Shown here piece after piece: positions 1-64,000 of a DNA stretch of 64,000 bases. How positions within the stretch are numbered: the stretch's first letter is position 1; each line of letters starts with the position of its first letter. Under the pieces are notes generated by a model. That model saw only the letters and a list, made by a program, of their open reading frames with translations. It had not been told where the DNA came from and searched no databases. Made by a program: the position numbers and the translations under genes. Source of the DNA: Muscardinus avellanarius (lineage: Eukaryota > Chordata > Mammalia > Rodentia > Gliridae); NCBI GenBank assembly GCA_963383645.1, contig OY726578.1, forward strand, positions 23,976,388 to 24,040,387, read 5' to 3'.

Positions 1-658
1 GCCAGAGTGGCTGCAGGCCCCAAAGGAGCGTCCATGACCAGGAATCGGGCCCTGCCCCGGCCGAATCCTCCCACGCAGGTGGGGCGCCCACCGTGGGGGC
101 GGCAGACGGAAACTCGGCGTGGCCACGGCGGCCCTGGGAGGTCATTTCCTTCCTCTCCTCTATCTGGGTGGAAAATGAGGTTCCAAGAAAGCCGCCCCGA
201 GGCCCTCTCAGGGCCACTGGCAGAGCGGGGCAAGGTCGTGGGCAGCCGGCGACACCCCAACTCTAAGGGGAAGCCGGCACCCAGGTCGCAGTGCGGCTCC
301 AAGAGACAGTGGACCCCGGGCCTCCTCCACCCTAGAGCCCAAGCACAGGACCGTCTAAGCACAGGGGCCCCCTCCAGGGGCAGCTGACTTCCAGATGGGG
401 GTCTGCTGCACAGTCTCTGGGGTAGCCAGGCCCCCCAGCCTCCATCACTAGCTCCTGGGACAGCTCAGAACATGGAAGCCCAGGGGGCCCTGGCTGTGGC
501 CATCGACTGGGCCAGGGACCAGAGCGCTGCTGCGGGTTCACCCTGGGGAGCCAGGCTGGGCCCACGCGGAGGGCGCGTGTCCAGGGAAGTGGCGCCCGGC
601 TTTGCTGTCCTCTGGTTCCTCGGAGACCGGAGGGTCCATCCCCACTAATGCGCACGCG

Positions 659-659
<1 letters not shown>

Positions 660-701
<42 letters not shown>
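660..701 (+). repeat. (CA)n microsatellite
   Basis: About 19 ca repeats preceded by gcgcacgcgtgcgc. Not attached to a SINE end, unlike most CA tracts in this window. Confidence 0.97.
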
Positions 702-703
<2 letters not shown>

Positions 704-821
704 CATTCTGGAGAGAGATCAAGAGAGATCAGGGCAGCCTGCCTTCCTTTCTTTTCTTTCTTTCTCTCTCTCTTTTCCTTCTTCCTGTCCTCTGCCCCTT
801 TTTTCTTTTCTTTCCTTCTAT

Positions 822-1765
822 TCTAGGGATTGAACCCAGGGGCATTCTACCTCTGAGCTACACCCCCTCAACCTTTTATTTTTATTTATTTTTAATTTTT
901 TTTTTTTGTACTGGGGATGGAACCCAAGGGTACTTTACCTTCAAGCCACGCCTTGTTTTACTTTTTATTTGGAAACAGGGTCTCACAAAGTTGCAGCAGT
1001 CAGTCTTGAAGCTGCGTTCCTCCCGCCTCTGCCTCCCAGGTACTGAGATTACAAGCATACACCACCATGCCCGGCTTTCTTTTTGTTTTGAAATAGGGTC
1101 TCCTTAAGTTGCTAAGGCTGGCCTTGAACCTGTGATCCTCCTGTCCAGCCTTCCAAATATTTGGATTGCAGCTGTGTGCCACCATGCCTGCCGTTCCCAA
1201 ATTAAAAGACCCTATAGCTTTCTCCCTCCCCTAGGTCCCTCCCTCCCCATCTGTCTTGTCGATGTTGTGGTACCAGGTTGAACCCTGGGCATTCTACCTC
1301 TGAGCTACACCCTCAGCCATTTCTATTTTTTAATTTTGAAACAGGGTCTCTCTAAGTGGCTAAGGGACCTTGTAAGTAGCCGAAGCTGCCCTCAAATCTG
1401 CGATCCTCCTGCCTCGGCCTCCCAAGTATTGTGGTTATAGATGTGTACCCCCAAGCCTAGGCCCATCTCTACTTTCTTTTCTTTTTCTTTTTTCTTTTTT
1501 TTTATTGGCAGTACTGGGGATTGAACCCAAGGGCATTCTACTTCCAAGCTATACCCCCAACCCTATTTTTTTTTTTTTTTGCAGTACTGAGAATGGAACC
1601 CAGGGGCATTCTACCTTTGAGCTACACCCCTCAGCCCATTTGAAACAGGGTCTCACTAAGTTGCAGAGGGCCTCACTAAGTAGCTGAAGCTGTCTGTGAA
1701 CCTGAGATCCTCCTGTCTCAGCCTCCCAAGAACTGGTATTGCAAGCATGCGTCCCCACGCCCGGC
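822..1765 (-). mobile_element. Cluster of minus-strand B1-dID-type SINEs
   Basis: ID halves at about 822-875 and 1508-1565; dimers at about 906-1076, 1266-1460 and 1580-1765; B1-like monomer at about 1090-1190. Each shows tactgggga-tgaacccagg, a T-rich linker, gaaacagggtctcact and ends at ccaccatgcccggc. Divergence from consensus suggests older copies. Confidence 0.9.
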
Positions 1766-1789
1766 TCCCATCTTTATTTTCTGAGCGTC

Positions 1790-1935
1790 AAGAGACTCAG
1801 CCACGCTGTGTGGCTGTGGCAGTCAGCTGTCCTTCTCTGGGCTGGGTGCCTCATCTGTAATGGGAGGACGAGTCTTCCTTTCCCTCTGAGCTGGGGAAGG
1901 TGTGGAAGGGCCCAGTGAGTTGGTGGGAGTGGCAA
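1790..1935 (-). mobile_element. MIR fragment
   Basis: ctgtgtggctgtggcagtca...ccttctctgggct...gcctcatctgtaatgggagg reads as the reverse of the MIR core (memory of the MIR consensus). Diverged. Confidence 0.6.
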
Positions 1936-2078
1936 GGCTGGCTGCATGGGGCAGGGGGATTCAGCTCTTTCTTGAGCTGCTGGAGGTTTAGGACGCTGGG
2001 CCGCCCCACTCTGCTCTGATCCTGTGATTCCCAGGTCCTCCTGACCTGCTGGCTGGTCCCTCTGCGGGGTCTGGTGGG

Positions 2079-2234
2079 GATGATGCTGATGCTGATGCTG
2101 ATGCTGATGCTGATGATGCTGATGCTGTTTCTGATGATGCTGATGATGCTGATGATGCTGATGCTGTTTCTGATGATGCTGATGCTGTTTCTGATGATGC
2201 TGATGCTGTTTCTGATGATGCTGATGATGCTGAT
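2079..2234 (+). repeat. GATGCT-type tandem repeat
   Basis: Imperfect hexamer/trimer array (gatgctgatgctgatgatgc) punctuated by gctgtttctgatgatgctga units of about 21-30 bases. It lies in the ADORA2A intron. The long frames it opens on both strands (poly His/Gln/Ser) are repeat artefacts. Confidence 0.95.
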
Positions 2235-2692
2235 TCTCCCACCCACAGGCGGGAGTTTTGGGGTGGCCCCTGGGCTTTGGTGCCCATCTCTGGGGATCCT
2301 CTCTGCCCAGCATTTCTGCTGGGGCGGATGTTGTGATCACCATGTTCCTCCTGGGGAGGCCACAGCCAGGGAAGGGCAGAGGTGTGCTTCCAACGCAGGA
2401 GCGCTTCACGGTGCTCCTGCCCTTGGGTCCCCACACTGTCCTATTCCGAGGCCCCCGCCGCTGGGCACACTATGGGGCTTCGAGAGCTGACACCGGGGTG
2501 CTGGCGGAGGCCAGCGTGAGCAGCAGCCCCTGGCTGGCACTGTGGGCGCTGCCGGGCTTGGGCTCCCTTCCGCCTTTGTCCCGTCCCAGCTGGGAATCTA
2601 GTCGACCCTGTGCTGTTCCCAGAGCCCAGCCAGGTCTGGTCTTTGATAGATACATTGCTGTCGGCTTCACCCGAGCTAGCAATGTCTTTTTT

Positions 2693-3064
2693 TTCTTGGC
2701 ACTGGGGACTGAATCCAGGGGGGGGGGTTCTACCTCCGAGATATACCCCCAGCTCTTTTTATCCTGTTTTTATACTTAAAAATTTTTTATTTATTTATTT
2801 ATTTTTGTTGCAGGGTCTCACTGAGTTAAAGAGAGCCTCACTAAGTAACTGAGGCTGTCCACAAACTACAGTCCTTCTATCTCAGCCTCCCAAATGCTGA
2901 GATTACAAGTGTGTGCCACCACTTTTATTTTATTTTATTTTATTATTTTGAAATGGGGTCTTACTAAATTCTGAGGCTGGTCTTGAACCCACAATTTTCT
3001 TATCTCAGTCTTCCAAATGCTAGGCTTAAAGGCATGAGTCACTATGCCCAGCTTTCTTTATTTT
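2693..3064 (-). mobile_element. Minus-strand SINE copies
   Basis: Dimer at about 2693-2922 (ggcactggggactgaatcca ... ccaccact) and B1-like monomer at about 2946-3052 (ccaaatgctaggcttaaagg). A third minus copy begins at about 3058 and is interrupted by the insertion at 3080. Confidence 0.85.
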
Positions 3065-3079
3065 GAAATAGAGTCTCAC

Positions 3080-3360
3080 CGGGCGTGGTGGCGCACGCTT
3101 GTAATCCCCGCGCTTGGGAGGCGGAGACAGGAGGATCACGCAGGTTCGGAGCCATCCTTGCTGGCTTAAGAGACCCTGTTTCAAAAAAAAAAAAAATATA
3201 TATAAGTGTATATATATATATATACATATATATATGCATTATATATATGTATATATATATATTATATATTATATATATATATAAGTGTAGCCCGGACATA
3301 GAAGGGCTTCCAGGAACCCCAGTACCACCAAAAAAAAAAAAAAAAAAAAAAAGAAAGAAA
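3080..3360 (+). mobile_element. SINE insertion with 15-bp target duplication
   Basis: A + strand copy of the cttccaggaacc subfamily inserted into an older minus-strand SINE. Direct repeats gaaatagagtctcac at 3065-3079 and 3361-3375. Its linker contains the (AT)n tract. The older SINE resumes at 3376 and ends at about 3462. Confidence 0.92.
3198..3287 (+). repeat. (AT)n tract within a SINE linker
   Basis: Imperfect tatatata repeat expanded in the A-rich linker of the SINE at 3080-3360. Confidence 0.95.
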
Positions 3361-3511
3361 GAAATAGAGTCTCACTAAAGTGCTGAGGCTGAGTGGCTCC
3401 AACCTGCAATTTCCACGTCTCAGCCTCCTAAGTACTGTGATTACAGGTGTGGACCACTGTGATCTTTTTTTTAACTTTCATTCTTTTTTTTTTTAATTTA
3501 TTTAACCTTAT

Positions 3512-3712
3512 GCCGGGCGAGCTGACACACACCTGTGATCCCAGTACTTGGGAGGCTGAGACGGGAGGATCACAGGTTCCAGGACAGCCTCAGCAAATTA
3601 GGGAGACTCTCATCAACCTAGTTGAGACCTTGTTTCCAAATAAAACTAAAATAGGGCCGGAGGTGTAGCTTGAAAGTAGACTGCTCCTGGATTCCATCCC
3701 CAGTGCCGCAAA

Positions 3713-3747
<35 letters not shown>

Positions 3748-4535
3748 TCAACCTCAGAACAACCTGTGGCCTCCCTGTGGTCTCCCTCCCAGTTGCGGGG
3801 TTCCTGTTGGGTGCAGTCAGGGCCTGGTCTGGGAGGAAGAGGCCAGGCGAGGCAGGGCGCGGAGGCACACGCTTGTAATCCCAGTACTTGGGAATTTGAG
3901 ACAGGAGGATCACAGGTTCAAAGCCAGGCTTAGCAACTTACTGAGGCCCCATTTCAAAATAAAGTAAATAAATAAATGAATAAATAAATAGTCGGGCATG
4001 GTGGTGCACGCATGTGATCCCAGCATTCAGGAGGCTGAGACGGAAGATCGCAGGTTGGAGGACAGCCTCAGCTACTTAGACCCTGTTTCAAAATAAAAAA
4101 ATAAAATAATGCCAGGCGTGGTGGCGCACGCTTGTAATCCCCGCACTTGGGAAGCGGAGACAGGAGGATGGCGCAGGTTCGAAGCCAGCTGCACTGGCTT
4201 AAGAGACCCTGTTTCCAAATAAAAATATGAAATAGGTCTGGGAGTGTAGCCCAAAGGTAGAAGGGTTCCATTCCCAGTACCACCAAAAAAATTAAAAAAA
4301 TAAAACTTAAGCCAGGTGTGGTGATGCACGCTGGTAATCCCAGCATTTGGGAGGCTGAGACAGGAGGCTAGTGGTTCAAGGACAGCCTCAGCTATTACTT
4401 ACCGAGGCCCTTTGCAACTCAGCGAGACCCTGTTTCAAAAATAAAAAGAATAGCCGGGCATGGTGGCGCATGCTTGTAATGCCCGCGCTTGGGAGGCGGA
4501 GACAGGAGGAGCGCGCAGGTTCGAAGTCGCGGGCA
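3512..4535 (+). mobile_element. Head-to-tail array of + strand SINEs
   Basis: Dimer 3512-3745 (followed by (CAAT)n), B1-like monomers at 3857-3990 and 3991-4110, a cttggcttaag-type dimer 4111-4308, a B1-like half at 4311-4452 and a 3'-truncated half at 4453-4535. Unique sequence only at 3746-3856. Confidence 0.88.
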
Positions 4536-4689
4536 CTGTGTTGCTCCCTGCGGCTGCCCCACTCTGAGCACGACCCCAGCTCTGGAGTTCAGAAGAGCCC
4601 CTGCCTCCCCGTGCAGGGCAGCCCGCCCCAGGAGCCCAGTCTTGGGGCCCAGGTTGGGCAGGAAGAGAGCTAGCCTGAACTGTTTTGGG

Positions 4690-4953
4690 GGGGTACAAGA
4701 GACTGAACCTAGGGTTGCTCACCCTCAAGCTGCAGCCCTGGCCCTATTTATTTATTGCAGTATTGGGGATGGAACCCAGGGGCATTCAACCTCTGAGCTA
4801 CACCCCCAGCCCTATTTTTTATTCTTTATTTTGAAACAGGGTCTCACTGGGTTGCAAAGGCCCTCACTAAGTAGCTGAGGCTGTCCGCGAACCGTGATCC
4901 TCCTGTCTCAGCCTCCCAAATTCTGGGATTACAAGCGTGCCCACCACGCCTGG
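4690..4953 (-). mobile_element. Minus-strand ID half and dimeric SINE
   Basis: ID-like fragment 4690-4740 and full dimer 4757-4953 ending accacgcctggt. 4954-5180 is unique intron sequence. Confidence 0.88.
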
Positions 4954-5180
4954 TTTAAGTGCCTGTTCTTTTACAAAGTCTATGCAGCCTTCCCGGGGAG
5001 CTGCTGTCGGCTTCCTGGCCAGTGATCAAGCCACTTCTTGAGTCTAGGACTTTGATTCAGCCAACTGGGATTATTTTCTGGCTCTAGTAATACTAACTAA
5101 TGTCCGGCAGACTGCTGACCTCTTCTGGACCTTAGCACCTCATCCAAGTATATCCGCTGGATTATAAAGATTACCATCCT

Positions 5181-5385
5181 AGCCAGGCGTGGTGGTGCAC
5201 GCTTTTAATCCCAGCATTCAGGAGGCTAGGACCGGAGGATCGCGGTTTGCAGACAGCCTCAGCTCCTTAGCGGGGCCCTTCGTAACTCAGTGAGACCCTG
5301 TTTCAAAAATAAAAAGACTAAAAATTAGGGCTGGGGTGTAGCTCAGAGGTGAAACGCCCCTGAGTTCCATCCACAGTACTGGAAA
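5181..5385 (+). mobile_element. Dimeric SINE
   Basis: Full-length + strand copy from agccaggcgtggtggtgcac to ccacagtactgg. Confidence 0.92.
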
Positions 5386-5486
5386 GAAGAAAAAGAAAGA
5401 AAGAAGAAAGAAAGAAAGAGAAGGAAAGAGAAAGAAAGGAGGGAGGGAGGAAGAAAGAAAGAAAGAGAGAAAAAAGAAAGAACAGC
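5386..5486 (+). repeat. (AAAG)n-type purine tract
   Basis: gaaagaaagaaagagaagg-type repeat growing from the 3' end of the + strand SINE at 5181-5385. Confidence 0.9.
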
Positions 5487-5545
5487 CAGGGTTTTGTTTT
5501 TTGGGTTTTTTTTTTTGGTTTTTTTTTGTTGTTGTTTTTTTTTTT

Positions 5546-5743
5546 GGCGGGTCTGGAAATGGAACCCAGGGGCATTCAACCTCCGAGCTCCACCCCCAGC
5601 CCTATTTTTTATTCTTTATTTTGAAACCGGGTCTCACTGAGTTGCAGAGGGCCTCGCTGAGTAGCTGAGGCTGGCCAAGAACCGCGATCCTCGTGTCTCA
5701 GCCTCCCGAGTGCCGGGATCACAAGCGTGCGCCCCCACGCCTG
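5546..5743 (-). mobile_element. Dimeric SINE just upstream of the ADORA2A exon
   Basis: Full-length minus-strand copy from ggtctggaaatggaaccc to acgcctggcc, 70 bases before the splice acceptor. The variant 3' end (ggtctgg instead of gtactgg) marks the cccagacctgc subfamily. Confidence 0.93.
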
Positions 5744-5813
5744 GCCAGGGTTTTGAGGGTGGCCGGGGCAGCTGGCCTGGCCGACGGCCCCTGACGCCGC
5801 TCTGCTCCCGCAG

Positions 5814-6657
5814 GTACAACGGCCTGGTGACGGGGACCAGGGCCAAGGGCATCATCGCCGTGTGCTGGGTGCTGTCCTTCGTCATCGGCCTGACGCCCAT
5901 GCTGGGCTGGAACCACTGCGGCCAGCCGGCGGCCGGGAACCGCTCGCAGGGCTGCGCGGCGGGCCAGGTGACCTGCCTATTCGAGGACGTGGTGCCCATG
6001 AACTACATGGTGTACTACAACTTCTTCGCCTTTGTGCTGGTGCCCCTGCTGCTCATGCTGGGCATCTACCTGCGCATCTTCCTGGCGGCGCGGCGGCAGC
6101 TGAAGCAGATGGAGGGCCCGCCGCTGCCCGGCGAGCGCGCCCGCTCCACGCTGCAGAAGGAGGTGCACGCGGCCAAGTCGCTGGCCATCATCGTGGGGCT
6201 GTTCGCGCTGTGCTGGCTGCCGCTGCACGTGGTCAACTGCTTCACCTTCTTCTGCCCCCGCTGCGGCCACGCGCCGCCCTGGCTCATGTACGTGGCCATC
6301 GTCCTGTCCCACGGCAACTCGGTGGTCAACCCCTTCATCTACGCCTACCGCATCCGCGAGTTCCGCCACACCTTCCGCAAAATCCTCCGCAGCCACGTCC
6401 TGGGCCGCCGGGAGCCCTTCAAGGCCGGGCCCAGCAGCGCGCGGGCCCTGGCCGCCCAGAGCCCCGACGCCGGCCAGCCCAGCCTGCGCCTCAATGGCCT
6501 CCCGCCCGCCGCGTGGCCCAACGGCTGCGCCTTGGGGCTGGTGCGCGCGGGGGGCGCCGACCCCCAGCACGTGGAGCTCCTCAGCCAGGAGCGCCCCGGA
6601 GCCTGCCCGGGCTCCCCCGGCCCCCAGGAGCCCCGGGCCGGAGAGGGAGTGTCCTGA
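5814..6657 (+). CDS. ADORA2A: Adenosine A2A receptor, last coding exon
   Basis: This exon encodes the C-terminal 280 residues of the Gs-coupled plasma-membrane adenosine A2A receptor. It begins with the third base of Arg111 (human numbering), continues Tyr112-Asn-Gly-Leu-Val, and ends at TGA 6655-6657. It covers the end of intracellular loop 2, TM4, extracellular loop 2, TM5, loop 3, TM6, TM7 and the cytoplasmic tail. Visible class A hallmarks are CWLP in TM6 (Trp246), NPFIY in TM7, the ligand residues Phe168-Glu169 (LFED), Asn253 and His278, the loop 2 cysteines, an Asn-Arg-Ser glycosylation site, and the CPRC pair of loop 3. TM4-TM7 are nearly identical to human as I remember it. The product is about 21 residues shorter: one residue is missing in loop 2 and about 20 in the tail (near [10 protein letters not shown], before VELL, and close to the end). 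The final residues GVS match. Codon use is strongly GC3-rich. The exon 1 product is outside the window. Confidence 0.97.
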
Positions 6658-7170
6658 CGGCCGAGCCTGCCCTCCCCGGCGGAGGCCTCCTTCATCTTTC
6701 TGCTTGGCTGGACCGGGCGCTACTGGGAGAAGCCAGGAGCGGGCGAGGAGACCGTGGCCGCCCCGTCCTGCGGCAGGGGGATGGCGGCAATAGGCCCTCC
6801 TGCCACACAGACGTACACTCGCACGCACACACACCACCGTCCTCAAACTTCCTAGGGCTCAAGGAGCGGCCGGCCCAGAGATGGCACTGGACTAAAGATA
6901 TATATATATCCCCCAAGAAGATATAAATGTGAGAAGATCCTATTTTATAATCCCCTCTCTGGCCGCTGGTTTTGAGAGTCCCGGCCACCCTCTCCTGCTA
7001 CTCGTGGCCCCGGCCATCTCCCGAGGACAGGGCGGGCGTGGGCTCGGTCCGGGGAGGGGGCGGGCGGGCGCCCGTCAAAGGCGTCCTCTGACTGCCTTTC
7101 CTTCTAAAGGGAATGTTCTTTTTTTTTTTTTTTTCCTGAGATAAAATAAAAATGAGCCATATTGTGTTTT
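6658..7170 (+). other. ADORA2A: ADORA2A 3' untranslated region
   Basis: The sequence after the TGA is free of SINEs, unlike its surroundings. It runs through a short AT stretch (about 6898-6910) and a T-run at 7118-7134 to a canonical poly-A signal. The end at about 7170 is an estimate from the signal position and the following T/G-rich sequence. Lack of insertions fits a transcribed, constrained UTR. Confidence 0.8.
7145..7150 (+). promoter_or_regulatory. ADORA2A: Polyadenylation signal AATAAA of ADORA2A
   Basis: AATAAA lies 488 bases after the stop codon and is followed within 30 bases by a T/G-rich stretch (attgtgttttagggttgtcg), the usual downstream element. It is the only AATAAA between the stop codon and the first downstream SINE. 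Confidence 0.8.
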
Positions 7171-7509
7171 AGGGTTGTCGGACCAGAACGGTGTCTGGGC
7201 TGCCCCTCCTGTGCGCGGCCGGCCGGCTCGCACGCGCCTGCGTTGATGATGTGTGACGGTGTGCGTGTGTGCAGACAGGCGATGCTCGGCTGTCCCCGCT
7301 GCCCCAGACACCCGTCCTCCCCGGGGGACCGGCCGCCTGATCTGGAATCTAAATGCCTGTGCAGGAGAGGCGGCTCGGGCCCCGGGAGAGCCCTGGCCCC
7401 TGCAGGCGCCGTGGGGCAGGTTGTGCACCCCCGCCAGGCCCACCAACTCAAGAACTCCGCTCTCACTCCCAAGGGACTTTGTAATTTTTATTTTATTTTA
7501 TTTATATTT

Positions 7510-8210
7510 TGCAGTATGAGGGATGGAACCCAGGGGCATTCTACCTCCAAGCGACACCCCAGCCCTACTTTTTTATTCTTTTTTTAAATTTTATTTTGTA
7601 CTAGAGGTTGAACCCAGGGGCCTTCTACCTCTGAGTTATACCCCCAGCCCTATTTTTTATTTGGAAACTGGGTCTTGCTAAAGCTGGCTTCAAACCCATG
7701 ATCCTCCTGTCTCAGCCTCCTAGGTACTGGGATCACAGGTGTGCGCCACCCCACATTTTTGTCATTTTGAAGCAGGGTCTCACTAAATTGTGGAGGGCCC
7801 TGATAAAATGCTGAGGCTTGCCGAGGATGATGGTGCACGATTGTAATCCCAGCATTCAGGAGGCAGAGACAGGAGGATCGCGGTTTGCGGCCAGCCTCAG
7901 TTACTTAGTGAGGTTTGAGGACAGTCTTGGCTACTTAGTGAGGCCCTCCGCAACTCAATGAGACCCTGTTTCAAAATAAAGAATAAAAAAAAATAGGGCT
8001 GGGGGCTGTAGCTCGGAGGTAGAATGCCCCTGGGTTCCATGTCCAGTACTGCAAATAAATAAATAATCAAAATAAAATAGGAAATCAGAATGGGGGTATA
8101 GCTTGGAGGTAGAATGACTCTGGGTTCTATCCTCAGTGCCAAAAATAAATAAAACAGTGCGAGCGATGTAGCTCGGGGCAGGACTCTTCTGGGATCGACC
8201 CTCAGAATCC
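7510..8210. mobile_element. SINE cluster downstream of ADORA2A
   Basis: Minus ID half 7510-7567, minus dimer 7596-7753, minus B1 part 7765-7817, a + dimer 7818-8060 with a duplicated middle segment (cttagtgaggtttgaggaca), then + ID halves at about 8085-8140 and 8156-8210. Confidence 0.85.
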
Positions 8211-8214
8211 AAAC

Positions 8215-8700
8215 AGAACGCCACAGGACAGAGCGCAGTGCAAAGCCCTGGCACACCCGGCGAGGTGCGCAGGCGGGGGGAGTGGCGGGCATCCGGGCAG
8301 GGGCTTTGGGAAGGCTGCGGAGAATCGCCCAAACCTCTCTGCCTGGTGCCCAGAAGAGCGTTGGCGAGGAGGAGAGATTCTGCAGAACCGGCCCCGGGAC
8401 GGGCCCTGAGGAGGGCCTGCGCCCCAACCAAGCCGCGCACGGGCACCCGCTGGCGCACCCCGAGCCGGGGCAGAGGGCCAGCCGGAGCGCCCCAGGAGGA
8501 GGCTCGGGGAGCAGGCGGCCAGCTCAGGGGCGCAGGCCTCGGTCGGTCCTGGGGGGCTTCTCCAAGAGCCAAGGGGGCCGGCGAGGCCGCGGTGGCCAGC
8601 ACCAGGCCCGGCCGCCCGGGGGGGTTGGCTGGGAAATCGGCGCGGACAGGATTGGAGTGAACTGAGCCCGACTTCCACCTGCCTACGCAGAATTATCCCG
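8215..8700. other. CpG-rich unique block, possible CpG island
   Basis: SINE-free, CpG-dense sequence (for example ggcgagg, gccgcgcacg, ggccgcggtgg, cggcgcgg) about 1 kb past the end of ADORA2A. No splice-bounded coding exon is recognisable. It could be the promoter of a non-coding transcript, or part of the ADORA2A neighbourhood regulation. Confidence 0.45.
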
Positions 8701-8883
8701 CCCTTTCCGAGGCAATTTTCAAGTTAAAATGTTGTCACGGGCTGTCACGGTCCCATCTTTCTTTCCCTGTTCCCGCTCAACCCACCCACATTTCTGCCTT
8801 GGGTTGGAGGGAGGGGTGGGGGAGACGGGCAGGGTTAGATTTAGAGGTTTTGGGGGAATTGTTCAAGGCAGCTGACACTTTTG

Positions 8884-8885
8884 GG

Positions 8886-8925
<40 letters not shown>
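8884..8925 (+). repeat. (TG)n microsatellite
   Basis: About 20 tg repeats ending at tactggggatggaaccc, the 3' end of a minus-strand SINE. Confidence 0.97.
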
Positions 8926-8929
<4 letters not shown>

Positions 8930-9875
8930 GGGGATGGAACCCAGGAGCATTCTACCTCCGAGCTACACCCTCAGCCCTATTTTTTATTCTTTTATTTTGA
9001 AACAGGGTCTCATTGAGTTGCAGAGGGCCTCACTAAGTCACTGAGGCTGTCTTCCAACAGCGATCCTCCGGTCTCGGCCTCCCCAATGCCGGGATTACAA
9101 GTGTGCCCACCACACCCAACTCCTACTTTTTTTTTTTAAATTCTTTATTTTGAAACAGGGTCTCTCTGAATTGCAAAGGGCCTAAGTAGCCGAGGCCGTC
9201 CTTGAACCGCGATCCTCCTGTCTCAGCCTCCCAAGTACTGGGACTGTAAGCGTGCACCACCACGCCTGGCCCTGTTTCACTTCGTATTTTGAAATCGGGT
9301 CTTGCTAAGTTGCAGGGACTGGCCTCGAACCTGGGTTCCTCCTGTCTCAGCCTCCCATGTCGTGGGTGACCGGCGCTGCGGCCGCCCACGGTTCCTCTGT
9401 TCTCGGAGTCTCTGTGACCCTCTCACTGGCTCCTGGCTCAGCCCGGGAAGGAGCAAGCGCTGGGGGGGTAGGGGGGGGGCTAATAGCAGCGGAGGAAGGA
9501 AGGCCAGGCCAGGCTAATGCGATAATTGGATAATCCTCAGAGCTGGGGGCTGCCAGTCTGGGGCCGGCTGTTAGAAGCAGACACAAATAGCACCAGCCGA
9601 ACACCGACCCTGCTGCAGGAAGTAGCCTGCGAGGGGCCTGGGGGAGGGGCGGGGCTGCGGAGGGGGTGGGAAGACGCCCGGAGCCCCCTCTTTTGTAGTA
9701 TGGGGCTGGAGTCCAGGGCCTACACCCCCAGCCCTATTTTTCATTCCTTATTTTGAAGCAGGGTCTCACGGAGTTGCAAAGGGCCTCACTAAGTAGTGTC
9801 TGAGGCTGCCCGAGAACCGTGATCCTCCCGTCTCAGCCTCCCAAGGCCTGGGATGACATGTATGCGCCCCCCCAC
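8926..9875 (-). mobile_element. Minus-strand SINE copies
   Basis: Dimer 8926-9119, B1-like 9139-9270, partial B1 9271-9365 and dimer 9694-9875. The interval 9370-9690 is unique GC-rich DNA with no recognised feature. Confidence 0.85.
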
Positions 9876-10124
9876 ACACACACCTGCCACCAGGGAACAT
9901 TTTAGAGGCCGTGGGCTTCTTCTGGCCCCAAGAGTGTCCTGGTCACCAAGGACCCTGAGGGACCCTACGTCATGGCTGCCCACTGAGGGCTACCTGCAGG
10001 TGGGAGTCTGATATGCCTAGGAAAATATTGCTGGGCTTCTATAAAATTGATACTTTGGGATACATGGCTCGGGACACCTTCTCTTTCAGGCTGATAAGAA
10101 GATCCATTGGGCAGAGAAGGAAAG

Positions 10125-10670
10125 AGGTTTCGGGGGACTGGTCTAGGCGTAGGAAGCCTGGCTTCCTAATCCCAGATCTGCTGGGCCACCGATTCTTGAT
10201 GTCTCTGGAGTTCAGCTAGCCTATCCATAAGATAAAGGCCACAGGCAGTCCTGCGCCAGGTGAACTGGCGCATGCCTGGAATCCTGGTACCTGGGAGGCT
10301 GAGACAGGAGGATTGCAGGTGTGAGGACAGCCTCGGCTAGTAGTGAAACCCTCGTCAACCTACTGAGACCCTGTTTCTAAATAAAAATTAAGTAGGGCTG
10401 GGGGTGTAGCTTGGAGGTAGAGTGCCCCTGGGTTCAATCTCCAGTGCCACAAAAATAAATAATAAATAAATAAAATGAGATTGGGAGAGGAAATTAATTT
10501 GAAACTCAAAACTGCTTCGCAAAGTAGCCGGACACTATGTCCAACCCTTATGTGATTTAGGAAGGTTTCTTTCATTATCTGAGTTCAGTTTCTTCCAAGG
10601 TAAGATGACCAGGTCAGACTGGGTGAGCTTTAAGTTCTCTTCTAATTCTTATGACTCTAATTCTTATAAA
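10125..10670 (-). mobile_element. Probable MIR or related ancient SINE fragments, flanking a younger SINE
   Basis: ggcttcctaatcccagatct...agctagcctatccataag (10125-10240) and cattatctgagttcagtttc... (about 10545-10670) resemble reverse MIR sequence. A + strand dimeric SINE lies between them at 10255-10455. Tentative for the MIR parts. Confidence 0.45.
10255..10455 (+). mobile_element. Dimeric SINE, tagtagtgaaaccc variant
   Basis: + strand copy with the agtagtgaaaccctcgtcaa middle segment, a third linker-proximal variant also seen at 3512 and 13336. Confidence 0.9.
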
Positions 10671-10808
10671 AATTAGACACATTTGCATACGCCGTAAGGA
10701 AAGGAGAAAGAAAAATTAGAAGCCATTTTTATCCATGACCATAGATACGAAATACAAAATAGCAAGGTATATCGAGCAATATAGAAAAAAATTATCTAAA
10801 TCATGACC

Positions 10809-11370
10809 CGAGCCAGGTGTAGCAGGCACACCTGTAATCTCAGTACTTGGGAGGCTGAGACCAGGAGGATCCAGGTTCACAGACAGCCTCAGCGACTTAG
10901 TGAGGCCCCTAGCAACTCAGGAAGACCCTGTTTCAAAATAAAGGATAAAAAAATAGGGCTGGGGGTGTCGCTCGGAAGGACATTGCCCCTGGGTTCCATC
11001 CCCAGTAGCGCAAATAAATAAAATAGTGGTAGGGCTGTGGGTCACAGGTAGAATGTCACTGAGTTCAATCCCAGCACCAATAAATAAATAAATGAATAAT
11101 AAATAAGTAAATAAAAATTTAAAAATCACTAACGTTGGCCTAGTTTATTAATATCTCTGTCCAAGCTGGGCATGGTGGTGCATGCCTCTAATCCCGGTAC
11201 TTGGGAGGCTGTGGCGGGAGGATCGCAGAGGTTCGAGGCCAGCCTCAGAAATTCAGCAAGACCTTCAGCAACCTAGCAGAGACCCTGTCCCAAAATAAAA
11301 CACACAAAGGGCCGAGGGCGTAGCTCGGAGGTAGCCTGTCCCTGGGTTCCATCCCCAGCACCGCACACAC
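10809..11370 (+). mobile_element. + strand SINE cluster
   Basis: Dimer 10809-11015, ID half 11027-11080, dimer 11163-11370 ending cccagcaccgcacacac. 10671-10808 and 11081-11162 are unique. Confidence 0.88.
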
Positions 11371-11875
11371 GTAAGCAAAAGAACGCTTTTCCCTGGGTCC
11401 TTTGTCCTGGGCTTGCCTTTCCTGCCTCTTTCCGGGGTTCAGCGCAACCTCCGCCCTCTCTGTCGGGTTTCCTGCTATTCAAGACCCACAGGGACCGGAG
11501 GTGGGAACAGCGCTCAGCCTGTCTTTCCACGAACGCGGAGCCGAGCCGAGCAGAGCCGAGCCGAGCCGAGCAATCCTCCGGACCACAGGGAAACATCTGA
11601 TGGGTCCCTCCCTGCGGACCCAGGGGACCACGGCCCCTGCCCTCCGGGTCCAGGCTCAGGGCGTGTTCCACAGGCCTGTGAGAACAATAGTCCACCAGGG
11701 TCCCGGCTGGGAGGAGGAGCGGGAGGGAGCCTGTGGGCCTGGGCTCTGCCCCGCTCCCAGGTGCAGACCCAAGGTGTCAACCACCAGGTTCCCTGGGCCG
11801 GCAGGAGCCTGGGCGCCCAGGACAGGGCAAAGCTTGAGACAGGCTTTGCTGGGTTTTGTTTTGGTTTTGTTTTTT
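11371..11875. other. Unique GC-rich intergenic block with (GAGCC)n
   Basis: Single-copy, moderately CpG-rich. A small gagccgagccgagcagagcc repeat at about 11538-11572 is the only structure. No supported exon. Confidence 0.6.
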
Positions 11876-12298
11876 GCCACTGAGGATTGAACCCAGGGGT
11901 GTCTACCTGTGGGCTGCACCCACAACCCTGTTGTATTTTTTATTTCCACACAGGGTCCACGCTGCTAAGGCTGGCTTTGAACCTGCAATCCTCCTGTCTC
12001 AGCCTCCCAAGAACTGAGATTACCGGCCGTATTGTATTTTAAAAACAGAAATATGTCCCGATATTCTAGTTCCCACTGCTATTAAGAAGATTAAATGCAG
12101 CCGGGTGTGGTGGCGCACGCTTGTAATCCCCACGCTTGGGAGGCTGAGACAGGAGGATCGCACAGGTTCGTGGCCAGCCTCAGCTACTTAGTGAGGCTCT
12201 CAGCAGCTTAGTGAGATCCTGTTTCCAAATAAAATATAAAATAGGTCTGGGAGTGTAGCCCGGAGGTAGAAAGCCCCTGGATTCCACCCCTAGTACCA
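11876..12298. mobile_element. Minus dimeric SINE and + dimeric SINE
   Basis: Minus copy 11876-12027; + copy 12100-12298 of the ctcagcagcttagtgag/gtctgggagtgtagcccgga intermediate subfamily. Confidence 0.88.
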
Positions 12299-12390
12299 AA
12301 GAAAGAAAGAAAGAAAGAGAGGGAGGGAGGAGTAGGGAGGAGGGAGAGGAGGAGGAAGAGGGAGAAAGGGAGAAGGAGGAGAGAGAGGTG
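12299..12390 (+). repeat. (GAAA)n/(GGA)n purine tract
   Basis: gaaagaaagaaag passing into gggagga repeats after the 3' end of the + strand SINE at 12100-12298. Confidence 0.9.
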
Positions 12391-12678
12391 TAAAAATGGG
12401 CAGGAGAAGCCCAGCCCCTGCGCTCCCGCCGTGGGCCTCGGGTCCAGCCGGGGCCTCCTCACTCCAGACCAAGGCCCTAAGCACTAAACACAGGCGGCCC
12501 TGCCTTCCTGAGTGACCTTTTATCTCCACGGGATTGTTGTCTCTGCCAAATAGACTGAAAGGAAGGAAGGAAGGCCAGCGAGTGCTTTTCTTAGCTCCTA
12601 AAGGGCTGACATTTCAGGAAACCAAAATTCTGAATGGGACCAAAGGGGATTTCAACTCACGGTGCGTGTCTGTGGGTC

Positions 12679-13460
12679 GCGGGTTCGCGGCCGGCCTCAG
12701 CTACTTGGTGAGGCCCTCTGCAACCTCGTGAGACCTTGTTTCAAAATAAAGAATAAAAGATGGGGCTGGAGGTGTAGCTCAGAGGTACAATGCTCCTGGG
12801 TTCAATCCCTAGTATCACAGAAATAAGTAAATTAATTAATTTAATTAAATAGGAAACCGGGCGTGGTGGCACATGCTTGTAATCCCAGCATTCTGGAGGC
12901 TGAGACAGGAGGATCACAGTTCATGGACAGCCTCAGCTACTAGTAGTGAGGCCCTCTGCAACTCAGTGAGACCCTGTTTAAAAATAAAGAATAAACTGGG
13001 CGTGGTTGCGCGCGCTTGTAATCCCCGCACTTGGGAGGCAGAAACAGGAGGATCGAGCAGGTTCGAAGCCAGCTGCGTTGGCTTAAGAGACCCTGTTTCC
13101 AAATTATAAAAAAGTATAAAATAGGTCTGGGAGTGTAGCCTGGAGGTAGAAGGGTTTCCAGGAACCCCAGTACCAAAATAAATAAATAAATAATAAAAAA
13201 TAGGGCTGGGGATGTAGCTCAGAGGTCGAATGCCCCTGGGTTCCATCCCCAGTACCGCAAAAGAAAAGAAAAGAAAAGAAAAGAAAAGAAAGAAAGAAAG
13301 AAAGAGAAAGAAAAGAAAGAAAGAAAGAATAAAAATAGGGCTGGGGGCGTATCATACTTGGGAGATCGAAACAGTAGGACCTCAGGTTGGAGGCCAGCCT
13401 CAGCAAGCAGTGAAACTCTCATCAACCTAGTGTGACCTTGTTTCAAAATAAAAATTAAAA
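12679..13460 (+). mobile_element. Nested + strand SINEs
   Basis: 5'-truncated copy 12679-12820. A dimer with its B1 half at 12856-12993 and ID half at 13192-13260 is interrupted in its linker by a cttaagagacc-type SINE (12994-13173). A partial copy at 13336-13460 follows. Confidence 0.87.
13258..13330 (+). repeat. (AAAAG)n/(AAAG)n tract
   Basis: Repeats follow the ccagtaccgc end of a + strand SINE. Confidence 0.9.
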
Positions 13461-13892
13461 ATAAATTAGTAAATAAAATAGAAACTTAAGTGCATGGGAA
13501 AAAATAATCAAAAGAACCAGCTCTGTTGGGAAGAACTGCATGGCTGGACATGACCGGGCTGCACGTTGTCAGAATGACAGCCAAGCACGGAGCCCTGAGC
13601 GCACCGGGAGCCGGGGGAGCGGGGACGCGGGTGCAGAAGGCCCAGTGCAGGAGGAGCAGCCCCAGCCCCGCCAGGCCCGCCGATAGCACCCGAAGTCCAA
13701 GGACCAGGAAGTGGCGCTTCCCACATGGCGTTCCGAGATAAATAAATTCCAGTTGAATTAGTTAAACAAGTTGCAAGTGGTTCCTCTTAGGCAAAGGGAA
13801 ACAGGCTTGGGCGGGGAGAGGGGGGCTGAGGACTGCTCTTTGTCTTAAACTCTGGAGGGCCAATTCACTTTTTAAAAAATTACGTGCCTCTG
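13461..13892. other. Unique intergenic block
   Basis: Single-copy sequence; no exon, RNA gene or repeat recognised. Confidence 0.6.
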
Positions 13893-14085
13893 TAAGCCGG
13901 GCGTGACGGAATCCCAGCATCCGGGAGGCTGAGACAGGAGGATCGCGGTTCGCAGACAGCCTCAGCTACTTAGTGAGGCCCTTTGCGGTTCAGTGAGACC
14001 CTGTCTCAAAATAAGAATAAAAAAAATAGGGCTGGGGGTGTAGCTTGGAGGTCAATACCCCGGGTTTCATCGCCAGTACTGCAAT
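13893..14085 (+). mobile_element. Dimeric SINE
   Basis: + strand copy with a short deletion in the first 20 bases (gggcgtgacggaatcccagc). Confidence 0.9.
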
Positions 14086-14175
14086 AAATAAATTAATTAA
14101 TTAGTTAATTTAAAAATGTGCCTATGTAACTTGATAAAGCTGAACAGCATGAATAGGCCAGTGTCCTGGTGAGCC

Positions 14176-14547
14176 GGTCATCCCAGCACTTGGGAGGCTC
14201 CTCATTGGTCATCCCAGCACTTGGGAGGCTCCTCATTGGTCATCCCAGGACTTGGGAGGCTCCTCATTGGTTATCCCAGGACTTGGGAGACTCCTCATTG
14301 GTCATCCCAGTACTTGGCAGGCTCCTCATTGGTCATCCCACGACTTGGCAGGCTCCTCATTGGTCATCCCAGGACTTGGCAGGCTCCTCATTGGTCATCC
14401 CAGGACTTGGGAGGCTCCTCATTGGTCATCCCAGGACTTGGGAGGCTCCTCATTGGTCATCCCAGCACTTGGGAGGCTCCTCATTGGTCATCCCAGCACT
14501 TGGGAGGCTCCTCATTGGTCATCCCAGCACTTGGGAGGCTCCTCATT
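14176..14547 (+). repeat. 31-bp minisatellite, exactly 12 units, derived from SINE sequence
   Basis: The unit is ggtcatcccagcacttggga followed by ggctcctcatt (31 bp); 12 x 31 = 372 bases fit the interval exactly. Unit variants carry gcactt, ggactt, gtactt or cgactt and ggcagg/gggagg. The core atcccagcacttgggaggct is the SINE left-half consensus, here fused to cctcattggtc. Confidence 0.97.
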
Positions 14548-14828
14548 GGTCACGGCACAGGGGCAACATAGGTCACCTCCTAGTCTCTGAGCCTCCTGTC
14601 CTTTTCAAGTGCCTGGAGGTCAGTAGCATCTCTAGGCCCTGTGTCCCCATTTGGCCAAGCAGAGAAAGAGAGCCTTCGAGGGGCCAGGCCCGCGCCTTGC
14701 TGGCTTTTCATTCACATTTGGCGGGTCACTGATGCAGGGCTCGCAGGCGGGAAACCGAAGCGGATTCTAGAAGAGGAGCTTCAGCTTGGGGAAAGCTGAT
14801 CTGGGGTCTGCATCGAAATGGGGCTTCA

Positions 14829-15250
14829 AGCCGGGCACAGTGGCGTGGGCTCATCATCCCGGCTTTCGGGAGGCTGAGACAGGAGGATCACGGTTCGCGG
14901 ACAGCCTCAGCTACTTAGTGAGGCCCTCCGCAACTCAGTGAGACCCTGTTTCAATATAAAGAATAAAAAAAAAAAAAATAGGGCTGGGGTGTAGCTCAGA
15001 GGTAGAATGCCCCTGAGTTCAATCCCCAGTACCTAATAAAATAAAATAAAATAAAAAATAAAAAAGAGACTTCAGCACATGGGCGTGGTGGAGCAAGTCT
15101 CTAATCCGGGGACTTGGGAGGCTGAGACAAGAGGATCACAGGTTGGAAGCTAGCTTCACAACTTAGTGAGACTCTGTTTCAAAATAATAAATACAAAGGG
15201 CTGAGGGTGTGGTTCGGAGGCAAAATGCCCCAGGGCTCCGTCCCCAGAAC
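14829..15250 (+). mobile_element. Two + strand dimeric SINEs
   Basis: 14829-15033 and a diverged copy at 15072-15250. 14548-14828 is unique. Confidence 0.88.
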
Positions 15251-15659
15251 GCCCCCACACTCACACAAATAAAATAATAATGATATTATTGGCTGTGGCT
15301 CCCAACAGCCCTCTGGTGCTCCTTGCAGGTGCTTTCTGGCGATCTCCTCCTTGCTGTGGCGGGGTCCCCGTGTTTTCTCTGGGCTCTGTCTGTCTGTCTG
15401 TCTGTCTCTCTTTCCCTTCCTCTCAGGGCCTTGTATTGAAACCACATACACACAACAAACCAAATACAGAGGAAAAGAGAGAAAAAGGCGCCAAGACCAG
15501 AGTCACGGAGAGTTCAGGCTAAGAATAGACTCTGAGAGCCGCGGGCTTTGTGACCTCCCGCAGGGGCTTGGCCGCCGGCCCAGCGCAGCTTGGTTTTTCC
15601 TGTGAGCACTGGCTTAGGAGTCTGGAGTTCTGGGTACCGGGCTCGTTCTGGGATGTCGG

Positions 15660-15775
15660 GAGACAGGCCTTCTCTCTGAGCCTCAGTCTCTTGCTTGCAA
15701 AATGGAAGGGAGGGACCAGACTCCCAGACTTTCCAGCTGGTACCCGGAGGGTGCAGCGGGACATCAGAAGGATGT
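15660..15775 (-). mobile_element. MIR fragment
   Basis: tctctgagcctcagtctctt gcttgcaaaatgg is the reverse of the conserved MIR core. The surrounding 15251-15830 is otherwise unique. Confidence 0.6.
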
Positions 15776-15829
15776 CGGTGGCAGGGGGGCAGCCGCTGCT
15801 GCTTCCGGAAGGGCAAAGCGAGGCGTTAG

Positions 15830-16865
15830 CCGCACGGGGGGCGCACACCTGTGATCCCAGTTCCTGGGAGGCTGAGACAGGAGGATTGCAGCTTCAAGAA
15901 GACTCAGCAGCTTAGCGAGGCCCTCGGCAGCTTTATTTTAATTTTCAAAATAAGGAATTAGGGAAGGGCTAAACGTGTGACGTGTGTGCGGATGCCCTGA
16001 CCACTCTGTACCTCATAATGATGTATGATTACGAGGCACTAACAAATCTTTTAAAAATGGAAGAAAAATAAGCCAGGCGTGGTGGCGCACACTTGTAAGC
16101 CCAGCATTCGGGAGGCTGAGACCACAGGATGGCGGTTCGCGGACAGCCTCAGCTACTTAGCGAGGCCCTCTGTAACTCAGTGAGACCCTGTTTCAAAATA
16201 AAGAATAAAATAAAGTAGGGCAGGGGGTGTGGCTCGAAGGTCGAATGCCCCTGGGTTCCATCCCCAGACCTGCAAAAAAAAAAAAAAGGAAGAAAAATAA
16301 ATAAAAAGTCAAACAGGGCTAGGAGCATAGGTCAGAGGCACAATGCCCTGAGTCCAATACCTAGTACTGAATGTAATAAAATTAAATTAAAAAAATAAAG
16401 AAGGACTTAGGGTGTGGCTCGGAGGTAGAACATCCCTGGATTCAATTCCAAGTACTTTCCCTCTCAAAATGCTGGGGGTAGCCGGGCATGGTGCGTGGTG
16501 GAGCACGCTTGTCATCCCCGCGCTTGGGAGGCGGAGACAGGAGGATCGCGCAGGTTCGAAGCCAGCCACGCGCGCTGGTTTAGGAGACCCTGTTTCCAAA
16601 TAAAAATGTAAAAAAAAAAAAAAATAGGTCTGGGAGTGTAGCCCAGAGGTAGAAGGGCTTCCAGGAACCCCAGTACCACCAAATAATAAATAAATAAATA
16701 AATAAAGTAAGTAAGTAAGGATGGAGGGTGTAGCTCAGAGATAGAATGCCCCTAGGTTCAATCCCTAGTATAAAATAAAATAAAATAAAATAAAATAAAA
16801 TAAAATATAAAATGGGCTGGGGTGTAACTCAGAGGCAGAATGCCCCTAGATTCAATCCCCAGTAT
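15830..16865 (+). mobile_element. + strand SINE array
   Basis: Partial B1 half 15830-15960; dimer 16071-16275 (cccagacctgc end); ID halves at about 16314-16370, 16403-16455, 16718-16770 and 16812-16865; ggtttaggagacc-type dimer 16480-16681. Confidence 0.88.
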
Positions 16866-16961
16866 TTCCCTCCGCCTCCCAAAAAGAGAAGGGACAAGAA
16901 AAACACAAGCAGGTGTTCTATTCCTTTGTCCAGTCCTTTTTAAATATTTATTTATTTATTT

Positions 16962-17164
16962 TGTGGTACTGGAGATGGAACCCAGGGGCATTCTACCTCC
17001 GAGCTCCACCCCCAGCCCTATTTTTTATTCTCTGATTGCAAACAGGGTCTCACTGAGTTGCAGAGGGCCTCGCTAAGCAGCTGAGGCTGGCCGCGAACCG
17101 CCATCCTCCTGCCTCGGCCTCCCGAAGGCTGGGATGACCCACAAGCCTGCGCCCCCACGCCCGG
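16962..17164 (-). mobile_element. Dimeric SINE
   Basis: Full-length minus copy from gtggtactggagatgg to acgcccggct. Confidence 0.92.
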
Positions 17165-17174
17165 CTGGCCTCGG

Positions 17175-17290
17175 TGCCTTGACCTGTAAAGTAGAACAGT
17201 AATAGCCCAGATGTCCCAGGACCTCTGCAAAAATCCAACGAGATAGCGCCTGGGACGCGGCGGACATTGCAGACCCAGCAGCGATCCTTG
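17175..17290 (-). mobile_element. Probable MIR fragment
   Basis: gacctgtaaagtagaacagt aatag ... ccaacgagatagcgcctgg follows the order of reversed MIR. The rest of 17290-17750 is unique GC-rich DNA. Confidence 0.45.
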
Positions 17291-17852
17291 TTATAAATAA
17301 CCTTCCAGCTGAGGAAACCGCGGGCCGGGGAGGAGGAGTGGTGGGCGCTGCCCCGGGCCGGCCAGCACCTGCGCCCTCGGGCGCGCGGCCTGGGCACAGC
17401 CTCCAGGCTCCGGGGAGCGGGTGCCAAGCCCCAGGCCTGCTGCGGCCCCGAGGCGGGGCTCAGCTCCCAGCCGAGGGCAGTGCGCTCCCGGCTCCAGCCC
17501 AGCTGCTGCCCTGAGACTGTCCCCGGGCCCCGACTCCCATTGGTCTCCGTCCAAGGAATCTCTGGAAGGACAGATAACACCGCTGGGCCGCAGCTGTAGA
17601 AATAATAAACGCTGGAGGGTGCTTGGGACTGTTGGGCGCTGTGAGATTCTTTTTTTCTCCTTTTGTTGATGACCAGAGAGTTGTGAATGCACATAAGACA
17701 CCATTTTTCAATAATAGTAATAATAATAATATAATAATACTATTATTATTATTTATTTTGCAGTACTGGGGATGGAACCCAGAGGCATACTACCTCTGAG
17801 CTATATACCCCCCAGCCCTATTTTTTATTCTTCACTTTAAAACAGGGTCTCA

Positions 17853-18077
17853 GGCCGGGCGTGGTGGCACCTGCTTGTCATCCCCGCGCTTGGGAGGCGG
17901 AGACAGGAGGATCGCGCAGGTTCGAAGCCAGCCGCGCGCGCTGGCTTAGGAGACCCTGTTTCCAAATAAAAATGTAAAAATAGGTCTGGGAGTGTAGCCC
18001 GGAGGTAGAAGGGCTTCCAGGAACCCCAGTACCACCAAAATAAATAAATAAATAAACAGATAAATAAATAAATAAAT
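17853..18077 (+). mobile_element. SINE insertion with 14-bp target duplication inside an older SINE
   Basis: + strand ggcttaggagacc-type copy flanked by aaaacagggtctca (17839-17852 and 18078-18091). The host is a minus-strand dimer covering 17755-18200. Confidence 0.95.
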
Positions 18078-18237
18078 AAAACAGGGTCTCACTGAGTTGC
18101 AAAGGACCTCACTGAGTAGCTGAGGCTGGCCATGAACTGTGATCCTCCTGTCTCAGCCTCCCAAATGCTGGGATGACAAGCGTGTGCCACCACACCCAGC
18201 TTTAATTTAATTTAATTTAATTTTTTTTGTGTGTGGT

Positions 18238-18410
18238 GTGTGGTACCGAGGGTGGAACCCAGGGACCTTCTCTCTTCAGGCTATAGACCTGCCCAATTTT
18301 ATTTCTTATTTGGAAACAGGGTCTCACTAGGTTAATGAGAGTCTCACTACTTGCTGAGGCTGGCCTCGAACCTATGATCCTCCTGTCTCCGCCTCCCGGC
18401 TGGCAGGTGC
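18238..18410 (-). mobile_element. Minus-strand dimeric SINE
   Basis: gtggtaccgagggtggaacc to ctgtctccgcctcccggctg; agtctcactacttgctgagg middle variant. Confidence 0.85.
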
Positions 18411-18835
18411 ATGTGCGGACACCCGCTCCCCGCCCCTGATGAGCAGGTAGCTGCGGGGAACAGGTTGATGGAATTAACCAACTGGCGATGGCCAGGTTCC
18501 CTTTTGGAGAAAGGAATTAAAAGAATCTTGGGAGATCCGAGCGCTCGGGACCTCCGGAGCATGATTCAACCTCACGTCACCGTCAAACTTTCCCACAGCG
18601 CAATGGAAAGTCCCTGTCCACTCCAGACGGCAGCGGCCCCCATCAGGACGGGCCACCGGCTCGGGGTCGGCCTGGCTGGAGTCCCGCCAGGGCTCAAAGC
18701 AGGCTTGCTAGATTTTTCCAAGCAAATTGCTGAGTGTTTGTGACTGCTTCCTCTGGGCAGAGGCGCTGCGAGACGGAGCCTGTGACACCGGCGTCGACCC
18801 AGCCGCAGGACATCAAAGGAGACAGGGTTGGAACC
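18411..18835. other. Unique intergenic block
   Basis: Single-copy, with scattered CpGs. No supported gene. Confidence 0.6.
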
Positions 18836-18990
18836 CTGCGCCCGGCACGGGGGCGCACGCCCGCAATCCCAGGACCTGAGGGGCTGACACAGGAGGACCG
18901 CAGTTCGCGGCCAGCCTCAGCTACTTGGGCCCTTTGCAACTTAGTGAGACCCTGTTTCAAAATTAAATAATTAAAAAATAGGGCTGGGGG

Positions 18991-19184
18991 CCAGACGTGG
19001 TGGCGCACGCTTGTAATCCCTGCGCTTGGGAGGTGGAGACAGGAGGATCCCGCAGGTTCCAAGCCAGCCTTGCTGGCTTAAGAGACCCTGTTTCCAAATA
19101 AAAATATTAAAATAAGCCTGGGAGTGTAGCCCAGAGGTAGAAGGGTTTCCAGGAACCCCAGTACCACCAAAAAAAAAAAAAAAA
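18991..19184 (+). mobile_element. SINE insertion with target duplication inside an older SINE
   Basis: cttaagagacc-type copy flanked by aaaaaatagggctggggg (18973-18990 and 19185-19202). The host is the + strand dimer 18836-19245, split at the start of its ID half. Confidence 0.93.
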
Positions 19185-19394
19185 AAAAAATAGGGCTGGG
19201 GGTGCAGCTCGGAGGCCGAATGCGCCTGGGTCCAATGCCCAGTGCCAAACAACAGAAAAATTGATCTCTGCCTTCCTGTCATCTTAAACTTACTGAGAGC
19301 TCACCCTCTGTTGTTCCTTCTCTGCCCACACTCAATTAATTGTGATTACTATTTATTGCACCAACATGAATCACCTTCCTTCCCCTCTCTTTCC

Positions 19395-19447
19395 CTTCCC
19401 TCCTTCCTTCCTTCCTTCCTTCCCTCCCTCCTTCCTTCCTTCCTTTC
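19395..19447 (+). repeat. (CCTT)n tract
   Basis: ccttccttccttccctccc-type repeat immediately before the minus-strand SINE at 19454. Confidence 0.9.
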
Positions 19448-19453
19448 CTTCTT

Positions 19454-20960
19454 TTGGGATGGAACCCAGAGGCATTTCTACCTCCAAGCTATACCCCCAG
19501 CCCCTTTTTTATTCTTTATTTTGAAACCGGATCTCACTGAGTTGCAGGGCGTCTTACTAAGTAGCCGAGGCTGGGCTCCAACCTGCGGTCCTCCTGTCTC
19601 AGCCTCCCGAGCACTGCGATTCCAGGCGTGCGCCACCACACTGGGCCACTTTAGCCCGTCTCGGTTCTTTCCCTGGTGCGGGATTCGACATGAACGTGAC
19701 GGGTCTCGTTACAGCATCGAGCCCCGGTGCGCCCGACCTGGTTGGCCCGTCTCTCTACCTTCTCTGCCAGGCTCGTTCTCGGGCACGGTCTGTCCCCCCT
19801 TTCTACCTCCTGTGTCTGGATGGCGCCTCTATTCTCCTGCTTTTGACAACCATGCGTTACTAAAATTCCCAACCTTCCTTCTCTCTGTAGCACAGTTTCC
19901 ACCGTTTACGCCCCTAGACCAGAATGTCCACAGCGATCTCTTTGGAGGTCTTGTGAACATTATGTTATTATTGTAGTACTGGGGACTGAGCTCAGGGGCA
20001 TTCTACTTCTAGGCTACACCTCCTGACCTTTCTTTTTCTTTTTTTTCTTTTTTTTTTTTAAATCAGGGTCTCACTAAATTGCTGAGACTGCCCTCAAACC
20101 CGCGATCCTCCTGTCTCAGCCTCCCGAGCACTGGGATTGTAGGAGTGCACCCCCACGCCCGGCTTCCTAAGGGCATCTGAATCTCCAAATTTGCTTTTAT
20201 TTTTTTTTAAATCTGTTTTGTTTTGTTTTTAACTGGGATTGAACCAAAAGGCATTCTACCTCTGAAACTGGGTCCTGCTAAGTTGCAGAGGGCCTCGCTG
20301 AACTGCTCAGGCTGGCCTTGAATCTGCTACCCTCTCGTCTCAGCCTCCCGAGTCCCGGGATGGTGGTGTATGGCTGCATTTATGTTGTGTGCTTTTGATA
20401 GCTTTGATGTCCTCGACGGTGTCACCCCTAAAGCCAAAACTTAAGTGACAAGCCTGAGACAACCTGGAGGTCCCTGACCCTCTACTCTATATTCTGTGGT
20501 TTTATTTATTATTTATTTTTTTTTTTTTGCAGGTCTGGGGACGGAACCCAGGAATATTTTACCTCCGAGCTACACCCGCTGCCCAATTTTTTTTTTATTC
20601 TTTATTTTGAAACCAGATCTCACTGAGTTGCAGAGGGCCTCACTAAGTAGCTGAGGCTGTCCGCGAACCGCGATCCTCCGGTCTCAGCCTCCCAAATGCT
20701 GGGATTACAAGCGTGCACCACCACGCTTGGCTTTATTCTGTGGTTTTTAACCCTTTTGATTTTTATATTTATTATTTATTTATTTATTTTTGTGGTACTG
20801 AGGATGGAACCCAGGGCATTCTACCTCTGAGCTCCACCCCCAGCCCTATTTTTTATTCTTTCTTTTGAAACAGGGTCTCACTGAGTTGCAGAGGGCCTCC
20901 ATCTTCCAGTCTCAGCCTCCCAAATGCTGGGATTACAAGCGTGCGCCACCACGCCCAGCT

Positions 20961-21008
<48 letters not shown>

Positions 21009-21163
21009 GAGGATTGAATCCTGGAGACATTCTACCTCTGAGCTACACCCCCAGCCCTATTTTTTATTTTTATTTTGAAACAGGGTCTCACTAGGTTTCT
21101 GAGAGTCTCACTACTTGCTGAGGCTGTCCTCGAACCTCCGATCCTTCTGTTTCAGCTCCCATG
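19454..21163 (-). mobile_element. Minus-strand SINE series
   Basis: Dimers at 19454-19647, 19970-20163, 20229-20372 (linker deleted), 20527-20735, 20789-20960 and 21005-21163. The interval 19648-19969 is unique CpG-containing DNA, and 20373-20526 is unique. Confidence 0.85.
20963..21004 (+). repeat. (TG)n microsatellite
   Basis: Lies between two minus-strand SINEs and ends at tactgaggattgaatcc, an ID 3' end. Confidence 0.97.
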
Positions 21164-21562
21164 TTTCCACCATGACCGTGCATTCGCCCCTCTGTTTCTG
21201 GTGTTTGAGTTCGGGCCCCAGCTATCGCCACAGACCGGGAGCCCTGACTTCCAGCCCCTCGAGCGGCCTCTGCGCAGACCAGGCTTACCCAGTTAATATG
21301 TCCCAGCCCATCGCCGACCCGCTGTCGGGTCTTCCATGAAACCGACCACACAGACTTCTGAACAGCGGTATCTAAAGCCGCGCGCTCCGCTGGAGTGGAG
21401 GCCCCCAAATTAGATAACCTCATCTATGAATCACCGTATCTCATTGCCGACTAGTGCTCATTAATTAAATATGCATTAAGTAATGCTTATGAAAAGAATG
21501 AATAAAAGCCCAGAACTCGGCCACGTGCAACAGGGGATATGAAGGAAATCGGGTATGAACTC
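21164..21562. other. Unique intergenic block
   Basis: Single-copy; no exon or RNA gene recognised. Confidence 0.6.
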
Positions 21563-21758
21563 GGGCGCCTGCGATCCCAGGGCCAGGGAGGCTGAGGCAG
21601 GAGGCCCGCGGAGGTGAGGCTGGTATGTGGTCATTAGTGAGACCTTGTTTCAGACTAAGAAATAAAATAGGACTGAGGCTGACCTCAAACCTGCAATCCT
21701 CCTGCCTTAGCCTCGCACATACCAGGATTGCAGGCGTGAGCTCCGGGCCCCGCTTGTC

Positions 21759-21760
<2 letters not shown>

Positions 21761-21796
<36 letters not shown>
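21761..21796 (+). repeat. (GT)n microsatellite
   Basis: Ends at atactgggattgaaccc, a minus-strand ID 3' end. Confidence 0.95.
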
Positions 21797-21798
<2 letters not shown>

Positions 21799-21860
21799 CT
21801 GGGATTGAACCCGGAGGCATCCTGCCCCCAAGATACAAGATATAACCCCAATCTCTCTCT

Positions 21861-21946
21861 GCTCTCCTCTCCTCTCCTCTCCTCTCCTCTCCTCTCCTCT
21901 CCTCTCCTCTCCTCTCCTCTCCTCTCCTCTTCTCTTCTCTTCTCTT

Positions 21947-21980
<34 letters not shown>
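21861..21980 (+). repeat. (CTCTC)n/(CT)n microsatellite
   Basis: Repeated ctctc pentamers, then ttctc, then (ct)n, ending at a minus-strand SINE (gtagtactgtggatgg). Confidence 0.95.
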
Positions 21981-21981
<1 letters not shown>

Positions 21982-22335
21982 GTACTGTGGATGGAACCCA
22001 GGGGCATATACCTCCTAGCTACACCCCCCAGCCCGATTTTTCATTCTTTATTTTTAAACAGGGTCTCACTGAGTTGCAAAGGGCCTTAGGAGCTGAGGCT
22101 GGCCATGAACCACGATCCTCCTGTCTCAGCCTCCTGAATGCTGGGATGACAAGCGTGACCACCACGCCGGACTGACCTCGGCAGGTTTTATTTATTATTC
22201 TTTCGAATTTCTTCTCAGTAGCCACTGAAACCCTATACGCATTTATATACAGCAGCTGCCTCCACTATCGTAAATGGGGTCGGAAGGCGCAGGTGTGAAT
22301 TATTTACAGGAGCAGCAGCCCCACTGCCTGCCCAG

Positions 22336-23304
22336 CGCTGAGGACGCCGGCTTAGGGATGCTGAGGATGCTGGCTTAGGGATGCTGAGGATGATGGCTTA
22401 GGGATGCTGAGGATGCCGGCTTAGGGGCGCTGAGGACGCCGGCTTAGGGGCGCTGAGGATGCTGGCTTAGAGATGCTGAGGATGCCGGCTTAGGGATGCT
22501 GAGGATGCCGGCTTAGGGATGCTGAGGATGCCGGCTTAGGGATGCTGAGGATGCTGGCTTAGGGACGCTGAGGATGCTGGCTTAGGGGCGCTGAGGATGC
22601 TGGCTTAGGGATGCTGAGGATGCTGGCTTAGGGATGCTGAGGATGCCGGCTTAGAGATGCTGAGGATGCCGGCTTAGGGATGCTGAGGATGCCGGCTTAG
22701 GGGCGCTGAGGACGCCGGCTTAGGGGCGCTGAGGATGCCGGCTTAGAGATGCTGAGGATGCCGGCTTAGGGATGCTGAGGATGCCGGCTTAGGGATGCTG
22801 AGGATGCCGGCTTAGGGATGCTGAGGATGCTGGCTTAGGGACGCTGAGGATGCTGGCTTAGGGGCGCTGAGGATGCTGGCTTAGGGATGCTGAGGATGCT
22901 GGCTTAGGGATGCTGAGGATGCTGGCTTAGAGATGCTGAGGATGCCGGCTTAGGGATGCTGAGGATGCCGGCTTAGGGATGCTGAGGATGCTGGCTTAGG
23001 GACGCTGAGGATGCTGGCTTAGGGGCGCTGAGGATGCTGGCTTAGGGATGCTGAGGATGCTTGCTTGTGTGGCGCTGAGGATGCTGGCTTAGGGATGCTG
23101 AGGATGCTGGCTTAGGGATGCTGAGGATGCCGGCTTAGGGATGCTGAGGATGCCGGCTTAGGGGCGCTGAGGATGCTGGCTTGTGTGGCGCTGAGGATGC
23201 TGGCTTAGGGATGCTGAGGATGCTGGCTTAGGGGCGCTGAGGATGCTGGCTTGTGTGGCACTGAGGATGCCTGCTTAGGGGCGCTGAGGACGCCGGCTTG
23301 GGCG
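22336..23304 (+). repeat. 23-bp minisatellite with 276-bp higher-order repeat
   Basis: About 42 units of gctgaggatgccggcttagg + gat. Variants (cgccgg, gctgg, ggggc, agaga) recur in blocks: the gccggcttaggggcgctgag variant at 22415 returns at 22691, and the cttagagat variant at 22465, 22649, 22741 and 22925. Offsets are 276 (12 x 23) and 184 (8 x 23). Intergenic, no gene overlap. Confidence 0.95.
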
Positions 23305-23525
23305 GTGCGTGCGATCCCTCCTTCCCTCTCTGTGCTCTCTGCAGGTGACTAAGCAGCTGGCAGCTTCCTTCCTTTAATTGGATAATTGTCAGTCCTGTGT
23401 CTGGCCCTTCCGCCTTGACAAATTCACCCAATTCTTTTCTCCTGTGAATACAGTAAAGGGCTTCATGGCTAGAAGCAGCCTGCCTGCCGCCCCCCCACCC
23501 CCGCTTCTCCCTCCCTCCCTTCATT

Positions 23526-24155
23526 ATCAATGAACCCAGGGACAGTCTATCTCTGAACTGGACTCTCAGCCCTTTTTTTATATTTATGTATTTATATATG
23601 TATTCATTTATTTGTATGTGTGGCACTCGGGATTGAACCCAGGGACATTTTATCTCCGAGCTATACTCCCAGCCCTATTTCACTTTTATTTTGAAACAGG
23701 GTCTCACTAGGTTGATGAGAATCTCACTTCTTGCTGAGGCTGGCCTCAAACATGCTAAAATCCTCCTGTCTCAGCATCCCAAGTACTGGGATTACAGGCA
23801 CGTGCCACCATGCCCGGCTTATTTTTTATATTTATTTATTTTTGCAGGACTGGGGACTGAACCCAGGGGCATTCTATCTCCAAGCTACACCCTGAGCCCT
23901 ATTATTTTATTTTGAAACAGGGCCTCACTAAATTGCGGAGAGCCTCACTAAGTAGCTGAGGCTGTCCACGAACCACAACCCTCCTGTCTCAGCCTCCCGA
24001 ATGCCAGGATTACAAGCATGCGCCACCACGCCCAGCTCTTTTTTTTTTTTTTTTTTTTTGAAACAGGGCCTCACTGAGTGGCTGAGGCTGGCCTCTAACC
24101 TGGGATCCTCCTGTCTCAGCTTTCCACGTACTGGCACCCCAGCAATGCCACCGCC
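23526..24155 (-). mobile_element. Minus-strand SINE series
   Basis: ID half 23526-23578, dimers 23620-23819 and 23844-24037, B1 part 24058-24140. 23311-23525 before it is unique. Confidence 0.85.
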
Positions 24156-24583
24156 CTGGCTAGGTCTCTCCTCAGCGCTCCTGTCTTCTGGAATTCTGCA
24201 CCTGCTTCCTGTGCGGTTCCAGGACGATCCCCTTCTCCTCCTGTGTTCTGGCTCCGCCGCGGGCCTTTTTCTGCTGGTGACCTTGCTTCCCCGTCCTCTC
24301 AGACTCTGGACTCACACTTTGCCGATGTTATTGCCGACACTGTAAACGCAGAGACTGTGCCCTAAGCACGAACGTGCCCTGTCCGTAAGTCCTCCCTCCA
24401 GACCTCGGTGACCCTTCCCGCCCTGTGGCCCTCCCGCGGAGCCCACGGCAGGTGCCTGGGAAATAGAAGCCAGGACTATCAGGCTGCCACCGCACCCGGC
24501 GGCCGGCTCCTGTCCGCCCAGGCCCGCTCGTCGCTGTTGCACTCCACCTGTATTTACCAATACAGTAAAGAGACCGGATGCTA
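24156..24583. other. Unique intergenic block
   Basis: Single-copy; no supported gene. Confidence 0.6.
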
Positions 24584-24911
24584 GCCGGGCGTGGGGGCGC
24601 ACGCCCACGGTCCCGGTGCATCGGAGGCTGAGACTTGAGGCCAACGCTCGGTAACTTAGCAAGATCCTGTATGTATGTGTGTGGGTATGTATATATGTGT
24701 TTACTTATTTACTTACTTATTGCTGTACTGGGGATGGAACCCAGAGGCCTTCTGCCTCCGAGCTCCACCCCCAGCCCTCCCACCAAGCGGTCATCTGGTC
24801 TGTCCTGGAGTACTCAGGAACTCATTGCCTGCAGACTGTAGAATTCATCTTTTTTGTGTGTGTGTACTGGGAATATTGAACCCAGGGCATCATACCTCTG
24901 AGCTATATCCC

Positions 24912-24952
<41 letters not shown>

Positions 24953-25320
24953 ATTATTATTTTGCAGTACTGGGGATGGAGCCCAGGGTGATTCTACCTC
25001 CGAGCTACACCCTCAGCCCTATTTTTCATTCTTTATTTTGAAACGGGGTCTCACTGAGCTGCAAAGGGCCTCACTAAGAAGCTGAGGCTGGCTGCAAACC
25101 TGAAATCCTCCTGTCTCAGCCTCCCAAATGCTGGGATTATAAGCATGCGCCACCACACCAGCTCCCAGCCTTATTTTTATTTTTATTTTTTTGTATTTTG
25201 AAACGAGGTATGGCTGAGTGGCCGAGGGTCTCCCTAAAGTGCTGAGGCTGGCCTCGAAGCTGCCTCCCTGTCTCAGCCTCCCAAGTCCTGGGGCTTATGG
25301 GCGTGCCTCACCATGCCCGC
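24584..25320. mobile_element. SINE cluster
   Basis: + B1 half 24584-24670; minus ID halves 24721-24780 and 24865-24915; minus dimer 24963-25165; minus B1 25185-25320. Confidence 0.82.
24915..24963 (+). repeat. (TTA)n microsatellite
   Basis: About 15 tta triplets with one aat interruption, between an ID fragment and a minus-strand SINE (gcagtactggggatgg). Confidence 0.95.
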
Positions 25321-26195
25321 TTCTGGATCATCTCTAGCCGTGGCCTGCTGCTAATGACTGTATTCCGTTTAGTTTCTATCCGCCCGCTCCAGCCCGTTCT
25401 CCTTGGGGACGTACAGAACAAATAAAAGCCTCGTATAAATGACCGCCTTCGGGAGCATAAGTGAATGGCCCCACGGCCCCCAGCTCATTTCCGTTGTTTT
25501 GCTGGATAAGTGGCCCTAGTGCCTTCTTTCTTGTCAATGTTCTCAGCTCGCTGAGCCAGGAGCGCGTGCGTGAGCCCTCGCCTAACCCCAGGCCCCGTGG
25601 GGGGGGCGCTCCCGACAGCCAGGGCAAGGCGGGGCGGGCACCTCCCTTGGTCTGGGGGTCACACTTTGCATGAGGCAGTAAGACTGTGTCTAGCCGGGCA
25701 CGGGGAGCTGTGATGACAAGCGTGCGCCACCACGCCCAGCTGGTACTTTTTCTTTTTAAAGGGTCTCTCCAGCTTGCCTGCAATCCTCCTGTCTCAGCCT
25801 CCCAAGTACAAGGATCACAGGCCTGGGCTACCACACCCTGATCCACCTGGGATTTCACATGCCCGGTGATAACACGAGCTGGTGTGCGGTTTGCTAACCC
25901 AAATATTTATAGATAAACCGGTGACAGGTTGGGACCAGATGTGAGCTCAGGCTGGTCAGTGTGCTGTCTTTCAGAGTCTCAGACACCAGCCTTCCTCAAC
26001 ATGACCCACCTGCAGGTCCCTGCCGTTATCACTAGGAGAGGTGGTGGGGAGACAAGATTCATGTCCAGCCAGTATCGCTCCTGAAAAAAGGTAACTCAGA
26101 GATAAGAATCTCACACACTAAGGGCGATATATTTACAGTTTCCCATTGAAGAATTACACCCTAACACCTTTTCCTCGATTAAAAATTATTTAGTG
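25321..26195. other. Mostly unique intergenic block
   Basis: Contains only fragments of SINEs at about 25694-25740 and 25765-25845. The remainder is single-copy with no recognised feature. Confidence 0.6.
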
Positions 26196-26286
26196 TGAAG
26201 CTGGACGTGGTGAACCACACCTGTAATCCCAGGATTCTGGAAGCTGGAACAAGAGGATTAAAATTATATAAAGCACCAATAAAAAA

Positions 26287-26477
26287 ATGTTTTTTTGGTG
26301 GTACTGGGGATGGAACCCAGGGGCCTTCTACCTCTGGGCTACACTCCCAGACCTATTTTATATTTTATTTGGAAACAGGGTCTCATAAGCCAGTGCGGCT
26401 GGCTTCGAACCTGTGCCATCCTCCTGTCTCCGCCTCCCAAGCGTGGGGATTACAGGCGTGCGCCACCACTGCCCGGC
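26287..26477 (-). mobile_element. SINE insertion with 11-bp target duplication inside an older + strand SINE
   Basis: Minus copy of the cataagccagtgcggctggc type flanked by ccaataaaaaa (26276-26286 and 26478-26488). The host + copy spans about 26196-26645. Confidence 0.85.
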
Positions 26478-26647
26478 CCAATAAAAAATAAATAAATAAA
26501 AAAAAGAGGATTAAAATTTGAGGCCAGTCTAAGCAACATAGGGAGACTCTGTTTCAAAATACTAAAAAAAAAAAAATAAATAAACGGTCGGGGATTATAT
26601 AGCTCAGTGATAGAATGTCCCTGGTTCCAATCCCCAGTTCCACAAAA

Positions 26648-26694
<47 letters not shown>

Positions 26695-26699
26695 ACAAA

Positions 26700-26757
26700 T
26701 AGGGTTGGGGCTGTAGCACAGTGGTAGAATGCCCTTGGGTTCAATTCCCAGCACCCC
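26700..26757 (+). mobile_element. ID half
   Basis: agggttggggctgtagcaca ... ccagcacccc; box-A-like tagcacagtgg and box-B-like gggttcaattcc are visible. Confidence 0.8.
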
Positions 26758-26856
26758 AAAAGTAAAATAAAATTTTTTTCTCCTTTTTTTTTTTTGCAGT
26801 ACTAAGGATTGAACCCATGGCATTCTACCTATGAGCTACACCCCCAGCCCTATTTT

Positions 26857-26870
26857 TTATTCTTTATTTT
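26857..26870. repeat. Left target-site duplication of the composite element
   Basis: ttattctttatttt, identical to 29646-29659. In unoccupied SINE copies this linker appears once (for example ttattctttattttgaaac at 5620-5640), so the two copies here arose on insertion. Confidence 0.85.
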
Positions 26871-27268
26871 ATTTTATTTTATTTTTTTACTATTTTTTAA
26901 ATTTATTTTTATTGGTGCATTGTAATCATACATCACATTGGAATACAAGACTTGAGAGGATATACAAGCACACATCATCCAATTAGCCCTCATCCACTCC
27001 CCATCCCATTCCCTCCCCCTCCCTCGATCCCATGCTTGTTTGGTGATTAACTTTGATACATATGTTTATGTACCTCCTGCGTTTTAAAGAGGCTCCATCC
27101 TCCCCTATTCCATACCCTCTGATTGGTCACCTTAGTTGCTTCACTATAGGGCCCTTTCTATAGCTCGACCACTTCCTGTTGCCCCTTTCCTCCTAGTTAT
27201 TGCTGATTAGGGGAAGCATCTGGTTTTAATTTTCTGCGATATTTCTCTGTGCATGCCGCGTTGCAAAT
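26871..27268 (-). mobile_element. L1-like 3' UTR and poly-A tail of the composite element
   Basis: On the minus strand: aaaaccagatgcttcccc..., then a purine tract (gagggagggggagggaatgg), then ggctaattggatgatgtgtg and gtatgattacaatgcaccaa before taaaaataaa and an interrupted poly-A. A G-rich polypurine tract and an end rich in tac/tgca motifs are typical of rodent L1 3' UTRs, including those I associate with squirrels. Assignment to L1 is from memory. Confidence 0.6.
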
Positions 27269-28918
27269 ACCGATCCCACTCTTGACGGCCCCAGTTGTGG
27301 CCTGGCTACCCGGTGGACTGATCCAGACCTCGCTGGCTCAAGCAGTAGCCTTGCCTCACGGAAGGCCCTGGTTCTGGCTTCGCTGGCCCCGACACTGGCC
27401 TAACCCTTCAGCTGGCTCCGATCCCGGCCTCAGAGGCCCCAGCACCGGCCTTCCTCACGGCAGGCTCCGATGTTAGCCGATGGCCCTGGCATCGACCTAA
27501 CCCCTCGGCAGGCTCCGATCCAGGCCTCGGAGGCCTCAGTAGCAGCCTTGCCTCATGGAAGGCTCCGATGCTGGCCAGTGGCCCCAGCACCGACCTAACC
27601 CCTCAGCAGGCTCCGATCCCGGCCTTGCTGGCCCCAGCACCGGCCTACCCCCTCGGCAGGTTCCGATCCCGGCCTCGGAGGCCTCAATAATGGCCTTGCC
27701 TCACGGAAGGATCCAATGCCGGCCGTTGGCCCCAGCACCGGCCTAACCCCTCGGCAGGTTCCGATCCCAGCCTCGGAGGCCCCAGCACCGGCCTTGCCTC
27801 ATGGCAGGTTCCAATCCTGGCCACGCTGGCCCTGGCACCGGCCTGACTCCTCGGCAGGCTCCAATCCTGGCCTCGTTGGCCCCGGCACCGGCCTAACCCC
27901 TCGGCAGGCTCCAATCCCGGCCTCGGAGGCCCCAGCACCGGCCTTGCCTCGCGGCAGGCTCCGATCCCGGCTTCACTGGCCCCAGCACTGGCCTAACCCC
28001 TCGGCAGGCTCCAATCCCGGCCTCAGAGGCCTCAATAATAGACTTGCCTCACGGAAGGCTCCAATGCCGGCTGTTGGCCCCAACACCGGCCTAACCCCTC
28101 GGCAGGCTTCAATCCCGGCCTCGGAGGCCCCAGCACCGGCCTTGCCTCATGGCAGGCTCCGATCCCGGCCTCGCTGACCCCAGCACCGGCCTCACCCCTC
28201 AGCAGGCTCTGATCCCAGCCTCGGAGGCCCCAGCATCGGCCTTGCCTTGCAGCAGGCTCCGATCCCGGCCTCGTTGGCCCCAACACCGGCCTAACCCTTC
28301 GGCAGGCTCCGATCCCAGCCTCGGAGGCCTCAATAACGGCCTTGCCTCACGGAAGGCTCCGATGCCGGCCGTTGGCCCCAGCACCGGCCTAACCCCTCGG
28401 CAGGCTCCAATCCTGGCCTCAGAGGCCCCAGCACCAGCCTTGCCTCACGGCAGGCTCTGATCCCAGCCTCGCTGGCCCCGGCACCAGCCTAACCCCTCGG
28501 CAGACTCCGATCCCGGCCTCAGAGGCCTCAATAGTGGCTTTGCCTCACGGAAGGCTCCGGTGCCGGCCAGTGGCCCCAGCACCGGCCTAACCCCTCAGCA
28601 GGCTCTGATTCCGGCCTCGGAGGCTCCAGTACTGGCCTTGCCTCGTGGCAGGCTCCGATCCCGGCCGCGCTGGCCCCAGCACCGGCCTAACCGCTCAGCA
28701 GGCTCTGATCCTGGCCTCGGAGGCCTCAATAGCGGCCTTGCCTCATGGAAGGCTCCGATGCCAGCCGTTGGCCCCGGCACTGGCCTAACCCCTCGGCAGG
28801 CTCCGATCCTGGCCTCGGAGGCCCCAGCACCGGCCTTGCCTCACGGCAGGCTCCAATCCCAGCTTTGCTGTGTCTGTCGCCGGCCTCACCCCTTGGCAGG
28901 CTCTAATCCGAGCACCCT
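27269..28918 (-). repeat. 50-bp GC-rich VNTR inside the composite element
   Basis: About 33 tandem units of ~50 bp. On the + strand two alternating types run ggcaggctccgatcccggcc + tcggaggccccagcaccggc + cttgcctcac and the same with ...tcgctggccccagcaccggc + ctaacccctc. A variant with cctcaataacggcc recurs (about 27533, 27684, 28028, 28329, 28527, 28726), many at intervals near multiples of 50 (about 150, 300, 200, 200), showing a four-unit ~200-bp higher-order period in places. Confidence 0.9.
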
Positions 28919-29480
28919 CTTTGCCCAACTATTTGTCCCACGTTCTCGAGGGTGCGTGGTGGTAGCATTCTGCCTCTGGGGTCATTACTTCAAAGGTTCC
29001 AGGTGTAATGTATCAGATCTCTGCCTCCCCTGAGTACTGGCCACTGCCATTGCCACTGCCTCCACCATTTCAAATCTTTCCCAAGCTCTTTTTCCACTCT
29101 GAATGTTGTCCAGTCTTCCTAAGCATGCGCGATGGTAGCATTCGACCTTTGGTGTAATTTCTCCAAAAGAAAAAAAAATAAGGTTGGTGGGCTCCGATTT
29201 CTGCTTCTCCTGAATACAATTCTCCACCGCCAACGTGGAGACCACTTTCAGCACGGCCTTTCTCCTTGGTCTCTGCTAAAGTCTCTCTCCTGGCAGGTGA
29301 TGTCCAAGATTCTTAACAATGTAGAGAAGAAGCAGTCCTCCTTAGCAGGGAATTTTACAATAATTCCAGTTCATTTGGATAAGTTTTGTCTGCATCTCCA
29401 GTATTCTGGCATCCGCCACCTCCTTGACCCCTCTCCGATATTTTCCTTTTTTCTTTTTCTTTTTCTTTTTCTTTCTTACA
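28919..29480 (-). other. Unique middle module of the composite element
   Basis: Not recognised. It contains a diverged direct duplication about 170 bp apart (ggtggtagcattctgcctct near 28960; gatggtagcattcgaccttt near 29130). The minus strand has an 89-codon open frame at 28985-29254 with no family I know. An A/G-rich AAAGA run separates it from the 5' monomers. Confidence 0.6.
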
Positions 29481-29645
29481 GAGTCCTTCCGGGTAAAGAG
29501 GGGTTCGCCTAGGGGTGCCCCGCCAGCGCCTGCCCACCCGCCCAGGGTCGGGGGCCCAGGGGCCCGGACCACGGGATCCTTCCGGGTGGAGAGGGGGTTC
29601 GCCTAGGGGCGCCCCGCCAGCACCTGCCCACCCGCCCAGGGCCCC
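29481..29645 (-). repeat. 93-bp CpG-rich 5' monomers of the composite element
   Basis: ccttccgggt...gaggggttcgcctagggg...gccccgccagc recurs with a 93-bp period (29485 and 29578), giving 1.7 units. It has several GC boxes on the minus strand (gggcggg). The position at the 5' end of the element is what is seen for promoter monomers of some L1 families and for SVA 5' modules; a promoter role is inferred. Confidence 0.75.
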
Positions 29646-29659
29646 TTATTCTTTATTTT
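29646..29659. repeat. Right target-site duplication of the composite element
   Basis: ttattctttatttt, followed by tgaaacagggcctcac, where the interrupted SINE resumes. Confidence 0.85.
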
Positions 29660-30416
29660 TGAAACAGGGCCTCACTATGAAGCTGAGGCTGACCTCAAAC
29701 CTGCAATCCTCCTGTGTTAGCCTCCCAACTACTGGGATTACAAGCATGTACACCACTATACCCAGCTCAAAATAAAACTTTAAATGTAAATTAAGCCCAG
29801 CATGGTGGCACATGCCTATAATCCCAGTACTTGGGAGGCGGAGACAGGAGGATCACAGGTTTGAAGCCAGCCTCAGCAACTTAGTGAGGCCTTCAGCTAC
29901 TCAGTGAGACCCTGTCTAAATAAATATATAAATGAGTCATGATTCATGGCCAGCCTCAGCTACTTAGTGAGGCCCTCCATGACTTAGTGAGAGCCTGTTT
30001 CAAAATAAAGAATAATAATTTTAAAAAAGGGCTGAGAATGTAGCTTGGAGGTCGAATGTTCCTGGGTTCAGTACCCAGTACTGGGGTTCTACCTCCAGAC
30101 TGCACTACCAGGCTAAAAAATATTTTATTTAGAAACAGGGTCTCACTAAGTAGCTGAGGCTGGCTTCAAGCCTGTGTGATCCTCCTGTCTTAGCCTCCCA
30201 AAGTACTGGGATTACAAGCCTGGACCACCATGCCCAGCTGAAACAATGTAATTTTAAAAGAAAATAAGTTGCTAGGCACAGTGGTACAGGCCTATAATTC
30301 CAGTACTTGTGAGGCTGAGACAGGAGAATTGCAGGTTCCAAGGTAAGTATCAGAAACCTCCTGAGGCCCTCTGCAACTGTTTCTAAAGTTAGTAAGTAAG
30401 TAATTAAGTAAGTAAG

Positions 30417-30447
<31 letters not shown>

Positions 30448-30970
30448 AATAGGGCTGAGAATGTAGCTCAGAGTTAGAACCTTCAGGGTTCAATAACTAG
30501 TACTAAAAAGAAAAGTAATTTAAAAGAAAATTCAAGCTGGGGTGGTGGTGGTGCACGCTTGTAATCCCAGTACTTGGGAGGCTGAGACAGAAAGATCATA
30601 GGTTCAAGGTCAACCTCAGCTACTTAGTGAGGCCCTCCACAACCTAGTGAGACTCTGTTTCAAAATAAAGAATAAAAATAGAGAGCCGGGCAAGATGGCG
30701 TATGCTTGTAATCCCTGCACTTGGGAGGCTGAGACAGGAGGATCGCGCAGGTTCGAAGCCAGCCTCAGCTACTTAGTGAGGCTCTCAGCAACTTAGTGAG
30801 ACCCTGTTTCCAAATAAAATATAAAAAAGGTCTAGGAGTGTAGCCCAGAAGCAGAAAGCTCCTAGGTTCCATCCCTAGTACCATTAAAACAAAAGAATCA
30901 AAAATAGGGCTGGGGGTGTAGCTTGGAGGTCAAATGCTCCTGGGTTCCATCCCCAGACCTGCAAAAAAAA

Positions 30971-30998
30971 AAAAAAAAGAAAGAAAGAAAGAAAGAAA

Positions 30999-31035
<37 letters not shown>

Positions 31036-31047
31036 GAAAGAAAGGAA
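30971..31047 (+). repeat. (AAAG)n tract
   Basis: Long run of aaag after the cccagacctgc end of a + strand ID half. Confidence 0.9.
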
Positions 31048-31107
31048 ATCGGGCTGGGGGTATAACTTAGAGGTAGAATCCTATGGGTTCAATCCCCAGT
31101 ACCACAC

Positions 31108-31111
31108 ACAA

Positions 31112-31148
<37 letters not shown>
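31108..31148 (+). repeat. (GATA)n microsatellite
   Basis: About 9 gata repeats after an ID end (ccagtaccacacac). Confidence 0.95.
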
Positions 31149-31215
31149 ATAAAATAGGACTGGGGGTATGACTCGGTGGCAGCATGTCCCCAGGTTCAAC
31201 CCCCAGTGCTGCAAA

Positions 31216-31700
31216 ATTAAATAAATAAAAAATAAAATAGCTCTCCTGGAGTAAAGAAAGCCTTGCGGTCATGGGCAGGGCTAGTCAGGAGAGGAGCAGG
31301 GTACCCAAAACAAAAGCCAGGGACACAGAGTTCAAGCCGCCGAAAGGGACACAATCTCCCGCGTCACCGCTGGGGCGGGCGGGGCGTTCGGGAGTCAGGT
31401 TCTCGTCCAAAGGCTTCGAGTGCGCCAGTCCCGTGTGCGTGAGGACAGTCAGGATCCCGGGCACGGCAGGTCCTGGCGGGGAGAGAGGGCTGGCTTCTGA
31501 GCTGAGGGGCAGCCCGCGGGCACGAGTCCACCAGGCACTGGGCCCCAGTTGCTTAGAAATCGGATGCCGTGGATCTCTTCCCCCGTGACTCCTCTAAGGA
31601 AAATCTTGGCTCTGAGAGCTTCACTGCCAGTAAATGGCATGTTTAACTTGGACACCTGACAGGTGCCCAGAAATCCAGAGTTCACAGAATTATTAGAAGC
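31216..31700. other. Unique intergenic block
   Basis: Single-copy, followed by a (TTTA)n tract (31700-31738). No supported gene. Confidence 0.6.
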
Positions 31701-31702
31701 AT

Positions 31703-31736
<34 letters not shown>

Positions 31737-31737
<1 letters not shown>

Positions 31738-32397
31738 TTACTGGGGATGGGACCCAGGAGCATTCGACCTCCGAGCTACACCCCCAGCTGGATTTTTTAT
31801 TCTTTACTTTGAAACGGGGTCTCACTGAGTTGCAAAGGGCATCACTAAGTAGCTGTCCTCCAACCGCGATCCTCCGGTCCCAGCCTCCCGAATGCTGGGA
31901 TTACGAGCGTGCGCCACCACGCCTGGCTTGGGAGGGTTTAATAGGAGGAGATGCGAAACCCACGGGTGCACGTCAAGTGCCGGACGGGGCGCGGCAGCCT
32001 CTCCTGCTCGTGGGGGAAGAGACCAGCCAGAGCTCCGATTGCTTGCCAAGGCTCATCAGAGAACTTTACCCCTTCACATGTTAACGGGCACACCTGGAAT
32101 TCTGGGAGGATCGCAGGTTCGAGGCCAGCCTCGGCAGCTAAGCCAGACCCCCAGCACTTAGTGGGTCTCTTCTGTGATAACATCAGCGGCTCTTCTCCCT
32201 TCCGCCTTCCCTGCTTTTCTTTTTGTGATACTAGAGGTTGTGTTCTAACCTCCAAGCTCTGCCCCCAGCTATATTATACATATATTTTTATTTTGAAACA
32301 GCGTCTCTGTAAATTACCACGTGCTGGCCTCAAACCTGCGATCCTCCTGACTGAGCTCCGTGTATCGGGATTACAAGCAGGTACCACCGGGCCTGGG
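31737..32397. mobile_element. SINE copies
   Basis: Minus dimer 31737-31928, a + partial B1 half 32085-32165 and a diverged minus dimer 32221-32397; unique DNA between. Confidence 0.82.
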
Positions 32398-32493
32398 TAC
32401 CGATTTTCCTTTACAGATTGGAAATCGCCCATCTTCCTTTGCGCTCCATCCCTCTTTCCTGTCACGTTCCTTTAATCTGCTGAGTTTACAAGA

Positions 32494-32581
32494 ATAGTAG
32501 GTACCCTTGGATGGTTGGTTCCAGAACCCCCTAGGATATCAAAATCATGGATGCTCAAGCCCCATATATAAAATGGTATCA
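32494..32581 (+). mobile_element. MER2/Tigger DNA transposon fragment
   Basis: ggttggttccagaaccccct, aggatatcaaaatcatggat and gctcaagccccatatataaa match the 5' part of MER2 (TcMar-Tigger) as I remember it. It is cut off by the SINE insertion at 32582. Confidence 0.7.
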
Positions 32582-32816
32582 AGCCGGGCGTGGTGGCGCA
32601 CGCTTATAATCCCCGCGCTTGGGAGGCAGAGACAGGAGGATCGCGCAGGTTCGAAGCCAGCCACGCGCGCTGGCTTAGGAGACCCTGTTTCCAAATAAAA
32701 ATGTAAAAATAGGTCTGGGAGTGTAGCCCGGAGGTAGAAGGGCTTCCAGGAACCCCAGTACCACCAAAAAATAACTAACTAACTAACTAACTAACTAAAT
32801 AAATAAATAAATAAAT
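32582..32816 (+). mobile_element. SINE insertion with 11-bp target duplication in MER2
   Basis: gcgctggcttaggagacc-type copy with (AACT)n and (AAAT)n tail, flanked by aaatggtatca (32571-32581 and 32817-32827). Confidence 0.93.
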
Positions 32817-32827
32817 AAATGGTATCA

Positions 32828-33537
32828 GCCTGGCATGGTGGCCCATGCTGGTAATCCCAGTACTTAGGAAGCTGAGTCAGGAGAATCGCAGGTTCCAGGC
32901 TAGCCTTGGCAGCTTAGTTAGACCCTTAGCAATTCAGTGAGACTCTGTTTCAAAATAAAAAATAAAGCCGGGCGTGGCGGCACACACTTGTCATCCCAGC
33001 ATTTGGGAGGCCGAGACAGTAGGAGAGCGGTTCGCAGACAGCCTCAGCTGCTTCGCGAAGCCCTTTGCAACTCAGTGAGACCCTGTTTCAAAATACAGAA
33101 TTAAGCCGGGCGTGGTGGTGCAGGCTTGTAATCCCCATGCTTGGGAGGCAGAGACAGGAGGATTGTGCAGGTTCAAAGCCAGCCTCAGCTACTTAGTGAG
33201 GCTCTCAGCAACTTAGTGAGACCCTGTTTCCAAATAAAATATAAAATAGGGCTGGGAGTATAGCCCGGAGGTAGAAAGCCCCTGGGCTCTACCCCCAGTA
33301 CCACACACACAAAAAAAAATACAGAATTTAAAAATAGGGCTGAGGGTGTAGCTCAAAGATAGAATGCCCCTGGGTTCCATCCTCAGTACCGGAAAAAAAA
33401 AAGACATAGGGCTGGGGGTGTGGCTCGGAAGTATAATGCCCCTGGGTTTCATTTCCAGTACTGAGGGAGAGGGTGGGAGGAGGAAATTGAGCTGGGGGTG
33501 TAGCATGGAGATAAATGCCTAGATTCAATCCCTAGTA

Positions 33538-33540
<3 letters not shown>
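32828..33540 (+). mobile_element. + strand SINEs, one nested with target duplication
   Basis: B1 half 32828-32965. A dimer (B1 half 32966-33102, ID half 33330-33388) is split in its linker by a copy at 33103-33316 flanked by aaatacagaatt (33091-33102 and 33317-33328). ID halves follow at 33405-33465 and 33488-33540. Confidence 0.87.

Positions 33541-33582
<42 letters not shown>
33537..33582 (+). repeat. (CA)n microsatellite at an ID end
   Basis: Starts directly inside ccctagtaccacacaca, the 3' end of a + strand ID half. Confidence 0.97.
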
Positions 33583-33584
<2 letters not shown>

Positions 33585-33624
33585 GTGGGGGGGTATTGTT
33601 TGCCTGGTGTGGGGTGAGTAGGGG

Positions 33625-33905
33625 GTGTTTTGCTGGGGATTAAATCCAGGGCCTCAAGTATGACAGGCAAATGTCCTACCACCGAGTCACACCCTAACCT
33701 TTATCATATCTTGTGTGTGTATGTGTGTGGTACTTGGGATTGAAGCCAGGGATACTCTACCTCCAAGCCACACCCTGTGACCTTATTTTATTTTTTTATT
33801 TTTTTTATTTTGAAACAAGGTCTCCCTAAATTCCTGCCCAGGCTGGCCTTGAACCTGCGATCCTCCTGTCACAGCCTCCCAAGTGCGGGGATCACAGGCG
33901 CAGCC
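33625..33905 (-). mobile_element. Minus-strand ID half and dimer
   Basis: ID-like 33625-33700 and dimer 33728-33905. Confidence 0.78.
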
Positions 33906-33909
33906 ATTT

Positions 33910-34045
33910 CACTGTGGCGACAACTCTGCAAGGTGGCCCTGGCATCCCTCTCTTGCAGATGAGGCAGCAGAAGCCCAGAGGGCCTGAGTAACTTTCCCGA
34001 GGTCACACAGTGGGGGTGTGGGCAGACCAGACCCACCTTTGGCGG
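33910..34045 (+). mobile_element. MIR fragment
   Basis: cagatgaggcagcagaagcc, cagagggcctgagtaacttt and cccgaggtcacacag match the MIR core in forward orientation. Surrounding 34046-34287 is unique. Confidence 0.75.
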
Positions 34046-34287
34046 CTTGCAGGAAGGAAGCCGGCTTTCCTCCTGATTCTGAGTAGGGCTGGAAAGCAGA
34101 CCCTTCTTGGGCTCCTGCGGGAGTGGCGCCCCTACATCAGTCGAAGAGCAAGAAAGGCTCCCACCCTACCATCTCCGCAAAAGTCTACAGCACCTCCCCA
34201 AAAAAACTGTCCATAGGAGGGGGGACCCAGAGCCCAGAGGGCACGCCCCTGCCCAGGACCCCGGGGTTTCCCTAAAAAACACAAAAC

Positions 34288-34290
34288 AGG

Positions 34291-34320
<30 letters not shown>
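34288..34320 (+). repeat. (CA)n microsatellite
   Basis: About 15 ca repeats in unique sequence 30 bases before a minus-strand SINE. Confidence 0.95.
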
Positions 34321-34321
<1 letters not shown>

Positions 34322-34350
34322 CTTAGATAAACTTAATTTTTTTTTTTTTT

Positions 34351-34553
34351 TTGGTGGTAATGGGGTGGAGCCCAGGGGCTTTCTACCTCCTGTCTACACT
34401 CCCAGACCTACTCTATATTTGATTTGGAAACAGGGTCTCACTAAGTTGCTGAGAGCCTCACTCAGTAGCTGAGGCTGGCCTCGAACCTGCGGATCCCCCT
34501 GTCTCGGCCTCCCAAGCACGGGGATTATAAGTGTGAACCACCACGCCCGGCCA
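34351..34553 (-). mobile_element. Dimeric SINE
   Basis: Minus copy, gtctacactcccagacctac type; the last repeat before the UPB1 promoter block. Confidence 0.92.
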
Positions 34554-34689
34554 CATTTTGAGCACTGTTTTGATAGGTGTGAGCCGACAGTTTGGGTATC
34601 TGATAAAGGGAGCTAGCTACCTTTTCACGAATGCCAACTGAGGGCTTTGTGCGGATGGAGGCTCCCTTTGCCCACAATTAGAAATCCTA

Positions 34690-35672
34690 AGGGCTCTGAA
34701 CACCCAGGCGCCGCCTCCTTCCTGCGCGGGGGCCACCGACACGCACCCTGCACCCTGCACCTTTCGCCGCTGTCCCTCAGGGCGCCGGCCTCTTGCTACC
34801 CCATCCTGTGAAGCAAAGACTGAGGCGGGAACTGGCCCCAGCGAGGGGCATCTGCCCTGGATCCACTCCGCGCCCCCCGAGGCTGCGCCCAGGGCGGCCT
34901 CAGCCCCGGCTTCTGCAGGCGGCCACCAGGAGCGCGTGTGAAAGGAGGTGCGAAGGGCAGGGGGCGGGACCGCCAGGAGCCTCTGCAGCGCTGATTGGCT
35001 GGCTGCTGTGGTCACGCCCAGGAGGTTCTGCAGCACTGATTGGCTGGCGGCGGTGGAGGCGGGGAGGGGGTGTGGCCTACTTTTTGCTAAAGGAGGCGCG
35101 AAGGGCAAGGGGCGGTCCCGCCCATGAGGTTTTGGAGCGCTGATTGGCTGGCTGCTGTGGAAGCGGTCACACCCAGGAGCCTCTGCAGCGCTGATTGGCT
35201 GGCTGCTATGGAGGCGGGGGTGGGCTGTGGCTTACTTTTTGCTAAAGGAAGCGCGAAGGGAAAGGGGCGGTCCCGCCCATGAGGTTTTTGAGCGCCGATT
35301 GGCTGGCTGCAGTGGAAGCGGTCCCGCCCAGGAGGCTCTGCAGCGCTGATTGGTGGCTGCTGTGGAGGTGTGAGGAGGCGTGGCCTCGTTTTTTCCAAAG
35401 GAGGTGCAAAGGGCAAGGGGCGGCCCCGCTCATGAAGTTCTGGATCGCTGATTGGCTGGCGGCTGTGGAGGCGGAGGGGGCGTGGCCTAGGTGGTGTGCG
35501 GGGTAAGGGGCAGCCCCACCTGTGAAGCCCTGGAGCGCTGATAAGTGCAGGAGGGGGCGTTGTCCGCACGTGAGCCCACTCGGGGCTAAAGGCCGGTGAG
35601 CTGGGCCGGCCGGCGCCTCCTCCTCCCGGGAACAAAGGCCAGGCAGTTCTGCTGGGACAGCGCACTCCAGCC
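34690..35672 (+). promoter_or_regulatory. UPB1: UPB1 GC-rich promoter region and 5' UTR
   Basis: A SINE-free, CpG-rich kilobase precedes the UPB1 start codon. It holds many GC boxes (ggggcgg, cccgccc), repeated inverted CCAAT boxes (attgg) and a CACGTG E-box at 35567-35572. A GATA-like tgataag lies at 35539-35545, exactly where the last minisatellite unit would have an attgg. A DR1/HNF4-like ggaacaaaggcca (35629-35641) sits 31 bases before the ATG, which would fit liver and kidney expression. No TATA box is evident near the start. The transcription start is not determined. Confidence 0.7.
34937..35550 (+). repeat. CCAAT/GC-box minisatellite in the UPB1 promoter (~155-bp unit)
   Basis: About 3.7 to 4 tandem units of ~155 bp, each with two gctgattggctggc half-units about 51 bases apart. 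ATTGG (inverted CCAAT, NF-Y core) is at 34994, 35039, 35143, 35194, 35298, 35349 and 35451; matching sites recur at 149-155 bp. Between them recur ggggcggtcccgcccatgag and ggaggcgggg GC boxes and a ctactttttgctaaagg spacer. The last unit decays just before the 5' UTR. Confidence 0.9.
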
Positions 35673-35776
35673 ATGGCGAGGTCTGAATGGGAGTCCCTGG
35701 AGCAGTGCTTGGAGAAGCACCTGCCTCCCGCAGACTTGCAGGAGGTGAAGCGAGTTCTGTATGGCCGGGAGACCAG
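35673..35776 (+). CDS. UPB1: Beta-ureidopropionase exon 1 (start codon, residues 1-35)
   Basis: This is the first coding exon of beta-ureidopropionase (beta-alanine synthase). The enzyme is cytosolic and, in the last step of uracil and thymine breakdown, hydrolyses N-carbamoyl-beta-alanine or N-carbamoyl-beta-aminoisobutyrate to the beta-amino acid, CO2 and ammonia. The ATG sits in a good Kozak context (ccagccATGG). The peptide reads [18 protein letters not shown], then [13 protein letters not shown], closely matching the known N-terminus. The exon ends AG|gtcggg inside an Arg codon completed by exon 2 (G at 43542). The donor is weak at +3 to +5. Human UPB1 has 384 residues; exons 1-7 here give 291, so about 93 are missing past the window edge. 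Confidence 0.95.
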
Positions 35777-36831
35777 GTCGGGCCCCAGAGGCTGAGCCGC
35801 AGGGTTTGGGGGCCACCGAGTGGGGGGGGGGGCGGGACCAGGGCCTGAAGGGCTCTGCGGGTGGCGATGAAGGCTCCGGGCCTTGCGGCTGCAGGATTCT
35901 GGAGTGATCCTTCCCAATCCCTCATCCACAGGCTGCTTGAAGCCAGAAGGAAAGGCCGGGGGTGGGTGGTGGTGGGGGTGGTGTGTGTGTGTGTGTGTTG
36001 GCGGGGTACCCTCCGGGGCTTTCTCTGGTCACCCCTTTGGCCCCTTCTTCTCCGGAACCAGGCCTGTAAACGTCTGCAACCAAAGTGTCCAGGAACACCT
36101 TCCAGGTGTTTGGTGGTGCTGGGGATTGAACAAGGGGCGTTCTCCCTCCAAGCTACACCCCCAGCCCTATTTTGTATTGTATATTTTGAAACAGGGTCTC
36201 ACTGAGTTGCTGAGAACCTAAGTAGCTGAGGCTGGCTTCCAACCTGCGCGATCCTCCTGTCTCAGCCTCCCAAGCACTGGGATTATAAGCGTGCACCACC
36301 ATGCCCGGCTCCTCGAGGTGTTTTTAATTGTCTGACCTCATCATCCCTGCCCCTGGACCCTTGAAGATAGAGTCCAGCTGTGTCCAACAGGCAAGCTTCC
36401 CCGCAGGCAAACTGCATCAGCAGGTTAAGCATGCTCCGGGCAAAGGTTTGTCCGACCCCAGCAAGGCGAGGGTGTCCAGGACTTTCCCCTTCCATTCTGG
36501 TCTCTCTTTAGTCCCTTCTTCTCTGCAGCAACCTGAAGGAGCTTTAAAATGTAAATCCTAGCTGGGTGTGGTGGTGCACTCTTAAAATGCCAGCACTTGG
36601 GAGGCTGAGACAGGAGGATCGTGCAGGTTCGAAGCCAGCCTCGGCTACTTAGGCACTCAGCACTTTGTAAGACTGTTTCCAAATAGAGTATAAAATAGGT
36701 CTGGGAGTGTAGCCGGGAGATAGAAGGCCCCTGGCTTCCATCCTTAGTACTACAAAAAAAAAAAAAAAAAAAAAGTAAATCCTATCCTGTTGCCCTTTAT
36801 ACAGCTTCCAACTCTATAAAGGGGTTTCCTG

Positions 36832-37019
36832 CCGGGCGTGGTGGCGCACGCTTGTCATCCCCGCGCTTGGGAGGCAGAGACAGGAGGATCGCGCAGGTTC
36901 GAAGCCAGCCGCGTGCGCTGGCTTAGGAGACCCTGTTTCCAAAATGAAAATGTAAAAATAGGTCTGGGAGTGTAGCCCGGAGGTAGAAGGGCTTCCAGGA
37001 ACCCCAGTACCACACACAA

Positions 37020-37060
<41 letters not shown>
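36832..37060 (+). mobile_element. Young SINE with 16-bp target duplication
   Basis: Direct repeats ataaaggggtttcctg at 36816-36831 and 37061-37076. ggcttaggagacc subfamily; CpGs are well kept. Confidence 0.95.

Positions 37061-37062
<2 letters not shown>
37015..37062 (+). repeat. (ATA)n microsatellite at a SINE end
   Basis: ataataata run forming the tail of the young SINE at 36832-37060. Confidence 0.95.
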
Positions 37063-37065
<3 letters not shown>

Positions 37066-38071
37066 GGGGTTTCCTGGGCTCTAAGAAATGCAAACCAGAC
37101 GCCAGAAGCCCCTGCCAGGTCGCCTCCTGCTTCCTGGCTCGGGTCTGGACTTCTTCCCTCAGTCCAGCCGACTGCCCGTGGCATGACCTTGTGCCCGTGA
37201 CCTTGCAACGGGAGCCTGAGCAGCTCACAGGTGACCGGAGGGCGTGGGTTGAATCGGTGGGTGCCAGCCACTGTGGGGTTCCTGCAGGGCCGGAGCCAGG
37301 ATGTGTTCACCGCTAGCGGATGCTGACGGTGGGATGACTGCTTTGCAGACGTCGTCCGGAAAAGCTCTTCACCCCAAAAGAGGGGCTAGACAACCCTAGC
37401 GCCCCTCCAGTGCTCTGGACTCGACTATTTACTGTACCTGCAAAGACCTGCCGAGTGTCTTAGAGCTAACAGTCCCAAAGAATAAATACAGCAAGGGGTA
37501 TAGCTCAGGCTACTGTTTCTAGGGATGGAAATTTGCTCCTGGGAAAAAAAAGGGGGGTGAGCTTATGGGTGGCAGAGGAAGGAGAACTGAGGGAAAGGAC
37601 TTTCCCACACAAGTGAGCGCCCGGGGCAGCTCTCAAATAGGGCTGAGGACTGCTCCGTCGGCATTCTGGGGAGGGGTGATGATGGGTAAGAGGAAGCCGG
37701 GCGTGGCGGCGCACGCTTGTCATCCCAGCCTTCGGGAGGCTGAGAAAGGAGGATCATGGTTTGAGGCCAGCCTCAGCTACTTAGTGAGGCCCTTTGCAAC
37801 TCAGCGAGACCCTGTTTCAAAATCAAGAATAAAAAAATAGGGCCGGGGGTGGAGCTCGGAGGTAGAATGCCCCTGGGTTCCTTCCCCAGTACCACAGGGA
37901 AAAAAAAACAAAAAAAGCAGCCGAGGGGTGAGGCCCAGTGAGCGCCAGGCCTCACCTAGGCAGGCCCAGGCAGTGGCTCCCTCTCTCCTGCCCTCTTTTC
38001 TCGGTTGGGTTCCTCGGTACGCCGTCCTTACAGGTGTCAGCTGTAAGGCGTAACCTTGGCGTGCGAGTGTA

Positions 38072-39458
38072 CCGTGCTGGGGATTGAAGCCAGGGAATTT
38101 GAGTCTCGGAGCTACACTCCCAGCCCCATTTTATTTAATTAATTAATTTATTAATTGCAGTACTGGGGATTAAACCCAGGGGCATTCTACCCCCAAGATA
38201 CACCTCAGCCCTATTCTAATTAATTGCAGTAGTGGGGATTGAATCCAGGGACACTTGCCCCCCCCCCAAGCTACACCCCAGCCCTATTTTTTATTCTTTT
38301 GAAACAGGGTCTCACTGAATTGTGGAGGGCCTCACTAAGTTGCTGAGGCTGGCTGCCAACTTGAAATCCTCCTGCCTCAGCCTCCCAAGTATGGGATTAC
38401 ATACTCGTAATCCCAGCCTCTCAGCCGGGATTACAAGTATGTGCCAACACACCTGGCTCCGATTTTATTTTATTATTCTTTTTGTGTGTGTGTGTGTGTG
38501 TGGTACTGCAGATGGAGCCCAGGGGCATTCTATCTCTGAGCTACACCCCCAGCCTATGTTTTCTTCTTCATTTTGAAACAGGGTCTCACTGAGTTGCAGA
38601 GGACCTCACTAAGTAGCTGAGGCTGTCCGCGAACCACCAGCCTCCAGTCTCAGCCCCCCAAAAGCTGGGATTACAAGCGTGCGCCACCATGCCTGGTGCT
38701 ATTTTATTATTTTTTAATATTTTATTTTGTGGTACTGGGGATTGAATCCAGGGTCATTGTACCTTCAAGCTATACCCCAGCCCTATATATATGCAGTACT
38801 GGGGATGCAATCCAGCTACACCCCCAGCTCTAATTTTTATTCTTTATTTGGAAACAGGGTCTCACTGAGTTGCAAAGGGCCTCACTAAGTAGCTGAGGCT
38901 GGCTTCGAACCTGTGCGATCCTCCTGTCTCAGCCTCCCAAGTGTAGAGATTACTCAAACAGGGGCTCGTTAAGTTGCTGAGGCTGGCCTTGAACCTGCGA
39001 TCCTCCTGTCCTGGTCTCCCAAGTACTAGGACGACAGCTGTTTGCCCCTGCACCCAGCTAGGTGTGAGTTTTGTACTTGTTCTGTCCCTGTGATTGGATA
39101 GAATCTGGATATGAGCAGCATTTTCAGTTGAAGATAGAAAATTAAGCCTCTTTTTCATGTGTCTGTGGTACTGGCGATTGAACCCAAGGGCGTTCTATCA
39201 GTGAGCTTCCTCCCAACCTGATTTTACTTTTTATTTTGAATTAGGGCTATTTATTTATTTTGCAGTACTGGGGATAGAACCCTGGGATATTCTATCTCTG
39301 AGCTACACCCCCAGCCCTATTTTTTATTTTTAGTTTGAAACAGGGTCTCACTGAGTTGCAGAGGGCCTCACTAAGTAGCCGAGGCTGGCCGCGAACCGCG
39401 ATCCTCCTGTCTCAGCCTCCCAAGTACCGGGAGTACAGCTGTAACCACACACCTAGCT
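38072..39458 (-). mobile_element. Minus-strand SINE series in UPB1 intron 1
   Basis: ID halves at 38072-38130, 38155-38210, 38733-38785 and 39166-39225; dimers at 38225-38460, 38495-38695, 38795-38950 and 39262-39458; B1 half 38955-39060. Confidence 0.83.
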
Positions 39459-39796
39459 GAAGATTATTCATTCTCATGACTTAACAATCACCCCTGCTGC
39501 TTGGTCTCAGTCTGACATAGTCCTGGCCGCCACCTCTGTGAAGGCTGTGGGCCTGGAGTCTCGGGTCCCTCCCACACAAGGCCACCTTCTCTCTAGGCCA
39601 CTTGCTGTACCCAGCACAGAGACTGTGCCTGGGAGGCTGGGGCAGGAGGCTCTCAGGTTAGAGGCTAGCCTCAGCAACTTAGTGAGGCCTTCAGAAATTT
39701 CACAAGACCCTGTTTCAGAATGAAAAATAAAAAGGGCTGAGGGTGTAGTCCAGAGGTAGAACGCCCTTGGTTTAGTTTCCAATACCAAAGGGGGGA

Positions 39797-39799
39797 TCA

Positions 39800-39831
<32 letters not shown>

Positions 39832-40470
39832 TGGAGAGAGACAGAGAGAGGGAGGAAAAAGGGAGGAGAGAGAGAGACGGGGGAAAGAGAGAGACAGAGA
39901 GAGAGACGGGGGAAAGAGAGACGGGGGAAAGAGACGGAGGAGAGACGGAGGAGAGACGGAGGAGAGAGAGACAGAGAGAGAGACGGGGGAAAGAGACGGA
40001 GGAGAGACGGGGGAAAGAGAGAGACAGAGAGAGAGACGGGGGAAAGAGACGGAGGAGAGACGGAGGAGAGAGAGACAGAGAGAGAGACGGGGGAAAGAGA
40101 GACGGGGGAAAGAGACGGAGGAGAGACGGAGGAGAGAGAGACAGAGAGAGAGACGGGGGAAAGAGAGAGACAGAGAGAGAGACGGGGGAAAGAGAGACGG
40201 GGGAAAGAGACGGAGGAGAGACGGAGGAGAGACGGAGGAGAGACGGAGGAGAGAGAGACAGAGAGAGAGACGGAGGAGAGAGATGGAGGGGAGAGAGAGA
40301 CGGAGGAGAGAGAGAGAAATGGAGGAGAGAGAGAGACACAGAGAGAGACGGGGGAAAGAGAGAGACAGAGAGAGAGACGGAGGAAAGAGACAGAGACGGA
40401 GGAAAGAAAGACGGAGGGGAGAGACGAGACGGAGGAGAGAGAGAGGGAGGAGAGAGAGAGAGGGGAAGGA
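39797..40470 (+). repeat. Purine-rich GA/GACGG minisatellite
   Basis: About 670 bases in which nearly all + strand bases are A or G. Built from agagacagagagagagacgg, gggaaagag and agacggaggag blocks shuffled in longer repeats. Lies in UPB1 intron 1 and begins at the 3' end of a + strand SINE (aataccaaagg). Confidence 0.95.
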
Positions 40471-43400
40471 AGCTTAGTAAACACTTCCTAAGTGAATGGG
40501 CTAAATGGCTTTCTTGTGCCAAACATGAAATCCCCAGAGAACACTGAATCTCAATTTTAAAACAGAGCCCAAAAGCCTTTATTCATTCAACAAACATTTG
40601 CTGATGGCTTGTTTTTGTCTTGGGCACTAGGGATACTCAGATAAATAAACCATGGCTCCGGTCCGTGGGGGCGTCTTTTCTTGGGAGCAGGGCAGTGCTG
40701 GGGATCGAACCCGGGCCCCCGGGCTGCACCCCCAGGCCTTGCGCGGTGAGAGGAGGGAGCCTGCCTGGGCGGTTTGTGGTTTGGCGACCTCAGGAAGGGC
40801 CCAGGGGTGTTGGATCAGAGCCGCGGCGCCCCCAGAGGCCTCAGCGTGTGCCCAGGAATGGCCTGTGTGTGAGGGAGGGGTGCTCTCAGGGGCAGGGCCT
40901 GAGGCTCCTCCTGTCCTGTCTGCTGCACCAGTGGGACTTGGTCCTTCTAGTGGGGGGAGTTTTGCACAATCTCTCCTGGCTGTTGTTCCACCCTAGTACA
41001 AAAAAAAGAGAGAATGCAGAATGACACCGTTATGTATGCAAAACCTGCACCCATAAAGGAGAACTCAGGAAGAGTGCACGAGACATGTTGTCACATTTTG
41101 AAAAGGCATGCCTGTGATCCTAGCACTTGGGAGGCTGAGAAGGGAGGATCTCGGGTTTGAGGTCAGCCTCAGCAACTTAGCAAGACCCTGTTCCAAAATA
41201 TATATATATATTTAAAGGGCTGGGGTGGCTGAGAGGCAGAGTGCTCCTGGGTTCAGTCTCCAGTATGAGAGAGAGAGGGGCGGACAGCCATGGGCCAGGG
41301 ATGTGGAGGATGCGGGCTGACTGTTGGTGACAGCCGGGCTCCCACACCTGAGCCAAGACGTTCACCTGGGCCGGGCGTGGCAGCGCGCGCGTCCTTGTGA
41401 GGCGGGACGGGAGAATCAAAGCCGCCTCTGTAACTCACGGGAGTGGTGTTTTCAAATCAAAATAAAATTGGGCATGGGGTAGGGGTGTGGCTCCGAGGTA
41501 GAATGCCTTTAGGCACACTCTTTTCATTTGTTGATTGTTTTTGTTCTGGGGTGTTTTTTTTTGTACTGGGGGTGGACCCCAGGGGCTTTTCTACCTCCGG
41601 GCTATACCCCCAGCCCTATTTTACACTTTTATTTGGAAACAGGGTCTCACTCAGTTGCCGAGAGCCTCACTCAGTAGCCGAGGCCGGCTTCGAACCTGCG
41701 CGATCCTCCTGTCTCAGCCTCCCAAGCGCGGGGGATTACAATCGTGCGCCACCACGCCCGGCTTTTATTTGGCATTTTGAAACAGGGTCCGGCTAAGCCT
41801 TCAACCTGTGATCCTCGTGTCTCGGCCTCCCAAACACTGAGTTCACAGGCACAGGCCACCGGCCGCGGCTGCCTGGTTGCGGCTCGGCGGAGGCCAGCGA
41901 GGGCCCTTCCTCCCGGGTGGGAGGCCGGCGGAGGCCGGCGCAGGGAGGAGAGGCGCAGTGTGGGCACCCTGCTATTTCTAACCCGCAGGAGGGAAGGGAG
42001 CCTGACTGTTTGAAAAGCAGGCTGATTGTCAGGGGCGGAACCCAACTCCCTGCTGTCAGCGCCATCACCGGGACGCATCTGGCAGGGGGCGGCGACAGGG
42101 GCTGGGGCTGACAGGCCTGTGATTTTGAAAGAAACTGTCTTTAAGAAAGCGATTTAAAAGTAGGAGAGAAATATTATTATTAGATAATGGCTGTCAGGTT
42201 ATTTTTTGATGTGTTCTCAGAGTATTTCATAATCAACTCGCCCTTAGATGGTAAGCCCTTCCTGGCCCGGGGCCATGAACCGCTCCTGGGGGAAAGGGCC
42301 TCACCCCAGCTCTGGGCTCACAACAGGTACCCGGAGGTATTTGCTGTTTGGCCAGTGGTCACTTCAGAGGGGCAGTTTTATAAATAATCCCCCAGCCTAG
42401 CCAGGAGCGGTGGTGCACGCCTTTGACCCCTGTACTTGGGAGGACGAGACCGGAGGATCGCACCTGGAGGACAGCCTCTTACGATTTTGCAAGATCTTTT
42501 TCAAAGTGAAAAAAATAGGGCCGGGCATATAACTCAGAGGTAGAACATCGCTGGCCTCCATCCCCAGTACCACAAATAAACAACCCAGTAGCCTTTGTTC
42601 ATAAGCCGCAGTCGTGGACGAGCACCCTGGCCTGGGCTCTGAAGGCCTGAGCCGGTCAAGCTCACCCCGCACCAGGCGGGACAGCCCCAGAGAAAGCAGC
42701 GCAGGACAGGAGGCCGACCTCCTCAGGGGCCAGGCGCGGGCCTCGCCGGACCCTGAGCCTCCACCCAGCCTGCCTCCCCAGGCCCCTTCATGGTTCCCGC
42801 CTGCGATCACAGCCCGCGGCCGGCCCTTGATTCTAGATCAGAAACGTTTTCTTTGGAACCGATTCCCTCCTTTCTCCGCTGACTTCCTGGACTTTGATTC
42901 CGACCCTGATTCCAGTAATTCCCAAACACCCACCGCTTGACCGCCCATGCGTACCCCTGCGGCCGCACTGAACGTCCGTGCGCCACCTCGCTGGGACACC
43001 CCACCTCTCCTTTACCTGAAAACCATAGAGGGTTTTTTTGTTTGTTTTACCAGTGGACTATACCCCAGTCCAAGGAGGGGCGTGCGCGTGAGAACCACGA
43101 TCCTCCTGTGTCGGCCTCCCAATCCTTTTTTATTTTGAAACAGGGTTTCATGGAGTTGCTGAGGTTGGCTGCGAACCTGTGACACTCCTGTCTCAGCCTC
43201 CCGAGTATTGGGAGTGCAGGCGTGCGCCTACCCGGTGGGAGGGGGACTTTAAATGTCGCGGACTTCATGCCGGGCGTGGTGGCCACGCTTGGAATCCCCG
43301 CGCTTGGGAGGCTGAGACAGGAGGATCGCACAGGTTCGAAGCCAGCCTCAGCTACTTAGTGAGGCTCTCAGCAACTTAGTGAGACCCTGTTTCTAAATAA

Positions 43401-43541
43401 GATATAAAATAGGTCTGGGGGTGTAGCCCGGAGGTAGAAAGCCCCTGGGTTCCACCCCCAGTACCACAAAAATAAAAATAAAAAAAATAAATGTGGCGGA
43501 CTTCATTAAAAGCCTCTACCCTCTCTGTCCTGCCCACGTAG

Positions 43542-43713
43542 GAAGCTGGACCTGCCCAGCCGGGCTCTGGAAGCGGCCTCCGCGGGAGACTTTGAGCTGC
43601 AGGGATTCGCCTTTGAAGCGGCCCCCGAGCAGCTGAGACGCCCGCAGAGCGTGCGCGTGGGGCTGGTTCAGAACCGAACCCCGCTGCCTGCCGACGCCCC
43701 CGTGGCAGAACAG
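43542..43713 (+). CDS. UPB1: Beta-ureidopropionase exon 2 (residues 35-92)
   Basis: The exon is bounded by cacgtag| and CAG|gtgcgg. It supplies the last base of Arg35 and 57 further codons: [13 protein letters not shown], then the [12 protein letters not shown] segment, then [13 protein letters not shown] and APVAEQ. The VGLVQNR strand is the first beta strand of the carbon-nitrogen hydrolase (nitrilase) fold; the preceding residues form the N-terminal extension typical of beta-ureidopropionases. Exons 1 plus 2 total 276 bases, so the next junction is in phase 0. Ala85, changed in known human enzyme deficiency, is conserved. Confidence 0.96.
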
Positions 43714-43867
43714 GTGCGGCCTCCTGGACCATAAACACGGAAGCGGGGCTCGGGCTCGCCCTTTGCTTTGGACACAGCACAGTCCCTGGCTGGCCACTCA
43801 TCCGGATCCACAGGGCCAGGTGCCCAGAGAGACACGCCTTCTCCTGCCTCCCAGCCCACATCCCCCT

Positions 43868-43926
43868 CCTCCTCCTCCTCCTCCTCCTCCTCCTCCTCCT
43901 CCTCCTCCTCCTCCTCCTCCTCCTCC
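43868..43926 (+). repeat. (CCT)n microsatellite
   Basis: About 18 perfect cct triplets in UPB1 intron 2, followed by a minus-strand SINE. Confidence 0.97.
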
Positions 43927-44837
43927 CTTTTTCTTCTGGAAAAACAAGGAGCATGTCCCTCCGAGCTATACCCAGCCCTATTTCATTTTGAAACAGAGGC
44001 CTTCCCTAAGTTGCCGAGGGTCTCCTGTCTTGCTGAGGCTGGCCTCGGCCCTGAGATCCTCCTGTCTCAGCCTCCCAAGCACCAGGATTGCAGGTGTGTG
44101 CCCGGTGCCCGGCTCTCCTTCCTCTTCTGGAACTTCTCCTCCTCCTGACTCCTCGTTCTCCCCACCCCCGCCCCTTCCACTCTCTGTCCTTTCTCCATCC
44201 CAAGTTCCATTTACCAACCGGGCGGGGCCCTTTTGATCTGGCGCAGTCTACCTGGACGCTGCCTCTCAGGGGCTGCCCAGGGCCGCCTGCCAGCACACCC
44301 TGGTCAGGGCCGAGCTGCGGGCTCTCCCTTAATCCTGAGGACGTGAACTCGCCAGTCACCCTGCGGTGCCCACAGGCTTCCGGAACGTGATAGGTGTCCG
44401 CTTGTGAGCGTATGGTTTGTAAATAAATAGAACAGCATTTTATGTTTCCCTAAAGAAACTTATTGCCACAAGATGCAGGTGGATGGGTTTTTTCCTTTGG
44501 AGGGGAGCATATTATGGATGGAGCCCAGGAGTGTTCTACATCTGAACTACACCCCAGCCCTTTTTAGTTTTTATGTTGAAACAGGGTCTTGCCAAGTTGC
44601 TGAGGCTGGCCTTGAACCTGTACTCCTCCCTTGGCCTCCCAAGTACTAGGTTTATGACTGCAAGCCAGTTGTTTATCCACTGGGCTTTCTCTGTAGCATT
44701 TTCCTAAGGATATAGCATGCTTGAGATCTCCTAGGAATTCAAGAATTCAAGTGAACCCAAGGTCACGTGGATTCCAGATCAGGTTCTGAATCATCTTTTC
44801 TGTTGGTCTTTCCTTTGTTTTTGTTGGGTTAAAAGAC

Positions 44838-44928
44838 GCTGCCTGCGTAGCTCGGTGGGAGAGCGCTTGCCTGGCTGGACCAAGGCCCTGAGTTCCACCC
44901 CCAGCACCCCTCACCCTCGCCAAAAAAT
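44838..44928 (+). mobile_element. Monomeric ID-like SINE
   Basis: ctgcctgcgtagctcggtgg gagagcgcttgcctgg... ccccagcacccc resembles a stand-alone ID element (tRNA-Ala-like box A and box B), unlike the dimers elsewhere. Confidence 0.7.
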
Positions 44929-45065
44929 GCCTGCTTCTCAGTTTATTTTGTCTCTGGATTTGTGGTTTGTGACAATGTCTTCTCTGCCATCCCAGGATGT
45001 TAGCGGGTAGGGCCAGGGGTGTCGTTCTCAACCCAGGGCACCCAGAGCATTCTTCTCATAGTGCC

Positions 45066-45173
45066 AAGCCAAGCTTCAGCAATGTAGTAAGATCCTAAAC
45101 AACTCGGACTGTTTCAAAATGAAAAATAAAGAGGGTCGGGTGTGTAGCTCAGAGGAGAAGGCCCCTAGGTCCA

Positions 45174-45228
<55 letters not shown>

Positions 45229-46195
45229 AATAAAGAGAGAGGGAGGGAGGGAGAGAAAGAGAAAAAGAAGAAACTGTCCAGAGCACGGTGGTGTAGGACT
45301 ATAATTTCAGTACTTGGGAGGCGGAGACAGGAGGATCCCAGGTTTGAGATCAGCACATGAAAACTTAGCAAGACGCTATTTCGAAACAAAACAAAACAAA
45401 ACAAAACAAAAAAAGGCTTGGGGGTATAGCACGGAAGTAGAACACCCCTGGGCTCAATCCGCAGTGCCGCGATAGATAGATAGATTAAAAAAAAAAAAAA
45501 TAGAGCTGGGCGTGGAGGCGCACACTTGTAATCCCAGCATTCGGGAGGCTGAGACCCGGGGATCGTGGTTTGTGGACAGCCTCAGCTACTTAGTGAGGCC
45601 CTCTGTAACTTAGACCCTGTTTCATAATAAAGAATTTAAAAAAATAAACAGGGCAGGGAGTGTAGCTATGAGGTCGAATGCCCCTGGGTTTCATCTCCAC
45701 ACCCGCAAAAAAAAAAAAAATAATAATAATAAATAAATAAATGAATAAATAAAGCCGGCGTGGTGGGCACGCTTGTAATCCCTCGCGCTTGGGAGGCGGA
45801 GACAGGATCGCGCAGGTTCGAAGCCAGCCGCGCTGGCTTAAGAGACTCTGTTTCCAAATAAAAAATACATATATAAAATAGGTCTGGGACTGTAGCCCAG
45901 AGGTAGAAGGGTTTCCAGGATCCCCAGTACCACCAAAAAGAAACCAAAAATTAATAATAATAAATAAATAGAGCTGGGGATGTAGCTCAGAGGTAGAACA
46001 CCCCTGGGTTCAGCCCTGGTACTGTGATAGATATAAAATATAAGGGTAAAAGGACTGGGGATGTTACCCAGAGGTAGGGCACCCCTGGGTTCAGTCCCGG
46101 TACTGGAATAGATAGGTAGAGAGATAAATAGATATAAAAAATACACTCAAAAGGGCGGGGGTGTGGGCAGAGGTAGGGCCCCTGGGCTCACCCGG
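45066..46195 (+). mobile_element. + strand SINE array in UPB1 intron 2
   Basis: 5'-truncated copy 45066-45172; dimers 45277-45470 and 45505-45710; cgcgctggcttaagag-type copy 45753-45945; ID halves 45968-46025, 46050-46110 and 46150-46195, the last ending about 50 bases before exon 3. Confidence 0.85.
45173..45226 (+). repeat. (CA)n microsatellite at an ID end
   Basis: About 26 ca repeats starting in tccaatacacaca, an ID 3' end, followed by a (GGGA)n/(GA)n stretch to 45265. Confidence 0.97.
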
Positions 46196-46247
46196 TCCTG
46201 GGGTCCTCGGTGAGGGCCGGAGGGCTCTGACCGCTCTCTGACCCTAG

Positions 46248-46335
46248 GTCTCCGCCCTGCACAGCCGCGTGGAAGCCATGGTGGAGGCGGCAGCCCTGTG
46301 CGGCGTCAACATCATCTGCTTCCAAGAGGCTTGGA
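46248..46335 (+). CDS. UPB1: Beta-ureidopropionase exon 3 (catalytic Glu119)
   Basis: Acceptor accctag| and donor A|gtaagt are both strong. The exon encodes [19 protein letters not shown] followed by [10 protein letters not shown] and the first base of Thr122. By counting codons from the ATG, the Glu of FQEAW is residue 119, the catalytic base of the nitrilase-family Glu-Lys-Cys triad, at exactly the human position. The split Thr codon (A + CT at 50746-50747) confirms the junction with exon 4. Confidence 0.97.
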
Positions 46336-46435
46336 GTAAGTTTTTCTGCTGCTTCTAAAGCCCCTCTGACGAGCCGGCTCACCCCACTGCCATGTTGCCA
46401 GCTTCTCTGCTACCTGATTAAAAACCCTCCTTTCC

Positions 46436-46635
46436 AGCCGGGCATGGTGGCGCACGCTTGGAATCCCCGCGCTTGGGAGGTGGAGGCAGGAGGATCACAC
46501 AGGTTCAAAGCCAGCCACGCGCTTGCTGGCTTAGGACACCCTGTTTCCAAAATAAAAATGTCAAAATAGGTCTGGGAGTATAGCCCGGAGGTAGAAGGGC
46601 ATCCAGGAACCCCAGTACCACTACCACCAAAAAAA
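46436..46635 (+). mobile_element. Young SINE with 16-bp target duplication
   Basis: Direct repeats aaaaaccctcctttcc at 46420-46435 and 46636-46651. Confidence 0.95.
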
Positions 46636-46837
46636 AAAAACCCTCCTTTCCTTTCTCTCCCATCCGCAATGCCAGAGACCCAGGAGCCCGGGCGCTCCCT
46701 CCGGGCCTCCCTGCCACTCACAGCCCGGGTGTCTGGTCCTCTCCCTGCTCATCCCAGTCTCTGAATCCACTCCCTCCTACCTACCGATGCCCGAGCCAGC
46801 CAGAGTCCCTTCTGAGCCTTATTGGATTTTAATCTTT

Positions 46838-47920
46838 TTGATACTGGAGGTTGAACCCAAGGGCGTTCTACCTCAGAGCCGTGACCCCAACCCTATTTTA
46901 TTTGTTTTTTGTTTGTTTGTTTGTGGTACTGGGGTTCCCGGAAACCCTTCTACCTCTGGGCTACACTCCCAGACCTATTTTTATATTTTTATTTGGAAAC
47001 AAGGTCTCTTAAGCCACCGAGGCTGGCTTTGAACCTGCGCGATCCTCCTGTCTCAGTCTTCCAAGCGCGGGGATTACAAGCGTGCGCCCCCATGCCTGGC
47101 TGTTTTTTTTAATTTCTAATTAATTAATTAATTAATTATAGTACTGGGGATAGAACCCAGGGGCGTTCTACCTCTGAGCTATACCCCCAGCCCTATTTTT
47201 AATTGTTTATTTTTCTTTGTGGTAGTGGGGGTGGAACTCAGGGGCTTTTCTACCTCCAGGCTATACTCCCAGACCTATATTTTTAATACTTTATTTGGAA
47301 ACAGGGTCTCACTGAGTTGCTGAGAGCCTCACTCAGTAGCTGAGGCTGGCTTCGAACCTGTGCGATCCTCTTGTCTCAGCCTCCCAAACATGGGGATTAC
47401 AAGTGTGCACCACCACACCCGGCTAATTTTTAATTTTTTTTTTTTTTTGCAGGTCTGGGGATGGAACCCAGGGGCATTCGATCTCCGATCTACACCCCCT
47501 GCTCTATTTTTTATTCTTTATTTTGAAACCGGGTCTCACTGAGTTGCGGAGGGCTTCACTAAGTAGCTGAGGCTGTCCGGGAACCGTGATCCTCCGGTCT
47601 CAGCCTCCCGAATGCTGGGATGACAAGCGTGTGCCACCATGCCCGGCTTAATTTATATTTTTGAAACATGGCCTTCCCCTAATTTGCAGAGAGCCTTACT
47701 AAGTAGCTGAGGCTGGCCAAGAACCTGCACTCTTCCTATGTCAGCCTCACAAGTGCTGGGGTAACAAGTGTGCACCACTTTTTTTTTTTTTTTTTGGAAG
47801 AGTCTCACTAAGTTGCCAAGGGCCTTGCTAAATTGCCAAGGCTGCCCTTAAACCTTCAATCGTCCTGTCTCAGCCTCCCAACTACTGAGATTACAGGTGT
47901 GCGCCATGGCACCCAGCCTA
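46838..47920 (-). mobile_element. Minus-strand SINE series in UPB1 intron 3
   Basis: ID halves 46838-46895 and 47138-47200; dimers 46922-47101, 47218-47425 and 47447-47650; B1-like halves 47660-47780 and 47798-47920. Confidence 0.85.
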
Positions 47921-48020
47921 TCTGCTTATATTTTAAGAATCAGGGATTGAAAAGCTGCCTGTGTACTCTGAGTTTGTGGGCAGGGCTCACCCCCAGCCCC
48001 ATTAGAGGATCATCTGGGAA

Positions 48021-48066
48021 TGCCCGTGTTAAGTGAGTACCTCTGCCCGTGTTAAGTGAGTACCTC
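48021..48066 (+). repeat. 23-bp direct tandem duplication
   Basis: tgcccgtgttaagtgagtac + ctc occurs twice in perfect tandem in unique intron sequence. Confidence 0.95.
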
Positions 48067-48206
48067 TGGACCACTCCCTGGAAGCTGGTCAGATTCCCCA
48101 AAGAGTCTTCTGTCCTCCTGCCAAGAAGGGAAAGAGGACCAGGGCCCAGGTGGCCACGCTTCTGCCGTTTCTTCTGCGTTCTTGTTTCTCTAACATTTAT
48201 TTATTT

Positions 48207-49590
48207 TTGGTAGTAGGGATAGAGCTTGGGGGCATTCCACCTCCAAGTTATCTTCCCAGCCCACTTTTTTTTTATTTTTTTTTTATTTTCGAAACAGGAT
48301 CTCAACTTAGACCCTGTTTCGAAAATAAAAAAAAATAAGCCAGGCGTGGTGGCACACACTTGTACTCCCGGCCTTTGAGAGGCTGAGACAGGAGAATCGC
48401 TGTTTGCAGCCAGCTTCAGCTACTTAGGCCCTTTGCAACGCAGTGAGACCCGATTTCAAAATAAAGAATTTAAAAAAATAGGGCTGGGGGTGTAGCTTGG
48501 AGGTAGGATTCCCCTGGATTCAATCCCCGGTACCTCAAAAATAAAGAATAAAGAATAAAACTGGGCGTGGTGGCGCACGCTTGTCATCCCAGCATCTGGG
48601 AGGCTGAGACAGGAGGATCGCGGTTCGCGGACAGCCTCAGCTACTTAGTGAGGCCCTCCGCAACTCAGTGAGACCTTGTTTCAAAACAAAGACTAAAAAA
48701 ATAGGACTGGGGGTGTCATTTGGAGGTAGAATGCCCCTGGGTTCCATCCCCAGCACCACACACACACAAAAAAACCTCTGTCTGGACACCTCCCCCGCCC
48801 CGCGTCCCACACCCTCCTTTGGAGTTTGTTTACATTGGAGTGTTTGCGTAAACAGGAAAAGATGCCATTAAAGCGGAGATGGAGGCACGGGAGCCCTGGG
48901 CAGGTTGGAATGAAGCTGGCGGGGTGTGTGTTCTCCGGGGACACTTGGGTCCCGACTAATGCTCCGGGAGCTGAGAATTAATGGTCATTACGGAGCACTT
49001 GTGTTGGCAACAGCTTTTTGTCGATTTCCTTAAAATAGTTCGTCCATCTTCACAGAAGGCGCCCTGGGGAGCCGGGAGCCGGGAGCCCGGGGCCCAGTGC
49101 CCGGGATGCTGCTGGTAACACCTGCCGCCGAGAGGGCTGCCACCGGGCAAGCTCGGGACCAGGCCTCCCGCGACAGCCCCTTCTCTGTATGACACGGCCG
49201 CCCCTGCTCCATGGGCCCTGCGGACCACGCCTCGCACCGCCTTGGCGAAATACTGGGATCGGCTAGCAGAGGACTTTTTATTTATTTTTATTTTTTTGTG
49301 GCACTGGGGATTGAACCCAGGGGCGGTCTACCTCCAAGCTACAGCCCCAACCCCTATTTTTTATTCTCTATTTTTGTTTTTATTTATTTCGTGGTACTGG
49401 GGATGGAACCCAGGGGCGTTCTACCTCCAGGATACACTCCCAGGCCTATTTTATAGTTTGTTTGAGAACAAGGTCTCCTTAAGTCGCTGAGAGCCTCACT
49501 AAGTCGCTGAGACTGGCTGCAAAAATCTGCGATCTTCCTGTCTCAGCCTCCCAAGTACTGGGATTACAAGCGGGCACCACCATGCCTGGC
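48207..49590. mobile_element. SINE copies in UPB1 intron 3
   Basis: Minus ID 48207-48265; + dimers 48336-48530 and 48560-48765; minus ID 49298-49355 and minus dimer 49391-49590. 48766-49297 is unique. Confidence 0.85.
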
Positions 49591-49760
49591 ACCATCGGAC
49601 TCTTAAATAGGCCCAGACACTGTGGCAACGTACACAAACACCACCCAGGCACATCAGAAAGCAAGCGCCGCCCTAAAGTTGGTCAGCTGTGAGCTGGCAG
49701 GGTAATAGCAGACATTTAGGAACTTCTATTCTCTAATCCCTCTCAAAGAAATGGACTTGA

Positions 49761-49956
49761 AGCCGGGCGTGGTGGCGCACGCTTGTAATCCCCGCGCTTG
49801 GGAGGCAGAGACAGGAGGATCACACAGGTTCGAAGCCAGCCCCGCTGGCGCAAGAGACCCTGTTTCAAAAATATAAAATAGGTCTGGGAGTGTAGCCCGG
49901 AGGAAGAAGGGCTTCCAGGAACCCCAGTACCACCAAAAAAAAAAAAAAAAAAAAAA
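49761..49956 (+). mobile_element. Young SINE with 16-bp target duplication
   Basis: Direct repeats aaagaaatggacttga at 49745-49760 and 49957-49972. Confidence 0.95.
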
Positions 49957-49972
49957 AAAGAAATGGACTTGA

Positions 49973-51074
<1,102 letters not shown>

Positions 51075-51238
51075 TGAAACAGGGTCTCACTGAGTAGCAG
51101 AGGGCCTCACTAAGTAGTAGCTGAGGCTGTCCGTGAACTGTGATCCTCCTGTCTCAGCCTCCCGAATGCTGGGATTACAAGCATGTGTCACCATGCCTGG
51201 CTTTTATTTTTTATTTTGAAACAGGGTCCCAGCCGGGC

Positions 51239-51437
51239 ATGGTGGCGCACGCTTATAATCCCAGCGCTTGGGAGGCTGAGACAGAAGGATCACATAGGCT
51301 CGAAGCCAGCCTCAGCTACTTAGTGAGGCCTGAGGCCCTGTTTCCAAATAAATTATGAGACAGGACTGGGGGTGTAGCCCGGAGGTAGAAAGCCCCTGGG
51401 TTCCACCCCCCAATACCACCAAAAAAAAAAAAAAAAA
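51239..51437 (+). mobile_element. SINE inserted into an older minus-strand SINE
   Basis: Flanked by aaacagggtc (51229-51238 and 51438-51447). The host minus copy is at 51212-51540. Confidence 0.88.
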
Positions 51438-51572
51438 AAACAGGGTCTCATTAAGTAGCTGAGGCTGTCCTTGAACCATGATCCTCCTGTCTCAACCTCC
51501 CAAAAGCTGGCATTACAAGCCTGCGCCACCACCACCTGGCTTTGATTTTTCTTTACCTAAAACTCCTAGTAA

Positions 51573-51776
51573 GCCGGGCGTGGCGGGATCACGCTTGTAA
51601 TCCCCGCGCTTGGGCGGCGGAGACAGGAGGATCGCGCAGGTTCGAAGCCACCTGCGCTGGCTTTAAGAGACCCTGTTTCCAAATAAAAATGTAAAAATAG
51701 GTCTGGGAGTGTAGCCCAGAGGTAGAAGGGCTTCCAGGAACCCCAGTACCACCAAAAAAATTTTAAAAAGGAGCAA

Positions 51777-51858
<82 letters not shown>

Positions 51859-52508
51859 TACTGGGAATGGAACCCAGGAGCTTTTCTACCTCCGGGCTCT
51901 ACTCCCAGCCCTATTTTATACTTTATTTGGAAACAGGGTCTCACTCAGTTGCTGAGAGCCTCACTAAGTAGCTGAGGCTGGCTTCGAACCTGTGCGATCC
52001 TCCTGTCTTGGCCTCCCAAGCGCGGGGATTATAAACGTGTGCCACCTCACCCGGCAAAAGGAGCAGATTTAATTTTGTAAAGATTTCACTCCGAAGCCGG
52101 GCACGGTGGCGCACGCTTATAATCCCAGCACTTGGGAGGCTGAGACAGGAGGATCTCGGGTTCCCAGCCAGCCTCAGCTACTTAGTGAGGCTTCCACAGC
52201 TTAATGAGACCCGTTTTAAAATAAAGAATAAAGAACAGGGCTGGGAGTGTAGCCCAGAGGTAGAATGCCCTGGACTCTATCCCCAGTACTGAAGAAAGAA
52301 AGAAAGAAACAAAAAATATATATATAGCTGGGCACGGTGGCGCACGCCTGTAATCTCAGTACTTAGGAGGCTGAAACAGAAGGATCGCCGGTTTTGAGGC
52401 TACTGTATGGAACTTAGTGAGACCCTGTTTCCAAATAAAGAATAAACTAGAACTGAGGGTGGGGCTTAGAGGTACAGCCCCCCAGGGTTCAACCCCCACT
52501 GCCATATT
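51573..52508. mobile_element. SINE copies in UPB1 intron 4
   Basis: + copy 51573-51760, minus copy 51858-52055, + dimers 52098-52293 and 52328-52508. Confidence 0.88.
51778..51855 (+). repeat. (TG)n(AG)n compound microsatellite
   Basis: tg repeats change abruptly to ag repeats and end at atatactgggaatggaacc, a minus-strand ID end. Confidence 0.97.
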
Positions 52509-52517
52509 CCTGCGTGT

Positions 52518-52518
<1 letters not shown>

Positions 52519-52549
<31 letters not shown>
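52519..52549 (+). repeat. (CA)n microsatellite before UPB1 exon 5
   Basis: About 15 ca repeats ending 60 bases before the exon 5 acceptor. Confidence 0.95.
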
Positions 52550-52556
<7 letters not shown>

Positions 52557-52609
52557 TGCACACCGACGATCGATCTGAAAGTGGAACTGTCTGGCGTTTG
52601 TATTCCCAG

Positions 52610-52771
52610 CTGGCCAAGAAGCACAACATGGTGGTGGTGTCCCCCATCCTGGAGCGAGACCGAGACCACGGAGACCTCCTGTGGAACACGGCCGTGGTGG
52701 TCTCCAATTCTGGAGCGGTCCTGGGAAAGAGCCGGAAGAACCACATCCCCAGAGTGGGCGACTTCAACGAG
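52610..52771 (+). CDS. UPB1: Beta-ureidopropionase exon 5 (catalytic Lys196)
   Basis: The exon has 54 codons in phase 0, between ttcccag| and GAG|gtgagc. It encodes [36 protein letters not shown] and [18 protein letters not shown]. The Lys in KSRKNHIP counts to residue 196, the catalytic lysine. His173, in the active-site entrance loop of the human enzyme, and Glu207 at the exon end, considered a second catalytic-site glutamate, are both present. The exon is preceded by a (CA)n microsatellite only 60 bases before the acceptor. Confidence 0.97.
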
Positions 52772-53165
52772 GTGAGCGGCCCCCAAGTCCCAGGCTCTCC
52801 AGGTGTGCGCCGCCATGCCCGGCCCTCGGCTGGATTTCCGTAGGTCCGGTCGTTCGGGACACGATCACCCCAGTATTCTCCGATCGTGGGGTACCAGCCA
52901 CTCTTCGATGGTCAGACAGGAAACCATCCGCACGTCTAAACGGGTTTCCTGGGCGAGAGAACCTGGCGTTTCTCAGTAACAGCTGGTGGTAGGGTAGGAA
53001 GAGCTGGCCTGGCCTGTTTACCCTGAGATCCTGAGGTTAATCTTTAGCTCCCTGCCAACAGCACGGGGCTGGTCTCCACCCGGCACGTGTGGGCGTCTGC
53101 CACAGTGCACAGCCTGGTTGCTGTGTGACCCTGGTTCGTTTTGAAAAAAAAAATTATTTTTTTCA

Positions 53166-53354
53166 TCTTGGGGATTGAACCCAGGGATGGTCTACCTCTG
53201 AGCTATACCCCCGGATCTTTTTATTGTTTCTTTTGAAACAGGGTCTCAGTAAGTTGCTAAAGCTGGTCTCAAACCTGTCATCCTCCTTTCTCAACCTCCC
53301 AAGTACTGGGATGACAGGTGTGCGCCACTACACCCGGCTCCTGCAGGAACATTT

Positions 53355-53389
<35 letters not shown>

Positions 53390-54132
53390 TTTTTGTGGTA
53401 CTGGGTTTTTGGAAACCCTTCTACCTCCGGGCTACATTCCCAGACCTATTTTTTGTTTTGTTTTGTTTTTGGTGGTACTGGGGTTCCTGGAAGTCTTCTA
53501 CCTCCTGGATACACTCCCATGGGCTACACTCCCAGACCTATTTTTTAACTTTTTTTTAATGTGGAAACAGGGTCTCAAGCCAGCGAGGCTGGCTCCGAAC
53601 CAGCGCAATCCTCCTGTCTCCGCCTCCCAAGCGCGGGGATTAAAAGTGTGTGCCACCACGCCCGGCTGACCTATTTTGTATTTTTATCTGGAAACAGGGT
53701 CTCTTAAGCCAGCGCGACTGGCTTCGAACCTGCACGATCCTCCTGTCTCCGCCTCCCAAGTGCAGGGATTACAAGTGTGCGCCACCACGCCGGGCTCTGC
53801 AGAACCATTTTTAACCCCAGTAAGGACGCCCATGAGCCGGGCATGGTGGTGCACACTTGTCATCTGGTACTTGGGAGGCTGAGACAGGATGGTGGGTTCC
53901 AGGACAGCCTAAGCAAGTAGTGACACTCTGTTTAAAAAAAAAAAAATAGAGCTGGGCGTGGTGGCGCACACTTATAATCCCAGCATTTGGGAGGCTGACC
54001 GGAGGATTGTGGTTCACAGGCAGCCTCAACTACTTAATGAGGCCCTCTGTAACTTAGTGAGACTGTTTCAAAAACTAAAGAATAAAAATAGGGCAGGGGC
54101 TGTAGCTCAGAGGTCGAATGCCCCTGGGTTCC

Positions 54133-54182
<50 letters not shown>

Positions 54183-54480
54183 TAGAAGCTGTGTGTGGTG
54201 GCACACGCTTGTAATCCTAGTACTTGGGAGGCTGAGACAGAAGGATCAGGGGTTCGCAACCAGCCTCAGCTACTGAGTGCAGTCCTCTGCAACTTAGTAA
54301 GACCTTGCTTCAAAATAAAGAATAAAAAATAGGGCTGGGGTTGTAGTTCGGAGGTAGAATGCCCCTGGGTTCCATCCCCAGTACCACAAAAATAAGTAAA
54401 AAATAGTGCTGAGGGTATAGCTTCAAGGTAGAAATGTCCCCTCCCCTTTTTTTGGTACTAGGTTCAATCCCCAGGACCAA
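53166..54480. mobile_element. SINE copies in UPB1 intron 5
   Basis: Minus ID 53166-53215, minus B1 53217-53340, minus copy 53395-53668 with a doubled ID segment, minus B1 half 53670-53797; + B1 53833-53945; + dimers 53951-54140 and 54186-54390; ID 54402-54480. Confidence 0.85.
54135..54182 (+). repeat. (AAT)n microsatellite
   Basis: About 15 aat triplets starting in a SINE 3' end (gggttccataataat). Confidence 0.95.
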
Positions 54481-54733
54481 AAAAAACAGGATGCCCAAGG
54501 CACTTTGCGGGTGGTGTGGGTTCTACTCCGCTTTGGTGCTGAGCGGCTGGGCGGGTCCCATGCCCACTCGGGGCCAGTTTCCTCCTCGGGTGTGGGGAGA
54601 TGCTGTGGAGGGGTGCCGGGCCCGTCAGCCGTGATATTCCCTATAGGACAAGTGTTTGTGAGGTCGACTGAGTCTCCTTAACATTGACAGAACCTCGGCC
54701 CTGAATGGCTCCATGATCAAAACCTCCTTGCAG

Positions 54734-54915
54734 CCAGGTGTGGTGGCGCACGCTTGTCATCCCCGCGCTTGGGAGGCGGAGACAGGAGGATCGCGCAGGT
54801 TCGAAGCCAGCCGAGCTGGCTTAAGAGACCCTGTTTTAAAAATATAAAAAAAATAGGTCTGGGAGTGTAGCCCGGAGGTAGAAGAGTTTCCAGGAACCCC
54901 AGTACCACCAAAAAA
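54734..54915 (+). mobile_element. Young SINE with 15-bp target duplication
   Basis: Direct repeats aaaacctccttgcag at 54719-54733 and 54916-54930. Confidence 0.95.
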
Positions 54916-55101
54916 AAAACCTCCTTGCAGTCAATCCCTGAAATGTCTTGACAGTTGCTCTGGAACTTTTGACGTGTCACAAAAAGAGATTGTTGGTAAA
55001 TTCTCAAACCACCGTGACTTCCTCTTGGGGTTGGTTTGTTACTGTGTCTGGCTTTGCATGTGTTAACCTGTTGACATTCTGGAACTTAAAATACAATCAC
55101 A

Positions 55102-55450
55102 AGCCAGGGGTGGTGGCACACACTCCCTCGTAATCCCAGCACTTGGGAGGCTGAGACAGGAGGATCCAGGTTCGAGGCCAGCCTCAGCTGTTTAGTGAGG
55201 CCCTCTGCAACTTCATGAGACCCTGTTTCAAAATAAAGAATAAAAAATCCAGCTGGGGGTGCAGCTCAGAGGTAGAATGTTCCTGGGTTCCATCCCCAGC
55301 ACCACAAAAAGAAAATAAATTAAAAAAAAAAAATAGGGCTGGGAGTGTAGCTTGGAGGAGGTAGAAGGCCCTGGGTTCCATCCCCAGTACTGGAAAAAAA
55401 AGATTTTAGAGGTAGCGTGCCCTTGGTTTCAACCTCTGGTACCAAAAACA
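55102..55450 (+). mobile_element. SINE copies before UPB1 exon 6
   Basis: Dimer 55102-55312, ID half 55336-55393 and an ID fragment 55405-55450, ending 100 bases before exon 6. Confidence 0.85.
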
Positions 55451-55551
55451 AAAAGAAAGAAAAAGAGTGTTGGGTTTGGACTACTGGGGACGCTTGGTTT
55501 ATTTCTGCTGAGCCTGAGGAAAGCTCACGGGCCTGGCTTTGCTTCCTGCAG

Positions 55552-55721
55552 TCCACCTATTACATGGAGGGCAACCTGGGCCACCCCGTGTTCCAGACGC
55601 AGTTCGCCAGGATCGCGGTGAACATTTGCTACGGGCGGCACCACCCGCTCAACTGGCTCCTGTACAGCCTCAACGGCGCCGAGGTCATCTTCAACCCCTC
55701 GGCCACCATCGGCTCGCTCAG
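55552..55721 (+). CDS. UPB1: Beta-ureidopropionase exon 6 (catalytic Cys233)
   Basis: Acceptor ttcctgcag|, donor CAG|gtctct. The exon encodes [35 protein letters not shown] and [19 protein letters not shown], ending with two bases of Ser264. The Cys of NICYGRHH counts to 233, the nucleophile that forms the thioester intermediate. The exon is intact and in frame with both neighbours. The donor is weak (gtctct) and, as in exon 1, lacks the usual A/G at +3. Confidence 0.97.
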
Positions 55722-55842
55722 GTCTCTGGGGGAGCCCCGGGCCTCCTGGGGTCAGCCCGGCGTCCGGGGCAATGCGGGGCGCGGCGGGGCTGGGGGTGGG
55801 TTTGGTAACTGGAGGATGTTTGGGCCTGAGACTTTTCGTTGC

Positions 55843-57255
55843 AGTTCTGGGAAATTGAACCCAGGGGCATTCTATCTCCAAGCTACATCCCCTGCCCTAT
55901 TTTTTTTTAATTATTTTTTTATTTTGAAACAGGGTCTCACTAAGTTGCGGAGGGCCTCGCTAAGTAGCTGAGGCTGTCAGCGAACCACAGTCCTCGGGTC
56001 TCAGCCTCCCGAATGCTGGCTCTACAAGAGTGCGCCACCACGTCCGGCTCCTATTTTATTTTTGAAACAGGGTCTTGCTAGGTTGATGAGAGTCTCACTA
56101 CTTGCTGAGGCTGTCCTTAAACCTATGATCCTCCCGTCTCAGCCTCCCTGGTACTAGGATTACAAGCATGCGCTACCATGCAGGCTTGAGACCCTGTTTC
56201 AAAATAAAAAATAAAATAGGGTAGGGGTGCAGCTCAGAGGCAGAATGTACCCCAGTACTACACACAAAAAGAGAAAGAAAGGAAAAAAAAATAAGCTAGC
56301 CAGGCGTGGTGGCGCACGCCTGAAACCCCAGCATTTGGGAGGCTGAGATTGGAGGATCGCGGTTCACGGCCAGCCTCAGCCACTTGGTGAGACCCTCCAC
56401 AATTTAGTGAGACCCTGTTTCGAAATAAAGAATAAAAAACAGGGCTGGAGGTGTAGCTTGGAGATCAAATGCCACTGGGTTTAATTCCCAGTATCATAAA
56501 AGAAAAACTGAAACAGGCCCTGGGTCTTCCCTTGGGGTTCCCGGTAAGACGTCCCAGGGTCCTCGGGTGGTGTTAACAGTGTCCCCTGGTGCTTGGGAGG
56601 CAAGATGATCTCTGGTCATCCAGCCACCAGGCCCGAGTGTGACCTGGGGCTGCCCGGAAGGCAGGAAGGCATCGTCCTACCTGCTGGGTGTAAGCCAGCC
56701 AGAGAGCTCCATTTCCCCTGCGGGGTCTCTCCCGGAGCCTGAACCCTCCGTCCCTGGGCACCCGGGCCCGAGCCGGCTTCTGAGCCCGGCAGGCTCGCTG
56801 TGACAGCCCCCTCTCTGGCGCAAGCTGCACGGCAGGGTTTTATTAGCCCCGATTAAGCCAGCAGACAGTCTCGCTGTAATGTGCACACAACCACGCGTGC
56901 CCTCAGCAGCCTATTAAGCTGATTAAAAACGATCGATGTTCTCTCTGCCGCTAAGAGTCCCGGCCCGGGCTCTCCAGGGCAAGGCGAGACCGGCCGAGGT
57001 CCCGGGAAAAGCAGTGTGTTTTTCTTCTTTTCTTTTCTTTTTTTTTTTTCTTCCTCTGGTACTAGAGATGGTACCCAGGGGCATTCTACCTCTGAGCTAC
57101 ACACCCCTGCCCTATTTTTTAGTCTTGATTTTGAAAAGGTCTCACTGAGCTGCGGAGGGCCGAAGTAGCTGAGGCTGTCCGCAAACCGCGATCCTCCTGT
57201 CTGAGCCTCCCAAAGGCTGGGATTACAGGCGTGCGCCACCACGCCCGGCTGAGCA
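55843..57255. mobile_element. SINE copies in UPB1 intron 6, left part
   Basis: Minus dimer 55843-56050, minus B1 56052-56190, + fragment 56190-56260, + dimer 56298-56500, minus dimer 57053-57255. Confidence 0.85.
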
Positions 57256-57809
57256 GTGGCCTTTGAGCTCCTAGGATGCTGATACCTTTAGACTAGACAG
57301 TGAAACTCCTCAAACCAACCAACCGTGGCCCGAGGGAGTGATGTCAAAGAGAAAGAAGGCAGGGCGGCCCCTACGCAAGGGGAGGGCGGGAAGGTGTTCA
57401 TGGCGGGGTTATTGGCAGTGGGGGCAAGCTGGCAGCCAGAGGAAGGTCAGGGTTAAGTAAATTTTAGCTCATCTCCCTGGGTTATTGCCCCTAAAAGGTC
57501 ATTATGAAGATAACACAGCATCATGACAAATGCTTCTAAGCCATAAAAAGAGGTATCTGGGCTGCGGTCAGAACTCTAAAATGTATTTGGCCAATGGACG
57601 AGGGTGGTCAGGGCGGGTGGAAAAAGACAACAGCTGGCGGATCCGGCTGGCAGGATTCTGGGGGCTTTCTTGCCCACGTTTTACCTCCTTTTGTGGCACT
57701 GGGGCATTTTTATTTGATGTTGGTTTGGTTTTGTGCTTTGAAATCGGATCTCACTAGATTGCTGAAAGTCTTACAGATTTCTTTTCTTTCTTTCTTTTTT
57801 TTTTTTTTT

Positions 57810-59000
57810 TTGTGGTACTGGGGTTCCTGGAAGCCCTTCTACCTCGGGGCTACACTCCCAGACCTATTTTATATTTTTATTTGGAAACAGGGTCTCCTAA
57901 GCCAGCGCGGCTGGCTTCGAACCTGCGCGATCCTCCTGTCTCCAACTCCCAAGCGCGGGGATTACAGCGTGCGCCACCACGCCTGGCCAGTCTTTTTATT
58001 TTGGAAACAGGGTCTCACTGAATCGCGCAGGGCCTCCCTCGCTAGGTAGCTGAGGCAGTCCACAAACCGTGATCCTCCTGTCTCAGCCTCCCAAATACCC
58101 GTTTGTAATTTTTAAGCAAGGACTTGCTAAGCGGCTTCGCTGAGGCTGGTCTTTAGCGCCGTTCCCCTGTCTCAGCCCCCCAGGTACTGGGATGGCAGGT
58201 GCGCAGCCGCGCCTGGCCCTCGCTGACTCTCTGGCAATCCCAGGGTGTGCCCCTCGCAGCCCGAGTGGCTGCAGGGCTCTGCCGTGCGTGGTGCGTTCAG
58301 CAGTCCCTGTCCCAGAGTCTGGCTGCTTTTGCTGTGGTTATTTTTAGGGGTTGTGTATGCTACACTGGAGATATGACTAATATCCCCGGTCCTCCATCTG
58401 ATTCCCATACACGCACACAGGACTCTCAAGAACCTCTGAAGCCGGGCGTGGTGGCGCACACTTGTCATCCCAGCATTCGGGAGGCTGAGACCAGAGGATC
58501 GCGGTTCGCAGACAGCCTCAGCTACTTAGTGAGGCCCTCTGCAACTCAGTGAGACCCGGTTTCAAAATAAAAAGAATAAAAAAAAAATAGGGCAGGGGGT
58601 GTAGTTTGGAGGTCGAATGCCCCTGGGTTCCATCCCCAGACCTGCAAAAAAAAAAAAAAAAAAAACAAAACAAAACAAAACAAAACTCTGGCTTTCTTTC
58701 CCTCGGCTGATGTTTTATTTTTGGTAGCAGGGATTGAACCCAGGAACGTTCTACCTCCCCGATACACCTTAGCCCCCCCCCCACACACACTTACTTTGTG
58801 CTTTGAAACAGGGTCTCGCGAGGCGGCGGAGAGTCCTGCAAAGTTGCCGAGGCTGATCTCAAGCCCAGGACGTTCCTGTCTCCGCCTCCCAGTCATTGAG
58901 GTTACAGATGTGTGCCACCACGCCTGGCTAGCGAGATCGTATTTCAAAATGAAAAAAGCCGGGCTAGAACAGCCCTGGTTTCCATCCCCAGTACCAGAAA
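57810..59000. mobile_element. SINE copies in UPB1 intron 6, middle
   Basis: Minus ggctggcttcgaac-type copy 57810-57990, minus B1 halves 57995-58098 and 58100-58200, + dimer 58441-58645, minus dimer 58722-58930, ID fragment 58955-59000. Confidence 0.85.
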
Positions 59001-59033
59001 ATAAAGAAAAAAATAAAAATTCTAGCTAGGCAG

Positions 59034-59040
<7 letters not shown>

Positions 59041-59066
<26 letters not shown>

Positions 59067-59246
59067 GTGGTACTGGGGTTCCTGGAAGCCCTTCTACCTC
59101 CGGGCTACACTCCCAGACCTCTTTTTACATTTTTATTTGGAAACAGGGTCTCCTAAGCCAGCGCGCGCGGCTGGCTTCGAACCTGCGCGATCCTCCTGTC
59201 TCTGCCTCCCAAGCGCGGGGATGACAAGCGTGCGCCGCCACGCCCG
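59041..59246 (-). mobile_element. Young minus-strand SINE with 16-bp target duplication
   Basis: Direct repeats gctaggcagaattttt at 59025-59040 and 59247-59262, with a long T-run next to the left copy. Confidence 0.95.
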
Positions 59247-59809
59247 GCTAGGCAGAATTTTTAAAACACTGAGGGCTGGGCATTGGGGTGGACACTCGTA
59301 ATCCCTGTACTTGGGAGGCTGGGACTAAAGGATCGCAAGTTCTCGGCCAGCCTCAGCTACTTAGCGAGGCCCTTTGTCTGCAACTCAGTTAGACCCTGTT
59401 TTAAAATAAAGAGTAAAAAATAGGGCTGGGGTTGTAGGTTCAATCCTCAGTACCGAAAATAAAAAATTAAAAAATAAGGTCGGGCGTGGTGGCACACCCA
59501 TGTAATCCCAGCATTCGGGAGGCTGAGACAGGAGGATCAAGGTTCAGACAGCCTCAGCTACTTAGGCCCTTTGCAACTCAGTGAGACCTTGTTTCAAAAT
59601 TAAAAAAAAATAAGTATGGAGGCGTGGTGGTACTGACTTGTAATCCCAGCATTTGGGAGGCTGAGACCCAAGGATCACATGGGTTTGAAGCCAGCCTTAA
59701 CTACTTAGGCTCTCAGCACCTTACCGAGACCCTGTTTCCAAATAAAAATATAAAGTAGATTTGGGAGTGTAGCCAGGAGGTAGAAGGCCCCTGGGTTCCA
59801 TCCCCAGTA

Positions 59810-59812
<3 letters not shown>

Positions 59813-59849
<37 letters not shown>
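59813..59849 (+). repeat. (CA)n microsatellite at an ID end
   Basis: Starts in ccccagtatcacacaca. Confidence 0.97.
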
Positions 59850-59850
<1 letters not shown>

Positions 59851-60317
59851 AATAATAAATAATAAGTAAAAAAAAAAAAGCCGGGCGTGGTGGCGCACGC
59901 TTGTAATCCCAGCATTTGGGAGGCTGAGACTGGAGGATCACGGTTCGCAGACAGCCTCAGCTACTTAGCGAGGCCCTCTGCAACTCAGTGAGACCTGGTT
60001 TCAAAATAAAGAATAAAAAATAGGGCAGGGGGTGTAGCTCGGAGGTTGAATGCCCCTGGGTTCCATCCCCAGACCCACAAAAAAAAAAAGTAAAAAAAAA
60101 ATAGGGCTGGGGGTATAGCTCAGAGGTAGAATGCCTCTGAGTTCCATCCCCAGCAATACCACAAAAAATTAATTAAAACGCTGAGTGGCTGGGGGATGCA
60201 GTGCCCCTGAAACCTTCCTTCCCGTCGGCGTGCACCTGTTAAATCAGGGAGTAGGTGGAGGGATGGGTGCTTGTCAGAAGCCTGATTCTCAAGAGGATTC
60301 ATGAGACTAAAAAAGGA

Positions 60318-60326
<9 letters not shown>

Positions 60327-60348
<22 letters not shown>

Positions 60349-60352
60349 TATT
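60327..60352 (+). repeat. (AT)n microsatellite
   Basis: Perfect tatata run after an A-stretch in otherwise unique sequence. Confidence 0.95.
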
Positions 60353-61103
60353 GGAGGCTTGATTGAGGGGCCCATTTTGCCATCCCCCCCCTCAGCTGCT
60401 AAACCAACCTGACAAAACTTTTAAGAAAGGGTTTTTTTAATAGAAACACACCCGTACATGACATTTTCAGGAATTAAATAAGTACTTGCAGGGAAATTGC
60501 CATAAAACATCTTTCTTTCTGTTCTTCTCCAGGGAGGGGGACTGTGGAAGCCCCACAGCTGATAACGAAATGGGGCTCTCAGCAGCCCTGACCTGCCAGG
60601 CCCGGCACTGCACACCTGCACACCCTGGGTTTGGGAGGCTGAGATAGGAGGATCGAAGGTTTGGGGCCAACATCATCAAACTTTACAAGACCCTCAGAAA
60701 CTCAGTGGGACCTTTTTTTTATTTATTTTTTAAATAAAAGGGTTAGGGATATAAATCAGAGGTAGACACTCCCTGGGTTCAACCCCCAGTTCCAAAAAGA
60801 CAAAGGTGCCGGGCCTGGTGGCACACTGTAATCCTAGTACTTAGGAGGCTGAGACAGGAGGACTGCAAGTTCAAGGACAGCCTCAGCAAGTAGTGAGACT
60901 CTCGGCAACCTAGTCAGACCCTGTTTCCAAATAAGAAATAAAACAGGGCTGAGTTGATGTAGCTCAAAGGTAGAATGTCCCTGGATTCAATCCCCAGCAC
61001 CATAAAAAAAAAAAAAAAAAAAAGGATAAGGCTCTGATCCAAGACCCGGCCTCCCCAGCCTCCGGGCCTCTGCCTGCGGCCCGCCTGCAGCTCCTGGATC
61101 TGA

Positions 61104-61454
<351 letters not shown>

Positions 61455-61486
61455 TGAAACCATCCTGAAGGGATCTTGGGTTTGAT

Positions 61487-61489
<3 letters not shown>

Positions 61490-61533
<44 letters not shown>

Positions 61534-61690
61534 CCTCCCTCCCTCCCTCTTCCTCCCTCCTCCTCCTTCTCCTCCTCCTCCTCCTTCTCCTCCTCCTCCC
61601 TCCTCCTCCTCCTCCCTCCTCCTTCTCCTCCTCCTCCTCCTCCCTCTTCTCTTTTCTTCTCTTCCCTTCTTTTCTCTCTCTTCCCCCCTC
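61490..61690 (+). repeat. Pyrimidine-rich (CT)n/(CCT)n tract
   Basis: (CT)n passing into (CCCT)n and (CTC/CTT)n, almost free of purines on the + strand, 150 bases after UPB1 exon 7. It directly precedes a minus-strand ID end (61697). Confidence 0.95.
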
Positions 61691-62439
61691 CCCTTGAAGT
61701 ACTAGGGACTGAAGCAGAGGCGTTCTGCTGCCAAGCTACACCCCCTGGTCATATTTTCCCTTCTCGATTGGAAATAGTGTGTCAGCCGGGCGCGGTGGGC
61801 ACGCTTGTCAGCCCAGCATTCGGGAGGCTGAGACCGGAGGATCGCGGTTCGCAGACAGCCTCGGCTACTTAGCGAGGCCCTCTGCAACTCAGTGAGACCC
61901 TGTTTCAAAATAAAGAATAAAAAATAGGGCAGGGGGTGTAGCTCAGAGGTCAAATGCCTCTGGGTTTCAGCCCCAGACCTGCAAAAAAAAAAAAAGAAAG
62001 AAAGAGAAATTGAGTCTAAGTTGCCGAAGGTCTCACCAGGTCGCCGAGGCTAGCTTTGAACCTGTGATCCTCCTGTCTCATCCTCCCAGGTGCTAGGATT
62101 ACAGGTGTGTGCCACCATGCTCAGTTTTTAACTTTCATTTTGCTTTATTTATTTTGTGGTACTGGGGATTGAACCCAGGGACATTCTATCACTGAGCTAT
62201 ATCCCAAACCTATTTTATTTTAAAATAGGGTCTCTCAAGCCGGGCGTGGTGGCACAGGTTTGTAATCCCCGCGCTTGGGAGGTTGAGACAGGAGGATCGC
62301 GCAGGTTCGAAGCCAGCCTCAGCTACTTAGTGAGGCTCTCAGCAACTTAGTGAGACCCTGTCTCAAAATAAAATATAAAATAGGCCTGGGAGTGTAGCCC
62401 AGAGGTAGAAAGCCCCTGGGTTCCATTCTAGTACCATAA

Positions 62440-62499
<60 letters not shown>

Positions 62500-62508
62500 T
62501 ATATATAG
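62440..62508 (+). repeat. (AT)n(AC)n(AT)n compound microsatellite
   Basis: Grows from the tagtaccataaaaaata end of the SINE at 62237. Confidence 0.95.
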
Positions 62509-63154
62509 TATCTCAAAGTTGCTGAGGTGATCTTGAACCCGCAATCCTTGTGTCTCAGCCTCCAAGTACTGGGATTATAGACAGCGCCACTGCGCCCGCC
62601 GCTCAATCACTCCTAAGTATCTGTTGCTTTTCTTTCTCCCATTAATGAACCCCATGCACTGGACAGTTCTCACTACTAAACACAACGCGTGTATTGTTTT
62701 TTTATTTCTTTGTGGTACTGGCGATTGAACCCAGGGGCATTCTACCACTGAGGTGCACCTCCAGCTGTTTTTAATTAATTAATTAATTTATTTATTTATT
62801 TATTTTTGCGGGTCTGGGGATGGAACCCAGGGGCATTTGACCTCCGAGCTACACCCCCTGCCCTATTTTTTATTATTGATTCTGAAACAGGGTCTCACTG
62901 AGTTGCGGAGGGCCTCGCTAAGTAGCTGAGGCTGTCCGCGAACCGCGATCCTCCGGTCTCAGCCTCCCGAATGCTGGGATGACAAGCGTGCGCCACCGCG
63001 CCCGGCTTGTTTTTATTTTTTATTATGAGGCAGAGTCTCACTGAGTTGCCCAGGCGGGCCTTGAACTTTCAATCCTCTAGCCTCAGCCTCTCCAGTAGCT
63101 AGTATTACAGGCATGCACCACCAAGCCTGGATCCCTCTTCAGTACCACTGTTTG

Positions 63155-63156
<2 letters not shown>

Positions 63157-63193
<37 letters not shown>

Positions 63194-63194
63194 G
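63157..63194 (+). repeat. (GT)n microsatellite at an ID end
   Basis: Ends at tgtactgagggtggaaccc, a minus-strand SINE 3' end. Confidence 0.97.
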
Positions 63195-63792
63195 TACTGA
63201 GGGTGGAACCCAGAGGCTTTCTACCTCCAGGCTTTAGTCCCAGACCTATTTTATATCTTATTTGGAAACAGGGTCTCACTAAGTTGCTGAGAGCCTCACT
63301 AAGCAGCTGAGGCTGGCTTCGAACCTGCGCGATCCTCCTGTCTCGGCCTCCCAAGCGCGGGGATGACAAGCTGCGCCACCACGCCCGGCTTCCACACTTT
63401 TTTTTAATCCAACGTCCAAGTCTGATCAGAGCATCCGATTGGTCTGGGACAACGGAGGTTCCCCACTCAGTCTGTCTGACTTCTGGCAGTATACAGAAAC
63501 CAGGCATCAGCCGGCTATGGTGGGGCGTGTTTGTAATCGCAGCACTTGGGAGCCGAGGGAGGAGGACCGCAGGATTGTGGCCAGCTTCAGCAATTTAGTG
63601 AGGCCCTGCGCAACTTCATGAGACCCTGTTTCAAAATAAGGGATAAATAGTCAAGGCCGGGTGTGCAGCTTGGAGGTAGAAGGCCCCTGGGTTCCATCCC
63701 CAGTACCGCAAAAAAAAAGTAAATAAAATAAAACTAAAATTGGGCTGAATGTGCAGCTGGGAGGTAGAATGGCCCTGGGCTCAATCCCCAGC

Positions 63793-63794
<2 letters not shown>

Positions 63795-63839
<45 letters not shown>
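63795..63839 (+). repeat. (CA)n microsatellite at an ID end
   Basis: Begins after tcaatccccagcaaaac, a + strand ID end. Confidence 0.97.
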
Positions 63840-64000
63840 TGTCAAATCCCCTGCTGCTGGCTGCCCGGCTCAGTGGACATCTCAGTCCACCCGCTGGTGG
63901 CCCCTGCACATAGACCCTTCCCGGTGGCCAGGCTTTCTTGGGGTGGGCAGCTAATATCTGGAAGGACCGTCCTGTGGCGCCCCCTGTCGGCTTTTCTAAT

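Follow-up and report, generated by a model that had tools for sequence, protein, structure and literature searches.

A probable non-autonomous, L1-driven VNTR composite retrotransposon family of SVA-like plan in a rodent genome

A 2,775-bp block on the minus strand (26871..29645) of the 64,000-nucleotide stretch of DNA analysed here (hereafter, the window) is very probably one copy of a large, non-autonomous composite retrotransposon family mobilised by L1 proteins. On its sequence, we read the element as an L1-driven VNTR composite that resembles SVA in plan but is built from different parts, and for which a repeat-database entry may exist.

Boundaries and modules of the window copy

The block is bounded by an exact 14-bp repeat, TTATTCTTTATTTT, at 26857..26870 (the element's 3′ end) and 29646..29659 (its 5′ end), as the earlier note on this DNA had described, and near-full-length relatives were found by genome search elsewhere, including copies on C7, C1 and C12. 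Alignment of the joined flanks places the ID-like half of an interrupted SINE at 26790..26856 and its B1-like half at 29660..29770, both on the plus strand; we take this dimeric SINE to belong to the type called B1-dID or MEN in squirrels, and on this SINE type rests the reading of the host as a squirrel. Removal of the element, with one copy of the repeat kept, restores the SINE, in agreement with the proposal that the insertion lies in the linker of an older SINE. Specifically, many other SINEs of this type in the window, for example those at 4743-4947 and 24954-25164, align to the rebuilt sequence without a break at the join, and their linkers contain no insert. Because the joined flanks align straight through to other SINEs, we conclude that the element entered a pre-existing SINE as a single unit. 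Dimeric SINEs are very dense in the window, with dozens of alignments to the rebuilt SINE within 64 kb.

The order of modules on the minus strand is the one claimed before: GC-rich monomers, a unique module, a 50-bp VNTR, an L1-like 3′ end with a purine tract, and poly-A. The order itself stands, but a purine hexamer tract between the monomers and the unique module had been left out. The 5′ monomers (29484..29645) amount to about 1.7 units of ~91 bp and contain CCGGAAG twice, which is presumably an ETS-like motif. They had been called CpG-rich; they are indeed GC-rich (0.77), but their CpG observed/expected ratio of 0.54 is close to the window average of 0.50. The hexamer tract, (GAAAAA)n with a TRF period of 6, forms the joint (29441..29483) to the unique, tether-like module, which spans 536 bp (28905..29440) and has one weak internal duplication. 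The VNTR (27286..28904) consists of about 30 units of 48-50 bp belonging to types A, B, C and D. A short linker (27240..27285) connects it to the L1-derived sequence, the L1 match starting only at about position 47 of the 3′ module. The L1-type 3′ end (26890..27239) includes a remnant of the last ORF2 codons, a 3′ UTR with a purine tract at about 26995-27031, and AATAAA signals, and is followed by the A-rich tail (26871..26889). All of these modules lie on the minus strand.

On the sense strand of the window copy, AATAAA is confined to the 3′ end; a single ATTAAA lies further upstream, at element position 2416. Of the 19 other copies scored, 15 lack AATAAA in the stretch from the unique module to the 3′ end, and the remaining four (L013, L014, L015 and L020) have it once there. 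Seven frames of the window element, including the unique module, match no Pfam family at the curated cut-off, the best match being Ribosomal_L7Ae at E 0.059, below the cut-off. Rfam returned no family match at 26000-30500, a protein search with the 192-aa VNTR frame returned none at E 0.01 among 7,991 scored candidates, and pattern scans of viral contigs gave no match. Furthermore, alignment of the element to the B1-SINE-rich window revealed no B1/Alu-like region, returning only A-rich stretches and one 36-bp match at E 3e-4.

The VNTR varies in length and is ordered. Across 21 copies it measures 1,197 to 4,017 bp (the value for L015 includes a gap of about 450 bp within the array), with units mostly of 50 and 48 bp and a GC content of 0.69; in the window copy, TRF reports periods of 50, 198 and 298. 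Sorted with four templates, the units run largely in the order A-C-D-B, which equals the TRF period of 198 bp, with AB pairs inserted, and 62 of 743 units match none of the templates. In 16 of the 21 copies, the first five units include ACDB; in nine, the array ends in CDCA or in CDCA plus one further unit. The length of the array may change by whole units and by 198-bp higher-order units. In its order, the array resembles the structured VNTR of SVA and LAVA, as far as the accessible part of PMC4432496 describes it.

Copies, junctions and target duplications across the genome

The genome searched comprises 2.497 Gb in 104 contigs. A search with the whole element gave 14,028 first-look candidates, of which 40 relatives were scored, and 20 long loci were fetched from these for a check of module order. 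The complete order of monomers, unique module, VNTR and 3′ module is present in 19 of the 20; the exception, L026, is without the 3′ module, and its VNTR continues into other DNA. The number of monomers ranges from about 1.3 to 7.8 (in L014, the strongest monomer period is 182, followed by 90 and 92). The monomer/unique junction is recognisable in every long locus, and two tandem purine hexamers are present at it in 18. L016 and L022 have only part of the 3′ module, and in L020 a SINE lies within it. No frame of ORF1 or ORF2 size was found in the 20 long loci; the longest sense frame inside these copies is 202 aa, and sense frames of 154-202 aa occur in five of them (L017, L018, L020, L021 and L028).

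Loci were also picked by single modules. The 3′-module search gave 1,753 candidates, 40 of them scored; in all of the first 20 loci after the window's own, for each of which 300 upstream bases were fetched, the VNTR directly joins the 3′ module, and three (L029, L032 and L037) break off by truncation within the VNTR. The unique-module search gave 4,059 candidates and 40 scored matches, of which the 39 other than the window's own are 94-95% identical, and the first four loci after the window's own all have the full module order.

Two side observations concern individual copies. In L014, a second, partial unique-VNTR stretch (L014:917-2769), in which a 3′ module was not detected, lies just upstream of the complete copy. 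The SINE within the 3′ module of L020 (L020:2960-3230) has a counterpart at the same spot and in the same orientation in L069 (L069:2340-2580), and the two SINEs are 89% alike, reflecting either a hot L1 target that was hit twice or a SINE-carrying subfamily.

Genome-wide, the VNTR/3′ junction, represented by a 28-base pattern with up to 3 mismatches, occurs 7,215 times (3,608 + 3,607) and the unique/VNTR junction 3,230 times (1,611 + 1,619); reversed-pattern controls for both gave 0 matches. The 3′ junction is 2.2 times as frequent, in keeping with 5′ truncation, with the proviso that the two patterns may differ in conservation. From C1 to C3:124 Mb, exact matches to the junctions form 11 pairs, each on one strand and in the expected order, 0.5-2.0 kb apart.

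The test for target-site duplications covered 19 copies, namely the window copy and the long loci other than L026, which lacks the 3′ module, and L028, whose 5′ flank is cut. The longest word shared near both ends reaches at least 11 bp in 15 of the 19 and at least 8 bp in 17. In mispaired-flank controls, the corresponding counts are 6 of 342, one reaching 21 bp, and 66 of 342 (19%). The duplicated words vary from locus to locus and are mostly 11-18 bp long; no convincing duplication was seen in L011 (5 bp) or L016 (7 bp), and L019 and L024 have 8 bp exact only. Three of the four loci picked by the unique module (L067-L070) were tested, L069 being left out as its 5′ flank is cut: the duplication is 14 bp in L068 and 17 bp in L070, and L067 has an 11-bp match that is doubtful, lying 49 bases from the first monomer match. 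Many duplications begin with A after T or C (CTTT/AAAAATTGTCC, TTTT/AAGAATC, TGTT/AAGAATATG), as expected of the L1 endonuclease, for which the accessible part of PMC13174262 gives the motif TT/AAAA. L016 has a target of the same type as the window copy: its 5′ flank (about 930-965, sense) is an A-rich dimeric-SINE linker, TTTCAAAATAAAGAATAA. A clear duplication was sought at this site, and none was found.

The earlier note had proposed looking for several loci that share the junctions and differ in their target duplications, and such loci are present among the 20 long ones and the further picks. They also bear on whether unrelated repeats could have come together in the block once, by chance, or whether the block could stem from the segmental duplication of a single locus. 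An A/T-rich duplication could in principle be a matter of chance, which is all that speaks for such an origin; against it, thousands of places carry the same junctions, and the fetched loci differ in their flanks and duplications. The target duplications and junction counts together rule this origin out, leaving it a vanishing probability, and the earlier assertion that the block is not a chance mosaic agrees with the module order and junctions shared by copies genome-wide. We regard as equally negligible the chance that a dispersed 50-bp VNTR satellite spread as DNA and carried the flanking modules along: the VNTR is the largest part of the element and variable in length, as a satellite would be, but the fixed 5′ and 3′ modules, the A-rich tails, the target duplications and the truncations inside the VNTR all argue against it.

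The copies display the hallmarks of a non-LTR retrotransposon mobilised by L1: target duplications of variable length, poly-A and 5′ truncation. At the level of such sequence hallmarks, the shared order, the duplications, the A-rich tails, the truncations in the VNTR and the L1-homologous 3′ end support the earlier description of a non-autonomous, L1-driven element. In the mechanism we propose, the GC-rich monomers would act as promoter, and the RNA would run through the tether, the VNTR and the L1-type 3′ UTR to the element's own AATAAA signals. L1 ORF2p would then nick a TT/AAAA-like target and copy the RNA in trans by target-primed reverse transcription.

The L1 connection

Downstream of the copy in L028 lies an L1 in which Pfam identifies endonuclease and reverse transcriptase. 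Over 190 bp, this L1 is 73% identical to the 3′ module, with a further match in the last ORF2 codons. The L1-like part of the 3′ module was aligned to nine L1 3′ ends, that of L028 and eight others (L059-L066) chosen by a joined query, with identities of 58.7-72.1% (eight at 66-72%, the ninth at 59%). The joined-query donor search returned 40 rows, comprising 31 of L1 type at 81-84% and nine family members that match the 3′ module only. No L1 donor close to the 3′ module was found among the nine aligned L1s (at most 72%). Judged by these alignments, the 3′ tail comes from an L1, of a lineage well separated from the L1s sampled.

The divergence of at least 28% from the nine aligned L1 3′ ends indicates that the tail was taken from L1 long ago, and the median difference of 2.4% outside CpG among the 3′ modules compared indicates later amplification from few sources. 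Outside CpG, 39 copies of the 3′ module diverge from the module consensus by 1.34% on average, and 21 copies of the unique module by 2.62%, both values being biased low because the copies were picked by similarity (for the 3′ module, 20 of the 39 are the most window-like). Very roughly, at mammalian rates, the family would be 3-12 million years old.

An open ORF2 frame of 1271-1278 aa is present in 60 of 75 scored L1 rows, one of them flagged for a stop, from 65,323 candidates, so a source of the mobilising machinery exists. So many open frames point to recent L1 activity. If the host is a ground squirrel, they contrast with the L1 quiescence of the thirteen-lined ground squirrel (Platt and Ray 2012, as cited in the accessible parts of PMC5857283 and PMC3501640).

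The L028-type L1 is common in its own right: its 3′ end has 39 other listed matches, the best of 2,889 candidates, at 94-96% identity. Among the 3′ ends of eight young open-ORF2 L1s (L049-L056), identity is about 98%, and their 3′ UTR does not resemble that of the element. This 3′ UTR departs from the older type shortly after its start, as though it had been exchanged for another in the young L1 lineage. One of these young L1s has, in its 5′ region (L057:2311-2795), a GC-rich array with periods of 22, 31, 40 and 62 bp, unlike the VNTR of the element.

Rodent L1 carries tandem 5′ monomers in variable number, followed by a tether. The element could accordingly represent an internally deleted L1 lineage, with its monomers and unique module being an L1 5′ UTR and tether, splicing or deletion having removed its ORFs, and the VNTR having grown at the scar; it would still be moved by L1 proteins but would be an L1 derivative and not a composite of foreign modules. 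We hold this origin to be unlikely, at a level that still deserves weight. Variable monomers, a non-repeated stretch and an L1 3′ end, with its purine tract in the 3′ UTR, reproduce the rodent L1 layout, the 3′ module retains the last ORF2 codons, and a young L1 of this genome also has a GC-rich array in its 5′ UTR. On the other side, the 5′ region of L028's L1 has no similarity to the element modules at E 1e-5, and the 5′ regions of the young L1s L057 and L058 have none to the monomers, unique module or VNTR (best E 0.079), so that the monomer and tether sequence is absent from the three L1 5′ regions examined. The lack of ORF1- or ORF2-sized frames in the 20 long loci also speaks against it: of an L1 ORF1/ORF2 body, these copies show only the last ORF2 codons. 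A search for a full-length L1 containing all the modules, which the earlier note had named as a refuting case, covered the older L1 of L028, the L057 and L058 5′ regions and the 3′ ends L049-L056 and L059-L066, and found none. If the 5′ modules do come from an L1 lineage outside this sample, "convergent" weakens to "L1-derived".

HAL1 and other ORF-deleted L1 derivatives likewise have an L1-type 3′ end and are probably mobilised by L1 proteins. The element differs from them in having no ORF1-sized frame and in carrying a VNTR in its middle.

Relation to the VNTR composites of primates

As described in the accessible parts of PMC4432496 and PMC13174262, the SVA, LAVA, PVA and FVA elements are non-autonomous and have a 5′ domain, a central GC-rich VNTR of ~50-bp units in non-random order, a retroelement-derived 3′ end, poly-A and target duplications. 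The composite described here is like them in all of these respects, with a central, ordered, GC-rich VNTR and a 3′ domain of other origin followed by poly-A. Its parts are different. Specifically, its 5′ domain combines GC-rich monomers of ~91 bp with a unique module of unrelated sequence, and no B1/Alu-like region was found in it; it has (GAAAAA)n after the monomers, whereas the SVA group, by its description, has a 5′ CT hexamer repeat; and its 3′ end derives from an L1 of this genome, whereas that of the SVA group derives from HERV-K or from Alu/L1ME pieces. Because the shared 5′ CT-hexamer/Alu-like region is absent, we do not file the element with the SVA group.

In the accessible parts of the respective papers, VNTR composites are called specific to hominoid primates (PMC4432496) and SVA is called hominid-specific (PMC13174262), and the human SVA copy number is given as about 2,700 (PMC4982230) or 6,000 (PMC13174262). 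The literature searched, consisting of titles and the beginnings of abstracts and with most subscription journals outside its scope, yielded no VNTR composite from a non-primate, squirrels included. We think it somewhat more probable than the contrary that this rodent came by its VNTR composite independently of the apes, through the assembly of an L1 tail with a newly formed ordered VNTR and a 5′ domain of monomers, and that the lineage has persisted beside L1 for long and multiplied to some 7,000 junction-bearing copies.

What the VNTR does in VNTR composites is still under study. Activity of the element is testable because its host holds many L1s with open ORF2. If the independent origin is true, an array placed between a promoter and a retroelement tail would be a repeatable solution and not an accident of apes, and a second VNTR composite, differing in its parts and numbering thousands of copies, would serve as a natural replicate of the design. 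The features common to both cases, namely GC-rich ~50-bp units, an ordered array and variable copy number, would become candidate requirements of that design, whereas those in which the two differ, such as the Alu-like domain, would not.
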